29,590 nt of DNA, from IMG/VR virus record IMGVR_UViG_3300013093_003029, positions 1-29,590 of that record; one strand, 5' to 3'. This document shows positions 1-29,590 of the stretch, one piece after another. The stretch's first letter is position 1, and each line of letters starts with the position of its first letter. Both the position numbers and the translations under genes were made by a program. The DNA is from a virus. The notes beneath the pieces were generated by a model, which had not been told where the DNA came from, did not search any database, and saw only the letters and a program-made list of their open reading frames with translations.

Positions 1-611
1 CCAATTACTTTGCCGCCCACTACCCATACCCTAAGATCACTACCAACTTTAGCATCGATAAACTCTTGTATGATCATAGTTTTCTTAGCATTCAGACTTT
101 CGATAAATTCCATTAGTGCATTGAAAGCACTTATAGTCTGACAGAGATGTACGCCTTTACCATAGCTTCCAGTTATAACTTTAACAACACAAGGGAACCC
201 AATTTCACTGGCAACTAAATCTGCATTAATAGGCCACCGAACAAGCATAGTTTTTGGAATAGGTATACCATGTTTAGCAAGCAATTGACTGGTCTGCAAC
301 TTATCTTTAACCATGTCTATGCTGGTGCTGCTGTTAATAACAGGAATACCTAAGCTTTCCAATTGTCGCATAACAGCAAGACTAAAGTATGTGCTGCCGC
401 TGCCAGTCCTGACTAGAACTGCACCAGGTAATGAATTCTTTACTCCATCTGACCAGATATCAGTTAAGTCTTTCTTATTAACAATTAGATCAAATCTATC
501 AGGGTGAACCAATTGAGTTTCAATATTGTTTTCGTTGAAAGCTTCTATTAGACGACGATTTTCATACTCGTCCAAATTTTTCTTACTAAGGATCCAAACT
601 TTGTTGCTCAT
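1..611 (-). CDS. RimK-type ATP-grasp ligase (partial, runs off left edge)
   Basis: Translating the minus strand from ATG 611 gives an open frame of about 203 codons to the window edge. The protein begins MSNKVWILSKKN, has a pre-ATP-grasp region, then a segment typical of RimK-like ATP-grasp enzymes (KLQTSQLLAKHGIPIPKT, VVKVITGSYGKGV, IIQEFIDAKVGSDLRVWVVG). This family joins an amino acid or peptide carboxylate to an amine through an acyl-phosphate, for example glutamate addition to ribosomal protein S6; the substrate here is unknown. The C-terminal metal-binding part lies outside the window. A late-like octamer TATAAGTA (617-624, minus strand) sits 5 nt before the ATG, putting the ATG at the expected +1. 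It is divergent from the NHLP-like gene. Confidence 0.85.
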   Translation of the reverse strand, partial: MSNKVWILSKKNLDEYENRRLIEAFNENNIETQLVHPDRFDLIVNKKDLTDIWSDGVKNSLPGAVLVRTGSGSTYFSLAVMRQLESLGIPVINSSTSIDMVKDKLQTSQLLAKHGIPIPKTMLVRWPINADLVASEIGFPCVVKVITGSYGKGVHLCQTISAFNALMEFIESLNAKKTMIIQEFIDAKVGSDLRVWVVGGKVI

Positions 612-616
612 ATCGA

Positions 617-624
617 TACTTATA
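617..624 (-). promoter_or_regulatory. T4-like late promoter octamer (TATAAGTA)
   Basis: On the minus strand TATAAGTA differs by one base from the T4 late consensus TATAAATA and is followed by TCGAT and the ATG of the ATP-grasp gene. In T4 the start of transcription is about six bases past the octamer, which is the A of this ATG. The call rests on the match and on the repeated geometry seen at other genes here. Confidence 0.5.
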
Positions 625-631
625 TGGGCTG

Positions 632-660
632 TTAATTGTTCATTAATATCTAGATATTAT
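632..660 (+). promoter_or_regulatory. weak sigma70-like promoter for the NHLP-like gene
   Basis: TTAATT (632-637) and TATTAT (655-660) are separated by 17 nt. The -10 matches the other -10 boxes of this window but the -35 is poor. The predicted start near 667 gives a short leader carrying GGAG (681-684). Confidence 0.35.
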
Positions 661-694
661 AGTGTTGATACTAACGCAATGGAGTCAAAAAAAA

Positions 695-1051
695 ATGGTT
701 CCCGCAGTATATACAGATCCACGTATCATACATTATCGTAATCAAAATCGTAACAATTATGAAAATGCTGAATTTAGAATACTTGATGTTGAGGCAATCA
801 AAGCCGATATAGTTGATTGCCTTGGTGCAGTATTGGCTAGATGCTGGTTAGATAAAGCAATGATGGCAGAATTGCGTAGTGATCCGCATTATTGTTTGCT
901 ACAGCATGGAATGGTATTACCAAAAAGCCTAGACATACAAGTTGAAACACATCGTGGAACTAATCGCACTCAGGTTGTTGTATATGAGATTAAAAACGAT
1001 CAGATGGAGAAGGTATGCTCACTACGCATGAGCATGTTAGCTTCAATCTAA
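695..1051 (+). CDS. small protein resembling NHLP / nitrile hydratase alpha-like leader peptides
   Basis: 118 aa. ATG 695 is chosen because GGAG lies at 681-684; an upstream in-frame ATG (662) has no ribosome site. Residues about 45-98 look like the nitrile-hydratase-alpha/NHLP fold of RiPP leaders: a helix AVLARCWLDKAMMAEL, then DP, GMVLPKSLDIQVETH and a closing strand TQVVVYEI, equivalent to the family's ALVARAW...LLADP...LPEGVEVxVxE...LVLP. About 20 residues follow, including one Cys (MEKVCSLRM); this could be a short core peptide or only a tail. The gene lies between an ATP-grasp ligase and a methyltransferase, and its stop overlaps the end of the convergent methyltransferase gene by 9 nt. 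The family resemblance is from memory and was not searched. Confidence 0.6.
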   Translation: MVPAVYTDPRIIHYRNQNRNNYENAEFRILDVEAIKADIVDCLGAVLARCWLDKAMMAELRSDPHYCLLQHGMVLPKSLDIQVETHRGTNRTQVVVYEIKNDQMEKVCSLRMSMLASI

Positions 1052-2266
1052 TATTTGAAACTTGGGGAAATACTTGATAAACTTATCCCCTGGGAAGTCT
1101 CGCACTCGTTTGATTCTTCCCACAATTTCATCATAGAAGTTCCAAGCAAGCGGAACAAAGCAGATCTCCCTGTGTTTATGCTGATCCAAATGATCAATAC
1201 TGACGATCGGGATTCCTCTGCCGGGAGTAAATCTGCCTTGCTTTAACGGAGCATCATCAATGATAAAATCTAAATCAATCTGTGCGTAGTTTAATAGTGT
1301 CATACCTTTAGCAGGTGCGCCATATCCAACTACAAGACGATTTTGATTCTTACTTTGCCAGTTAACAGCAGCAACCAAATCATTGACAATATACTCGCTG
1401 TTCTTTGCCCACTTCTCATAAGTCTTAATATTATGTAAACCTGCTGCCTTTTCAAGATCCAATAAGTTCTTTAACCAATTTGGTCTGGACCGTTCTGAAC
1501 TCAATACATAAATGCCACTGCCCCCATGTATAGTGCCCTTGACAAAATCAATAATATTAAGGCCTGCTTGTTCAGCTAATTTTGCCATACTCTTATGACT
1601 GTAGAAGCTACGATGCTCATGATATATAGTATCAAACTCACCGTTGACAATCATATCACATTGGCTATTTTGAATGAATAGCGTAGTGTAAAAATTCATC
1701 TTGGGTTTGAGCAACTGTAGGAACTCAAGTGGATTGTCATTATGAGCAAAGACATTCTGTGCGTATATGATATCAAATGTATCTGGCCATATTCGCTGTA
1801 TGCTTTTCTTGTTTAGGAAATCGCAAATAACAGTATGATTCTTGCTGCTAGTTGGATAGATATTTTCAGCTGGATCAATTCCCCAGGTCTCATATCCCAT
1901 TGACTTAAAGTAGTTTAGCTGACTGCCATCATTGCACCCAATTTCTAATACTTTTCCTGTTGGATAACCATAAGGCATGTATTCAACAGCAAAGCTGGAA
2001 AACCAATCAAAATATTCCAACATAGTTCTGCTGGTGCCACTTACATAGAGATAGTTCTTAAAAATGATCTCAGGATCTACTGCATCAGTTAGCTGTAAAT
2101 GACTACAGTTTTCACAATATTGAACTGCCAGTGGATAAGTTTCTTCTGCTTCTGTAGCAGTTGCTTTGAAGCTATTGGCCAGTGGCTGCTTGCCTAAATC
2201 AAAAACCAATTTGAGTTTATTGTTATCGCAGCATAAGCAGTTATTAAGTTTTTTTGTATTCAACAT
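1043..2266 (-). CDS. zinc-ribbon SAM-dependent C-methyltransferase (NovU/TylC3-like)
   Basis: 407 aa, a full-length three-part enzyme. An N-terminal zinc-binding region with CLCC near residue 11 and CENC near residue 51 resembles Methyltransf_13. A Rossmann SAM-binding core carries VLEIGCNDGSQL (motif I). A C-terminal part carries VVGYGAPAKGMTLLNY and IDDAPLKQGRFTPG, typical of Methyltransf_14. The segment IYHEHRSFYS matches the conserved IYHEH block of enzymes that C-methylate keto-sugars such as TDP-deoxysugars. In a phage this suggests glycan or nucleotide-sugar modification, but the substrate cannot be read. A late-like octamer TATAAATT precedes the ATG by 6 nt. Confidence 0.88.
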   Translation of the reverse strand: MLNTKKLNNCLCCDNNKLKLVFDLGKQPLANSFKATATEAEETYPLAVQYCENCSHLQLTDAVDPEIIFKNYLYVSGTSRTMLEYFDWFSSFAVEYMPYGYPTGKVLEIGCNDGSQLNYFKSMGYETWGIDPAENIYPTSSKNHTVICDFLNKKSIQRIWPDTFDIIYAQNVFAHNDNPLEFLQLLKPKMNFYTTLFIQNSQCDMIVNGEFDTIYHEHRSFYSHKSMAKLAEQAGLNIIDFVKGTIHGGSGIYVLSSERSRPNWLKNLLDLEKAAGLHNIKTYEKWAKNSEYIVNDLVAAVNWQSKNQNRLVVGYGAPAKGMTLLNYAQIDLDFIIDDAPLKQGRFTPGRGIPIVSIDHLDQHKHREICFVPLAWNFYDEIVGRIKRVRDFPGDKFIKYFPKFQILD

Positions 2267-2272
2267 TATAGT

Positions 2273-2280
2273 AATTTATA
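2273..2280 (-). promoter_or_regulatory. T4-like late promoter octamer (TATAAATT)
   Basis: Minus-strand TATAAATT, one mismatch to TATAAATA, is followed by ACTATA and the methyltransferase ATG. Transcription from it would begin within a base or two of the start codon. Confidence 0.5.
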
Positions 2281-2309
2281 TTAAAATAATTGAAGTTTCA
2301 ATATATTTC

Positions 2310-2340
2310 TTGACGAGATATACCTTACATGCAATAATGT
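2310..2340 (+). promoter_or_regulatory. sigma70-like promoter, near-leaderless
   Basis: TTGACG (2310-2315) is followed after 17-19 nt by AATAAT or TAATGT (2333-2340). The ATG at 2344 sits at or within a few bases of the predicted +1, and no Shine-Dalgarno fits between. Confidence 0.5.
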
Positions 2341-2343
2341 ATT

Positions 2344-2529
2344 ATGATTGAAACTCCAGACATTCCAAGAGATGAACTTTGTAAAATAGTTAATCCCAAA
2401 CTGTTTACATATTTTCAGATTAAAATGTTTAGACATACTGGGAATTTAGCAGTTCCAATTTGGACAGAAGCAGAAGTAGTACAATGGTTAGATCAAGTAG
2501 AAACTGTTGAGATCAACAAAGTTCTTTAA
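2344..2529 (+). CDS. small protein of unknown function
   Basis: 61 aa (MIETPDIPRDELCKIV...). I do not recognise it. It is mixed acidic and hydrophobic with no membrane segment; the middle (FTYFQIKMFRHTG) and the end (WLDQVETVEINKVL) look helical. The start is supported by the promoter immediately upstream. Its last 23 nt overlap the start of the flavoprotein gene in another frame, suggesting translational coupling. Confidence 0.6.
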   Translation: MIETPDIPRDELCKIVNPKLFTYFQIKMFRHTGNLAVPIWTEAEVVQWLDQVETVEINKVL

Positions 2530-3364
2530 TTCTAAATACCCAATTTTGGCTGCTCCAATGAATGGAGTGTCCACATTGGATTTAGCCTTAGCTGTTCACA
2601 ATGCTGGAGCTTTTCCCAGCATAAGTGCTTATTGCTATAAAGATACTGTAGAATTAATCAATGATTTAGAACAGTATATAAAGTTAACCAATTCAACTGA
2701 TTTGTTATTGGCATTAGATTGGAATCTATTATTAGATCCTCAGTTGTTCAAAGCAATTAATCAATTAAAAATATCTCACATTCTGTTCCATAGCGAACCT
2801 ACATATGATGAAGTCGCTTTTAAAAAAGCAACTCATTTAGCTAGTTATTTAAATTGTAAGCGTGTAAAGATTATATTCTCACATCACAGCGATGAACCTA
2901 ATACTGCTTTCTTACTTAAAGGTTCTGAAGGTGCAGGTCGGCCCGGTAATTCGACAACAGATGAACTTTTTCAACTGATGAACAAAAGCCGTTGTCCGAT
3001 AATCCCAATGGGGGGAATAGCCACTGCCGGACAAGTTAAATATTATATCACCAATGGCGCAGATATGGTAGCTGTGGGAACAGTATTTGCTGCTGCTGCG
3101 GAAAGTCTGTTAACTGATGCAGCTAAGCAAGCTATAATAGCATCCAGTAAATCTAATATTAGTGTATTAGATCAAAAGTTAAAACAAAATGCATTATTAT
3201 TCAATCAAGTAGCTATAGATGATGCTAATCATACGCAATCATTATTGCAAGGTATTAATGGCAATGCTGATATCGGACATATATTTGTAGGACATGGAAT
3301 AGAACATATTACTCAAATAAAATTAGTTAAAGACATCGTCAACGAACTTGTCAGTGAATTATAA
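2507..3364 (+). CDS. nitronate monooxygenase / FabK-like FMN TIM-barrel protein
   Basis: 285 aa. The start is TTG 2507; the next ATG would remove the family's N-terminal FMN-contact segment PILAAPMNGVST, so TTG is preferred. Family signs are that segment, GSEGAGRPG (in place of the usual GxEAGGHxG), and PIIPMGGIATAGQ with the phosphate-binding GADMVAVGT. The family oxidises nitronates with FMN and O2, or reduces enoyl-ACP (FabK); which reaction applies is unclear, and the loss of the canonical GGH histidine makes a standard activity doubtful. It is translated in overlap with the 61-aa gene before it. Confidence 0.82.
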   Translation: MRSTKFFNSKYPILAAPMNGVSTLDLALAVHNAGAFPSISAYCYKDTVELINDLEQYIKLTNSTDLLLALDWNLLLDPQLFKAINQLKISHILFHSEPTYDEVAFKKATHLASYLNCKRVKIIFSHHSDEPNTAFLLKGSEGAGRPGNSTTDELFQLMNKSRCPIIPMGGIATAGQVKYYITNGADMVAVGTVFAAAAESLLTDAAKQAIIASSKSNISVLDQKLKQNALLFNQVAIDDANHTQSLLQGINGNADIGHIFVGHGIEHITQIKLVKDIVNELVSEL

Positions 3365-3367
3365 ATA
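3360..3367 (+). promoter_or_regulatory. T4-like late promoter octamer (TATAAATA)
   Basis: A perfect TATAAATA overlaps the stop codon of the flavoprotein gene and is followed by ATTAT and ATG 3373, so the expected late start is the A of the ATG. No ribosome site is present, which favours a leaderless message. Confidence 0.55.
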
Positions 3368-3372
3368 ATTAT

Positions 3373-3582
3373 ATGTCACACTGGTTAAGAATTTTCGGTA
3401 GTTTATTAATTGCATCAGGAGTTGGTGTATTCATCATCAGTATATTAGGCTCGATTGCCTACTATATCTATTCACTATTTGCAGCACATGATTATCTAAG
3501 TGGAATTACATTAACTGGAATCATGCTTATTACACTAGGATTTACCCTACGTTTGATATTCAAAGAAACATCAAAAATATAA
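3373..3582 (+). CDS. small two-helix membrane protein
   Basis: 69 aa. Two clear hydrophobic segments, about residues 5-37 (LRIFGSLLIASGVGVFIISI...) and 43-62 (GITLTGIMLITLGFTL), are joined by a short polar turn. The C-terminus is charged (FKETSKI). No family is recognised; small inner-membrane proteins are common in phage accessory regions. The ATG is placed at +1 of a late-type octamer. Confidence 0.7.
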   Translation: MSHWLRIFGSLLIASGVGVFIISILGSIAYYIYSLFAAHDYLSGITLTGIMLITLGFTLRLIFKETSKI

Positions 3583-3586
3583 AGGG

Positions 3587-3614
3587 TTGACAGATTCCTC
3601 ATAGAGCATATTAT
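3587..3614 (+). promoter_or_regulatory. strong sigma70-like promoter, leaderless
   Basis: TTGACA (3587-3592), a 16-nt spacer and TATTAT (3609-3614). The ATG at 3621 is 6 nt past the -10, exactly the predicted +1; there is no room for a Shine-Dalgarno. Confidence 0.8.
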
Positions 3615-3620
3615 AGCAAT

Positions 3621-3830
3621 ATGAAACAGAGACAACCACTCATGCTGCTGACAGAAGAACGTGTAATGGATCTTGTTACAATCTCAACTGAATATGCTAT
3701 TTCACGTAATTTAGATGTGGATTGCTATCTTGCTGCCATGCTTAATACCGACAATATGGGCAATCATGATGCCGGGCAAATCATTGAATTGCTTATCAAA
3801 TATCACTTGGATTGGCTGAATCGTAACTGA
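3621..3830 (+). CDS. small protein of unknown function
   Basis: 69 aa, probably all-helical (LLTEERVMDLVTISTEYAIS..., IIELLIKYHLDWLNRN). Not recognised. The ATG coincides with the predicted transcription start of a strong promoter, so the message is likely leaderless. Confidence 0.68.
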   Translation: MKQRQPLMLLTEERVMDLVTISTEYAISRNLDVDCYLAAMLNTDNMGNHDAGQIIELLIKYHLDWLNRN

Positions 3831-3870
3831 AAATGTTACAAAAAAGACTAAAAAAAGAGCAAAAAATAGG

Positions 3871-3898
3871 TTGGCAGATCCCAAATAGGTGCTATTAT
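3871..3898 (+). promoter_or_regulatory. sigma70-like promoter with a hairpin leader
   Basis: TTGGCA (3871-3876), 16 nt, TATTAT (3893-3898). The roughly 43-nt leader contains GGGGAA-TGG-TTCCCC, a tight 6-bp hairpin near its 5' end that could stabilise the message, then GGAG before ATG 3948. Confidence 0.75.
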
Positions 3899-3947
3899 AA
3901 CAATATAGGGAATGGGGAATGGTTCCCCAAAACAAATGGAGTAGAGC

Positions 3948-4451
3948 ATGTCTAAGCTTTTCACTGTTGCTGGTACTTCCTCGCTTGAAGGTGTTGTCAA
4001 GTTCCGTGTTGCTAACGGGTCCGCAGATGCTCGCACTAAGGTGCTTACCCGTAGCGGCCATACCGACATTAAGCTTGTTGATCTTGTCAAGCCTATGTCT
4101 AAGGAAGATGCAATTGCGTTTATTAAGTCGCAAGGCTCTGCGTTTGCTGCTGAGACGCCTGTTGCTACTAAGTCCGCTAAGGTTGCCAAGGAGCCCAAGC
4201 AGAAGACGGTAAAGCTTTCTACTATTGTTAAGAAGGTCTCTAAGAAGTTTGCTGCTGAGAAGTCTGTTCGTGCTATTAACGCTGCTTTTAATGCTAAGAC
4301 GAAGGAAGTGCCTGCGGAGCAGTTGCTCGCTGAAGTTGGGATTCAGCCCTCTACTAATAGCATTGACGAAATTGCTAAGATTAAGGCTAAGAATCTCGAG
4401 ACTATGCGTCGTGTGTCCAATCGTCTTGCTGCACTCCGTAGCTATAACTAA
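3948..4451 (+). CDS. lysine-rich protein of unknown function, probably highly expressed
   Basis: 167 aa, basic, with a folded-looking N-terminus (LFTVAGTSSLEGVVKFRVA) and a low-complexity Ala/Lys middle (TKSAKVAKEPKQKTVKL). The C-terminal half is helical and ends NRLAALRSYN. Codon choice (AAG, CGT, GCT, CTT) is more uniform than in neighbours, and it has its own strong promoter, hairpin leader, GGAG and downstream terminator, so it looks like an abundant product. The charge suggests nucleic-acid binding, but no known motif is seen. Confidence 0.85.
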   Translation: MSKLFTVAGTSSLEGVVKFRVANGSADARTKVLTRSGHTDIKLVDLVKPMSKEDAIAFIKSQGSAFAAETPVATKSAKVAKEPKQKTVKLSTIVKKVSKKFAAEKSVRAINAAFNAKTKEVPAEQLLAEVGIQPSTNSIDEIAKIKAKNLETMRRVSNRLAALRSYN

Positions 4452-4456
4452 TACTT

Positions 4457-4483
4457 AAAAGGGAGGTTGACAGCCTCCCTTTT
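4457..4483 (+). terminator. rho-independent terminator whose loop is the next promoter's -35
   Basis: AAAAGGGAGG (4457-4466) pairs perfectly with CCTCCCTTTT (4474-4483). The 7-nt loop is TTGACAG, which contains the -35 hexamer used by the following gene. Confidence 0.85.
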
Positions 4484-4494
4484 CATGCTAATAT
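4467..4494 (+). promoter_or_regulatory. sigma70-like promoter with -35 in a terminator loop
   Basis: TTGACA (4467-4472), 16 nt, TAATAT (4489-4494). It drives the 4519 gene, which has AGGAG before its ATG. Confidence 0.75.
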
Positions 4495-4518
4495 ACACTA
4501 TGAGCTAAGGAGATCGCA

Positions 4519-4785
4519 ATGACCATTACTGAACTTAATCAAGCTATCATGTTTGGCGAATTTACAAATGATCAGTTGAATAGCTTGATGATGGCTATTA
4601 AGTTTAATCGTGCTCGTTTGGGCAAGCAGAACAAGTATGCTTTCAGCCCGGGTGATACGGTTCGTTTTGACAGTCGCGGTAAGCGGTATGTTGGCATTGT
4701 TAAGCGTATCCTTATTAAGAATATTGTAGTTCAAACCACCATCGGTACTTACCGTGTCCCTGCTAACATGCTCGAAGCAGCCTGA
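4519..4785 (+). CDS. small phage protein with SH3-like beta C-terminus
   Basis: 88 aa. The helical N-terminus (MTITELNQAIMFGEFTNDQL) is followed by a beta-rich part (FSPGDTVRFDSRGKRYVGI, VVQTTIGTYRVPANML) with the look of a small SH3/KOW-like barrel, often used to bind RNA or ribosomes. This fold reading is inference. AGGAG precedes the ATG. It begins an operon of closely spaced genes (11 nt to the next). Confidence 0.8.
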   Translation: MTITELNQAIMFGEFTNDQLNSLMMAIKFNRARLGKQNKYAFSPGDTVRFDSRGKRYVGIVKRILIKNIVVQTTIGTYRVPANMLEAA

Positions 4786-4796
4786 GGAGAACTGAA

Positions 4797-5246
4797 ATGG
4801 CTACTCGTTGTATTATTGGTAAGCTTGAATCCGAAGGTGACGTGAGTGCTATCTACTGCCACTGGGACGGGTATCCTGAAGGCGTTGGCATGACGCTTAT
4901 GCAACACTATCTGGATGCCACTAAGGTTGACGGACTGATGCTGCTGGGTAGCTTGTCCAGTCTTGGACCTGAGCTTGGTGAGAAACATCCTTTCAGCTAT
5001 CACGACGTACAGATGACTAGCGAGCGTTACGACGAACTCTACAGCAATATGTGTGTTGCATATGGTCGAGATCGTGGCGAGGCAGATGTTGGCTTTAGGA
5101 CTTATGCTGACGTAGATGATTTTGCAGACAATGCAATGAAGGATCACGGGGCTGAATACTTGTACCTTTATGAGGATGGTTTTTGGCATTGCTGGGATCT
5201 ACAGGGTCGGCACATCAACTTTCAAGACATGACAGTGGGAGTCTAA
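4797..5246 (+). CDS. conserved phage protein of the ATRCxIG...HWDGYPxGVG type
   Basis: 149 aa. The opening ATRCIIGKL and the block IYCHWDGYPEGVGMTL are a pattern I know from many unrelated phage genomes; the function is unknown. It is acidic and rich in Tyr, Trp and His. GAGGAG lies before the ATG; it is 11 nt after the previous gene and 1 nt before the next. Confidence 0.82.
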   Translation: MATRCIIGKLESEGDVSAIYCHWDGYPEGVGMTLMQHYLDATKVDGLMLLGSLSSLGPELGEKHPFSYHDVQMTSERYDELYSNMCVAYGRDRGEADVGFRTYADVDDFADNAMKDHGAEYLYLYEDGFWHCWDLQGRHINFQDMTVGV

Positions 5247-5247
5247 T

Positions 5248-5430
5248 ATGAAGTGGTTTATCTTATTTTTGGTAGTATTCTTTGCTGCTATCTTCGGACC
5301 ATTTATTACAATCTGGGCGCTTAATACGCTGTTCCCTGCACTTGCTATCCCTTATAACATCGAGACCTACTTTGCTGTAATTGCAATGAGCGTTTTCTTT
5401 AACGCTAACTTCTCAACTAAGAAGGACTAA
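5248..5430 (+). CDS. small two-helix membrane protein
   Basis: 60 aa with hydrophobic segments at about 2-30 (WFILFLVVFFAAIFGPFITIW) and 40-54 (ETYFAVIAMSVFF) and a lysine-rich end (STKKD), predicting an inner-membrane protein. It starts 1 nt after the previous stop, with GGGAG just upstream. Confidence 0.75.
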   Translation: MKWFILFLVVFFAAIFGPFITIWALNTLFPALAIPYNIETYFAVIAMSVFFNANFSTKKD

Positions 5431-5434
5431 TTCA

Positions 5435-6004
5435 ATGCCAAATTATTGTGCTAATACCGCAGTGTTCAAGCATGAAGATGCTAACCAAGTTACCAAGCTG
5501 ATTACAGCTTTTAACGATGGTTGTTTGTTTAATGCTTTTGTTCCTTGCCCTGAAGAACTTCATGAACAGACACCCATTGGTGAAGATTATGTAGCTCGTG
5601 ATGCTGCTAGAACTGCTGCAAACATTGAGAAGCATGGCTATGCCAGTTGGTATGATTGGTGTGTCGAACACTGGGGAACCAAGTGGGATGTCAGCAGCGA
5701 AGGCAATGTTGAGGAAACTGATCCTAATACTGCTTCACTATATTTTGACAGTGCCTGGAGTCCCCCAATTGCGTTCTATAACGCCATGTGCGATATGGGG
5801 TGGGAAATCACTGCCTACTACTTCGAACCCGGTATGAACTATTGCGGCATGTTTGATAACGGCGATGATGACTATATCGAAATTGAAGGCGATGCATCAT
5901 GGGTAGAAGACAATGTGCCCAAGGAACTTAATGAAATGTTTGGCATCTCAGATATGATGGCAGACTTTGAAGACGAGGAGCAGGAAGAGGATGGCTCCGA
6001 TTAG
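5435..6004 (+). CDS. Api92/YubB-like ferredoxin-fold phage protein
   Basis: 189 aa. MPNYCANTAVF at the N-terminus and WYDWCVEHWGTKWDVS in the middle are hallmarks of the Api92/DUF1281 family (YubB ferredoxin-like domain) in phages and plasmids. A typical FDSAWSPPIAFY segment follows. The C-terminus is strongly acidic (FEDEEQEEDGSD), as in DNA-mimic proteins, though the family's role is not established. It is part of the 4519 operon. Confidence 0.82.
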   Translation: MPNYCANTAVFKHEDANQVTKLITAFNDGCLFNAFVPCPEELHEQTPIGEDYVARDAARTAANIEKHGYASWYDWCVEHWGTKWDVSSEGNVEETDPNTASLYFDSAWSPPIAFYNAMCDMGWEITAYYFEPGMNYCGMFDNGDDDYIEIEGDASWVEDNVPKELNEMFGISDMMADFEDEEQEEDGSD

Positions 6005-6016
6005 AAAGGACTAACA

Positions 6017-6466
6017 ATGTTCGTAGGTAAGGTAATTGTATTCGATCTAGACGGCACGATCTGCAATGTGGATCACAGGCGTCACTGGGTTGCCAGTAAG
6101 CCTAAGAACTGGGCTGCTTGGGACGCTGGTCTGCCAAATGATACTCCCAACGAGGATATCATTTGGATGCTGAATAGCTTCCTGGATTCTGGCGATATAC
6201 GTATCGTTCTGTGCAGTGGTCGCGACAGTCGGCTGCGTGAGGCAACTGAGGCGTGGCTGACAAAGCATCATGTCTACTACGACTCTCTGTATATGAGAGC
6301 AAGTGGCGATAACCGTAAGGACTCAATCGTTAAGGTTGAACTGCTGCACGACATCCAGCGTGACTGGGCTTGGCCTTTCATCTGGTTCGACGACAGAGAC
6401 CAAGTCGTAAATGCTATAAGGGAACAAGGGGTAAGGGTATGTCAAGTTGCGCCGGGGGATTTCTAA
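6017..6466 (+). CDS. polynucleotide 3'-phosphatase domain (HAD family, PseT C-terminal-like)
   Basis: 149 aa stand-alone HAD phosphatase. FDLDGTICNVDHR carries the nucleophile and acid Asp residues (D10, D12), CSGRDSRLRE is motif II, and WFDDRDQVV is the acidic metal motif. The NVDHRRHW and NWAAWDAGLPNDTPN segments match the phosphatase half of T4 polynucleotide kinase, which removes 3' or 2',3'-cyclic phosphates from cut RNA. In T4 this is fused to the kinase; here the kinase is a separate gene at 7147. Its stop overlaps the next start (TAATG). Confidence 0.88.
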   Translation: MFVGKVIVFDLDGTICNVDHRRHWVASKPKNWAAWDAGLPNDTPNEDIIWMLNSFLDSGDIRIVLCSGRDSRLREATEAWLTKHHVYYDSLYMRASGDNRKDSIVKVELLHDIQRDWAWPFIWFDDRDQVVNAIREQGVRVCQVAPGDF

Positions 6467-6765
6467 TGTTCCCCGGCAAACTGGAAGTACTAGAGCGTCC
6501 CAAATCAAAGTGGCCTTATTGGCTACTATACAAAGAAGCACAATCAGGTGGCTGGGATCATATTATTGATTACCAACATGTTATGTTGAAAATTGATCTA
6601 ATGCGGGATAAGATTCCTGTTGTAGTTGAAAGACAATGGGGACAATATACAGGATGGAGCGGTCGTAAGCATAAGAAGCAATATGGCATTCTATATAAGT
6701 TCCTAAAGGAAGAAGACAGGCTAATCTTTCTCATGTCACAGGAGACAGGCAATGAACTACACTAA
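6466..6765 (+). CDS. F-x-LRW-family-like small protein, divergent member
   Basis: 99 aa, starting at the ATG that overlaps the phosphatase stop (TAATG). Its C-terminal LYKFLKEEDRLIFLMS matches the motif of the 16-19.6 kb array (F-x-x-E-E-D-x-x-x-F-x-L) but ends SQETGNELH instead of LRW. The N-terminus is Trp/Tyr-rich and basic. Its place between the two RNA-repair enzymes is unexplained. Confidence 0.75.
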   Translation: MFPGKLEVLERPKSKWPYWLLYKEAQSGGWDHIIDYQHVMLKIDLMRDKIPVVVERQWGQYTGWSGRKHKKQYGILYKFLKEEDRLIFLMSQETGNELH

Positions 6766-7135
6766 TTACCAGTTAGTTAAGACGCTGGAGGTAATGGCAG
6801 AAGATTGCGGATTTGAAATCCGTCGTTCTGCTTATGGCAGTGATCATCTAAGTCTTATGACTCAGGATAAGGCTACTGCTCTTCCTGTATATGCTCGTAA
6901 TATCGCTCTGTTTAATGGCACAGTGGAAGAGTGTGTATGCTTCCTGCAGGGTTGGTACAAGCAGCGTGAATACCTTACAGTATTGCTCAAGCTTAAGACT
7001 GATCGTATTAAGGAAGCAGAGCAGAAACTGGTTGACAAGTATGAGTCGGATCGTGTAATGTCAGCATTAAAGACTGGTAAGGATATTGGATGGATGACTC
7101 CTGCAAAGGACGATCCAAACCATGCACCATTTTAA
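6752..7135 (+). CDS. phage protein of unknown function
   Basis: 127 aa. A small alpha/beta N-terminus (LVKTLEVMAEDCGFEIRRS) is followed by FNGTVEECVCFLQGWYKQ, then a coiled-coil-like charged helix (LKTDRIKEAEQKLVDKYES). Not recognised. It overlaps the preceding gene by 14 nt and lies 11 nt before the kinase. Confidence 0.75.
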   Translation: MNYTNYQLVKTLEVMAEDCGFEIRRSAYGSDHLSLMTQDKATALPVYARNIALFNGTVEECVCFLQGWYKQREYLTVLLKLKTDRIKEAEQKLVDKYESDRVMSALKTGKDIGWMTPAKDDPNHAPF

Positions 7136-7146
7136 GGAACAATAAC

Positions 7147-7623
7147 ATGCCAACTATGTATATGCTTATCGGAGTACCTGCAAGTGGTAAGAGCACTTGG
7201 CGTGAGAAGTATCAAGGCGATGCTGTAGTTGTCAGCACTGATGACATAATTGATCAAACTGCTGCTGCTCGTAATAGCACTTACAACGAAGTGTTTAAGG
7301 AGAATATCAAGTTTGCTACCCAGATTGCTACCGAGCGGGCCAAGGAAGCTTTCGCTGCCAACAAGGATGTAATTTGGGATCAGACCAACATTACCAAGAA
7401 GAGCCGCAAGAGCAAGTTGGCAATGGTGCCTGAACACTATCGCAAGACTGCCGTGTTCTTTGCAACTCCGCTTGAGGAAGAGTGGCAGCGTCGTCTCAAC
7501 AGCCGACAGGGCAAGAGCATACCTGCTCATATCCTAGACAGCATGGTCGAGATGTTGGAGATGCCCGATCTTGATGAAGGTTGGCATATTATCGAATATC
7601 ATATGAATGCAGTTGACAGATAG
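7147..7623 (+). CDS. polynucleotide 5'-kinase domain (P-loop, PseT N-terminal-like)
   Basis: 158 aa. The start is ATG 7147 with AGGAAC upstream; an earlier in-frame ATG lies inside the previous gene. GVPASGKSTW (residues 9-18) is the Walker A loop, STDDI the substrate-binding Asp segment, and DQTNITKKSRK and RLNSRQGKSIP match the NxT and lid-Arg regions of T4 kinase-like AAA_33 proteins. It would phosphorylate 5'-OH ends left by ribonucleases. With the separate phosphatase at 6017 it makes a split version of T4 Pnkp. The next operon's promoter lies in its 3' end. Confidence 0.87.
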   Translation: MPTMYMLIGVPASGKSTWREKYQGDAVVVSTDDIIDQTAAARNSTYNEVFKENIKFATQIATERAKEAFAANKDVIWDQTNITKKSRKSKLAMVPEHYRKTAVFFATPLEEEWQRRLNSRQGKSIPAHILDSMVEMLEMPDLDEGWHIIEYHMNAVDR

Positions 7624-7640
7624 CCAAACTGTGCTATATT
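7613..7640 (+). promoter_or_regulatory. sigma70-like promoter for RNA ligase
   Basis: TTGACA (7613-7618), 16 nt, TATATT (7635-7640), overlapping the end of the kinase gene. The leader has GAGGTG before ATG 7663. Confidence 0.8.
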
Positions 7641-7662
7641 AATAATACAAACGAGGTGCAAA

Positions 7663-8925
7663 ATGAACTACGATTTTCCCATGATTCGGCATTTGGACGA
7701 TGTGCGCCCTGCTATTGAGGGTCGTGATGAGTTCATTATTGCCGAGCGTGACTGGGGTTATGTTGTTAACTATATGGTCGCTATGACTGATACTTTTCCT
7801 CCCGTTTTGGATGATGAATACTGGTGTCCTGGTTGCAAGATGCCCGTAAGCGAAACTGAGGGCTGTGGATCGCAGCGTTGTCCTGAGGCTGTGAATCTAG
7901 CAGCAATACGTCGTGAGTGCCGTGGCATACTGTTCTATCCTGATGGGCGCTTGATGATGCGTCGTCTACACAAGTTCTTCAATGTCAATGAGCGTGATGA
8001 AACTCAGTTTGGAGTTATTGACTTCACTAAGCCACATGTTATTCTTGAAAAGCTTGACGGCAGCATGATCACCCCTGTTATGACTGACGCTGGTATCCGT
8101 TGGGGTACTAAGATGGGTGTTACTGATGTCAGCATGGGTGCTGAACTGTTCGTTGCTCATCATCCGCAGTACGAGCAGTTTGCTCGTTGGTGCTTGTCCA
8201 TGCGCCTGACTCCAATTTTCGAATGGTGTAGCCGCAAGCAGCGTATTGTAGTGGACTATCCTGAGGATCGGTTAGTGCTTATCGCACTGCGTGGCACTGA
8301 GACCGGCGAGTATAAGCAGTATTGTGATCTGGTAGTGTTAGGCGAAAAGTTCAACATTGAAGTAGTAAAGACCTACGAGGGCACTGCTGACAGCATGGAG
8401 CATCTGATCTCAGAGACTCGCAGCATGGAAGATGCTGAAGGTTATATCATACGCTTCGATGATGGGCATATGGTCAAGATCAAGGGCGAGTGGTATGTGC
8501 GGATCCACAAGACTAAAGACAACCTCACCCACGAGAAGAATGTTGTGGAGTTGTTGATCACTGAGAAGATGGATGATGCTAAGGCTTTCATGATGGATGA
8601 AGATCGCAAGCGTGTAGAAGCGTTTGAGACTGAATTCTGGGACGGTATAGCACATCAAGTGGATGCTTATGACAAGTATTTCGCTATGGTTTTGGCTGCT
8701 GGATTAGATCGTAAGCGTTTCGCTCTTGAGTGGATGCCTACTATCACTCCGCAAGATCCTTATGCTGCAAACATTGTTTTTGGTCTGTTTAATGGCAAGG
8801 ACACTCGTCAGATGGTTCTAGACATTATTGCTAAGAACTGCGGCACTCAGACTAAGATCAACGGCGTTCGTAGTTTGTGGGGCGGCAATGCCCAGTGGAA
8901 CTATCACTTTGATGGAGATGTATAA
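7663..8925 (+). CDS. rnlA: T4 RNA ligase 1-like (Rnl1) with a zinc-ribbon-like insert
   Basis: 420 aa. Nucleotidyltransferase motifs in order: ECRGILF (85-91), motif I EKLDGS with the adenylated Lys130, motif III FEW (186-188), motif IV EGYIIRF (259-265) and motif V VKIKGEWY (271-278). HKFFNVNE upstream of motif I is typical of Rnl1. The enzyme seals 3'-OH/5'-phosphate RNA ends, in T4 repairing tRNA cut by anticodon nucleases. Unusual here is a four-cysteine insert at 55-73 (CPGC...C...C) that could bind zinc. It has its own promoter and sits directly after the kinase. The stop overlaps the next ATG. Confidence 0.93.
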   Translation: MNYDFPMIRHLDDVRPAIEGRDEFIIAERDWGYVVNYMVAMTDTFPPVLDDEYWCPGCKMPVSETEGCGSQRCPEAVNLAAIRRECRGILFYPDGRLMMRRLHKFFNVNERDETQFGVIDFTKPHVILEKLDGSMITPVMTDAGIRWGTKMGVTDVSMGAELFVAHHPQYEQFARWCLSMRLTPIFEWCSRKQRIVVDYPEDRLVLIALRGTETGEYKQYCDLVVLGEKFNIEVVKTYEGTADSMEHLISETRSMEDAEGYIIRFDDGHMVKIKGEWYVRIHKTKDNLTHEKNVVELLITEKMDDAKAFMMDEDRKRVEAFETEFWDGIAHQVDAYDKYFAMVLAAGLDRKRFALEWMPTITPQDPYAANIVFGLFNGKDTRQMVLDIIAKNCGTQTKINGVRSLWGGNAQWNYHFDGDV

Positions 8926-9257
8926 TGAAGAAACTGCTAATTTTAGCAACATTACTTGCTACACCCGCACATGCAGAACAATGGGCCACTGGCAGGTGTG
9001 TTACTCAACTTGGTGACAAGATTGACTATATTATTCATGATGGCAAGGGATTTATTTCCTATAACGGAAGCAAGCCTGATCCAATGTTTTCCGAGAAGAA
9101 AGACAACATGGGTATCATTACACATATTGGTAATAAAGGTAATATGACACTTGCTGTTAATTTAATTAATGGCAGAGGATATTATATTACTTCTTACGAT
9201 AATGGCACTAAGAACGAAAGTAATGTTGCCTGTAAGTTGGGCACAATTGACAAGTGA
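8925..9257 (+). CDS. small secreted protein with signal peptide
   Basis: 110 aa. MKKLLILATLLATPAHA is a clear Sec signal with an AHA cleavage site at about residue 17. The mature part of about 93 aa is polar and beta-rich, with two Cys (GRCVTQL near 24 and VACKLG near 103) that could form a disulfide in the periplasm. Not recognised. Its start overlaps the ligase stop (TAATG). Confidence 0.8.
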   Translation: MKKLLILATLLATPAHAEQWATGRCVTQLGDKIDYIIHDGKGFISYNGSKPDPMFSEKKDNMGIITHIGNKGNMTLAVNLINGRGYYITSYDNGTKNESNVACKLGTIDK

Positions 9258-9263
9258 GGTCAC

Positions 9264-9455
9264 ATGAGAATTTTAGTTGAATTCGTAGACCCAGTTACTG
9301 ACGAAGAACACGAAATCACAATGGAAGGGCCTGACATGGATACCAAAGAACTTCGTGAAGTTGTTTTGGAAGCATTAGAGTCTGCTTTTGGAACTAGACT
9401 ACCAAAAGATATCCATTTGCAAATTTCAGAAGTTGCGTCTGGAACTATTCATTGA
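9264..9455 (+). CDS. small acidic protein of unknown function
   Basis: 63 aa, beta-alpha-beta-like (MRILVEFVDPV..., TKELREVVLEALESAFG, IHLQISEV). Not recognised. GAGGTCAC precedes the ATG. The next promoter begins at its stop codon. Confidence 0.65.
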   Translation: MRILVEFVDPVTDEEHEITMEGPDMDTKELREVVLEALESAFGTRLPKDIHLQISEVASGTIH

Positions 9456-9480
9456 CAATAATTGAATAATAGTCTATTAT
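9452..9480 (+). promoter_or_regulatory. sigma70-like promoter
   Basis: TTGACA (9452-9457), 17 nt, TATTAT (9475-9480); AGGAG then ATG 9501. Confidence 0.82.
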
Positions 9481-9500
9481 AAAACAATAGGAGATCAACA

Positions 9501-9707
9501 ATGACTAAGACAGTATCAAAGATCAGTGATAAGCTTACTAAGGTAAACGAATCATTTACTATCAACATGTATGACAATGGATATATGGTTGAGGTTGGAG
9601 GACGCGATTCCAGTGATGAATGGAAGACAGCGAAGATTATGGTAGCTTCAACTGCTGATTTGTTGAATATCATTAGCGATGTTGTTAACATGACGCGAGC
9701 AGATTAA
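9501..9707 (+). CDS. small protein of unknown function
   Basis: 68 aa, antiparallel-beta-like centre (SFTINMYDNGYMVEVGG) and a C-terminal helix (STADLLNIISDVVNM). This type of small phage protein is common but I cannot name it. It is promoter-proximal with a good AGGAG. Confidence 0.72.
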   Translation: MTKTVSKISDKLTKVNESFTINMYDNGYMVEVGGRDSSDEWKTAKIMVASTADLLNIISDVVNMTRAD

Positions 9708-9708
9708 C

Positions 9709-9885
9709 ATGGATTATTGGCTTTCAAAAGCAAGCGAAACTGAAGCTCATCTTGATCAACTACGTGTAGAATTTGAAGAAGCTACTAGAGCTTATAAGAG
9801 TCGAATTGAAGAACTTGAACGCACATTATTGGAAGCTAATTTAAATGCACAATCAAGAGGAGTTACCAATGAGAATCTTCAATGA
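9709..9885 (+). CDS. short coiled-coil protein
   Basis: 58 aa. ATG 9709 lies 1 nt after the previous stop. The sequence is nearly all helix with a heptad-like pattern (HLDQLRVEFEEATRAY, RIEELERTLLEANL). Its last 17 nt overlap the following gene's start in another frame, and that gene's AGAGGAG lies inside this gene. Confidence 0.6.
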   Translation: MDYWLSKASETEAHLDQLRVEFEEATRAYKSRIEELERTLLEANLNAQSRGVTNENLQ

Positions 9886-10276
9886 ACTATATTTTAGAAA
9901 TTTGTTGAATACACTTTTCTATCTGCTTGTTGGTGCCAGTAGCACAATGGGTAATCATATTCTAATCAATTTTCTACTAGATAATAACACAATCTCAATT
10001 GCAGTATCTGTTGGGTGGGCATTAGTGTTGATTATGATCTATAGTGATACAATTGCACGAAAGGAAAATCAGTATTTGCTGCTTGCACAAAGCTTTGACT
10101 TTCATCGAACGCTACGAGCAGATAATCGAATCGGAGCGTTAGTGCCTGTAGTAACAGTTCCTGCCCCAATTGTTGAGCCAGAACCTCTTCCAGAGAAGAA
10201 GCCAGAGTTTAGTAAGATCGAAATCGTACATACTATGGATAAGCCCATGGATCCTTCTAAGGAGAAGAATGCATGA
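9869..10276 (+). CDS. membrane protein with Pro-rich cytoplasmic tail
   Basis: 135 aa; ATG 9869 is chosen because AGAGGAG is at 9855-9861. Two membrane helices, about 10-35 and 43-63 (SIAVSVGWALVLIMIY), precede a charged region and a proline/glutamate-rich tail (VPAPIVEPEPLPEKKPEF) ending in charged residues. Function unknown. Its stop overlaps the next start (ATGA). Confidence 0.75.
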   Translation: MRIFNELYFRNLLNTLFYLLVGASSTMGNHILINFLLDNNTISIAVSVGWALVLIMIYSDTIARKENQYLLLAQSFDFHRTLRADNRIGALVPVVTVPAPIVEPEPLPEKKPEFSKIEIVHTMDKPMDPSKEKNA

Positions 10277-10563
10277 TTACCAAACAGGAAATGGAACGAG
10301 TGTGGAACGAAGAGCAGCCAGGGTGGCTTAAGGATCATATTAAGGCTACTAAAGGTAAGAAAGAATTTACTCTTGTTGCCCGTCCATATCGTAGGGTAGC
10401 TCTTGATCCAATCGAAGTTAAGGTATATGCTAAGACGGCACAGGCTGCAATGAAAAATAATTCATGGGAAGTTAGTAAAGCTGTTCAGAAGGCTTATCCT
10501 TACAAGGAAAATCCTGACATTGGTTGGACTACCGGAGTAAAAGCTGATGCCAAAGTTTCGTAA
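10273..10563 (+). CDS. basic phage protein of unknown function
   Basis: 96 aa, 17% Lys by eye, Trp-containing (EEQPGWLKDHIKATKGKKEF). Not recognised. It is joined by ATGA to the membrane protein before it and overlaps the next gene by 17 nt. Confidence 0.72.
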   Translation: MITKQEMERVWNEEQPGWLKDHIKATKGKKEFTLVARPYRRVALDPIEVKVYAKTAQAAMKNNSWEVSKAVQKAYPYKENPDIGWTTGVKADAKVS

Positions 10564-10840
10564 GAAGCCAGTTGTAATTGAAGCAATTGAATTTGTTTAT
10601 AGCACAGAAGGTATCGAGCAGCTACACGAATTTTGCGGAGATGCTGTACTAATCACTGTTACTAAAGCTAGACATCCAGATGCCAAAGGTGAAGCACATA
10701 TTCGCACGTTGGAAGATGGAAGAGAAGCACAGGTCCAGCATATTGCTACCGAAGGCGATTGGATCATCAAAGGTGTTCAAGGAGAATTTTATGCTTGCAA
10801 GCCCTCGATCTTCAAAGCTACCTACGAACAAGTGGATTGA
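10547..10840 (+). CDS. conserved phage protein (RKKPVVIEA...GDWIIKG...FKATYE family)
   Basis: 97 aa. The opening KFRKKPVVIEAIEF and the closing GDWIIKGVQGEFYACKPSIF and ATYEQV are familiar from many phages, where the protein is of unknown function. The 10547 start places the conserved N-terminus correctly. Confidence 0.82.
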   Translation: MPKFRKKPVVIEAIEFVYSTEGIEQLHEFCGDAVLITVTKARHPDAKGEAHIRTLEDGREAQVQHIATEGDWIIKGVQGEFYACKPSIFKATYEQVD

Positions 10841-11003
10841 TGCCAGTCCTTGGAGTTCAGTAGAAGAATTCGAAAAGGAATTAGAAACCGTATGGGAAGA
10901 TATGAAGCGTCAAGGTTTAGAAAAAAAGATCTTGACACTGCGTGAAGATGGTGCTATAATTGGTAGAGGGCATCCAGACAAATGGTTTGATGCTGTAAAG
11001 TAA
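10791..11003 (+). CDS. small protein overlapping the previous gene
   Basis: 70 aa. ATG 10791 follows AAGGAG (spacing about 8) and overlaps the preceding gene by 50 nt. The conserved-looking part is WIDASPWSSVEEFEKELE, then an IIGRGHPDKWF end. A longer frame starting at 10680 would overlap twice as far and lacks a ribosome site. Its 3' half contains a perfect sigma70 promoter. Confidence 0.62.
   Translation: MLASPRSSKLPTNKWIDASPWSSVEEFEKELETVWEDMKRQGLEKKILTLREDGAIIGRGHPDKWFDAVK
10931..10959 (+). promoter_or_regulatory. consensus sigma70 promoter inside a coding region
   Basis: TTGACA (10931-10936), 17 nt, TATAAT (10954-10959): both hexamers are perfect. The start near 10966 gives a leader to ATG 11021 (AGGA at 11011). 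Read-through would continue into the homing endonuclease and the tRNAs. Confidence 0.85.
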
Positions 11004-11020
11004 ATAACTTAGGAAATCAA

Positions 11021-11161
11021 ATGGTTTATACTATTGTTGAAAAAGATAATATGGAAGCATTGGTAGAAGCAGTTCAAAAGATGATTAATAATGGGTGGCG
11101 ACCACTGGGCGGCGTTGTTATTGATCGTAAGCACTGGTATCAAGCAATGGTTCGAAATTAA
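11021..11161 (+). CDS. DUF1737-like small protein
   Basis: 46 aa. MVYTIVEKDNMEALVEAV followed by MINNGWRPLGGVVID matches the DUF1737 pattern (a strand, a helix, then GWxPxGG). Function unknown. TTAGGA precedes the ATG and a perfect sigma70 promoter lies 62 nt upstream of it. Confidence 0.75.
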   Translation: MVYTIVEKDNMEALVEAVQKMINNGWRPLGGVVIDRKHWYQAMVRN

Positions 11162-11174
11162 AAGTTTTGGGGGC

Positions 11175-11203
11175 GGGTGTTGGTACACGGGAGGGTGTTG
11201 GTA
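11175..11203 (+). repeat. two copies of GGGTGTTGGTA
   Basis: An 11-nt direct repeat at 11175-11185 and 11193-11203. Either copy can pair with the TACCAAC just before the endonuclease ATG, giving two alternative hairpins over the start. Confidence 0.75.
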
Positions 11204-11229
11204 TAAATACTTAAAAGGAATACCAACAT
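11195..11229 (+). promoter_or_regulatory. late octamer inside a start-codon hairpin
   Basis: GTTGGTAT (11197-11204) pairs with ATACCAAC (11220-11227), extendable by two pairs into the ATG. The late octamer TATAAATA is at 11202-11209, spanning the 5' arm and loop; its expected start, about 11215, leaves the 5' arm out and begins at AAGGA, the ribosome site. Long transcripts should thus be silent and late ones translated. Confidence 0.75.
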
Positions 11230-11770
11230 GTTTTTGTGTAAACACTGTGGCAAAGAATTTACTACTGGAAGAGGTCTTGGGGGTCATACTTTTAGACTTC
11301 ATACAGAAAAAGGTAAAGAAGCATCTAAAAAAGGACGTGAGGCGGCCGCTATAGTTAATAAAGGAAATAAACACGGGTTAGGATATAAACATTCTACTGA
11401 GATGAAAGAATATCTATCAGAAGTTAGAGTTAATCATTTACATAAAAGAAAATTCTTTAGTAAGCCAGAACTTTATAAAGGTGTTTATTTAGATAGTTCA
11501 TATGAGTCTGCGGTAGCAAGAAGTTTAGATGAAAATGAAATAAAATGGATTAGACCAAAATCATTAAAATATCATGATGGTACTCAATTTAGAAGATATG
11601 TTCCGGATTTTTATCTAATAGATTATAATATATATTTAGATCCAAAAAATGATTGGTTAATAAAAAAAGATGAACGCAAAATTTCATTGACAGCAGAACA
11701 AAATAATGTTAGAATATTGATACTAAACAAATACCAACTTAGTTGGTCAGAGATACGAAAGGTCCTATAG
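11228..11770 (+). CDS. homing endonuclease: C2H2 finger, NUMOD3-like, PD-(D/E)XK
   Basis: 180 aa. The N-terminal finger is C4-x2-C7-x12-H20-x4-H25. A NUMOD3-like DNA-binding stretch follows (GLGYKHSTEMKEYLSEV, about 50-66). The C-terminal nuclease has E93 in SSYES, PD at 126-127 and D138-P-K140 (YLDPKND), a PD-(D/E)XK/VSR-like arrangement seen in free-standing phage homing endonucleases. It is A+T-rich with AGA and TTA codons unlike its neighbours, suggesting separate origin. Its stop codon lies within the acceptor stem of the tRNA-Ile gene. Expression is probably late only (hairpin plus octamer upstream). Confidence 0.85.
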   Translation: MFLCKHCGKEFTTGRGLGGHTFRLHTEKGKEASKKGREAAAIVNKGNKHGLGYKHSTEMKEYLSEVRVNHLHKRKFFSKPELYKGVYLDSSYESAVARSLDENEIKWIRPKSLKYHDGTQFRRYVPDFYLIDYNIYLDPKNDWLIKKDERKISLTAEQNNVRILILNKYQLSWSEIRKVL

Positions 11771-11854
11771 TTTAATGGTAAAACACCCCGCTTATAACGG
11801 GCACCGTCTCCAGATTAGAGAGCGATACAGGTTCAAATCCTGTTAGGACCACCA
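11761..11854 (+). tRNA. tRNA-Ile (anticodon UAU) with enlarged variable region
   Basis: Acceptor GGTCCTA pairs with TAGGACC, followed by A and encoded CCA. Anticodon loop CTTATAA gives UAU; T arm is ACAGG-TTCAAAT-CCTGT. Between the anticodon stem and T arm are about 24 nt instead of 5, able to form TCTC-CAGATTA-GAGA. Pair 27-43 is C-C; deleting 20 nt (11802-11821) would restore CCCCG/CGGGG and a normal 4-5 nt variable loop. The first 10 nt are the end of the endonuclease gene. Confidence 0.85.
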
Positions 11855-11861
11855 TAATAAT

Positions 11862-11937
11862 GCGGGGTTAGCTCAATTGGTAGAGCCTGTCGCTCATAAC
11901 GGCCTGGTTGGGGGATCGTGACCCTCACCCCGCACCA
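11862..11937 (+). tRNA. tRNA-Met (anticodon CAU)
   Basis: GCGGGGT/ACCCCGC acceptor with A and encoded CCA; D arm GCTC...GAGC; loop CTCATAA gives CAU; T stem GGGGG/CCCTC. The T loop is ATCGTGA, with A in place of the usual T at its first position. CAU could also be an Ile2 tRNA after lysidine modification. Confidence 0.88.
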
Positions 11938-11958
11938 TACACAACAGAGGAAAAAGCA

Positions 11959-12165
11959 ATGCTAGTTAAGCTTACAAATGCAGCAGAAGAACATAAGGGC
12001 AACGAGCTCTACTTACATGCCAATTGGATTGTTAGTGTATTTCAAATTGCCACAGAGCAGGGTGGCAGTCTTAGTACTGTAATCTACGGTGGTCCACAAG
12101 GTACTAGTTGGAATGTAGAAGAAAGTCCTGCACAAATTCAAAAACTAATCAACACATTGGGATAA
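11959..12165 (+). CDS. small phage protein of unknown function
   Basis: 68 aa. ATG 11959 follows AGAGG; an earlier in-frame ATG lies inside tRNA-Met. MLVKLTNAAEEHKGN, then ANWIVSVFQ and a final ESPAQIQKLIN helix, make a small beta sheet plus helix pattern that I have seen in phages without a known role. Confidence 0.75.
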   Translation: MLVKLTNAAEEHKGNELYLHANWIVSVFQIATEQGGSLSTVIYGGPQGTSWNVEESPAQIQKLINTLG

Positions 12166-12171
12166 CATAAC

Positions 12172-12354
12172 ATGGCTAAAGAAATTGATCCACGAGACTA
12201 CCTAGCAGAATTTCTTGCTGCCGGAAAAGAAGTTACACAAGTTCCAATTGGTCATCGCAGTGATCCTGAAACAATTATGAAATTTATGGGCGGACGTCCT
12301 AAGAAAGTTGTTGAACCCGCAAAGCCTGTTGTTGAGAAGAAGGTAAAGAAATGA
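12172..12354 (+). CDS. small protein with basic Pro/Lys tail
   Basis: 60 aa. The front half (PRDYLAEFLAAGKEVTQVP) is helical, followed by GHRSDPETIMKFMGGRPKK and a low-complexity tail (VVEPAKPVVEKKVKK). Not recognised. Its stop overlaps the next start (ATGA). Confidence 0.65.
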   Translation: MAKEIDPRDYLAEFLAAGKEVTQVPIGHRSDPETIMKFMGGRPKKVVEPAKPVVEKKVKK

Positions 12355-12617
12355 TCCGAGAAGAAATTGCAGCCACACTTGCTAATGGCATTCATAATGT
12401 TCGTTTTACTAAAGTAGATGGTACTGAACGAACTATGCCCTGCACATTAGATTCTACTCTACTGCCAGTAGTAGAGCTAATTGAGTCTGACGAGAAGAAG
12501 GTTTCTCGTAAACTAAATCTAGATACTATGCGTGTATATGTCACTGACATTAATGAATGGCGTAGTTTCCGTATTGAAAATGTAATTGAAATCACTAAAG
12601 TAGGAGAAGATAAGTGA
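12351..12617 (+). CDS. WYL_2/DUF2693-like SH3-fold protein
   Basis: 88 aa. NVRFTKVDGTERTMPCTLD in the first half and VYVTDINEWRSFRIENV in the second match the Sm-like/SH3 WYL_2 family found in T4-like phages, whose function is unknown. It is joined by overlaps to both neighbours (ATGA before, GTGA after). Confidence 0.78.
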   Translation: MIREEIAATLANGIHNVRFTKVDGTERTMPCTLDSTLLPVVELIESDEKKVSRKLNLDTMRVYVTDINEWRSFRIENVIEITKVGEDK

Positions 12618-13147
12618 GTAATTATATCGGACGTACAGTTCCAAATGTAACTTTTAAAACTCGTGTTCGCGACGAATCAATTGAAGGCCCAAATCCTTTT
12701 CGTTGGGAAGATAAAATCTCAGATGATTACTTTAAGGACAAGCGGGTTATTCTGTTTAGCCTTCCTGGAGCATTTACGCCAACTTGTTCAACGTATCAGT
12801 TACCAGGATTTGAGAATAACTTTGAAGAGTTTAAGTCGCTTGGTATCGACGAAATCTATTGCATGTCAGTGAACGATGCTTTCGTTATGAACGCTTGGGC
12901 AAAGGATCAAAACATTAATAACGTCAAGGTCATCCCAGATGGAAATGGACATTTTACGCAAGGTCTTGGTATGCTTGTGGGCAAGTATAATCTAGGATTT
13001 GGTAAGCGTAGTTGGCGGTATGCTGCTATTATTAACGATGGCACAATTGAAGCTTGGTTTGAAGAGCCAGGATATCGCAGCGAAGCTAATGATGATCCAT
13101 ATGGCGAAAGTTCACCTGAGAATTTGCTAAAGCATCTTAAAGGTTAA
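12614..13147 (+). CDS. peroxiredoxin (Prx5/AhpC-TSA family)
   Basis: 177 aa, normal family length. PGAFTPTCS holds the peroxidatic Cys58 with its Pro/Thr partners (PxxxTxxC); DEIYCMSVNDAFVMNAW and KVIPDGNGHFTQ are typical of the Prx5 subfamily, and Cys72-like resolving residues are not obvious. It reduces hydroperoxides using thiol reductants and may protect the infected cell. The GTG start overlaps the previous stop (GTGA). A terminator follows. Confidence 0.92.
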   Translation: MSNYIGRTVPNVTFKTRVRDESIEGPNPFRWEDKISDDYFKDKRVILFSLPGAFTPTCSTYQLPGFENNFEEFKSLGIDEIYCMSVNDAFVMNAWAKDQNINNVKVIPDGNGHFTQGLGMLVGKYNLGFGKRSWRYAAIINDGTIEAWFEEPGYRSEANDDPYGESSPENLLKHLKG

Positions 13148-13155
13148 TCCTACAG

Positions 13156-13186
13156 TGCCTCATTAGCAATAATGGGGCATCTTTCT
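13156..13186 (+). terminator. rho-independent terminator after the peroxiredoxin gene
   Basis: TGCCTCATT (13156-13164) pairs with AATGGGGCA (13171-13179), 9 bp with one U-G, loop AGCAAT, then TCTTTCT. Confidence 0.75.
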
Positions 13187-13597
13187 ATCACATAGTCCCT
13201 CATCAGAATTCTTGAAGGTTGGCTGCACCCCGACATTGCAGACTTGTGGACACCGTTTGGCTAACGATAGGCTAAATGATTGCGGCTCTGAGAAAAAGCA
13301 TCCGCATAGCATCACTAATTTGATTGATAAGGTCAGTGATGTTTCCGTTGAATATCAGCTGGAGTAAAGGGGTACAGGTCAACCGCCCCGCTTGTATATT
13401 ACACCCGTAGAAAACAAGTTCCTTTATCATAATGTCGGAGAACTCAACAGAAGTTTCTTTGTCACTGGTCCCAAAAAGGGATCAGTATGACATCTAATCT
13501 AACAGAAATTAATAAAAGAAGAATAATAGTCGAAGATATAAACAGTGAGCGTATGCGAACTGTCTTATATCAGAAGACTAGCTGCTGCCAAGCAGCT
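13187..13597. ncRNA. structured non-coding region (candidate RNA)
   Basis: About 410 nt without a credible gene between convergent operons. Self-complementary elements, in order: CTGCA/TGCAG (13223-13241), TGCGG/CCGCA (13281-13306), ATCACT/AGTGAT (13311-13340), GGGG/CCCC (13369-13389), CTTGT/ACAAG (13391-13418), a strong hairpin CTGGTCCC-AAAAA-GGGATCAG with TGTCA/TGACA below it (13460-13492), GTCTT/AAGAC (13562-13578) and AGCTGCT-GCCA-AGCAGCT (13580-13597). The last could terminate either strand. No promoter is obvious, and I do not match it to a known RNA class. Confidence 0.45.
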
Positions 13598-14626
13598 TTA
13601 ATAATTGATCTTTATCCCAAGTAGTCCTGACAATATGTCTTTGAATTTTGAGAGATCAAATGCATAGTATTCTCCATTAATGAGAACTTCATTACCTGAA
13701 GCAAGTGCTTCATTAAAGTTCTTATTAGTTGGTTCGATATTGTATTTGATGTGATGATAATCGATCATATTATCAAGTGTGATCTTCTTTAATGCAGTAG
13801 CAGGATATTTGGCATCTCTAAGATATTTTATAGATGCTTCATACCCTTCAAATTGTAGAACTTCTTGCCATTCATACCCTGAAGCATCACTAGACATTTT
13901 ACCTGCTTCTACTAATTTATCGACGTTATCAATAATCAAATCAATAGCAGCTTCTTTATATAAGGGTGATACATCGTCGATTACCATGTCAGGCTCCTGC
14001 ACTGCCCAACTGAATTGAAATCCATTTTTTGGGATGATGATATACAAGTTGCCGTAACTACTTGCTTGATCGCTATCGCTTGTAGTAAAGATACTATTAC
14101 TACGCAAAGCACTGATACCCATCTTTTGTAGAGCATAGTCGAATATTTTTTGTCCTTCTTCAGTACTATTCAATACATTTCGTTCAGACCAACTTCTACC
14201 AACATAAGCAGGAGCATTGGATTTGCCTTTCTTAACACCTCTGAACAATATCTTGCCAGTTGCTTTAAATGCTTTTAATGCCTGACTACATTCTTTCTGT
14301 ATAGTTTGTACAAGTGGGCCAAATGATTTTGCTTGAGATGCTACAGCGGTAGCTGTTGCTTGTTCAACTTGAGCACGAAGTTTTGCTTCTTCAGCATCTA
14401 ACATAGCATGAAACTCGGCCATCTTTGCAGTTAGTTCTTTATTTGCAAAAGTTGTTGGAGCAATGCCTAAAGGTCCAGCCATGCGTTGAGCAGATTCTAA
14501 TTTATCAAGCTCTTCTTTCATTGATTCAATTTTTGCTATCTTTAACTTAACAACCTTAACATCAAGCTTCTGTTTCTCACCTGGCTGTAATGTCATCTTA
14601 GGTGCTTTTACGGGTGCTTTAGCCAT
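13598..14626 (-). CDS. ADP-ribosyltransferase-like protein with coiled-coil N-terminus
   Basis: 342 aa. The start is ATG 14626 (AAGG upstream, overlapping the previous stop); a longer frame begins inside the kinase gene. Residues 1-115 are charged, helical and Ala/Lys/Glu-rich. The C-terminal part shows an ART-like R-S-E order: LFRG (R), SIFTTSD (S-T-S position) with ASSYG, and NEVLINGEYYAF (E position). It is clearly paralogous to the 205-aa protein at 15287 (shared GRSW, ALRSNSIF, TS, NGF, INGxYYA). T4 Alt-like enzymes modify host RNA polymerase; that role is inference. It is the last gene of a three-gene minus operon. Confidence 0.6.
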   Translation of the reverse strand: MAKAPVKAPKMTLQPGEKQKLDVKVVKLKIAKIESMKEELDKLESAQRMAGPLGIAPTTFANKELTAKMAEFHAMLDAEEAKLRAQVEQATATAVASQAKSFGPLVQTIQKECSQALKAFKATGKILFRGVKKGKSNAPAYVGRSWSERNVLNSTEEGQKIFDYALQKMGISALRSNSIFTTSDSDQASSYGNLYIIIPKNGFQFSWAVQEPDMVIDDVSPLYKEAAIDLIIDNVDKLVEAGKMSSDASGYEWQEVLQFEGYEASIKYLRDAKYPATALKKITLDNMIDYHHIKYNIEPTNKNFNEALASGNEVLINGEYYAFDLSKFKDILSGLLGIKINY

Positions 14627-15284
14627 TGGTATTACCTTGTGTTCTTGCTGCTCGCTGTTGCTTAATCCATTCTGCTGCTGCTGGGCGACGAGGAGGAGCA
14701 GCAAGCCACGCTCTCATTGCCTTATCAACATATCCAATATTAGGAGTTTCATTATTATCAATGATATAGAACTGCTGTCCAAATGTTCCTTGTAGCTTAC
14801 CTAGTCCATTCTGAACCTGCTGCCAAGTTGAACGAACAAACTCGTCATCTACTACACGACCTTGATCTTTTCCGGGAGTTCCTGCACGGTGTACAGTTCT
14901 CTGTAATGCTGTTTCCAATGAGGTATTAACAAAGATCATAGCACAATCATACCCCATGCTTTCAAGATGAGCTTTAACGTCAGCCATCTTCTCGGGATTG
15001 CGAGCTGTACCATCTATTAATAGACCTAAACGACCAGCAAGGTAATTGCCTTCCTGTTTCTTATACAACTGCCAAAACTTTTCGTAATCACCCTCTTTGC
15101 CCATTTGGTTATACAACTGCCAAAAAGTATCGACATTAAGACTCTTTAATCCTGACCCGCCAAACAACTTGTTGGCAATGGTGCTTTTACCAGCACCCGG
15201 AGCCCCTGCCATAAACACTGCTTTAAAGATATTTTGATCGAATAATCCTTCTGGAATTGCTTGGAAAAGTTCAAATACTCTCAT
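14619..15284 (-). CDS. P-loop kinase, zeta-toxin/AAA_33-like
   Basis: 221 aa. MAGAPGAGKSTIANKLF (25-41) is the Walker A loop; LNVDTFWQLY, LLIDGTARN and FVNTSLETALQRTVHR resemble zeta-toxin and related small-molecule kinases. The N-terminal MRVFELFQAIPEG looks like a short amphipathic leader followed by I-P-E, which fits the T4 prohead-protease site (hydrophobic-x-E), so it may be a capsid-targeting peptide. Substrate unknown. It lies between the two ART-like genes, 2 nt from one and overlapping the other by 8 nt. Confidence 0.8.
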   Translation of the reverse strand: MRVFELFQAIPEGLFDQNIFKAVFMAGAPGAGKSTIANKLFGGSGLKSLNVDTFWQLYNQMGKEGDYEKFWQLYKKQEGNYLAGRLGLLIDGTARNPEKMADVKAHLESMGYDCAMIFVNTSLETALQRTVHRAGTPGKDQGRVVDDEFVRSTWQQVQNGLGKLQGTFGQQFYIIDNNETPNIGYVDKAMRAWLAAPPRRPAAAEWIKQQRAARTQGNTNG

Positions 15285-15286
15285 TC

Positions 15287-15904
15287 TTATAACCCTATGC
15301 CTAATTTTTTAGATAGATATTCGCCATACATATTATATTTTAATGCGTAGTATTGACCATTAATATAAATTTCTACACCTTGATTAATAGCAACTGCAAG
15401 GTCTTTATTCCGTGGGTGAAACTCTTCATAAAACACTTTTGGATCATTGCTGGTTACCCATTCATTACCTAAGGTGCCTTCTGATTCAGGATTCAATGAT
15501 AAATCCGTAAAAGAAGTGTATGTGTAATTGAATCCATTAATTGGAAAAATAATGTAAGGTGTTCCAAAATAACTGGCTGTTTTAACAGCAGATGTGACAA
15601 ATATGCTGTTACTTCTTAATGCTTTGAATCCTAATGCTTTTAACATGCTGTCAAAACGTCTGCTGAGTTTATCATCACTATCCACTGGAATTCTATTTTC
15701 CCAACTTCTGCCTCTGACAATAGGTTGACCACTATTAAACCCACGATACATAAATCTGCCGCCATTTTTACAAGCAGCAATTGATTCACTACAATTTGGA
15801 ACGATGGCTTTTTCCCAAAGTTGTTCAAACTTCTCAACATTGTATCCAATTATTTCAGGACCAATATTTCTTTTTTGACCAGGTTCAATTTCACTCAGAC
15901 GCAT
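15287..15904 (-). CDS. ADP-ribosyltransferase-like protein (shorter paralogue)
   Basis: 205 aa. ART-like pattern: FMYRGFNSG (R), SIFVTS (S position) with ASYFG, and VEIYINGQYYAL (E position). GRSWENR, ALRSNSIF and FPINGF are shared with the 342-aa neighbour. MRLSEIEPG at the N-terminus could be a short capsid-targeting leader (L-S-E). A late octamer AATAAATA lies 4 nt before the ATG, consistent with late synthesis and packaging. Catalytic activity is not proven by these motifs. Confidence 0.62.
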   Translation of the reverse strand: MRLSEIEPGQKRNIGPEIIGYNVEKFEQLWEKAIVPNCSESIAACKNGGRFMYRGFNSGQPIVRGRSWENRIPVDSDDKLSRRFDSMLKALGFKALRSNSIFVTSAVKTASYFGTPYIIFPINGFNYTYTSFTDLSLNPESEGTLGNEWVTSNDPKVFYEEFHPRNKDLAVAINQGVEIYINGQYYALKYNMYGEYLSKKLGIGL

Positions 15905-15908
15905 GTGA

Positions 15909-15916
15909 TATTTATT
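15909..15916 (-). promoter_or_regulatory. late promoter octamer (AATAAATA)
   Basis: Minus-strand AATAAATA, followed by TCAC and ATG 15904; the predicted start falls at the start codon, with no ribosome site. Confidence 0.6.
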
Positions 15917-15927
15917 CGTAATAAGTA

Positions 15928-15959
15928 TTGACAGTTCATAAGTATTCCTGTACTATAAT
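15928..15959 (+). promoter_or_regulatory. sigma70-like promoter for the tRNA and paralogue array
   Basis: TTGACA (15928-15933) with TACTAT (15951-15956, spacer 17) or TATAAT (15954-15959, spacer 20). Transcription would start at about the first base of the tRNA (15965). Confidence 0.72.
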
Positions 15960-15964
15960 AATAT

Positions 15965-16039
15965 GCGCCAGTAGCCCAACAGGTCAGAGGCAAAGGGCTT
16001 AAAACCCTTACAGTGTCGGTTCGAATCCGACTTGGCGTA
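15965..16039 (+). tRNA. tRNA with UAA anticodon (Leu) but short variable loop
   Basis: GCGCCAG pairs with TTGGCGT (two G-U), discriminator A, no full encoded CCA (CAA follows). D arm GCCC...GGC; anticodon stem AAGGG/CCCTT with loop CTTAAAA, giving UAA; variable loop ACAGT; T arm GTCGG-TTCGAAT-CCGAC. Bacterial tRNA-Leu normally has a long variable arm, which is missing here. Confidence 0.85.
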
Positions 16040-16054
16040 CAAAAAGGATTTAGT

Positions 16055-16381
16055 ATGGATTTCAAACCTTTTTCAATTCACGTAGGTTACGATACAAGAG
16101 TAACTGAATATGAAATTGGCAAGAGAGGTAAAGGCCCCACTGATGCTGTTATCAATTGGTTAGCAGAATCAAATATCAAATGGCATTTTGAATGGCAATA
16201 TCCAGAAGCAACTGATCCAGGTAGTGTATTTTCAATAATGGAATTTGTTGAAATAGTTAATCAACATCAGAAAAAAAGTGGCGGCATCTTCTATTTTGAC
16301 AATGAAGAAGATAAGCTGCTATTCTGTTTGAAATGGCTTACTACTAGTATAGAAGAACCTTTAATGTGGCATCCAGTATAG
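16055..16381 (+). CDS. F-x-LRW array member 1
   Basis: 108 aa. ATG 16055 follows AAGGA; an upstream in-frame ATG lies within the tRNA. The family motif is IFYFDNEEDKLLFCLKWL (about 78-95), here followed by a 15-residue tail (TTSIEEPLMWHPV). Upstream is a Trp-rich segment (INWLAESNIKWHFEWQY) comparable to the WC-x-E segment of other members. Function unknown. Confidence 0.8.
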   Translation: MDFKPFSIHVGYDTRVTEYEIGKRGKGPTDAVINWLAESNIKWHFEWQYPEATDPGSVFSIMEFVEIVNQHQKKSGGIFYFDNEEDKLLFCLKWLTTSIEEPLMWHPV

Positions 16382-16389
16382 GAACTTAA

Positions 16390-16542
16390 ATGGACTTTCG
16401 CAAAGCAATTCATAATCATCTACCTTGGGCAATTATTGCCATTTGTATAATGGAAATCATGCTTAATTGGTCACGCTCATCAGAAGCATTTGCTTGGATT
16501 ATTGCTACTGTTGGGTGGCTTGCATATAAAATCGAAACATAA
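16390..16542 (+). CDS. 50-aa two-helix membrane protein
   Basis: MDFRKAIHNHLPWAIIAICI followed by a short loop (NWSRSSEA) and FAWIIATVGWLAYK make two membrane segments. GGAAC lies before ATG 16390. It separates array member 1 from the rest and is not related to them. Confidence 0.65.
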   Translation: MDFRKAIHNHLPWAIIAICIMEIMLNWSRSSEAFAWIIATVGWLAYKIET

Positions 16543-16546
16543 GAAT

Positions 16547-16629
16547 TTTCGACTTTGATGTTGACAGACAAACTTAAAAATGAAAACTGTAAAATTAAAA
16601 CTGTATAAACAACTTCATCAAAGTCGGAA
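16547..16629 (+). promoter_or_regulatory. 14-bp inverted repeat hiding a ribosome site
   Basis: TTTCGACTTTGATG (16547-16560) pairs with CATCAAAGTCGGAA (16616-16629), one U-G. The 3' arm contains the GGA that would serve ATG 16636. The A-rich 55-nt loop has two AAAACTGTA copies and begins with TTGACA (16561), but no good -10 at proper spacing is seen. Confidence 0.6.
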
Positions 16630-16635
16630 TACTTA

Positions 16636-16851
16636 ATGGAAAAAAGTCATTTTATCGTTGTTACCGCTGAATTCGATAAAGATATTATTGGATTATTAAT
16701 TCAAGATTACAATTGGTGGTTTCAAAATGAAAAAGAAATCGAGCAATGGTGTCGAGACATAATGGGTAAAAATTATGAAAGACAAGGCATAATCATTAAT
16801 TTTACTAATACAGAAGACAGGCTTCAATTTTTACTTCGTTGGGGATCATGA
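16636..16851 (+). CDS. F-x-LRW array member 2
   Basis: 71 aa. Family motifs: EIEQWCRDIMG in the middle and IINFTNTEDRLQFLLRWGS at the C-terminus. The rest (HFIVVTAEFDKDIIGLL) is beta-like. GGA at 16626 is the ribosome site and lies in a long hairpin. The stop overlaps the next start as ATGA. Confidence 0.82.
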   Translation: MEKSHFIVVTAEFDKDIIGLLIQDYNWWFQNEKEIEQWCRDIMGKNYERQGIIINFTNTEDRLQFLLRWGS

Positions 16852-17120
16852 AATATCGTTTAGAAGTTTTAACAGACCAAGTTACCAGTGACGGATTTCT
16901 TCCAAGAGTTCGTGTAATTGAAGATTATTCATCAGTTGATTTTCACCAGCAACATTATATCAATACCTTTGCTGATCTCAATGAAGATGAAGATAAACAA
17001 CCTATTATGCAAATGGCTGAGTGGTGCGAAGAGAATGAGTGCGGTTACCGTACAAGTTATGACACGTTTAAGTTTCGCAATCGAGATCAATTAACAATGT
17101 TTATCCTGAGGTGGTCGTGA
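16848..17120 (+). CDS. F-x-LRW array member 3
   Basis: 90 aa. The start is the ATG in the ATGA overlap. N-terminus RLEVLTDQVTSDGF is unlike its neighbours; the second half has MAEWCEENECGYRTSY and FKFRNRDQLTMFILRWS, the clearest form of the shared WC-x-E and F-x-LRW pair. It is joined to the next gene by GTGA. Confidence 0.82.
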   Translation: MKYRLEVLTDQVTSDGFLPRVRVIEDYSSVDFHQQHYINTFADLNEDEDKQPIMQMAEWCEENECGYRTSYDTFKFRNRDQLTMFILRWS

Positions 17121-17473
17121 CTGAATATGATGTCATTTTGACTACTGACAAAAAAGACATTCATGAAGGCAAATTGAATATGCTATTGATGCCACGATCA
17201 ATTCATATTCAAAAAAACAATGCTTATCTCACTGAGATATACATTCCTGAAATTATGATGCATCCGCCTATATACACCATTTGGAAAATGGAAACAGCTA
17301 TGAAAGCAGAATATTCATATACACATGAATTGGAATATTGGCCTGGACCAACGAAGTCTAATAGCATTAGACAATGGGTTGAAGAGATGCGAATTTCATG
17401 CACACAGATTAATCGACTTTGGTATTTTAAAACTGATGAAGATCGACTACTGTTTATAATGGTTTGGGGATGA
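17117..17473 (+). CDS. F-x-LRW array member 4
   Basis: 118 aa from GTG 17117 (GTGA overlap); GTG 17111 is also possible. It is longest of the group, with an extended variable N-terminus, then IRQWVEEMRISCTQ and LWYFKTDEDRLLFIMVWG. Stop and next ATG overlap as ATGA. Confidence 0.8.
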   Translation: MTEYDVILTTDKKDIHEGKLNMLLMPRSIHIQKNNAYLTEIYIPEIMMHPPIYTIWKMETAMKAEYSYTHELEYWPGPTKSNSIRQWVEEMRISCTQINRLWYFKTDEDRLLFIMVWG

Positions 17474-17697
17474 CTAGACTAGCATTTTATTACCATGATT
17501 TGGATGGCAGAGGTCATGCCACTCAATTTTGGAAGAATTTCATGGCTCATATCCATACATATAAGAAAACTCCAGATGCAGTATGGGGCATGGCTTTTGT
17601 TATGTTAGAAGAATACAATGCTTATATCATTGAAGAAAATTATATCAAATTTGAAACTGAAGAAGATATGCTGTTGTTTATGTTGAGATGGGCATGA
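17470..17697 (+). CDS. F-x-LRW array member 5
   Basis: 75 aa, ATGA-coupled at both ends. YYHDLDGRGHATQFWKNF near the start is unique to it; C-terminal YIKFETEEDMLLFMLRWA is the family motif. Confidence 0.82.
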   Translation: MTRLAFYYHDLDGRGHATQFWKNFMAHIHTYKKTPDAVWGMAFVMLEEYNAYIIEENYIKFETEEDMLLFMLRWA

Positions 17698-17918
17698 TAA
17701 TCAAATCTGGCATCGTGGAAGATATATTTAAAAATCCAGGACCATGGCATTATGCTGTGATCAATGATTATTATATCAACATTTTTGAAGTTGTAGATTG
17801 GTGTTTGGATAGCTTTGGTATCGACAGTTTCTATAATTGGTGTGTCAGTGCGGATAGAACTGCTTTCTTCTTCAAGAACCATGATGATTTCATCATGTTT
17901 GTATTGCGGTGGTCATGA
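17694..17918 (+). CDS. F-x-LRW array member 6
   Basis: 74 aa, ATGA-coupled at both ends. VVDWCLDSFGIDSFYNWC gives the WC segment; AFFFKNHDDFIMFVLRWS is the C-terminal motif, with HDD replacing EED. Confidence 0.82.
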   Translation: MIIKSGIVEDIFKNPGPWHYAVINDYYINIFEVVDWCLDSFGIDSFYNWCVSADRTAFFFKNHDDFIMFVLRWS

Positions 17919-18256
17919 AAAGAGTTAAAACCAAAGTCCAAGCAAAGACTCGAAAACTCAGTGCCGAATGGACTTTTGAAGAATCTCAATATACTCAGCA
18001 TCATATAAGTGATGAACTTGCTAAGATATTACAAGAAGAGATTGATAAAGAAATTGTCAATGAGCTTAAAGCACAACAATTAGTCAATGACGGATGGATT
18101 ATGATTCCATTCACAGTTAAAATTTCAATTGATTGGTTCAGGGAAAACATACAAAACGAATATATTATGCTTAGTGAGGCAATGTATTTTAAAAGTCATG
18201 ACGATGCTGTGTTATACTCATTGACATGGTCAGGACAGGATAAGGAATATGGTTGA
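17915..18256 (+). CDS. F-x-LRW array member 7
   Basis: 113 aa. A basic N-terminus (MKRVKTKVQAKTRKL) and a helical middle (ELAKILQEEIDKEIVNEL) are unlike other members. The motif is MYFKSHDDAVLYSLTWS followed by GQDKEYG, so LRW has become LTW. It overlaps the zinc-protein gene by 8 nt. Confidence 0.8.
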   Translation: MKRVKTKVQAKTRKLSAEWTFEESQYTQHHISDELAKILQEEIDKEIVNELKAQQLVNDGWIMIPFTVKISIDWFRENIQNEYIMLSEAMYFKSHDDAVLYSLTWSGQDKEYG

Positions 18257-18485
18257 AGTAAGCGATGAAAACTTAATTAGAATATTATCTGGAGAGAAGA
18301 TGTTGATGAATTGGAAGTGTCGCATTGGCTGGCATCGTTGGACTACGTGGACACATGATCAAAAGACTCTGAATCCAATCAACTTTGAAATGAATGGAAC
18401 TGGCTTCATGCATAGTCATTGTGTAGACTGTAACATGAAGAGAGTAGAACGACCAGTAAGCAAGACAATTGCTATTCCATCATGA
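18249..18485 (+). CDS. small zinc-binding protein (DUF1660-like)
   Basis: 78 aa. MNWKCRIGWHRWTTW and HSHCVDCNMKRVE supply C-x3-H-x-W and C-x2-C metal ligands, a pattern known from DUF1660 prophage proteins. It lacks the F-x-LRW motif, so it is an outsider inside the array, yet it keeps the same overlap style (ATGA into the next gene). Confidence 0.75.
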   Translation: MVEVSDENLIRILSGEKMLMNWKCRIGWHRWTTWTHDQKTLNPINFEMNGTGFMHSHCVDCNMKRVERPVSKTIAIPS

Positions 18486-18706
18486 AATTAGCACTAATGA
18501 GCGATGCGTGGCAGATGATATATCGCAATCTGCGTGCCGAACTTTATAGGGTTAGACTTGGTGGACCTGACAGTAGACAAGAGCTTCAAGAGTTCTTTAA
18601 AGGCTATGGAGTTATAATAAAGACTGATACAGATGGCCGCTGGGAAGAAGTTGAGATTGTGTTAGATGATGAAGAGCTTACTATATTCTTGTTGACTTGG
18701 GCATGA
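18482..18706 (+). CDS. F-x-LRW array member 8
   Basis: 74 aa, ATGA-coupled at both ends. The front (SDAWQMIYRNLRAELYRVR) is helical and basic; the C-terminus EIVLDDEELTIFLLTWA is the motif with LTW. Confidence 0.8.
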   Translation: MKLALMSDAWQMIYRNLRAELYRVRLGGPDSRQELQEFFKGYGVIIKTDTDGRWEEVEIVLDDEELTIFLLTWA

Positions 18707-18954
18707 CAGCAAGAACATCAAAAGCATATCGTGTGCCTAGGAAAAGACCTTTGAAACGAACATGGGAATATAGTCCAGCTATACGTACATTTTTTTGGAA
18801 TCGCGATCATTATAGTCGTATGCTCAATCATAATTTAGAAACTGATGAAGAATTAGTAGCATGGTGCGAAGAATATTCCTGTAATGTATATCAAAATTGG
18901 GTTGAATGTCCAGACGATGAAACTGTAACAATGTTTATACTGAGGTGGTCATAA
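18703..18954 (+). CDS. F-x-LRW array member 9
   Basis: 83 aa. Very basic N-terminus (SKAYRVPRKRPLKRTWEY), then LVAWCEEYSCNVYQNWVE and CPDDETVTMFILRWS. The arrangement closely follows member 3. It joins the next gene by TAATG. Confidence 0.82.
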   Translation: MTARTSKAYRVPRKRPLKRTWEYSPAIRTFFWNRDHYSRMLNHNLETDEELVAWCEEYSCNVYQNWVECPDDETVTMFILRWS

Positions 18955-19109
18955 TGGATAATTGGACTTGTATCGTTGTTAGAAATTGGCAAGAAGTTGA
19001 ATCTAGCTGGTGCCTTGAAAACCTTGAAGGGCAGTGGGTTTCTATGGGAAATTACTGGTATTTTGAACGGGAAGAAGACATAACAATATTCGCATTGAGG
19101 TGGTTATGA
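18954..19109 (+). CDS. F-x-LRW array member 10 (51 aa, minimal)
   Basis: 51 aa. It is the shortest member and may define the minimal domain: MDNWTCIVVRNWQEVESSW, CLENLEGQWVSMG, then YWYFEREEDITIFALRWL. TAATG joins it to the gene before and ATGA to the gene after. Confidence 0.78.
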   Translation: MDNWTCIVVRNWQEVESSWCLENLEGQWVSMGNYWYFEREEDITIFALRWL

Positions 19110-19360
19110 AAGAGATTCCATTTCATCTTTTAGTAGAGGATAAGAACCCTAAGTATGGTGTACACTATCTTGGACTCTATGAATATTGGGAAAATTTCTT
19201 GAGGGCAGTTCATAATGAAGCAAATGGTGATATGAAACAAAGAGCTCATCTCTTTGAAGAGTGGAAAAAGGAATGGAAAGTTAATTCTAACGCCAAGACA
19301 GGAATGTTGGAATTTGATACTGAAGAAGATGCCATTATGTTTATATTGAGGTGGTCATGA
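19106..19360 (+). CDS. F-x-LRW array member 11
   Basis: 84 aa. HLLVEDKNPKYGVHYLGLYE at the front, LFEEWKKEWKVNSNAK in the WC position (without Cys), and LEFDTEEDAIMFILRWS at the end, the nearest to a family consensus. ATGA overlaps on both sides. Confidence 0.82.
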   Translation: MKEIPFHLLVEDKNPKYGVHYLGLYEYWENFLRAVHNEANGDMKQRAHLFEEWKKEWKVNSNAKTGMLEFDTEEDAIMFILRWS

Positions 19361-19608
19361 GCAGATATGTAATACTACACAAACTTACACGTGGATTTAG
19401 AGATTGGGAATATAGAGGAAGCTATGTTGAGAGTAGCCGTGAAACGGTTCCTACTATGAATGCAGAATTTAGTGATTGGTATAGAGAAAACCAACATCTT
19501 ATTAAGACAGTTCATAGTCATAGAATGGTAGAAATGGATAGGACTGAAATAGCTTTTGAATTCCATAATGAGGAAGATGCACTACTTTGTATGCTAACTT
19601 TCAGTTGA
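19357..19608 (+). CDS. F-x-LRW array member 12 (last)
   Basis: 83 aa. FSDWYRENQHLIKTVHSH corresponds to the WC segment; the motif FEFHNEEDALLCMLTFS has lost the final RW. The array ends here: the stop touches the TTGACA of the next promoter. Confidence 0.8.
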   Translation: MSRYVILHKLTRGFRDWEYRGSYVESSRETVPTMNAEFSDWYRENQHLIKTVHSHRMVEMDRTEIAFEFHNEEDALLCMLTFS

Positions 19609-19632
19609 CAAAAAATTGGTTTCATATATACT
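19605..19632 (+). promoter_or_regulatory. sigma70-like promoter, leaderless
   Basis: TTGACA (19605-19610), 16 nt, TATACT (19627-19632); ATG 19639 is 6 nt past the -10, at the predicted +1. No Shine-Dalgarno. Confidence 0.78.
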
Positions 19633-19638
19633 AATAAT

Positions 19639-20094
19639 ATGAAAAGAACTCAATTCTACTTCGCATATGGTGCAAATACCAATCTTGACTCAATGGCTCA
19701 GCGTTGCCCCGGAGCCCGTTCTATTGGCCCTGGACAGTTGGAAGGCTACAAGTTTGTTTTTAGACAACATGCAGATGTTGAACTAGCCAATCCAGGAGAC
19801 CAAGTGGATGGCGTAGTTTGGATGATTGATGACGATCATCTCGACAGTTTGGATAGCTTCGAAGGCTTCCCAAATTATTACCTACGCTGCAAAGCTTGGG
19901 TTCACAGTAATGAGATTGGCTGGGTAAAGGCTTGGATTTATACAATGGGCGATCAAGATTATTTGTCCGAACCTCGTGAAGAGTATGTGCGTATGTGTCG
20001 CGAAGGGTACGAGCAAAATCGAGTAAGTACAAAACAAATTGACGAAGCATTAACACAAGTGAGATCATTCAATGAAGATGTGGATTATAGATAA
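19639..20094 (+). CDS. gamma-glutamylcyclotransferase-like (GGCT/AIG2) protein
   Basis: 151 aa. YFAYGANTNLDSMAQRCPGA is the family's substrate-binding start (YGSNxN in most), followed by VDGVVWMIDDDHLDSLDSFE with the catalytic acidic residue region, and FPNYYLR. The family cyclises gamma-glutamyl groups, acting on glutathione or gamma-glutamyl-amines. Its link to a possible amide-forming RimK ligase at 1-611 is only suggestive. The message is probably leaderless. Confidence 0.87.
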   Translation: MKRTQFYFAYGANTNLDSMAQRCPGARSIGPGQLEGYKFVFRQHADVELANPGDQVDGVVWMIDDDHLDSLDSFEGFPNYYLRCKAWVHSNEIGWVKAWIYTMGDQDYLSEPREEYVRMCREGYEQNRVSTKQIDEALTQVRSFNEDVDYR

Positions 20095-20266
20095 ATGGAA
20101 CGACTTTAAATGGTGGTATGTTGACAATCCTTACACAAAAATTTGGAAAGGCATTAAAGATAGAGTTGATGCTTTTGTTTTTTGTAGTATGTTGTTAATT
20201 GTTGGGGTATGTAGTCCAAAAACATTGCGTAAGTTAATGATAGATTCATTGAGGGATACAAAGTGA
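20072..20266 (+). CDS. small membrane protein
   Basis: 64 aa (or 62 from ATG 20078). A Trp-rich amphipathic front (WNDFKWWYVDNPYTKIW) is followed by one membrane segment (AFVFCSMLLIVGVC) and a basic end. It overlaps the GGCT gene by 23 nt and the next by GTGA. Confidence 0.65.
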   Translation: MKMWIIDKWNDFKWWYVDNPYTKIWKGIKDRVDAFVFCSMLLIVGVCSPKTLRKLMIDSLRDTK

Positions 20267-20493
20267 ATAAAAGACTTGAATGGTCTATGGAATGGGGTAG
20301 CACTGCTCTGCTTCTAGTTGGAGTAGTTTTTACTTCACTGAATATATTCCCACTTAATCTTTGGATTTGTCTAGCTGCTAATATTGGTTGGACAGTTATG
20401 GGTATTGTGTGGAAGAAGTGGAGTCTGTTGATCGTTCAAGCAGTTGTCAGTGCTATATATATTTTTGGTATGACAAAGTATTATTTCTTTTAG
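20263..20493 (+). CDS. three-helix membrane protein
   Basis: 76 aa from GTG 20263 (GTGA overlap). Hydrophobic segments at about 14-28, 33-48 and 54-72 (LLIVQAVVSAIYIFGM). MNKRLEWSMEWGSTALLLVG resembles small phage membrane proteins with the same front; no function known. Confidence 0.72.
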   Translation: MNKRLEWSMEWGSTALLLVGVVFTSLNIFPLNLWICLAANIGWTVMGIVWKKWSLLIVQAVVSAIYIFGMTKYYFF

Positions 20494-20690
20494 ATATTGC
20501 CCCTATTAATGTTGAGTCTAGCTAACTCAATGTTTTGCTTGGTGTATCGCATATTCGGTCGCTCGAAGATAATAACGGCATACACAGCAATAGGGCCACC
20601 TGGCTTACTTGACAGCGAACGAAGATAGTAAGTTATGGCGGTGGGCGCTGTCTCCGGAGCAGCAGGTGTCTAGGATGGGATATTCCTAGA
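20494..20690 (+). ncRNA. compact structured RNA candidate with pseudoknot
   Basis: No gene fits. Pairings: CCCTATT/AATAGGG (20501-20507 with 20589-20595) closing a multi-arm region; hairpin TTGAGT/ACTCAA (20512-20530); TTGCT+GTGTAT with ATACAC+AGCAA (20535-20547 with 20580-20590); CCACC/GGTGG (20596-20600 with 20640-20644); CTTAC/GTAAG (20604-20608 with 20628-20632); GACAGCG/CGCTGTC (20611-20617 with 20646-20652), which crosses the previous two; and TCTAGGA/TCCTAGA (20669-20690) followed by U-rich sequence. The strand is assumed from that tail. It does not match an RNA class I can name. Confidence 0.55.
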
Positions 20691-21285
20691 TCCGGAACTT
20701 TATTTCTTTTAGTGATTCATAATTAGTCACTAGTTTATTATAATCGTATGGTGTTTTAATAAATTCAAGTGGTTTAGATAATTTAAAATCTACTCCTATG
20801 ATATCATAAAATTTATCATTGTTTGTTTTGATATGATCATAATCAATGTTAACAACAGTATTTGGTAAATTACCCAATAGTTTTTCAATTCTTCTATTAA
20901 ATCTTAGATTAGCCATATAATCATTGGCAAAAGTTGAATATGGGATTTCGAAAGATTTGGGATTTTCAATCCAATTTTTGGTATTTTCAAAATAAGCAAA
21001 TTGATTTAGATAGCTTGCAACTTGATTGCTTATTACTAAATCAAAAATATTTCTGGTCACATAAATTATGATAAAATCTCTTGGAACTTGTAGTAAATTT
21101 TGTTCATTATGACAGTGATATATGGTGTTGTTCTCATAATTCTCAATGATATTTTTTTGTTGAAAATTAATAAAAAAATTCAAATTATTCGATATTTTTG
21201 ATTTAACATACTCATTGAGTAGAAAACAACATAATTGACTTCCTGCCCTGCCATTTGATATAACAATATAATTGAAATTCTCCAT
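20686..21285 (-). CDS. sulfotransferase-like P-loop protein
   Basis: 199 aa from ATG 21285; a longer frame would cross the opposite-strand endolysin start and has no promoter. VISNGRAGSQLCCFLLN near the start resembles the 5'-PAPS-binding loop (SxxRSGSTLL), and IYVTRNIFDLVISN the 3'-phosphate motif (RxPxDxxxS). It is strongly A+T-rich with Asn/Ile/Phe bias, unlike the flanking genes. A late octamer is 5 nt before the ATG. It may sulfate a glycan or small molecule; this is a family-level guess. Confidence 0.6.
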   Translation of the reverse strand: MENFNYIVISNGRAGSQLCCFLLNEYVKSKISNNLNFFINFQQKNIIENYENNTIYHCHNEQNLLQVPRDFIIIYVTRNIFDLVISNQVASYLNQFAYFENTKNWIENPKSFEIPYSTFANDYMANLRFNRRIEKLLGNLPNTVVNIDYDHIKTNNDKFYDIIGVDFKLSKPLEFIKTPYDYNKLVTNYESLKEIKFRI

Positions 21286-21290
21286 AAAAA

Positions 21291-21298
21291 TATTTATT
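21291..21298 (-). promoter_or_regulatory. late promoter octamer (AATAAATA), minus strand
   Basis: AATAAATA followed by TTTTT and ATG 21285, at the predicted +1. It is back to back with the endolysin's late octamer 15 nt away. Confidence 0.65.
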
Positions 21299-21313
21299 GT
21301 TAGCTTTTTTGAA

Positions 21314-21321
21314 AATAAATA
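21314..21321 (+). promoter_or_regulatory. late promoter octamer (AATAAATA) for endolysin
   Basis: AATAAATA on the plus strand, with start expected near 21327 and a normal leader carrying AAGGA before ATG 21345. Endolysins are late genes, which supports the octamer assignment. Confidence 0.65.
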
Positions 21322-21344
21322 CATTAGCAGAAGGAAATCAACAA

Positions 21345-21965
21345 ATGCTAATGGATAAAGATAAGTTTTGGGATGCTTTTGAAAGTTGCGATGAGAAGAC
21401 AATCGACGCATGTTTACAGCCATTAAATGATGCAATGGAAGAATTTGAAATTAATACTCCAGAGCGAATGGCAATGTTTCTAGCACAGTGCTGCCACGAA
21501 AGTTCATATTTTAGAATTACTAAAGAAAATTTAAACTATAAAGCAGAGGGTCTAATGAAGATCTTTCACAAGTATTTTGATGATGAAGATACTGCTAACG
21601 AATATGCTCATAATCCAGAAAAGATTGCTAATCGTGTTTATGCTAACCGCATGGGCAACGGCGATGAGGGTTCGGGCGATGGGTGGAAGCATTGCGGCAG
21701 GGGCTTTATTCAGTTAACTGGTAAGAGTAATTACGAAGAATGTGGCGAAGCTTTGGGCAAAGACCTTAGTGAAGATCCACTATATCTGACTACTCCAGAA
21801 GGTGCTGCTCGTAGTGCTGGTTGGTTTTGGCAAAAGAATGATCTTAACAAGTATTCGGATGCAAGTGATATTTTAACTTGTACAAAACGTATCAATGGAG
21901 GAACCATTGGGCTTGCAGAGCGTACAGAGCTTTGGGAAAATGCATTAAAGGTCTTTAAGTCTTAA
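21345..21965 (+). CDS. GH19-type endolysin
   Basis: 206-207 aa from ATG 21345 (AAGGA upstream). FLAQCCHESSYFRITKENLN contains the catalytic Glu (E52) of glycoside hydrolase 19, and GDGWKHCGRGFIQLTGKSNY the substrate-binding block; AGWFWQKNDLNKY and TKRINGG are also typical. It hydrolyses peptidoglycan glycan strands for host lysis. No signal peptide is seen, so it would need a holin; none is identified with certainty in the window. Confidence 0.9.
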   Translation: MLMDKDKFWDAFESCDEKTIDACLQPLNDAMEEFEINTPERMAMFLAQCCHESSYFRITKENLNYKAEGLMKIFHKYFDDEDTANEYAHNPEKIANRVYANRMGNGDEGSGDGWKHCGRGFIQLTGKSNYEECGEALGKDLSEDPLYLTTPEGAARSAGWFWQKNDLNKYSDASDILTCTKRINGGTIGLAERTELWENALKVFKS

Positions 21966-21989
21966 ATATAATACAACACGGAGATAAGA

Positions 21990-22433
21990 ATGAGTGAACA
22001 GATGATTGAAACTGCTAAAGTAGTGATGGCTGACCATTTCAAATTTTATCTCCGTGCTCACAACTATCATTGGAATATCGAAGGTCCTGATTTTTATCAG
22101 TATCATATATTACTTGAAAAAATATACGAGGATGTATTTGAAGCAGTAGATACTATTGCCGAACACATTCGTGCTATGGGATCATATGTACCTGGCAGTT
22201 TAGGACGTTTTGCAGAGCTTAGTAAAATAGGTGATGAACGTGAAACTCCCGACGCTTTAACTATGTTTCACAGACTATATCAAGATAACGAAACAGTATT
22301 GTATAATGTACAAGTTGCTTACAACGAAGCTGAAACAGCAGGCAATCATGGCTGGAGTAATTTTTTAGCTGAGCGTCAATCTGCTCATAAAAAGCATGGA
22401 TGGATGATTAAATCGACTTTAGCTGGACGATAG
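21990..22433 (+). CDS. Dps/ferritin-like DNA-starvation protein
   Basis: 147 aa. AHNYHWNIEGPDFYQYHILLEKIYEDVF carries the Dps ferroxidase ligands at the right spacing: H27, H39, D54, E58. Dps dodecamers oxidise Fe(II) with peroxide, store iron and coat DNA. With the peroxiredoxin at 12614 it suggests phage interest in oxidative stress. GGAG precedes the ATG. Confidence 0.9.
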   Translation: MSEQMIETAKVVMADHFKFYLRAHNYHWNIEGPDFYQYHILLEKIYEDVFEAVDTIAEHIRAMGSYVPGSLGRFAELSKIGDERETPDALTMFHRLYQDNETVLYNVQVAYNEAETAGNHGWSNFLAERQSAHKKHGWMIKSTLAGR

Positions 22434-22441
22434 TATATAAT
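22413..22441 (+). promoter_or_regulatory. sigma70-like promoter, leaderless
   Basis: TCGACT (22413-22418, weak) and TATAAT (22436-22441, perfect), spacer 17. ATG 22448 is 6 nt after the -10, at the predicted +1. Confidence 0.5.
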
Positions 22442-22447
22442 TAAATC

Positions 22448-23578
22448 ATGATATTTAAAAATGATCCATATAAACATGGATATTATCAAGTCAATATTCA
22501 TCGAACTTTTAGTAAACTTGAAGCAATTGAATTGCAAAATGTCACTGGATATTGGCCACAGTGGCATTTCAATGACGACATATTTGCTGCTCAAAATTGG
22601 CAGCAAGAACCATCATTAGACTTATATGAATTGTATAAAGCTCGCTGTCGTCAGATAAGATCAGCATATGATTATGTTGTGCTATTCTATAGTGGTGGTA
22701 GTGATAGTGTAAACATATTAACTGCATGGATTGATGCGGGGTTAAAAATAGACGAGATCGCAACTGTATGGAATCTTGAGGGTTCTAAAGATCGTGATGA
22801 TTATATGAACGCCGAAGTTGATCGTGTTGTACTTCCTGGTATCAAGCGATTGCGTGATAAGGGGTTGGAGTTTAAGTTTAGATTAATTGATATCACTGAG
22901 CATACCGAGTCATTTATTAAGAGTGTGGGTGAAGATTACAATTATTATGTCAATAATCACTATAGTCCCAATAACATAATAAAAAGCCAATTTAGAGAAC
23001 GCATTGAAGATTATCGTAATCTAATTGATCAAGGCAAATCAGTTTGCTTTGTATGGGGCAGTGAAAAACCTCAGATATTTCCAGATGGAGATAAGCATTA
23101 CTTGCAGTTTTTTGACATTATGGACAATTGTGTTACTCCTTATGCTCAGCAGCGTGTTGCTCAAGGTTGGTATGATGAGTTATTCTATTGGACTCCTGAT
23201 CTACCTGAGATGATTGTTAAGCAAGCACACGCATTGTTGAAGTTTGCCGAAACATGTGACCTACATGAATTTTACCAAACTAAACCTAATCGGTATGGAT
23301 TTAATAGAAGATTGAAACAGTATATTACAAGTGCCGCAGCTAAGATTATACTGTATCCAAAATGGGATCCAACTACATTCAATAATGGCAAACCAACCAA
23401 TGTTGTATTCAGTGAGCGTGACAGCTGGTTTTGGAATGGCAATAGTGATGGACAAGCTATTTTGAATCCATTGAACAAGCGTTACTTTGATACGTTGGGC
23501 AGCAACTGGATCAATGATGGAATTAATCCACGTAGTGGAATAAAAGGTCACTGTAGTCAAAAATATTATCTAAATTAA
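22448..23578 (+). CDS. N-type PP-loop ATP pyrophosphatase domain protein
   Basis: 376 aa. VVLFYSGGSDSVNILTAWI (about 77-95) is the SGGxDS PP-loop that binds ATP and adenylates a substrate, as in asparagine synthase, QueC, ThiI-like and sugar amidotransferase enzymes. The rest (DKHYLQFFDIMDNCVTPYAQ, FKFRLIDITEHTESF) does not point to one family for me. No glutaminase domain is present. It is near the radical SAM and phosphoribosyltransferase genes. Confidence 0.75.
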   Translation: MIFKNDPYKHGYYQVNIHRTFSKLEAIELQNVTGYWPQWHFNDDIFAAQNWQQEPSLDLYELYKARCRQIRSAYDYVVLFYSGGSDSVNILTAWIDAGLKIDEIATVWNLEGSKDRDDYMNAEVDRVVLPGIKRLRDKGLEFKFRLIDITEHTESFIKSVGEDYNYYVNNHYSPNNIIKSQFRERIEDYRNLIDQGKSVCFVWGSEKPQIFPDGDKHYLQFFDIMDNCVTPYAQQRVAQGWYDELFYWTPDLPEMIVKQAHALLKFAETCDLHEFYQTKPNRYGFNRRLKQYITSAAAKIILYPKWDPTTFNNGKPTNVVFSERDSWFWNGNSDGQAILNPLNKRYFDTLGSNWINDGINPRSGIKGHCSQKYYLN

Positions 23579-23607
23579 TTGACATTATCAGCAAAAGCAT
23601 ATATAGT
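23579..23607 (+). promoter_or_regulatory. sigma70-like promoter for tRNA-Ser
   Basis: TTGACA (23579-23584), 17 nt, TATAGT (23602-23607); start predicted near 23614, 7 nt before the tRNA. Confidence 0.75.
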
Positions 23608-23620
23608 AATGATACTAAAC

Positions 23621-23712
23621 GGAAGGGTGGCTGAGAGGCCGAAAGCACTCGGTTGCTAACTGAGCGAGGGTAGCGATATCCTCCGTGGGTTCGAATCCCA
23701 CCCCTTCCGCCA
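23621..23712 (+). tRNA. tRNA-Ser (anticodon GCU)
   Basis: GGAAGGG/CCCTTCC acceptor, discriminator G and encoded CCA; anticodon loop TTGCTAA in stem CTCGG/CTGAG; long variable arm GCGAGGGTAGCGATATCCTC as expected for Ser; T arm GTGGG-TTCGAAT-CCCAC. Confidence 0.95.
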
Positions 23713-23728
23713 TCATTTTGGAGTATTA

Positions 23729-24034
23729 ATGAAAAAGCTTATTGTGTTATCAGCACTAACATTGTCACTTGCAGGTTGTGCAGATGCACATCGTAGCTAT
23801 CCTGCTATTGTAGTTGAAGAGCGTCCTATCCCATCATATTATTATGAGCGAGCACCTATTATTGTTCCTGTTGATCGCGGATATCTTCCCCCGCCTCGTT
23901 ACGATGAGCATCGACAAGTTGAAGAGCGTCATATGCCAACTCCAGCTCCTCGTCCATATAACTTGGAGCAGCGCCCGCAGACACGTCATACTTGTGACCC
24001 GCATCGTGATCACGAATGTAAGGCAGTGAGGTAA
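23729..24034 (+). CDS. Pro-rich lipoprotein (possible o-spanin)
   Basis: 101 aa. MKKLIVLSALTLSLAGC is a lipoprotein signal with lipobox LAGC (Cys17). The mature part is proline- and arginine-rich (PVDRGYLPPPRYDEH, PTPAPRPYN), extended, and ends with two Cys (CDPHRDHECKAVR). Outer-membrane spanin subunits are often small Pro-rich lipoproteins, and an endolysin lies 2 kb upstream, but no inner-membrane spanin partner was found beside it. GGAG precedes the ATG. Confidence 0.78.
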   Translation: MKKLIVLSALTLSLAGCADAHRSYPAIVVEERPIPSYYYERAPIIVPVDRGYLPPPRYDEHRQVEERHMPTPAPRPYNLEQRPQTRHTCDPHRDHECKAVR

Positions 24035-24035
24035 A

Positions 24036-25289
24036 TTGACAAATTTTCCTGTTAAAACCGCAACTGGCTGTAGACTTAAATGGGGTTACAGCACAATTTA
24101 TCTAAGTCGTTCATCAACTGCTAGTTGCCACAGAGTCAGACACGATAAACTAACTCTTGAGAATTTTATGGATTTTCATAATCTTCCCCGTAAGATTGCA
24201 GATCGTGAAATGATGTTGGAAGGAAAATGGCCTGGCGGTGGTTGTGAGTATTGTAAGAACATTGAAGATGCAGGTGGGTATAGTGATCGCCAATTGCATC
24301 TAACTACGCCATTTGAGCATATGACTGTTAAAGAGCTTTTGACTGATCCTACAGCAACTCGAGTAACTCCTCGTACATTAGAAGTTTATTTCAATAATAC
24401 TTGTAATCTCAAATGCATTTACTGTGGTCCATGGTTTAGCAGTAAGATTGCTGCTGAACTTAAAAAGCATGGAAGATTTGGTGACGAAGCCTACTTTGAA
24501 AAGTATGACGAATGGAAAATGAATTCTGAGTATGATCAAATGGTCAAGCTGTTATTTGAATGGCTGGCACTGAATCATAAAGATATTACAACATTTCAAA
24601 TTCTAGGTGGAGAACCTTTCCTTCAGAAAGAGTTTGATATGACTTTGGATTTCTTTGAAGAGCATCCCAGTCCCAATCTTGATTTTAACATTGTAACTAA
24701 CTTAACTGCTGATGACAAGCGTATGGATCATTTTATCAGCAGATTTGAACAGTTGATTGGTAAGCGTAAGCTTAAGAATCTACAGATTACTGCCAGCTTA
24801 GATTGTTGGGGTCCACAAGCTGAATATATCCGCAGTGATTTAGATTTGGCACAGTGGGAACGTAACTTTGAAAAGTTAGTTAACAAGAAGTGGATACGTA
24901 TGCAGGTCAATCATGCTATTAATGTATTAAGTGTCAAATACATGCCTGACCTATTACGACGTATGCAAAAATGGAATGAGATTAATACTGTTTATAACAA
25001 CTTCATGACAGTACAATGGCCGCCTTATCTAAATCCTGATATCTTTGGTCCTGGATTGTTTGATGATGATTTTGAATCATTTGATAGTTTAATGTTGAAT
25101 ACAGTTCCTTACCATGAGAATACAAAGAAGTATATGCAGGGAATTAGATCACAAGTTGCTAATAGCAAACCTAATATACCGCAGATCAAAAGTCTTAAGA
25201 GTTTTCTAGACTCAATTGATCAACGTCGTAATAGAGATTATAAGCCGTTGTTTCCATGGTTGGATGCAGAATTTGAAAAATATCTTTGA
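24036..25289 (+). CDS. twitch-type radical SAM protein
   Basis: 417 aa from TTG 24036 with GAGG a few bases before; no ATG occurs until residue about 45, after conserved sequence. The radical SAM cluster motif is C123-x3-C127-x2-C130 (CNLKCIYC), and QILGGEPFL (188-196) is the SAM-binding GGE motif. N-terminal CEYCKNIEDAGGYSDR (70-85) is the pre-domain Cys pair typical of twitch-domain proteins. Such enzymes use a 5'-deoxyadenosyl radical, often on peptides or sugars; the substrate is unknown. It sits 1 nt after the lipoprotein gene. Confidence 0.85.
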   Translation: MTNFPVKTATGCRLKWGYSTIYLSRSSTASCHRVRHDKLTLENFMDFHNLPRKIADREMMLEGKWPGGGCEYCKNIEDAGGYSDRQLHLTTPFEHMTVKELLTDPTATRVTPRTLEVYFNNTCNLKCIYCGPWFSSKIAAELKKHGRFGDEAYFEKYDEWKMNSEYDQMVKLLFEWLALNHKDITTFQILGGEPFLQKEFDMTLDFFEEHPSPNLDFNIVTNLTADDKRMDHFISRFEQLIGKRKLKNLQITASLDCWGPQAEYIRSDLDLAQWERNFEKLVNKKWIRMQVNHAINVLSVKYMPDLLRRMQKWNEINTVYNNFMTVQWPPYLNPDIFGPGLFDDDFESFDSLMLNTVPYHENTKKYMQGIRSQVANSKPNIPQIKSLKSFLDSIDQRRNRDYKPLFPWLDAEFEKYL

Positions 25290-25296
25290 GGATTAT

Positions 25297-25794
25297 ATGA
25301 AAAAGACTTATATTAACTGGGAATCAATGGATCAACTGTGTACTAAGCTTGCACTAGATGTTCTTAAGAGTGGGTTTAAGCCTGATTATATTGTTGGTAT
25401 TACCAGAGGCGGGTTAACTCCCGCAGTGATTCTAAGCCATATTCTTGAAGTTCCAATGTATGCACTTAAAGTATCATTGAGAGATGGCGTTGAGGATGAC
25501 TGTGATCATAATTGTTGGATGGCAGAAGATGCAATGGGATACAATACAGATCCTGTAAACATTCTTATTGTCGACGCTATTAACGATAGCGGAGCAACTA
25601 TTGCTTGGATTAAGCAGGATTGGCCCGGCAGTTGTTTGCCTGCCAATGAGAAATGGAATTCTTGTTGGGGTACTAATGTTCGGTTTGCAACGGTAGTTAA
25701 CAATCTTGCCAGCACAGAAACTGTAGGATACGCTGCAATGGAAATCAATAAAGCAGAAGACAATGCTTGGATTGTGTTTCCTTGGGAGCATTAA
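25297..25794 (+). CDS. phosphoribosyltransferase (xanthine/guanine PRTase-like)
   Basis: 165 aa from ATG 25297 (GAGG upstream). YIVGITRGGLTPAVILSHIL is the PPi-loop region and ILIVDAINDSGATIAWI the PRPP-binding motif (usual form VDDIxDTGxT; here VDAINDSG). The length and layout fit purine-salvage PRTases, though an orotate- or regulator-type PRTase is possible. An insert rich in Cys and Trp (KWNSCWGTN) is unusual. It is 7 nt after the radical SAM gene. Confidence 0.83.
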   Translation: MKKTYINWESMDQLCTKLALDVLKSGFKPDYIVGITRGGLTPAVILSHILEVPMYALKVSLRDGVEDDCDHNCWMAEDAMGYNTDPVNILIVDAINDSGATIAWIKQDWPGSCLPANEKWNSCWGTNVRFATVVNNLASTETVGYAAMEINKAEDNAWIVFPWEH

Positions 25795-25824
25795 CTGTTA
25801 CATAATTTGTAACAAAAAAGAAGG

Positions 25825-25852
25825 TTGACAGAATTTAGTAAACTTGTATATT
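25825..25852 (+). promoter_or_regulatory. sigma70-like promoter with AAGGTTG/CAACCTT flank
   Basis: TTGACA (25825-25830), 16 nt, TATATT (25847-25852). Start near 25859; leader of about 50 nt with AAGGA before ATG 25909. CAACCTT in the leader is complementary to AAGGTTG at the -35. Confidence 0.78.
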
Positions 25853-25908
25853 AGTAATTGCTAGTATGGTGCTATGCAAAAACAACCTTTTGGATAAGGA
25901 AATAAAAT

Positions 25909-27147
25909 ATGAGTAATACGCAATATATAAATTTTGGATACCCGCAAGTTGTTACACAGAAGTTTGGTCAAGATCTTGAACTAATCTTAGGTCCAAAAAA
26001 TAGTCGTGTTGATTATCGAGAACTTACTCAAAAAGATGTAGCTGATAGGCTTGAAAAAATTCCAGAGAAACTTTGGACACCTCTTACCCGCAGTGGCATG
26101 CTTAGTCTATTGGATTCTTGGATTCTTGCACTCGATGAGTTGGCTGATAGTAAGGCACTATGGGGTGTAGATTTTCCACTTATGAACATTACTCCAATGG
26201 AGGGTGTTGAGCGTCAACCAGTTGAAAAGCTTTGGCTTAATTTCGGTAGTCAACGTATTCTTTATTTTCGACATTGTATTGGAATTGTTTTTAAGTTTGA
26301 TCCATGGTCAGTGTTTAATGCCATTGGCAGAATGGAAACTAGTGGTGAACGAGCATTTATCAATGATGCACAGCATCGCAGCGTAGCATCATTATTTTTT
26401 GGTGTTCGTTATATCGCTATGCAGTATAGAATTTCAGATGATACTACTGTAGATATTGATCAGTTCTGTGCCTGTAATGTTGATAATCTTCCTTCAGAGC
26501 CATACGACAATTATCGTAATCGCTCTACTAGAGCAGAGCAGTATATTGCAGCTGGAAAAAAGCCCTTCAAAGAAGATCAAGAAATGCTTGATATTAAACA
26601 TTGGGCAAATCGTTGGGGTATTAATATTTGCCGTGCAAAGGACCCAAATGCTAGTGCTAACAGGGGTATTAGTCATATGGGAGATATCTTAAAGTCAGCT
26701 CGTATGGGTATTGAAAATATGGATATCGCTGCCGCAGTTATGATTTCTTCTTACGGCAATCAAACTATTAAGTCAGCTAACTTGTTGGGGCTAACATATT
26801 TGTTTAGTCAGCAAGATCATCGGTGGACCTTAGTAGATAAGGATCCAAAGAAAAACTTTCATGGTGATTACATTGGCGGTCAGTTAGTAAACAAAAATCT
26901 TCGCGAACTATCTAATGTTATTGATAGGCATTTTGGTACAGCTTCTGAATCTTTACATTCAACTTGTAAAAAGGCTGTAAATGACGAATATGGTAAAGGT
27001 AATGGCATTGGTCCTGAGATCAAAGTAAGTCATGCTATCTATCATGTCTTTACAAAGTTTGCTAGGGAAGAATTTAAAAATTCAATGACTGCTCCGAAGA
27101 ACAAGTATGGCGAAACCATTAGGGTTCATGATTGGCTAGTTCGATGA
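25909..27147 (+). CDS. DGQHR/ParB-like domain protein
   Basis: 412 aa. RAFINDAQHRSVASLFFG (149-166) resembles the DGQHR signature of ParB/sulfiredoxin-fold proteins, DndB and the phage ParB-like nuclease group, with D153, Q155, H156, R157. The C-terminal half (ISHMGDILKSARMGIENM, SHAIYHVFTKFAREEF) is helical. Possible roles are DNA nicking or a DNA-modification accessory; not decidable here. It is joined by ATGA to the HNH gene, suggesting a functional pair. Confidence 0.62.
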   Translation: MSNTQYINFGYPQVVTQKFGQDLELILGPKNSRVDYRELTQKDVADRLEKIPEKLWTPLTRSGMLSLLDSWILALDELADSKALWGVDFPLMNITPMEGVERQPVEKLWLNFGSQRILYFRHCIGIVFKFDPWSVFNAIGRMETSGERAFINDAQHRSVASLFFGVRYIAMQYRISDDTTVDIDQFCACNVDNLPSEPYDNYRNRSTRAEQYIAAGKKPFKEDQEMLDIKHWANRWGINICRAKDPNASANRGISHMGDILKSARMGIENMDIAAAVMISSYGNQTIKSANLLGLTYLFSQQDHRWTLVDKDPKKNFHGDYIGGQLVNKNLRELSNVIDRHFGTASESLHSTCKKAVNDEYGKGNGIGPEIKVSHAIYHVFTKFAREEFKNSMTAPKNKYGETIRVHDWLVR

Positions 27148-27578
27148 CTGTGGTTGAAATTAATCAACTTATTCTGGAGAACGAACTTCGCCCATATAGA
27201 CTGCCAGATGGAGTTACTTATTTGAATGGTGATTATCATCTAGCAGTTATGGAAGGTCGTATAGACTTAAAAATGCTTCGCTGTATCGAGTACAGCAGGC
27301 AAGCTGAATACGACGCAACTCCCGAGGAGCTATACAGTATAGCTCCTGACTACTTCGGTGACCGAAAGGTATGTTGGGGTTTAGGTTTTAATCGAGTAAC
27401 TGATGACTTGTATCATCTTCCTGGGTTGGATCATAAAATCCCTCAGGCAAAGAAAGGTGCAAGCACCATAGATAACTTAGTGTTTGTCCCACGTATCTAT
27501 AATATTTGGAAACGTGATATGCTAAAAGAAGAATGGCTACATTTTAGAGAATGGATGAATAATCATCTAGAATGTTGA
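27144..27578 (+). CDS. HNH-type nuclease partner of the DGQHR protein
   Basis: 144 aa from ATG 27144 (ATGA overlap). GLDHKIPQAKKGASTIDN followed by LVFVPRIYNIWK is the HNH core: D96-H97, N111 and N120, with the usual DHxxPxxxGGxxxxxNL spacing but no zinc Cys pairs. The N-terminal half (LILENELRPYRLPDGVTYL) might recognise DNA. It could be a restriction-like or homing nuclease; the tight coupling favours a joint role with the upstream gene. Confidence 0.68.
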   Translation: MTVVEINQLILENELRPYRLPDGVTYLNGDYHLAVMEGRIDLKMLRCIEYSRQAEYDATPEELYSIAPDYFGDRKVCWGLGFNRVTDDLYHLPGLDHKIPQAKKGASTIDNLVFVPRIYNIWKRDMLKEEWLHFREWMNNHLEC

Positions 27579-27602
27579 CAATAAATAATAGTATGCTATT
27601 AT
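27575..27602 (+). promoter_or_regulatory. sigma70-like promoter for the split tRNA locus
   Basis: TTGACA (27575-27580), 16 nt, TATTAT (27597-27602). Start near 27609, just before the tRNA-like 5' half at 27611. Confidence 0.8.
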
Positions 27603-27610
27603 AACAATAA

Positions 27611-27634
27611 GGTCTCTTAGCTCAGCTGGATAGA
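27611..27634 (+). pseudogene. 5' half of a tRNA, interrupted
   Basis: GGTCTCT (acceptor), TA, GCTC (D stem), AGCTGGATA (D loop), GA: a perfect tRNA opening that breaks inside the 3' strand of the D stem and runs into the endonuclease leader. No AGAGACC acceptor complement is found downstream of the endonuclease, so the two tRNA pieces at this locus do not belong to one standard tRNA. Confidence 0.7.
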
Positions 27635-27636
27635 CT

Positions 27637-27682
27637 TCTACTTTTTCAGTAAAAAGTATAAATACAACTGGAGAAGTAGATG
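27637..27682 (+). promoter_or_regulatory. late octamer inside a Shine-Dalgarno-hiding hairpin
   Basis: CTACTTTTTC (27638-27647) pairs over 10 bp (two U-G) with GGAGAAGTAG (27670-27679), which is the ribosome site directly before ATG 27680. TATAAATA is in the loop (27657-27664); its expected start is 27670, the first G of GGAG. Late RNA would lack the 5' arm. A rival hairpin TACTTTTT-CAGT-AAAAAGTA shares the 5' arm. Confidence 0.78.
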
Positions 27683-28366
27683 GACTATTCTAAGATATAC
27701 AATTCTATAATTAATAATGGAAAGAATAGACCACGTGATGAAAATATATATTATGAGTCTCATCATATAATCCCAAAATGCTTGGGTGGGAATGATAAAA
27801 AAGATAATTTAGTTCTTTTAACAGCACGAGAACATTTTATATGTCATCTTTTATTAGTTAAAATGTATCCATCACATCACGGATTAGTTAAAGCTGCTAA
27901 TATGATGTGTTCATATAATCAAACTATGTCAGAAAGAATTTCTAATAGAAGATACGAATGGTTTCGAGTTAAATTATCAGTCGCTATGTCTGAGATGATA
28001 GGCGAGAAAAATAGTTCATTTGGATCAAGTTGGATTCATAATAAATCAATGAAACAATCAAAAAAAGTTGACAAAAACCTTGTAGAGTTGTATATTAATA
28101 AAGGTTGGGAAAAAGGTAGGGTTGTTAATTGGAATCCTAAAATTTCATCATGTAAACTATGTAGTAAAGATTTTCTTTTGAAGACAAAAGAACTTTTTTG
28201 TTCAGAAGAATGTAAAGAAAATAGTAGAAACCCAATGTTTGGGAGAGAAGAAGAGTTTAGAAACTTGTATGCTAAACATAAAAGTATGAACAAAGCACTG
28301 AAAGAAATGGGATTCAAAGGTGCAATGGGAAGCTGGTATGTTGCAGCAAAAGAATTGGTTCGGTAG
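27680..28366 (+). CDS. HNH homing endonuclease
   Basis: 228 aa. YESHHIIPKCLGGNDKKDN with REHFICHLLL is the HNH core (H28, H29, N43, H52, H56). A C-terminal four-Cys finger (SCKLCSKDF...LFCSEEC) may bind DNA, followed by a helix-turn-helix-like end (HKSMNKALKEMGFKG). It is A+T-rich with AGA/TTA codons, like the other endonuclease at 11228. The gene lies between tRNA fragments, and its last codons and stop (GGTTCGGTAG) form an acceptor-stem-like sequence. Expression is probably late only. Confidence 0.85.
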   Translation: MDYSKIYNSIINNGKNRPRDENIYYESHHIIPKCLGGNDKKDNLVLLTAREHFICHLLLVKMYPSHHGLVKAANMMCSYNQTMSERISNRRYEWFRVKLSVAMSEMIGEKNSSFGSSWIHNKSMKQSKKVDKNLVELYINKGWEKGRVVNWNPKISSCKLCSKDFLLKTKELFCSEECKENSRNPMFGREEEFRNLYAKHKSMNKALKEMGFKGAMGSWYVAAKELVR

Positions 28367-28439
28367 CCGAGGGGAGCTTCTACCTCCCTAATCGTAACAG
28401 GAGCTGCAAATGGGGGTTCGAATCCCTCCCGAATCGCCA
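28357..28439 (+). pseudogene. abnormal tRNA-like sequence, Arg UCU anticodon arm
   Basis: GGTTCGG (28357-28363) can pair with CCGAATC (28429-28435), followed by G and encoded CCA. GGGAG-CTTCTAC-CTCCC (28372-28388) is a perfect anticodon arm with UCU; GGGGG-TTCGAAT-CCCTC a perfect T arm. But only 8 nt separate acceptor and anticodon stems, so there is no D arm, and about 23 nt replace the 5-nt variable loop. Either a decayed gene, or pieces of two tRNAs joined at the endonuclease insertion. Confidence 0.6.
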
Positions 28440-28455
28440 CTTTTAAGAGGTTGTT

Positions 28456-28659
28456 ATGGCAGAACACTCAACTAACATTACAATTGGTATCGCCGAACTT
28501 GAAACATTGGTCAAGTGGATTAACACTATGGATCCACAGCCGCATGTGGTCAAGATTGTTGCCATAGACACTGGCATCGGTACTCATTACCGTGCTGAAA
28601 TTGAAACTACAGAAGGTGAAGGTCGCTTTAAAGACCTCACAGATTATGAGAACTGGTAA
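28456..28659 (+). CDS. small phage protein of unknown function
   Basis: 67 aa. ITIGIAELETLVKWINTMD helix, then HVVKIVAIDTGIGTHYRAEI and an acidic end (KDLTDYENW). A familiar small alpha/beta phage type, unnamed. GAGG precedes the ATG; TAATG joins it to the next gene. Confidence 0.75.
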   Translation: MAEHSTNITIGIAELETLVKWINTMDPQPHVVKIVAIDTGIGTHYRAEIETTEGEGRFKDLTDYENW

Positions 28660-28904
28660 TGACTGATCGAGTTGCAGAATTAGAAGCGGAAGTTGCACGG
28701 TTGCAGGATATTGTAACTAGAATGGGTCGCATTTATAAACATCTGAATCCAGAAAATCATCCTGGAGTATATTTTATTCATGGATCTTTAGGATCATATG
28801 ATGAGAATGGCATGCCAGAACGATTGATGGTAGTGCCTGCTTATGGCGTCGACTTTAGTTATATCTATCAACGCACAGACAAGACAACAGGTCCAGAATG
28901 GTAA
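28659..28904 (+). CDS. small phage protein with coiled-coil start
   Basis: 81 aa. RVAELEAEVARLQDIVTRMG is a short heptad coiled coil; the C-terminal part (GVYFIHGSLGSYDENG, VPAYGVDFSYIYQ) is beta-like. Not recognised. It overlaps the next gene by 7 nt. Confidence 0.75.
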   Translation: MTDRVAELEAEVARLQDIVTRMGRIYKHLNPENHPGVYFIHGSLGSYDENGMPERLMVVPAYGVDFSYIYQRTDKTTGPEW

Positions 28905-29113
28905 CGTCAATACAATTACCTTGTGAGCATTGGGAGCGTGATCTTCTAATTCAAGAAATTAAACGCCTACAACAGTATGAGTCTATGGTCCACTACATTG
29001 CCAATGACTATATCGAGTTGAGTTATGAAAAGGCTCAGTGGCAGCGTGATGATTGGCGCAAGCGTTGCCGCAAGACTATCGCTGAAGCATACCCGGAGGA
29101 AAAAGATGACTGA
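28898..29113 (+). CDS. small charged helical protein
   Basis: 71 aa. ERDLLIQEIKRLQQYESMVHY and WQRDDWRKRCRKTIAEAYP are long amphipathic helices. Not recognised. It contains the next gene's GGAGG and overlaps it by 8 nt. Confidence 0.72.
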   Translation: MVTSIQLPCEHWERDLLIQEIKRLQQYESMVHYIANDYIELSYEKAQWQRDDWRKRCRKTIAEAYPEEKDD

Positions 29114-29468
29114 TAATCTTGTGAAGTGGCTGCGTTCTGGGGGCGTTGCCGAAATGGACAAAGTCGCTGACCACATTGAAAAATTGAAAGAGCAGAAAAA
29201 TATTTATTCTGACGCTTTTACCAAGGCTATTTCTCGCATCAAGGAGTTAGAGGATGTGCTTAGTATCATGGTTGAATATAGACCAGTTACCGTTGAAGAT
29301 CTTAAACGTGCTCGCAGAGTATTGGAGGCGAAGATGACTTATTATGAAGAGGGTTTCCGCAAGATGGCAGACGATTGGCAAGAAAGGCGAACCGCAGAAG
29401 CACCACTAGAGTATACTGAGAATTATGGACAAGGTTCAGAACCGTGGCTAAAGGGAGATGAGGAATGA
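29106..29468 (+). CDS. coiled-coil phage protein
   Basis: 120 aa from ATG 29106 (GGAGG at 29096-29100); a longer frame starts inside the previous gene. MDKVADHIEKLKEQKNIYS and ISRIKELEDVLSIMVEY are coiled-coil-like, then VEDLKRARRVLEAKM. LVKWLRSGG at the front is common in phage proteins of this sort. It is joined by ATGA to the next gene. Confidence 0.75.
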   Translation: MTDNLVKWLRSGGVAEMDKVADHIEKLKEQKNIYSDAFTKAISRIKELEDVLSIMVEYRPVTVEDLKRARRVLEAKMTYYEEGFRKMADDWQERRTAEAPLEYTENYGQGSEPWLKGDEE

Positions 29469-29590
29469 ACGAGCGTATCGAAGAACTTGCTAAACAGGCT
29501 GTATATGAATCATACAAAGAAGGCTGTATTGATCAGAACAAGATAGTATTGGAAAAATTCGCCGAGTTAATCGTGCGGGAATGTGCTAGA
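29465..29590 (+). CDS. phage protein, partial at right edge
   Basis: 42 codons visible from the ATGA-overlapping ATG 29465. MNERIEELAKQAVYESYK and EKFAELIVRECAR match a small phage family ending in a FAELIVREC helix that I have seen in many phages; function unknown. The 3' end is outside the window. Confidence 0.7.
   Translation, partial: MNERIEELAKQAVYESYKEGCIDQNKIVLEKFAELIVRECAR

Follow-up and report, generated by a model that had tools for sequence, protein, structure and literature searches.

The internal head proteins of phage T4 are several paralogues in which a shared targeting sequence is joined to a variable remainder. The major capsid protein of T4-like phages, gp23, holds the Gol peptide, a 29-residue stretch in its first quarter. 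No region of gp23 is more conserved, and Gol binds EF-Tu, at domains II/III of that factor (PMC3014915). For both Lit and CapRel, capsid protein is a known trigger. Here we compare with these systems an array of small genes in a 29,590-nucleotide stretch of viral DNA (the window; IMG/VR record IMGVR_UViG_3300013093_003029).

Positions 16055-19608 of the window hold 12 overlapping ORFs of 51-118 aa, all ending in one C-terminal module with the consensus F-x(3)-[ED]D-x(3)-F-x-L-R-W-x-stop (Table 1). The features that define the LRW domain, which are the Trp of helix 1, the strand F and [ED]D-x3-F-x-L-R-W a few residues from the C-terminus, are found in 11 of these by a profile built without window sequences, which recovered them from ~9,000 ORFs (E 7e-12 to 1.4e-4), and an equivalent profile returned 0 matches in reversed or shuffled ORFs, so chance is excluded. 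Member 8, weak by profile, is counted by its position and its LLTWA end. A GxRxSxDxFxF segment in front of the strand is common to the relatives of member 3, and the Cys/His-rich non-member has homologues in four other LRW-array loci (L058, L024, L022 and L043).

Table 1. Features of the LRW array and related positions in the window (E, match to the profile built without window sequences, except for member 8, whose value is from a separate profile comparison).
Feature	Position	Strand	Length (aa)	E	End and other features
LRW member 1	16055..16381	+	108	1.9e-6	...YFDNEEDKLLFCLKW + 14 aa
LRW member 2	16636..16851	+	71	3.8e-8	LLRWGS; relatives L009, L014, L073
LRW member 3	16848..17120	+	90	1.3e-10	FILRWS; relatives L049, L123, L026
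Dual-coding tail	17103..17120	+			ATC-CTG-AGG-TGG-TCG-TGA: member 3 I-L-R-W-S-stop; member 4 Shine-Dalgarno and GTG start
LRW member 4	17117..17473	+	118	7.9e-6	FIMVWG; GTG start
LRW member 5	17470..17697	+	75	1.1e-5	FMLRWA; 'FWKNF...LEEYNAY' subtype
LRW member 6	17694..17918	+	74	7.3e-12	Canonical domain
Like dual-coding tail	17900-17918	+			With ATG; from sequence
LRW member 7	17915..18256	+	113	5.5e-5	Chimera: gp23-piece front, LRW domain back
LRW member 8	18482..18706	+	74	0.13	LLTWA; divergent
LRW member 9	18703..18954	+	83	1.4e-4	FILRWS; relative in L020
Like dual-coding tail	18937-18956	+			With TAATG; from sequence
LRW member 10	18954..19109	+	51	6.5e-11	Minimal, nearly domain alone
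LRW member 11	19106..19360	+	84	1.2e-6	FILRWS; 'YWENF' subtype
Like dual-coding tail	19343-19360	+			With ATG; from sequence
LRW member 12	19357..19608	+	83	6.3e-5	CMLTFS
Non-member within run	16390..16542	+	50		Hydrophobic
Non-member within run	18249..18485	+	78		Cys/His-rich; WKCRIGWHRW...CVDCNMKRVERP
ORF proposed as 13th member	6466..6765	+			Alike over one strand-helix stretch only; membership not established

A sequence-only reading of this DNA had described one run of twelve paralogous genes, each with an F-x-LRW end and most with an upstream W-C-x-E segment. The shared C-terminus is real and marks one paralogous family, and all 12 ORFs exist at the sizes given; the starts needed correction, and two non-members interrupt the run. 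The end module is common, but it varies (LKW, MVW, LTW, LTF), and in two members the protein continues beyond it. As for the upstream segment, W alone is near-universal, whereas W-C stands at the helix in only 5 of the 12. The thirteenth member that had been placed at 6466 is not supported: the family profile gives E 0.4-0.7 and a 14-sequence comparison only a short pairwise likeness to two LRW members (6e-4), so membership of this ORF is not established.

Our AlphaFold2 model of member 6 (pLDDT 83.5, pTM 0.70) has predicted strands at residues 19-22, 49-51 and 57-60 and helices at 30-41 and 63-73, while member 7 is modeled as a disordered front and one helix followed by the same order of elements. 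The LRW domain is predicted to be β-α-β-β-α, its last helix ending in F-x-L-R-W-x-COOH, with the same topology in two members modeled from different alignments. Conservation covers the whole domain, the distant Trp included. The earlier remark that the domain has no name also stands. No significant PDB match was found by sequence or structure (best Foldseek E 0.85), comparison with PDB folds gave none hinting at binding chemistry, no consistent family from Pfam, PHROGs or PADLOC lay over the domain (75 and 100 members scanned), and open-licence papers yielded no description of the family.

The family is large: ~780 copies lie in ~120 viral contigs. Large phage contigs have 2-29 each, and the cultured Sinorhizobium phage Phosso has 34. 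Related loci were located with a degenerate DNA pattern, and members in phage genomes were recovered only by profile search of whole records; single members compared by tblastn with 50,697 phage genomes gave nothing convincing. The domain is phage-specific, being essentially absent from cellular genomes (257 Gb searched). An origin in host genomes was rejected: the sole real match in the 257 Gb came from a Bacteroidetes MAG, in a 6.4 kb contig with 15 LRW genes that is most plausibly of phage origin and misbinned. A few arrays adjoin tRNAs or translation genes. As a general clue to function the tRNA neighborhood was rejected, with tRNAs at 2 of 40 loci scanned.

The N-terminal fronts had been thought to diversify after duplication. 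One family with a shared C-terminal domain fits that idea, but the fronts recur as orthologous modules across unrelated phages, shuffle and are under purifying selection. In 20 orthologue pairs dN/dS was 0.13 in the front and 0.16 in the last 20 aa. These values lend no support to recent positive selection in either half, nor do the fronts look rapidly and freely diversified.

The major capsid protein gp23 is the only protein family recognized among the fronts, and it is represented by three separate conserved pieces: a Gol/N-arm segment, a spine-helix segment and an AFYxPYVPL segment. Matches to PF07068 and phrog_138 fall inside LRW ORFs, and about 20 LRW proteins, member 7 among them, have gp23-homologous fronts. 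Such pieces occur in 15 of 778 LRW ORFs and in 4 of 5,827 other small ORFs (p 2.5e-11). Of the latter four, two have LxLRWS/LKLKWS ends as well. Random capture of any phage gene is disfavored, because gp23 was the only recognized source in 100 long fronts. Single weak matches to other sources were seen, for example to terminase (E 0.0056).

Member 7 matches PF07068 at 1.5e-7 (31.6 bits against a cutoff of 24.4) over profile positions 140-228 of 376, the E-loop/spine-helix segment. Because this match is partial and the protein, at 113 aa, falls short of a near full-length HK97-type capsid protein, it carries a gp23 piece and is not a gp23. PF07068 matched no other window member. The N-arm piece aligns with T4 gp23 residues 95-133, the region holding Gol, and the Gol core sequence is present at L095, L141, L142, L042, L104, L028, L033, G004/G008 and L009. 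This Gol-like front is limited to about 10 lineages; the window fragment lacks it and has the spine piece instead.

It is tempting to speculate that gp23-fronted proteins are dominant-negative fragments that poison capsid assembly of co- or superinfecting T4-like phages, with the remaining members acting against competitors at other steps. Being conserved gp23 segments, these fronts could bind capsid subunits, and several LRW carriers encode gp23 themselves. However, most members have no capsid piece, and the pieces are similar to gp23 of the kind that the phage itself has (65-77% identity to the major capsid protein of another carrier, in one example), so self-poisoning would have to be avoided. 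We consider this explanation unlikely.

The other end of these proteins also carries a second signal. The ATGA/GTGA junctions, often TGG-TCA-TGA, were described correctly in the sequence-only reading, and they arise because the tail codes twice: TTG-AGG-TGG-TCA-TGA reads as L-R-W-S-stop and also supplies the Shine-Dalgarno sequence and start codon of the next gene. AGG is the tail Arg codon in 78% of coupled tails, compared to 28% of uncoupled tails and 9% of other Arg codons. Part of the tail conservation reflects the ribosome-binding site that it supplies to the downstream gene, a point that, like the capsid-protein pieces in several fronts, was absent from that reading.

Could the tail be kept mainly as a coupling ribosome-binding site and recombination-friendly repeat, a gene-birth cassette whose captured fronts have little function? 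Besides the Shine-Dalgarno sequence and start in the tail codons, the halved synonymous rate over the last 20 codons and the shuffling of front modules are consistent with this. Yet an RNA-level effect alone is insufficient, since uncoupled genes retain the LRW residues through CGN/AGA codons and keep the exact end: W-x-stop is found in 72 of 117 members lacking a start codon within 12 nt, and among uncoupled W-x-stop members Ser is spelled in both codon families. The low dN/dS across both parts and the conservation of the entire domain out to the distant Trp also argue against the cassette, which seems rather unlikely to us. The dual-coding tail is a clear case of a protein end shaped by protein function and the next gene's ribosome-binding site together.

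It is similarly improbable that LRW proteins favor phage translation through an effect on EF-Tu or the ribosome, with the Gol-like front as an EF-Tu binder. LRW fronts do keep the stretch of gp23 with which EF-Tu is bound, and the few arrays beside tRNAs or translation genes would fit, but tRNA neighborhoods are rare and the Gol-like front is restricted in lineage.

G004 has clusters of strict sigma70-like promoters immediately before its two LRW arrays, which lie far from the capsid gene, and the first 28 kb, with the capsid gene, contain no strict sigma70-like promoter. We infer that LRW genes may be expressed early from host-type promoters. In PA5oct, whose members are few and weak, three members are without the ESI-MS/MS note that its structural genes carry, which points the same way. 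A role in the virion or its assembly, as internal or accessory head proteins with gp23 pieces as docking tags, would recall the common segment and variable rest of the T4 proteins and would use the gp23 fronts, but is very unlikely given the position and promoters of the G004 arrays and the PA5oct annotation.

Tentatively, then, we favor reading the array as a translationally coupled operon of early adaptor-like proteins of large myoviruses, some of which engage partners or sensors of the capsid protein. After early transcription from host-type promoters, the LRW domain would dock to one common partner and each front would bind a different one. Fronts with gp23 pieces would occupy cellular partners or capsid-sensing defenses that normally meet capsid protein, and could thereby either block recognition or redirect the partner; these fronts suggest an undescribed set of early proteins engaging host or immune factors that the capsid normally meets. 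Target binding, host takeover and anti-defense, proposed from sequence, are putative roles. Given that most fronts match nothing, the link to the capsid may apply to just a few of the members in each phage. In E. coli, Lit is activated by a Gol-like peptide, so a front with such a copy could be harmful as well as helpful. A broader version is doubtful: a modular counter-defense and host-adaptor system of tens of early proteins per phage, with interchangeable target-binding fronts on one docking domain, in which some fronts are capsid motifs seen by immune sensors and EF-Tu, and capsid sensing is blunted before capsid is made.

The libraries searched offer no name, model or function for a family that reaches 34 paralogues in one phage and hundreds of members over ~120 viral contigs. 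The capsid-piece link offers a concrete entry point through EF-Tu, Lit and CapRel-type sensors, and because cultured carriers exist (Sinorhizobium phage Phosso; probably Agrobacterium phage Atu_ph07 and Pseudomonas phage PA5oct), the family is testable now.

Similar to the T4 internal head proteins, LRW proteins comprise several paralogues with a shared segment and a variable rest. However, what LRW proteins have in common is a folded domain at the C-terminus, the two groups gave no sequence match, and there is no sign of LRW proteins in virions. Structural matches include BFVD proteins of 'uncultured Caudovirales phage' (A0A6J5L4C8, A0A6J5L9M2 and others), of similar sizes, with Foldseek probability up to 1.00 and TM 0.6-0.77 at E-values of only 4e-3 to 0.1; they carry no function or family name and are probably unannotated members of the family. 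Compared to Gol/Lit exclusion, the LRW N-arm fronts cover the Gol-holding region of gp23, but each belongs to a small gene of its own, where it is joined to a different domain. Likewise, about 20 fronts are homologous to three segments of gp23 (PF07068, phrog_138), but only as 25-60 residue pieces that lack the capsid fold and are joined to a C-terminal domain unrelated to gp23; in G004 their genes lie a long way from that for the capsid protein.

The C-terminal pattern that the sequence-only reading had reported for twelve ORFs of the window was confirmed across 16055-19608, and members resemble one another mostly within the final 15-60 residues. When viral contigs were searched with a degenerate DNA pattern for the tail, F-x3-[DE]D-x3-F-x-L-R-W-x-stop (hereafter LRW), at least 119 stretches matched. 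Applied to 257 Gb of genomes from bacteria and archaea, this pattern gave 11 matches, near our own chance estimate of ~7.5, and only one of these held true members of the family. This is L191 (DLXM01000070.1), a contig of 6.4 kb that was binned to a Bacteroidetes MAG and has 15 consecutive LRW genes, over half of them of a W(W)xNF...NAxY subtype. It is most readily explained as phage DNA placed in the wrong bin, and a host-genome origin was rejected.

An iterated profile over the fetched viral loci collected 703 members in 119 loci; because these loci were chosen by the LRW motif itself, the number of copies in each must be read as conditional on that choice. The record of L004, a locus recruited by a capsid-like stretch only, still holds three members. 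Of the 12 window members, 11 were recovered by a profile made without window sequences, and the iterated profile matched no reversed or shuffled ORF. The window's array recurs nearly base for base in another viral contig, L003, which thus provides no independent evidence.

The consensus comprises a helix (..W-C-x-E-x-F-G..), a strand with R-W, a strand F-x-F and a helix E-D-A-x-x-F-x-L-R-W. AlphaFold2 predicted a b-a-b-b-a order for member 6 (pLDDT 83.5, pTM 0.70); for the rear of member 7, modelled on another alignment that was shallow, the order was identical (pLDDT 81-93 in that part, 73 overall; pTM 0.54). The two predictions agree at the level of secondary-structure order. The LRW models had no significant fold match in the PDB, and the look-alike structures in BFVD were unannotated proteins of uncultured phages.

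The tail is dual-coding and serves the next gene as well. Junctions among 513 distinct members included 308 ATGA, 56 TAATG, 38 GTGA, 11 TTGA and 5 TGATG. The LRW arginine is written AGG in 255 of the 335 members coupled through ATG, in 42 of the 46 coupled through GTGA or TTGA and in 20 of the 72 others; elsewhere in the same genes, AGG accounts for 196 of 2,232 arginine codons. A TTG-AGG-TGG-TCA-TGA tail thus puts GAGGTG nine bases ahead of the ATG that follows. Across 20 pairs of orthologues from two phages, the last 20 codons had a synonymous rate of 0.50 relative to the rest (95% bootstrap 0.28-0.82), and dN/dS was 0.13 in the front and 0.16 in the tail. The tail is not solely an RNA-level signal, because 72 of 117 non-recruited members without a start codon within 12 nt still end exactly one residue past the Trp, the commonest being a Ser written TCN or AGY.

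The major head protein was the sole PHROGs/Pfam family recognised by more than one of 100 long-front members. Using a profile of two carrier capsid proteins, we found three kinds of gp23 piece inside LRW ORFs. In small ORFs of LRW loci, such pieces occurred in 15 of 778 LRW ORFs vs 4 of 5,827 others (p 2.5e-11). Piece (i), the N-arm (IRRxxPxxxAxxIxGVQPM), occurs in about ten lineages. It aligns to T4 gp23 residues 95-133 and covers the Gol region, which spans residues ~93-121. Piece (ii), the E-loop/spine-helix (about T4 gp23 residues 254-312, by combining two results), is found in member 7, the larger viral records G004 and G008, and L095; L036, L048, L121 and L063 have aligned relatives that keep chiefly the helix, with weak scores. 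Piece (iii), AFYxPYVPL, is in Sinorhizobium phage Phosso and, by eye, behind the N-arm piece in L009. We also observed a 114-aa protein with a split E-loop/spine piece and no LRW tail, in a record with LRW genes elsewhere, and another recurring front motif, (N)K(K/T)YWP(Y/H)(Q/H), sometimes immediately after the N-arm piece.

Features of the window and of other viral loci (L, G) carrying LRW genes
Feature	Record	Coordinates	Strand
Five tRNAs	window		
RNA-repair cluster: PNKP-type phosphatase, AAA_33 kinase, T4 Rnl1-type RNA ligase	window	6017-8922	
Zeta-toxin/AAA_33 kinase flanked by two related proteins	window	13601-14632, 14622-15284, 15290-15904	-
Perfect 11-bp inverted repeat, CGACTTTGATG ... 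CATCAAAGTCG	window	16552-16626	
Member 7, with gp23 piece (ii)	window	17915-18256	+
Cys/His-rich protein	window	18249-18485	
Its relatives	L058; L024; L022; L043	9667-9882; 7224-7439; 2858-3058; 11262-11480	
gp23 piece (iii)	Phosso	113923-114303	
Split gp23 piece, no LRW tail	L004/L005	5752-6096	
(N)K(K/T)YWP(Y/H)(Q/H)	L143	15895-16218, 16438-16659	
(N)K(K/T)YWP(Y/H)(Q/H)	L036; G004	4654-5007; 212638-212910	
(N)K(K/T)YWP(Y/H)(Q/H)	L058; L011; L028	7098-7325; 4381-4623; 12124-12372	

Nineteen viral records of 108-518 kb hold 2-29 members each, and full-length gp23 was found in 6 of 20 records searched for it. Among cultured phages, the profile found 34 members in Phosso, five in Agrobacterium phage Atu_ph07 and, at weaker scores, three in Pseudomonas phage PA5oct; it found none in Vibrio phage 2.275.O, Synechococcus phage B23, Caulobacter phage Cr30 or Roseobacter phage DSS3P8. 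Strict sigma70-like promoters in G004 lie at 183.7-189.2 and 201.0-202.9 kb, just upstream of LRW arrays at 190.6-195.0 and 203.0-212.9, and none was seen on the + strand of its first 28 kb, which includes the capsid gene. These positions suggest that LRW genes may be expressed early. At 15928 of the window, ahead of tRNA-Leu and the array, lies a 10-of-12 promoter-like site, but the DNA here is AT-rich and such sites are frequent in it.

The window, a viral record, is 29,590 bases long, and its RNA ligase is nearest, at 34-42% identity, to those of Synechococcus phage B23 and Roseobacter/Ruegeria phages. The noncoding gap from 16542 to member 2 contains an inverted repeat, possibly an RNA hairpin or operator. 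A small Cys/His-rich protein without the LRW domain (WKCRxGWHRWT...CxDC...RIExP) has relatives in four loci, all with LRW arrays. Both proteins flanking the Zeta-toxin/AAA_33 kinase carry ALRSNSIF-TS...YG--YIIFP-NGF; by eye they look ADP-ribosyltransferase-like, and neither had a Pfam match.

According to PMC3014915, Gol, the most conserved region of gp23, comprises 29 residues within the protein's first quarter and triggers Lit by binding domains II and III of EF-Tu; CapRel is directly triggered by capsid proteins (PMC9712102). We propose that the LRW domain could be a module that docks and whose C-terminal end is functional, and that the fronts could be modules for binding targets. Members with capsid pieces would most plausibly meet capsid-protein partners, namely EF-Tu, chaperonin, capsid subunits or immune sensors of capsid, on which they could act as decoy, inhibitor or modulator.

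No test that we ran supported a role as internal head proteins. LRW proteins are not gp23, and none of the profile libraries searched has a family for them. Their sequences are already in databases as unannotated proteins, and no described family or system among those searchable contains them; we rate the family categorically new in that sense only. LRW proteins may work in the manner of decoys, a resemblance rather than membership.
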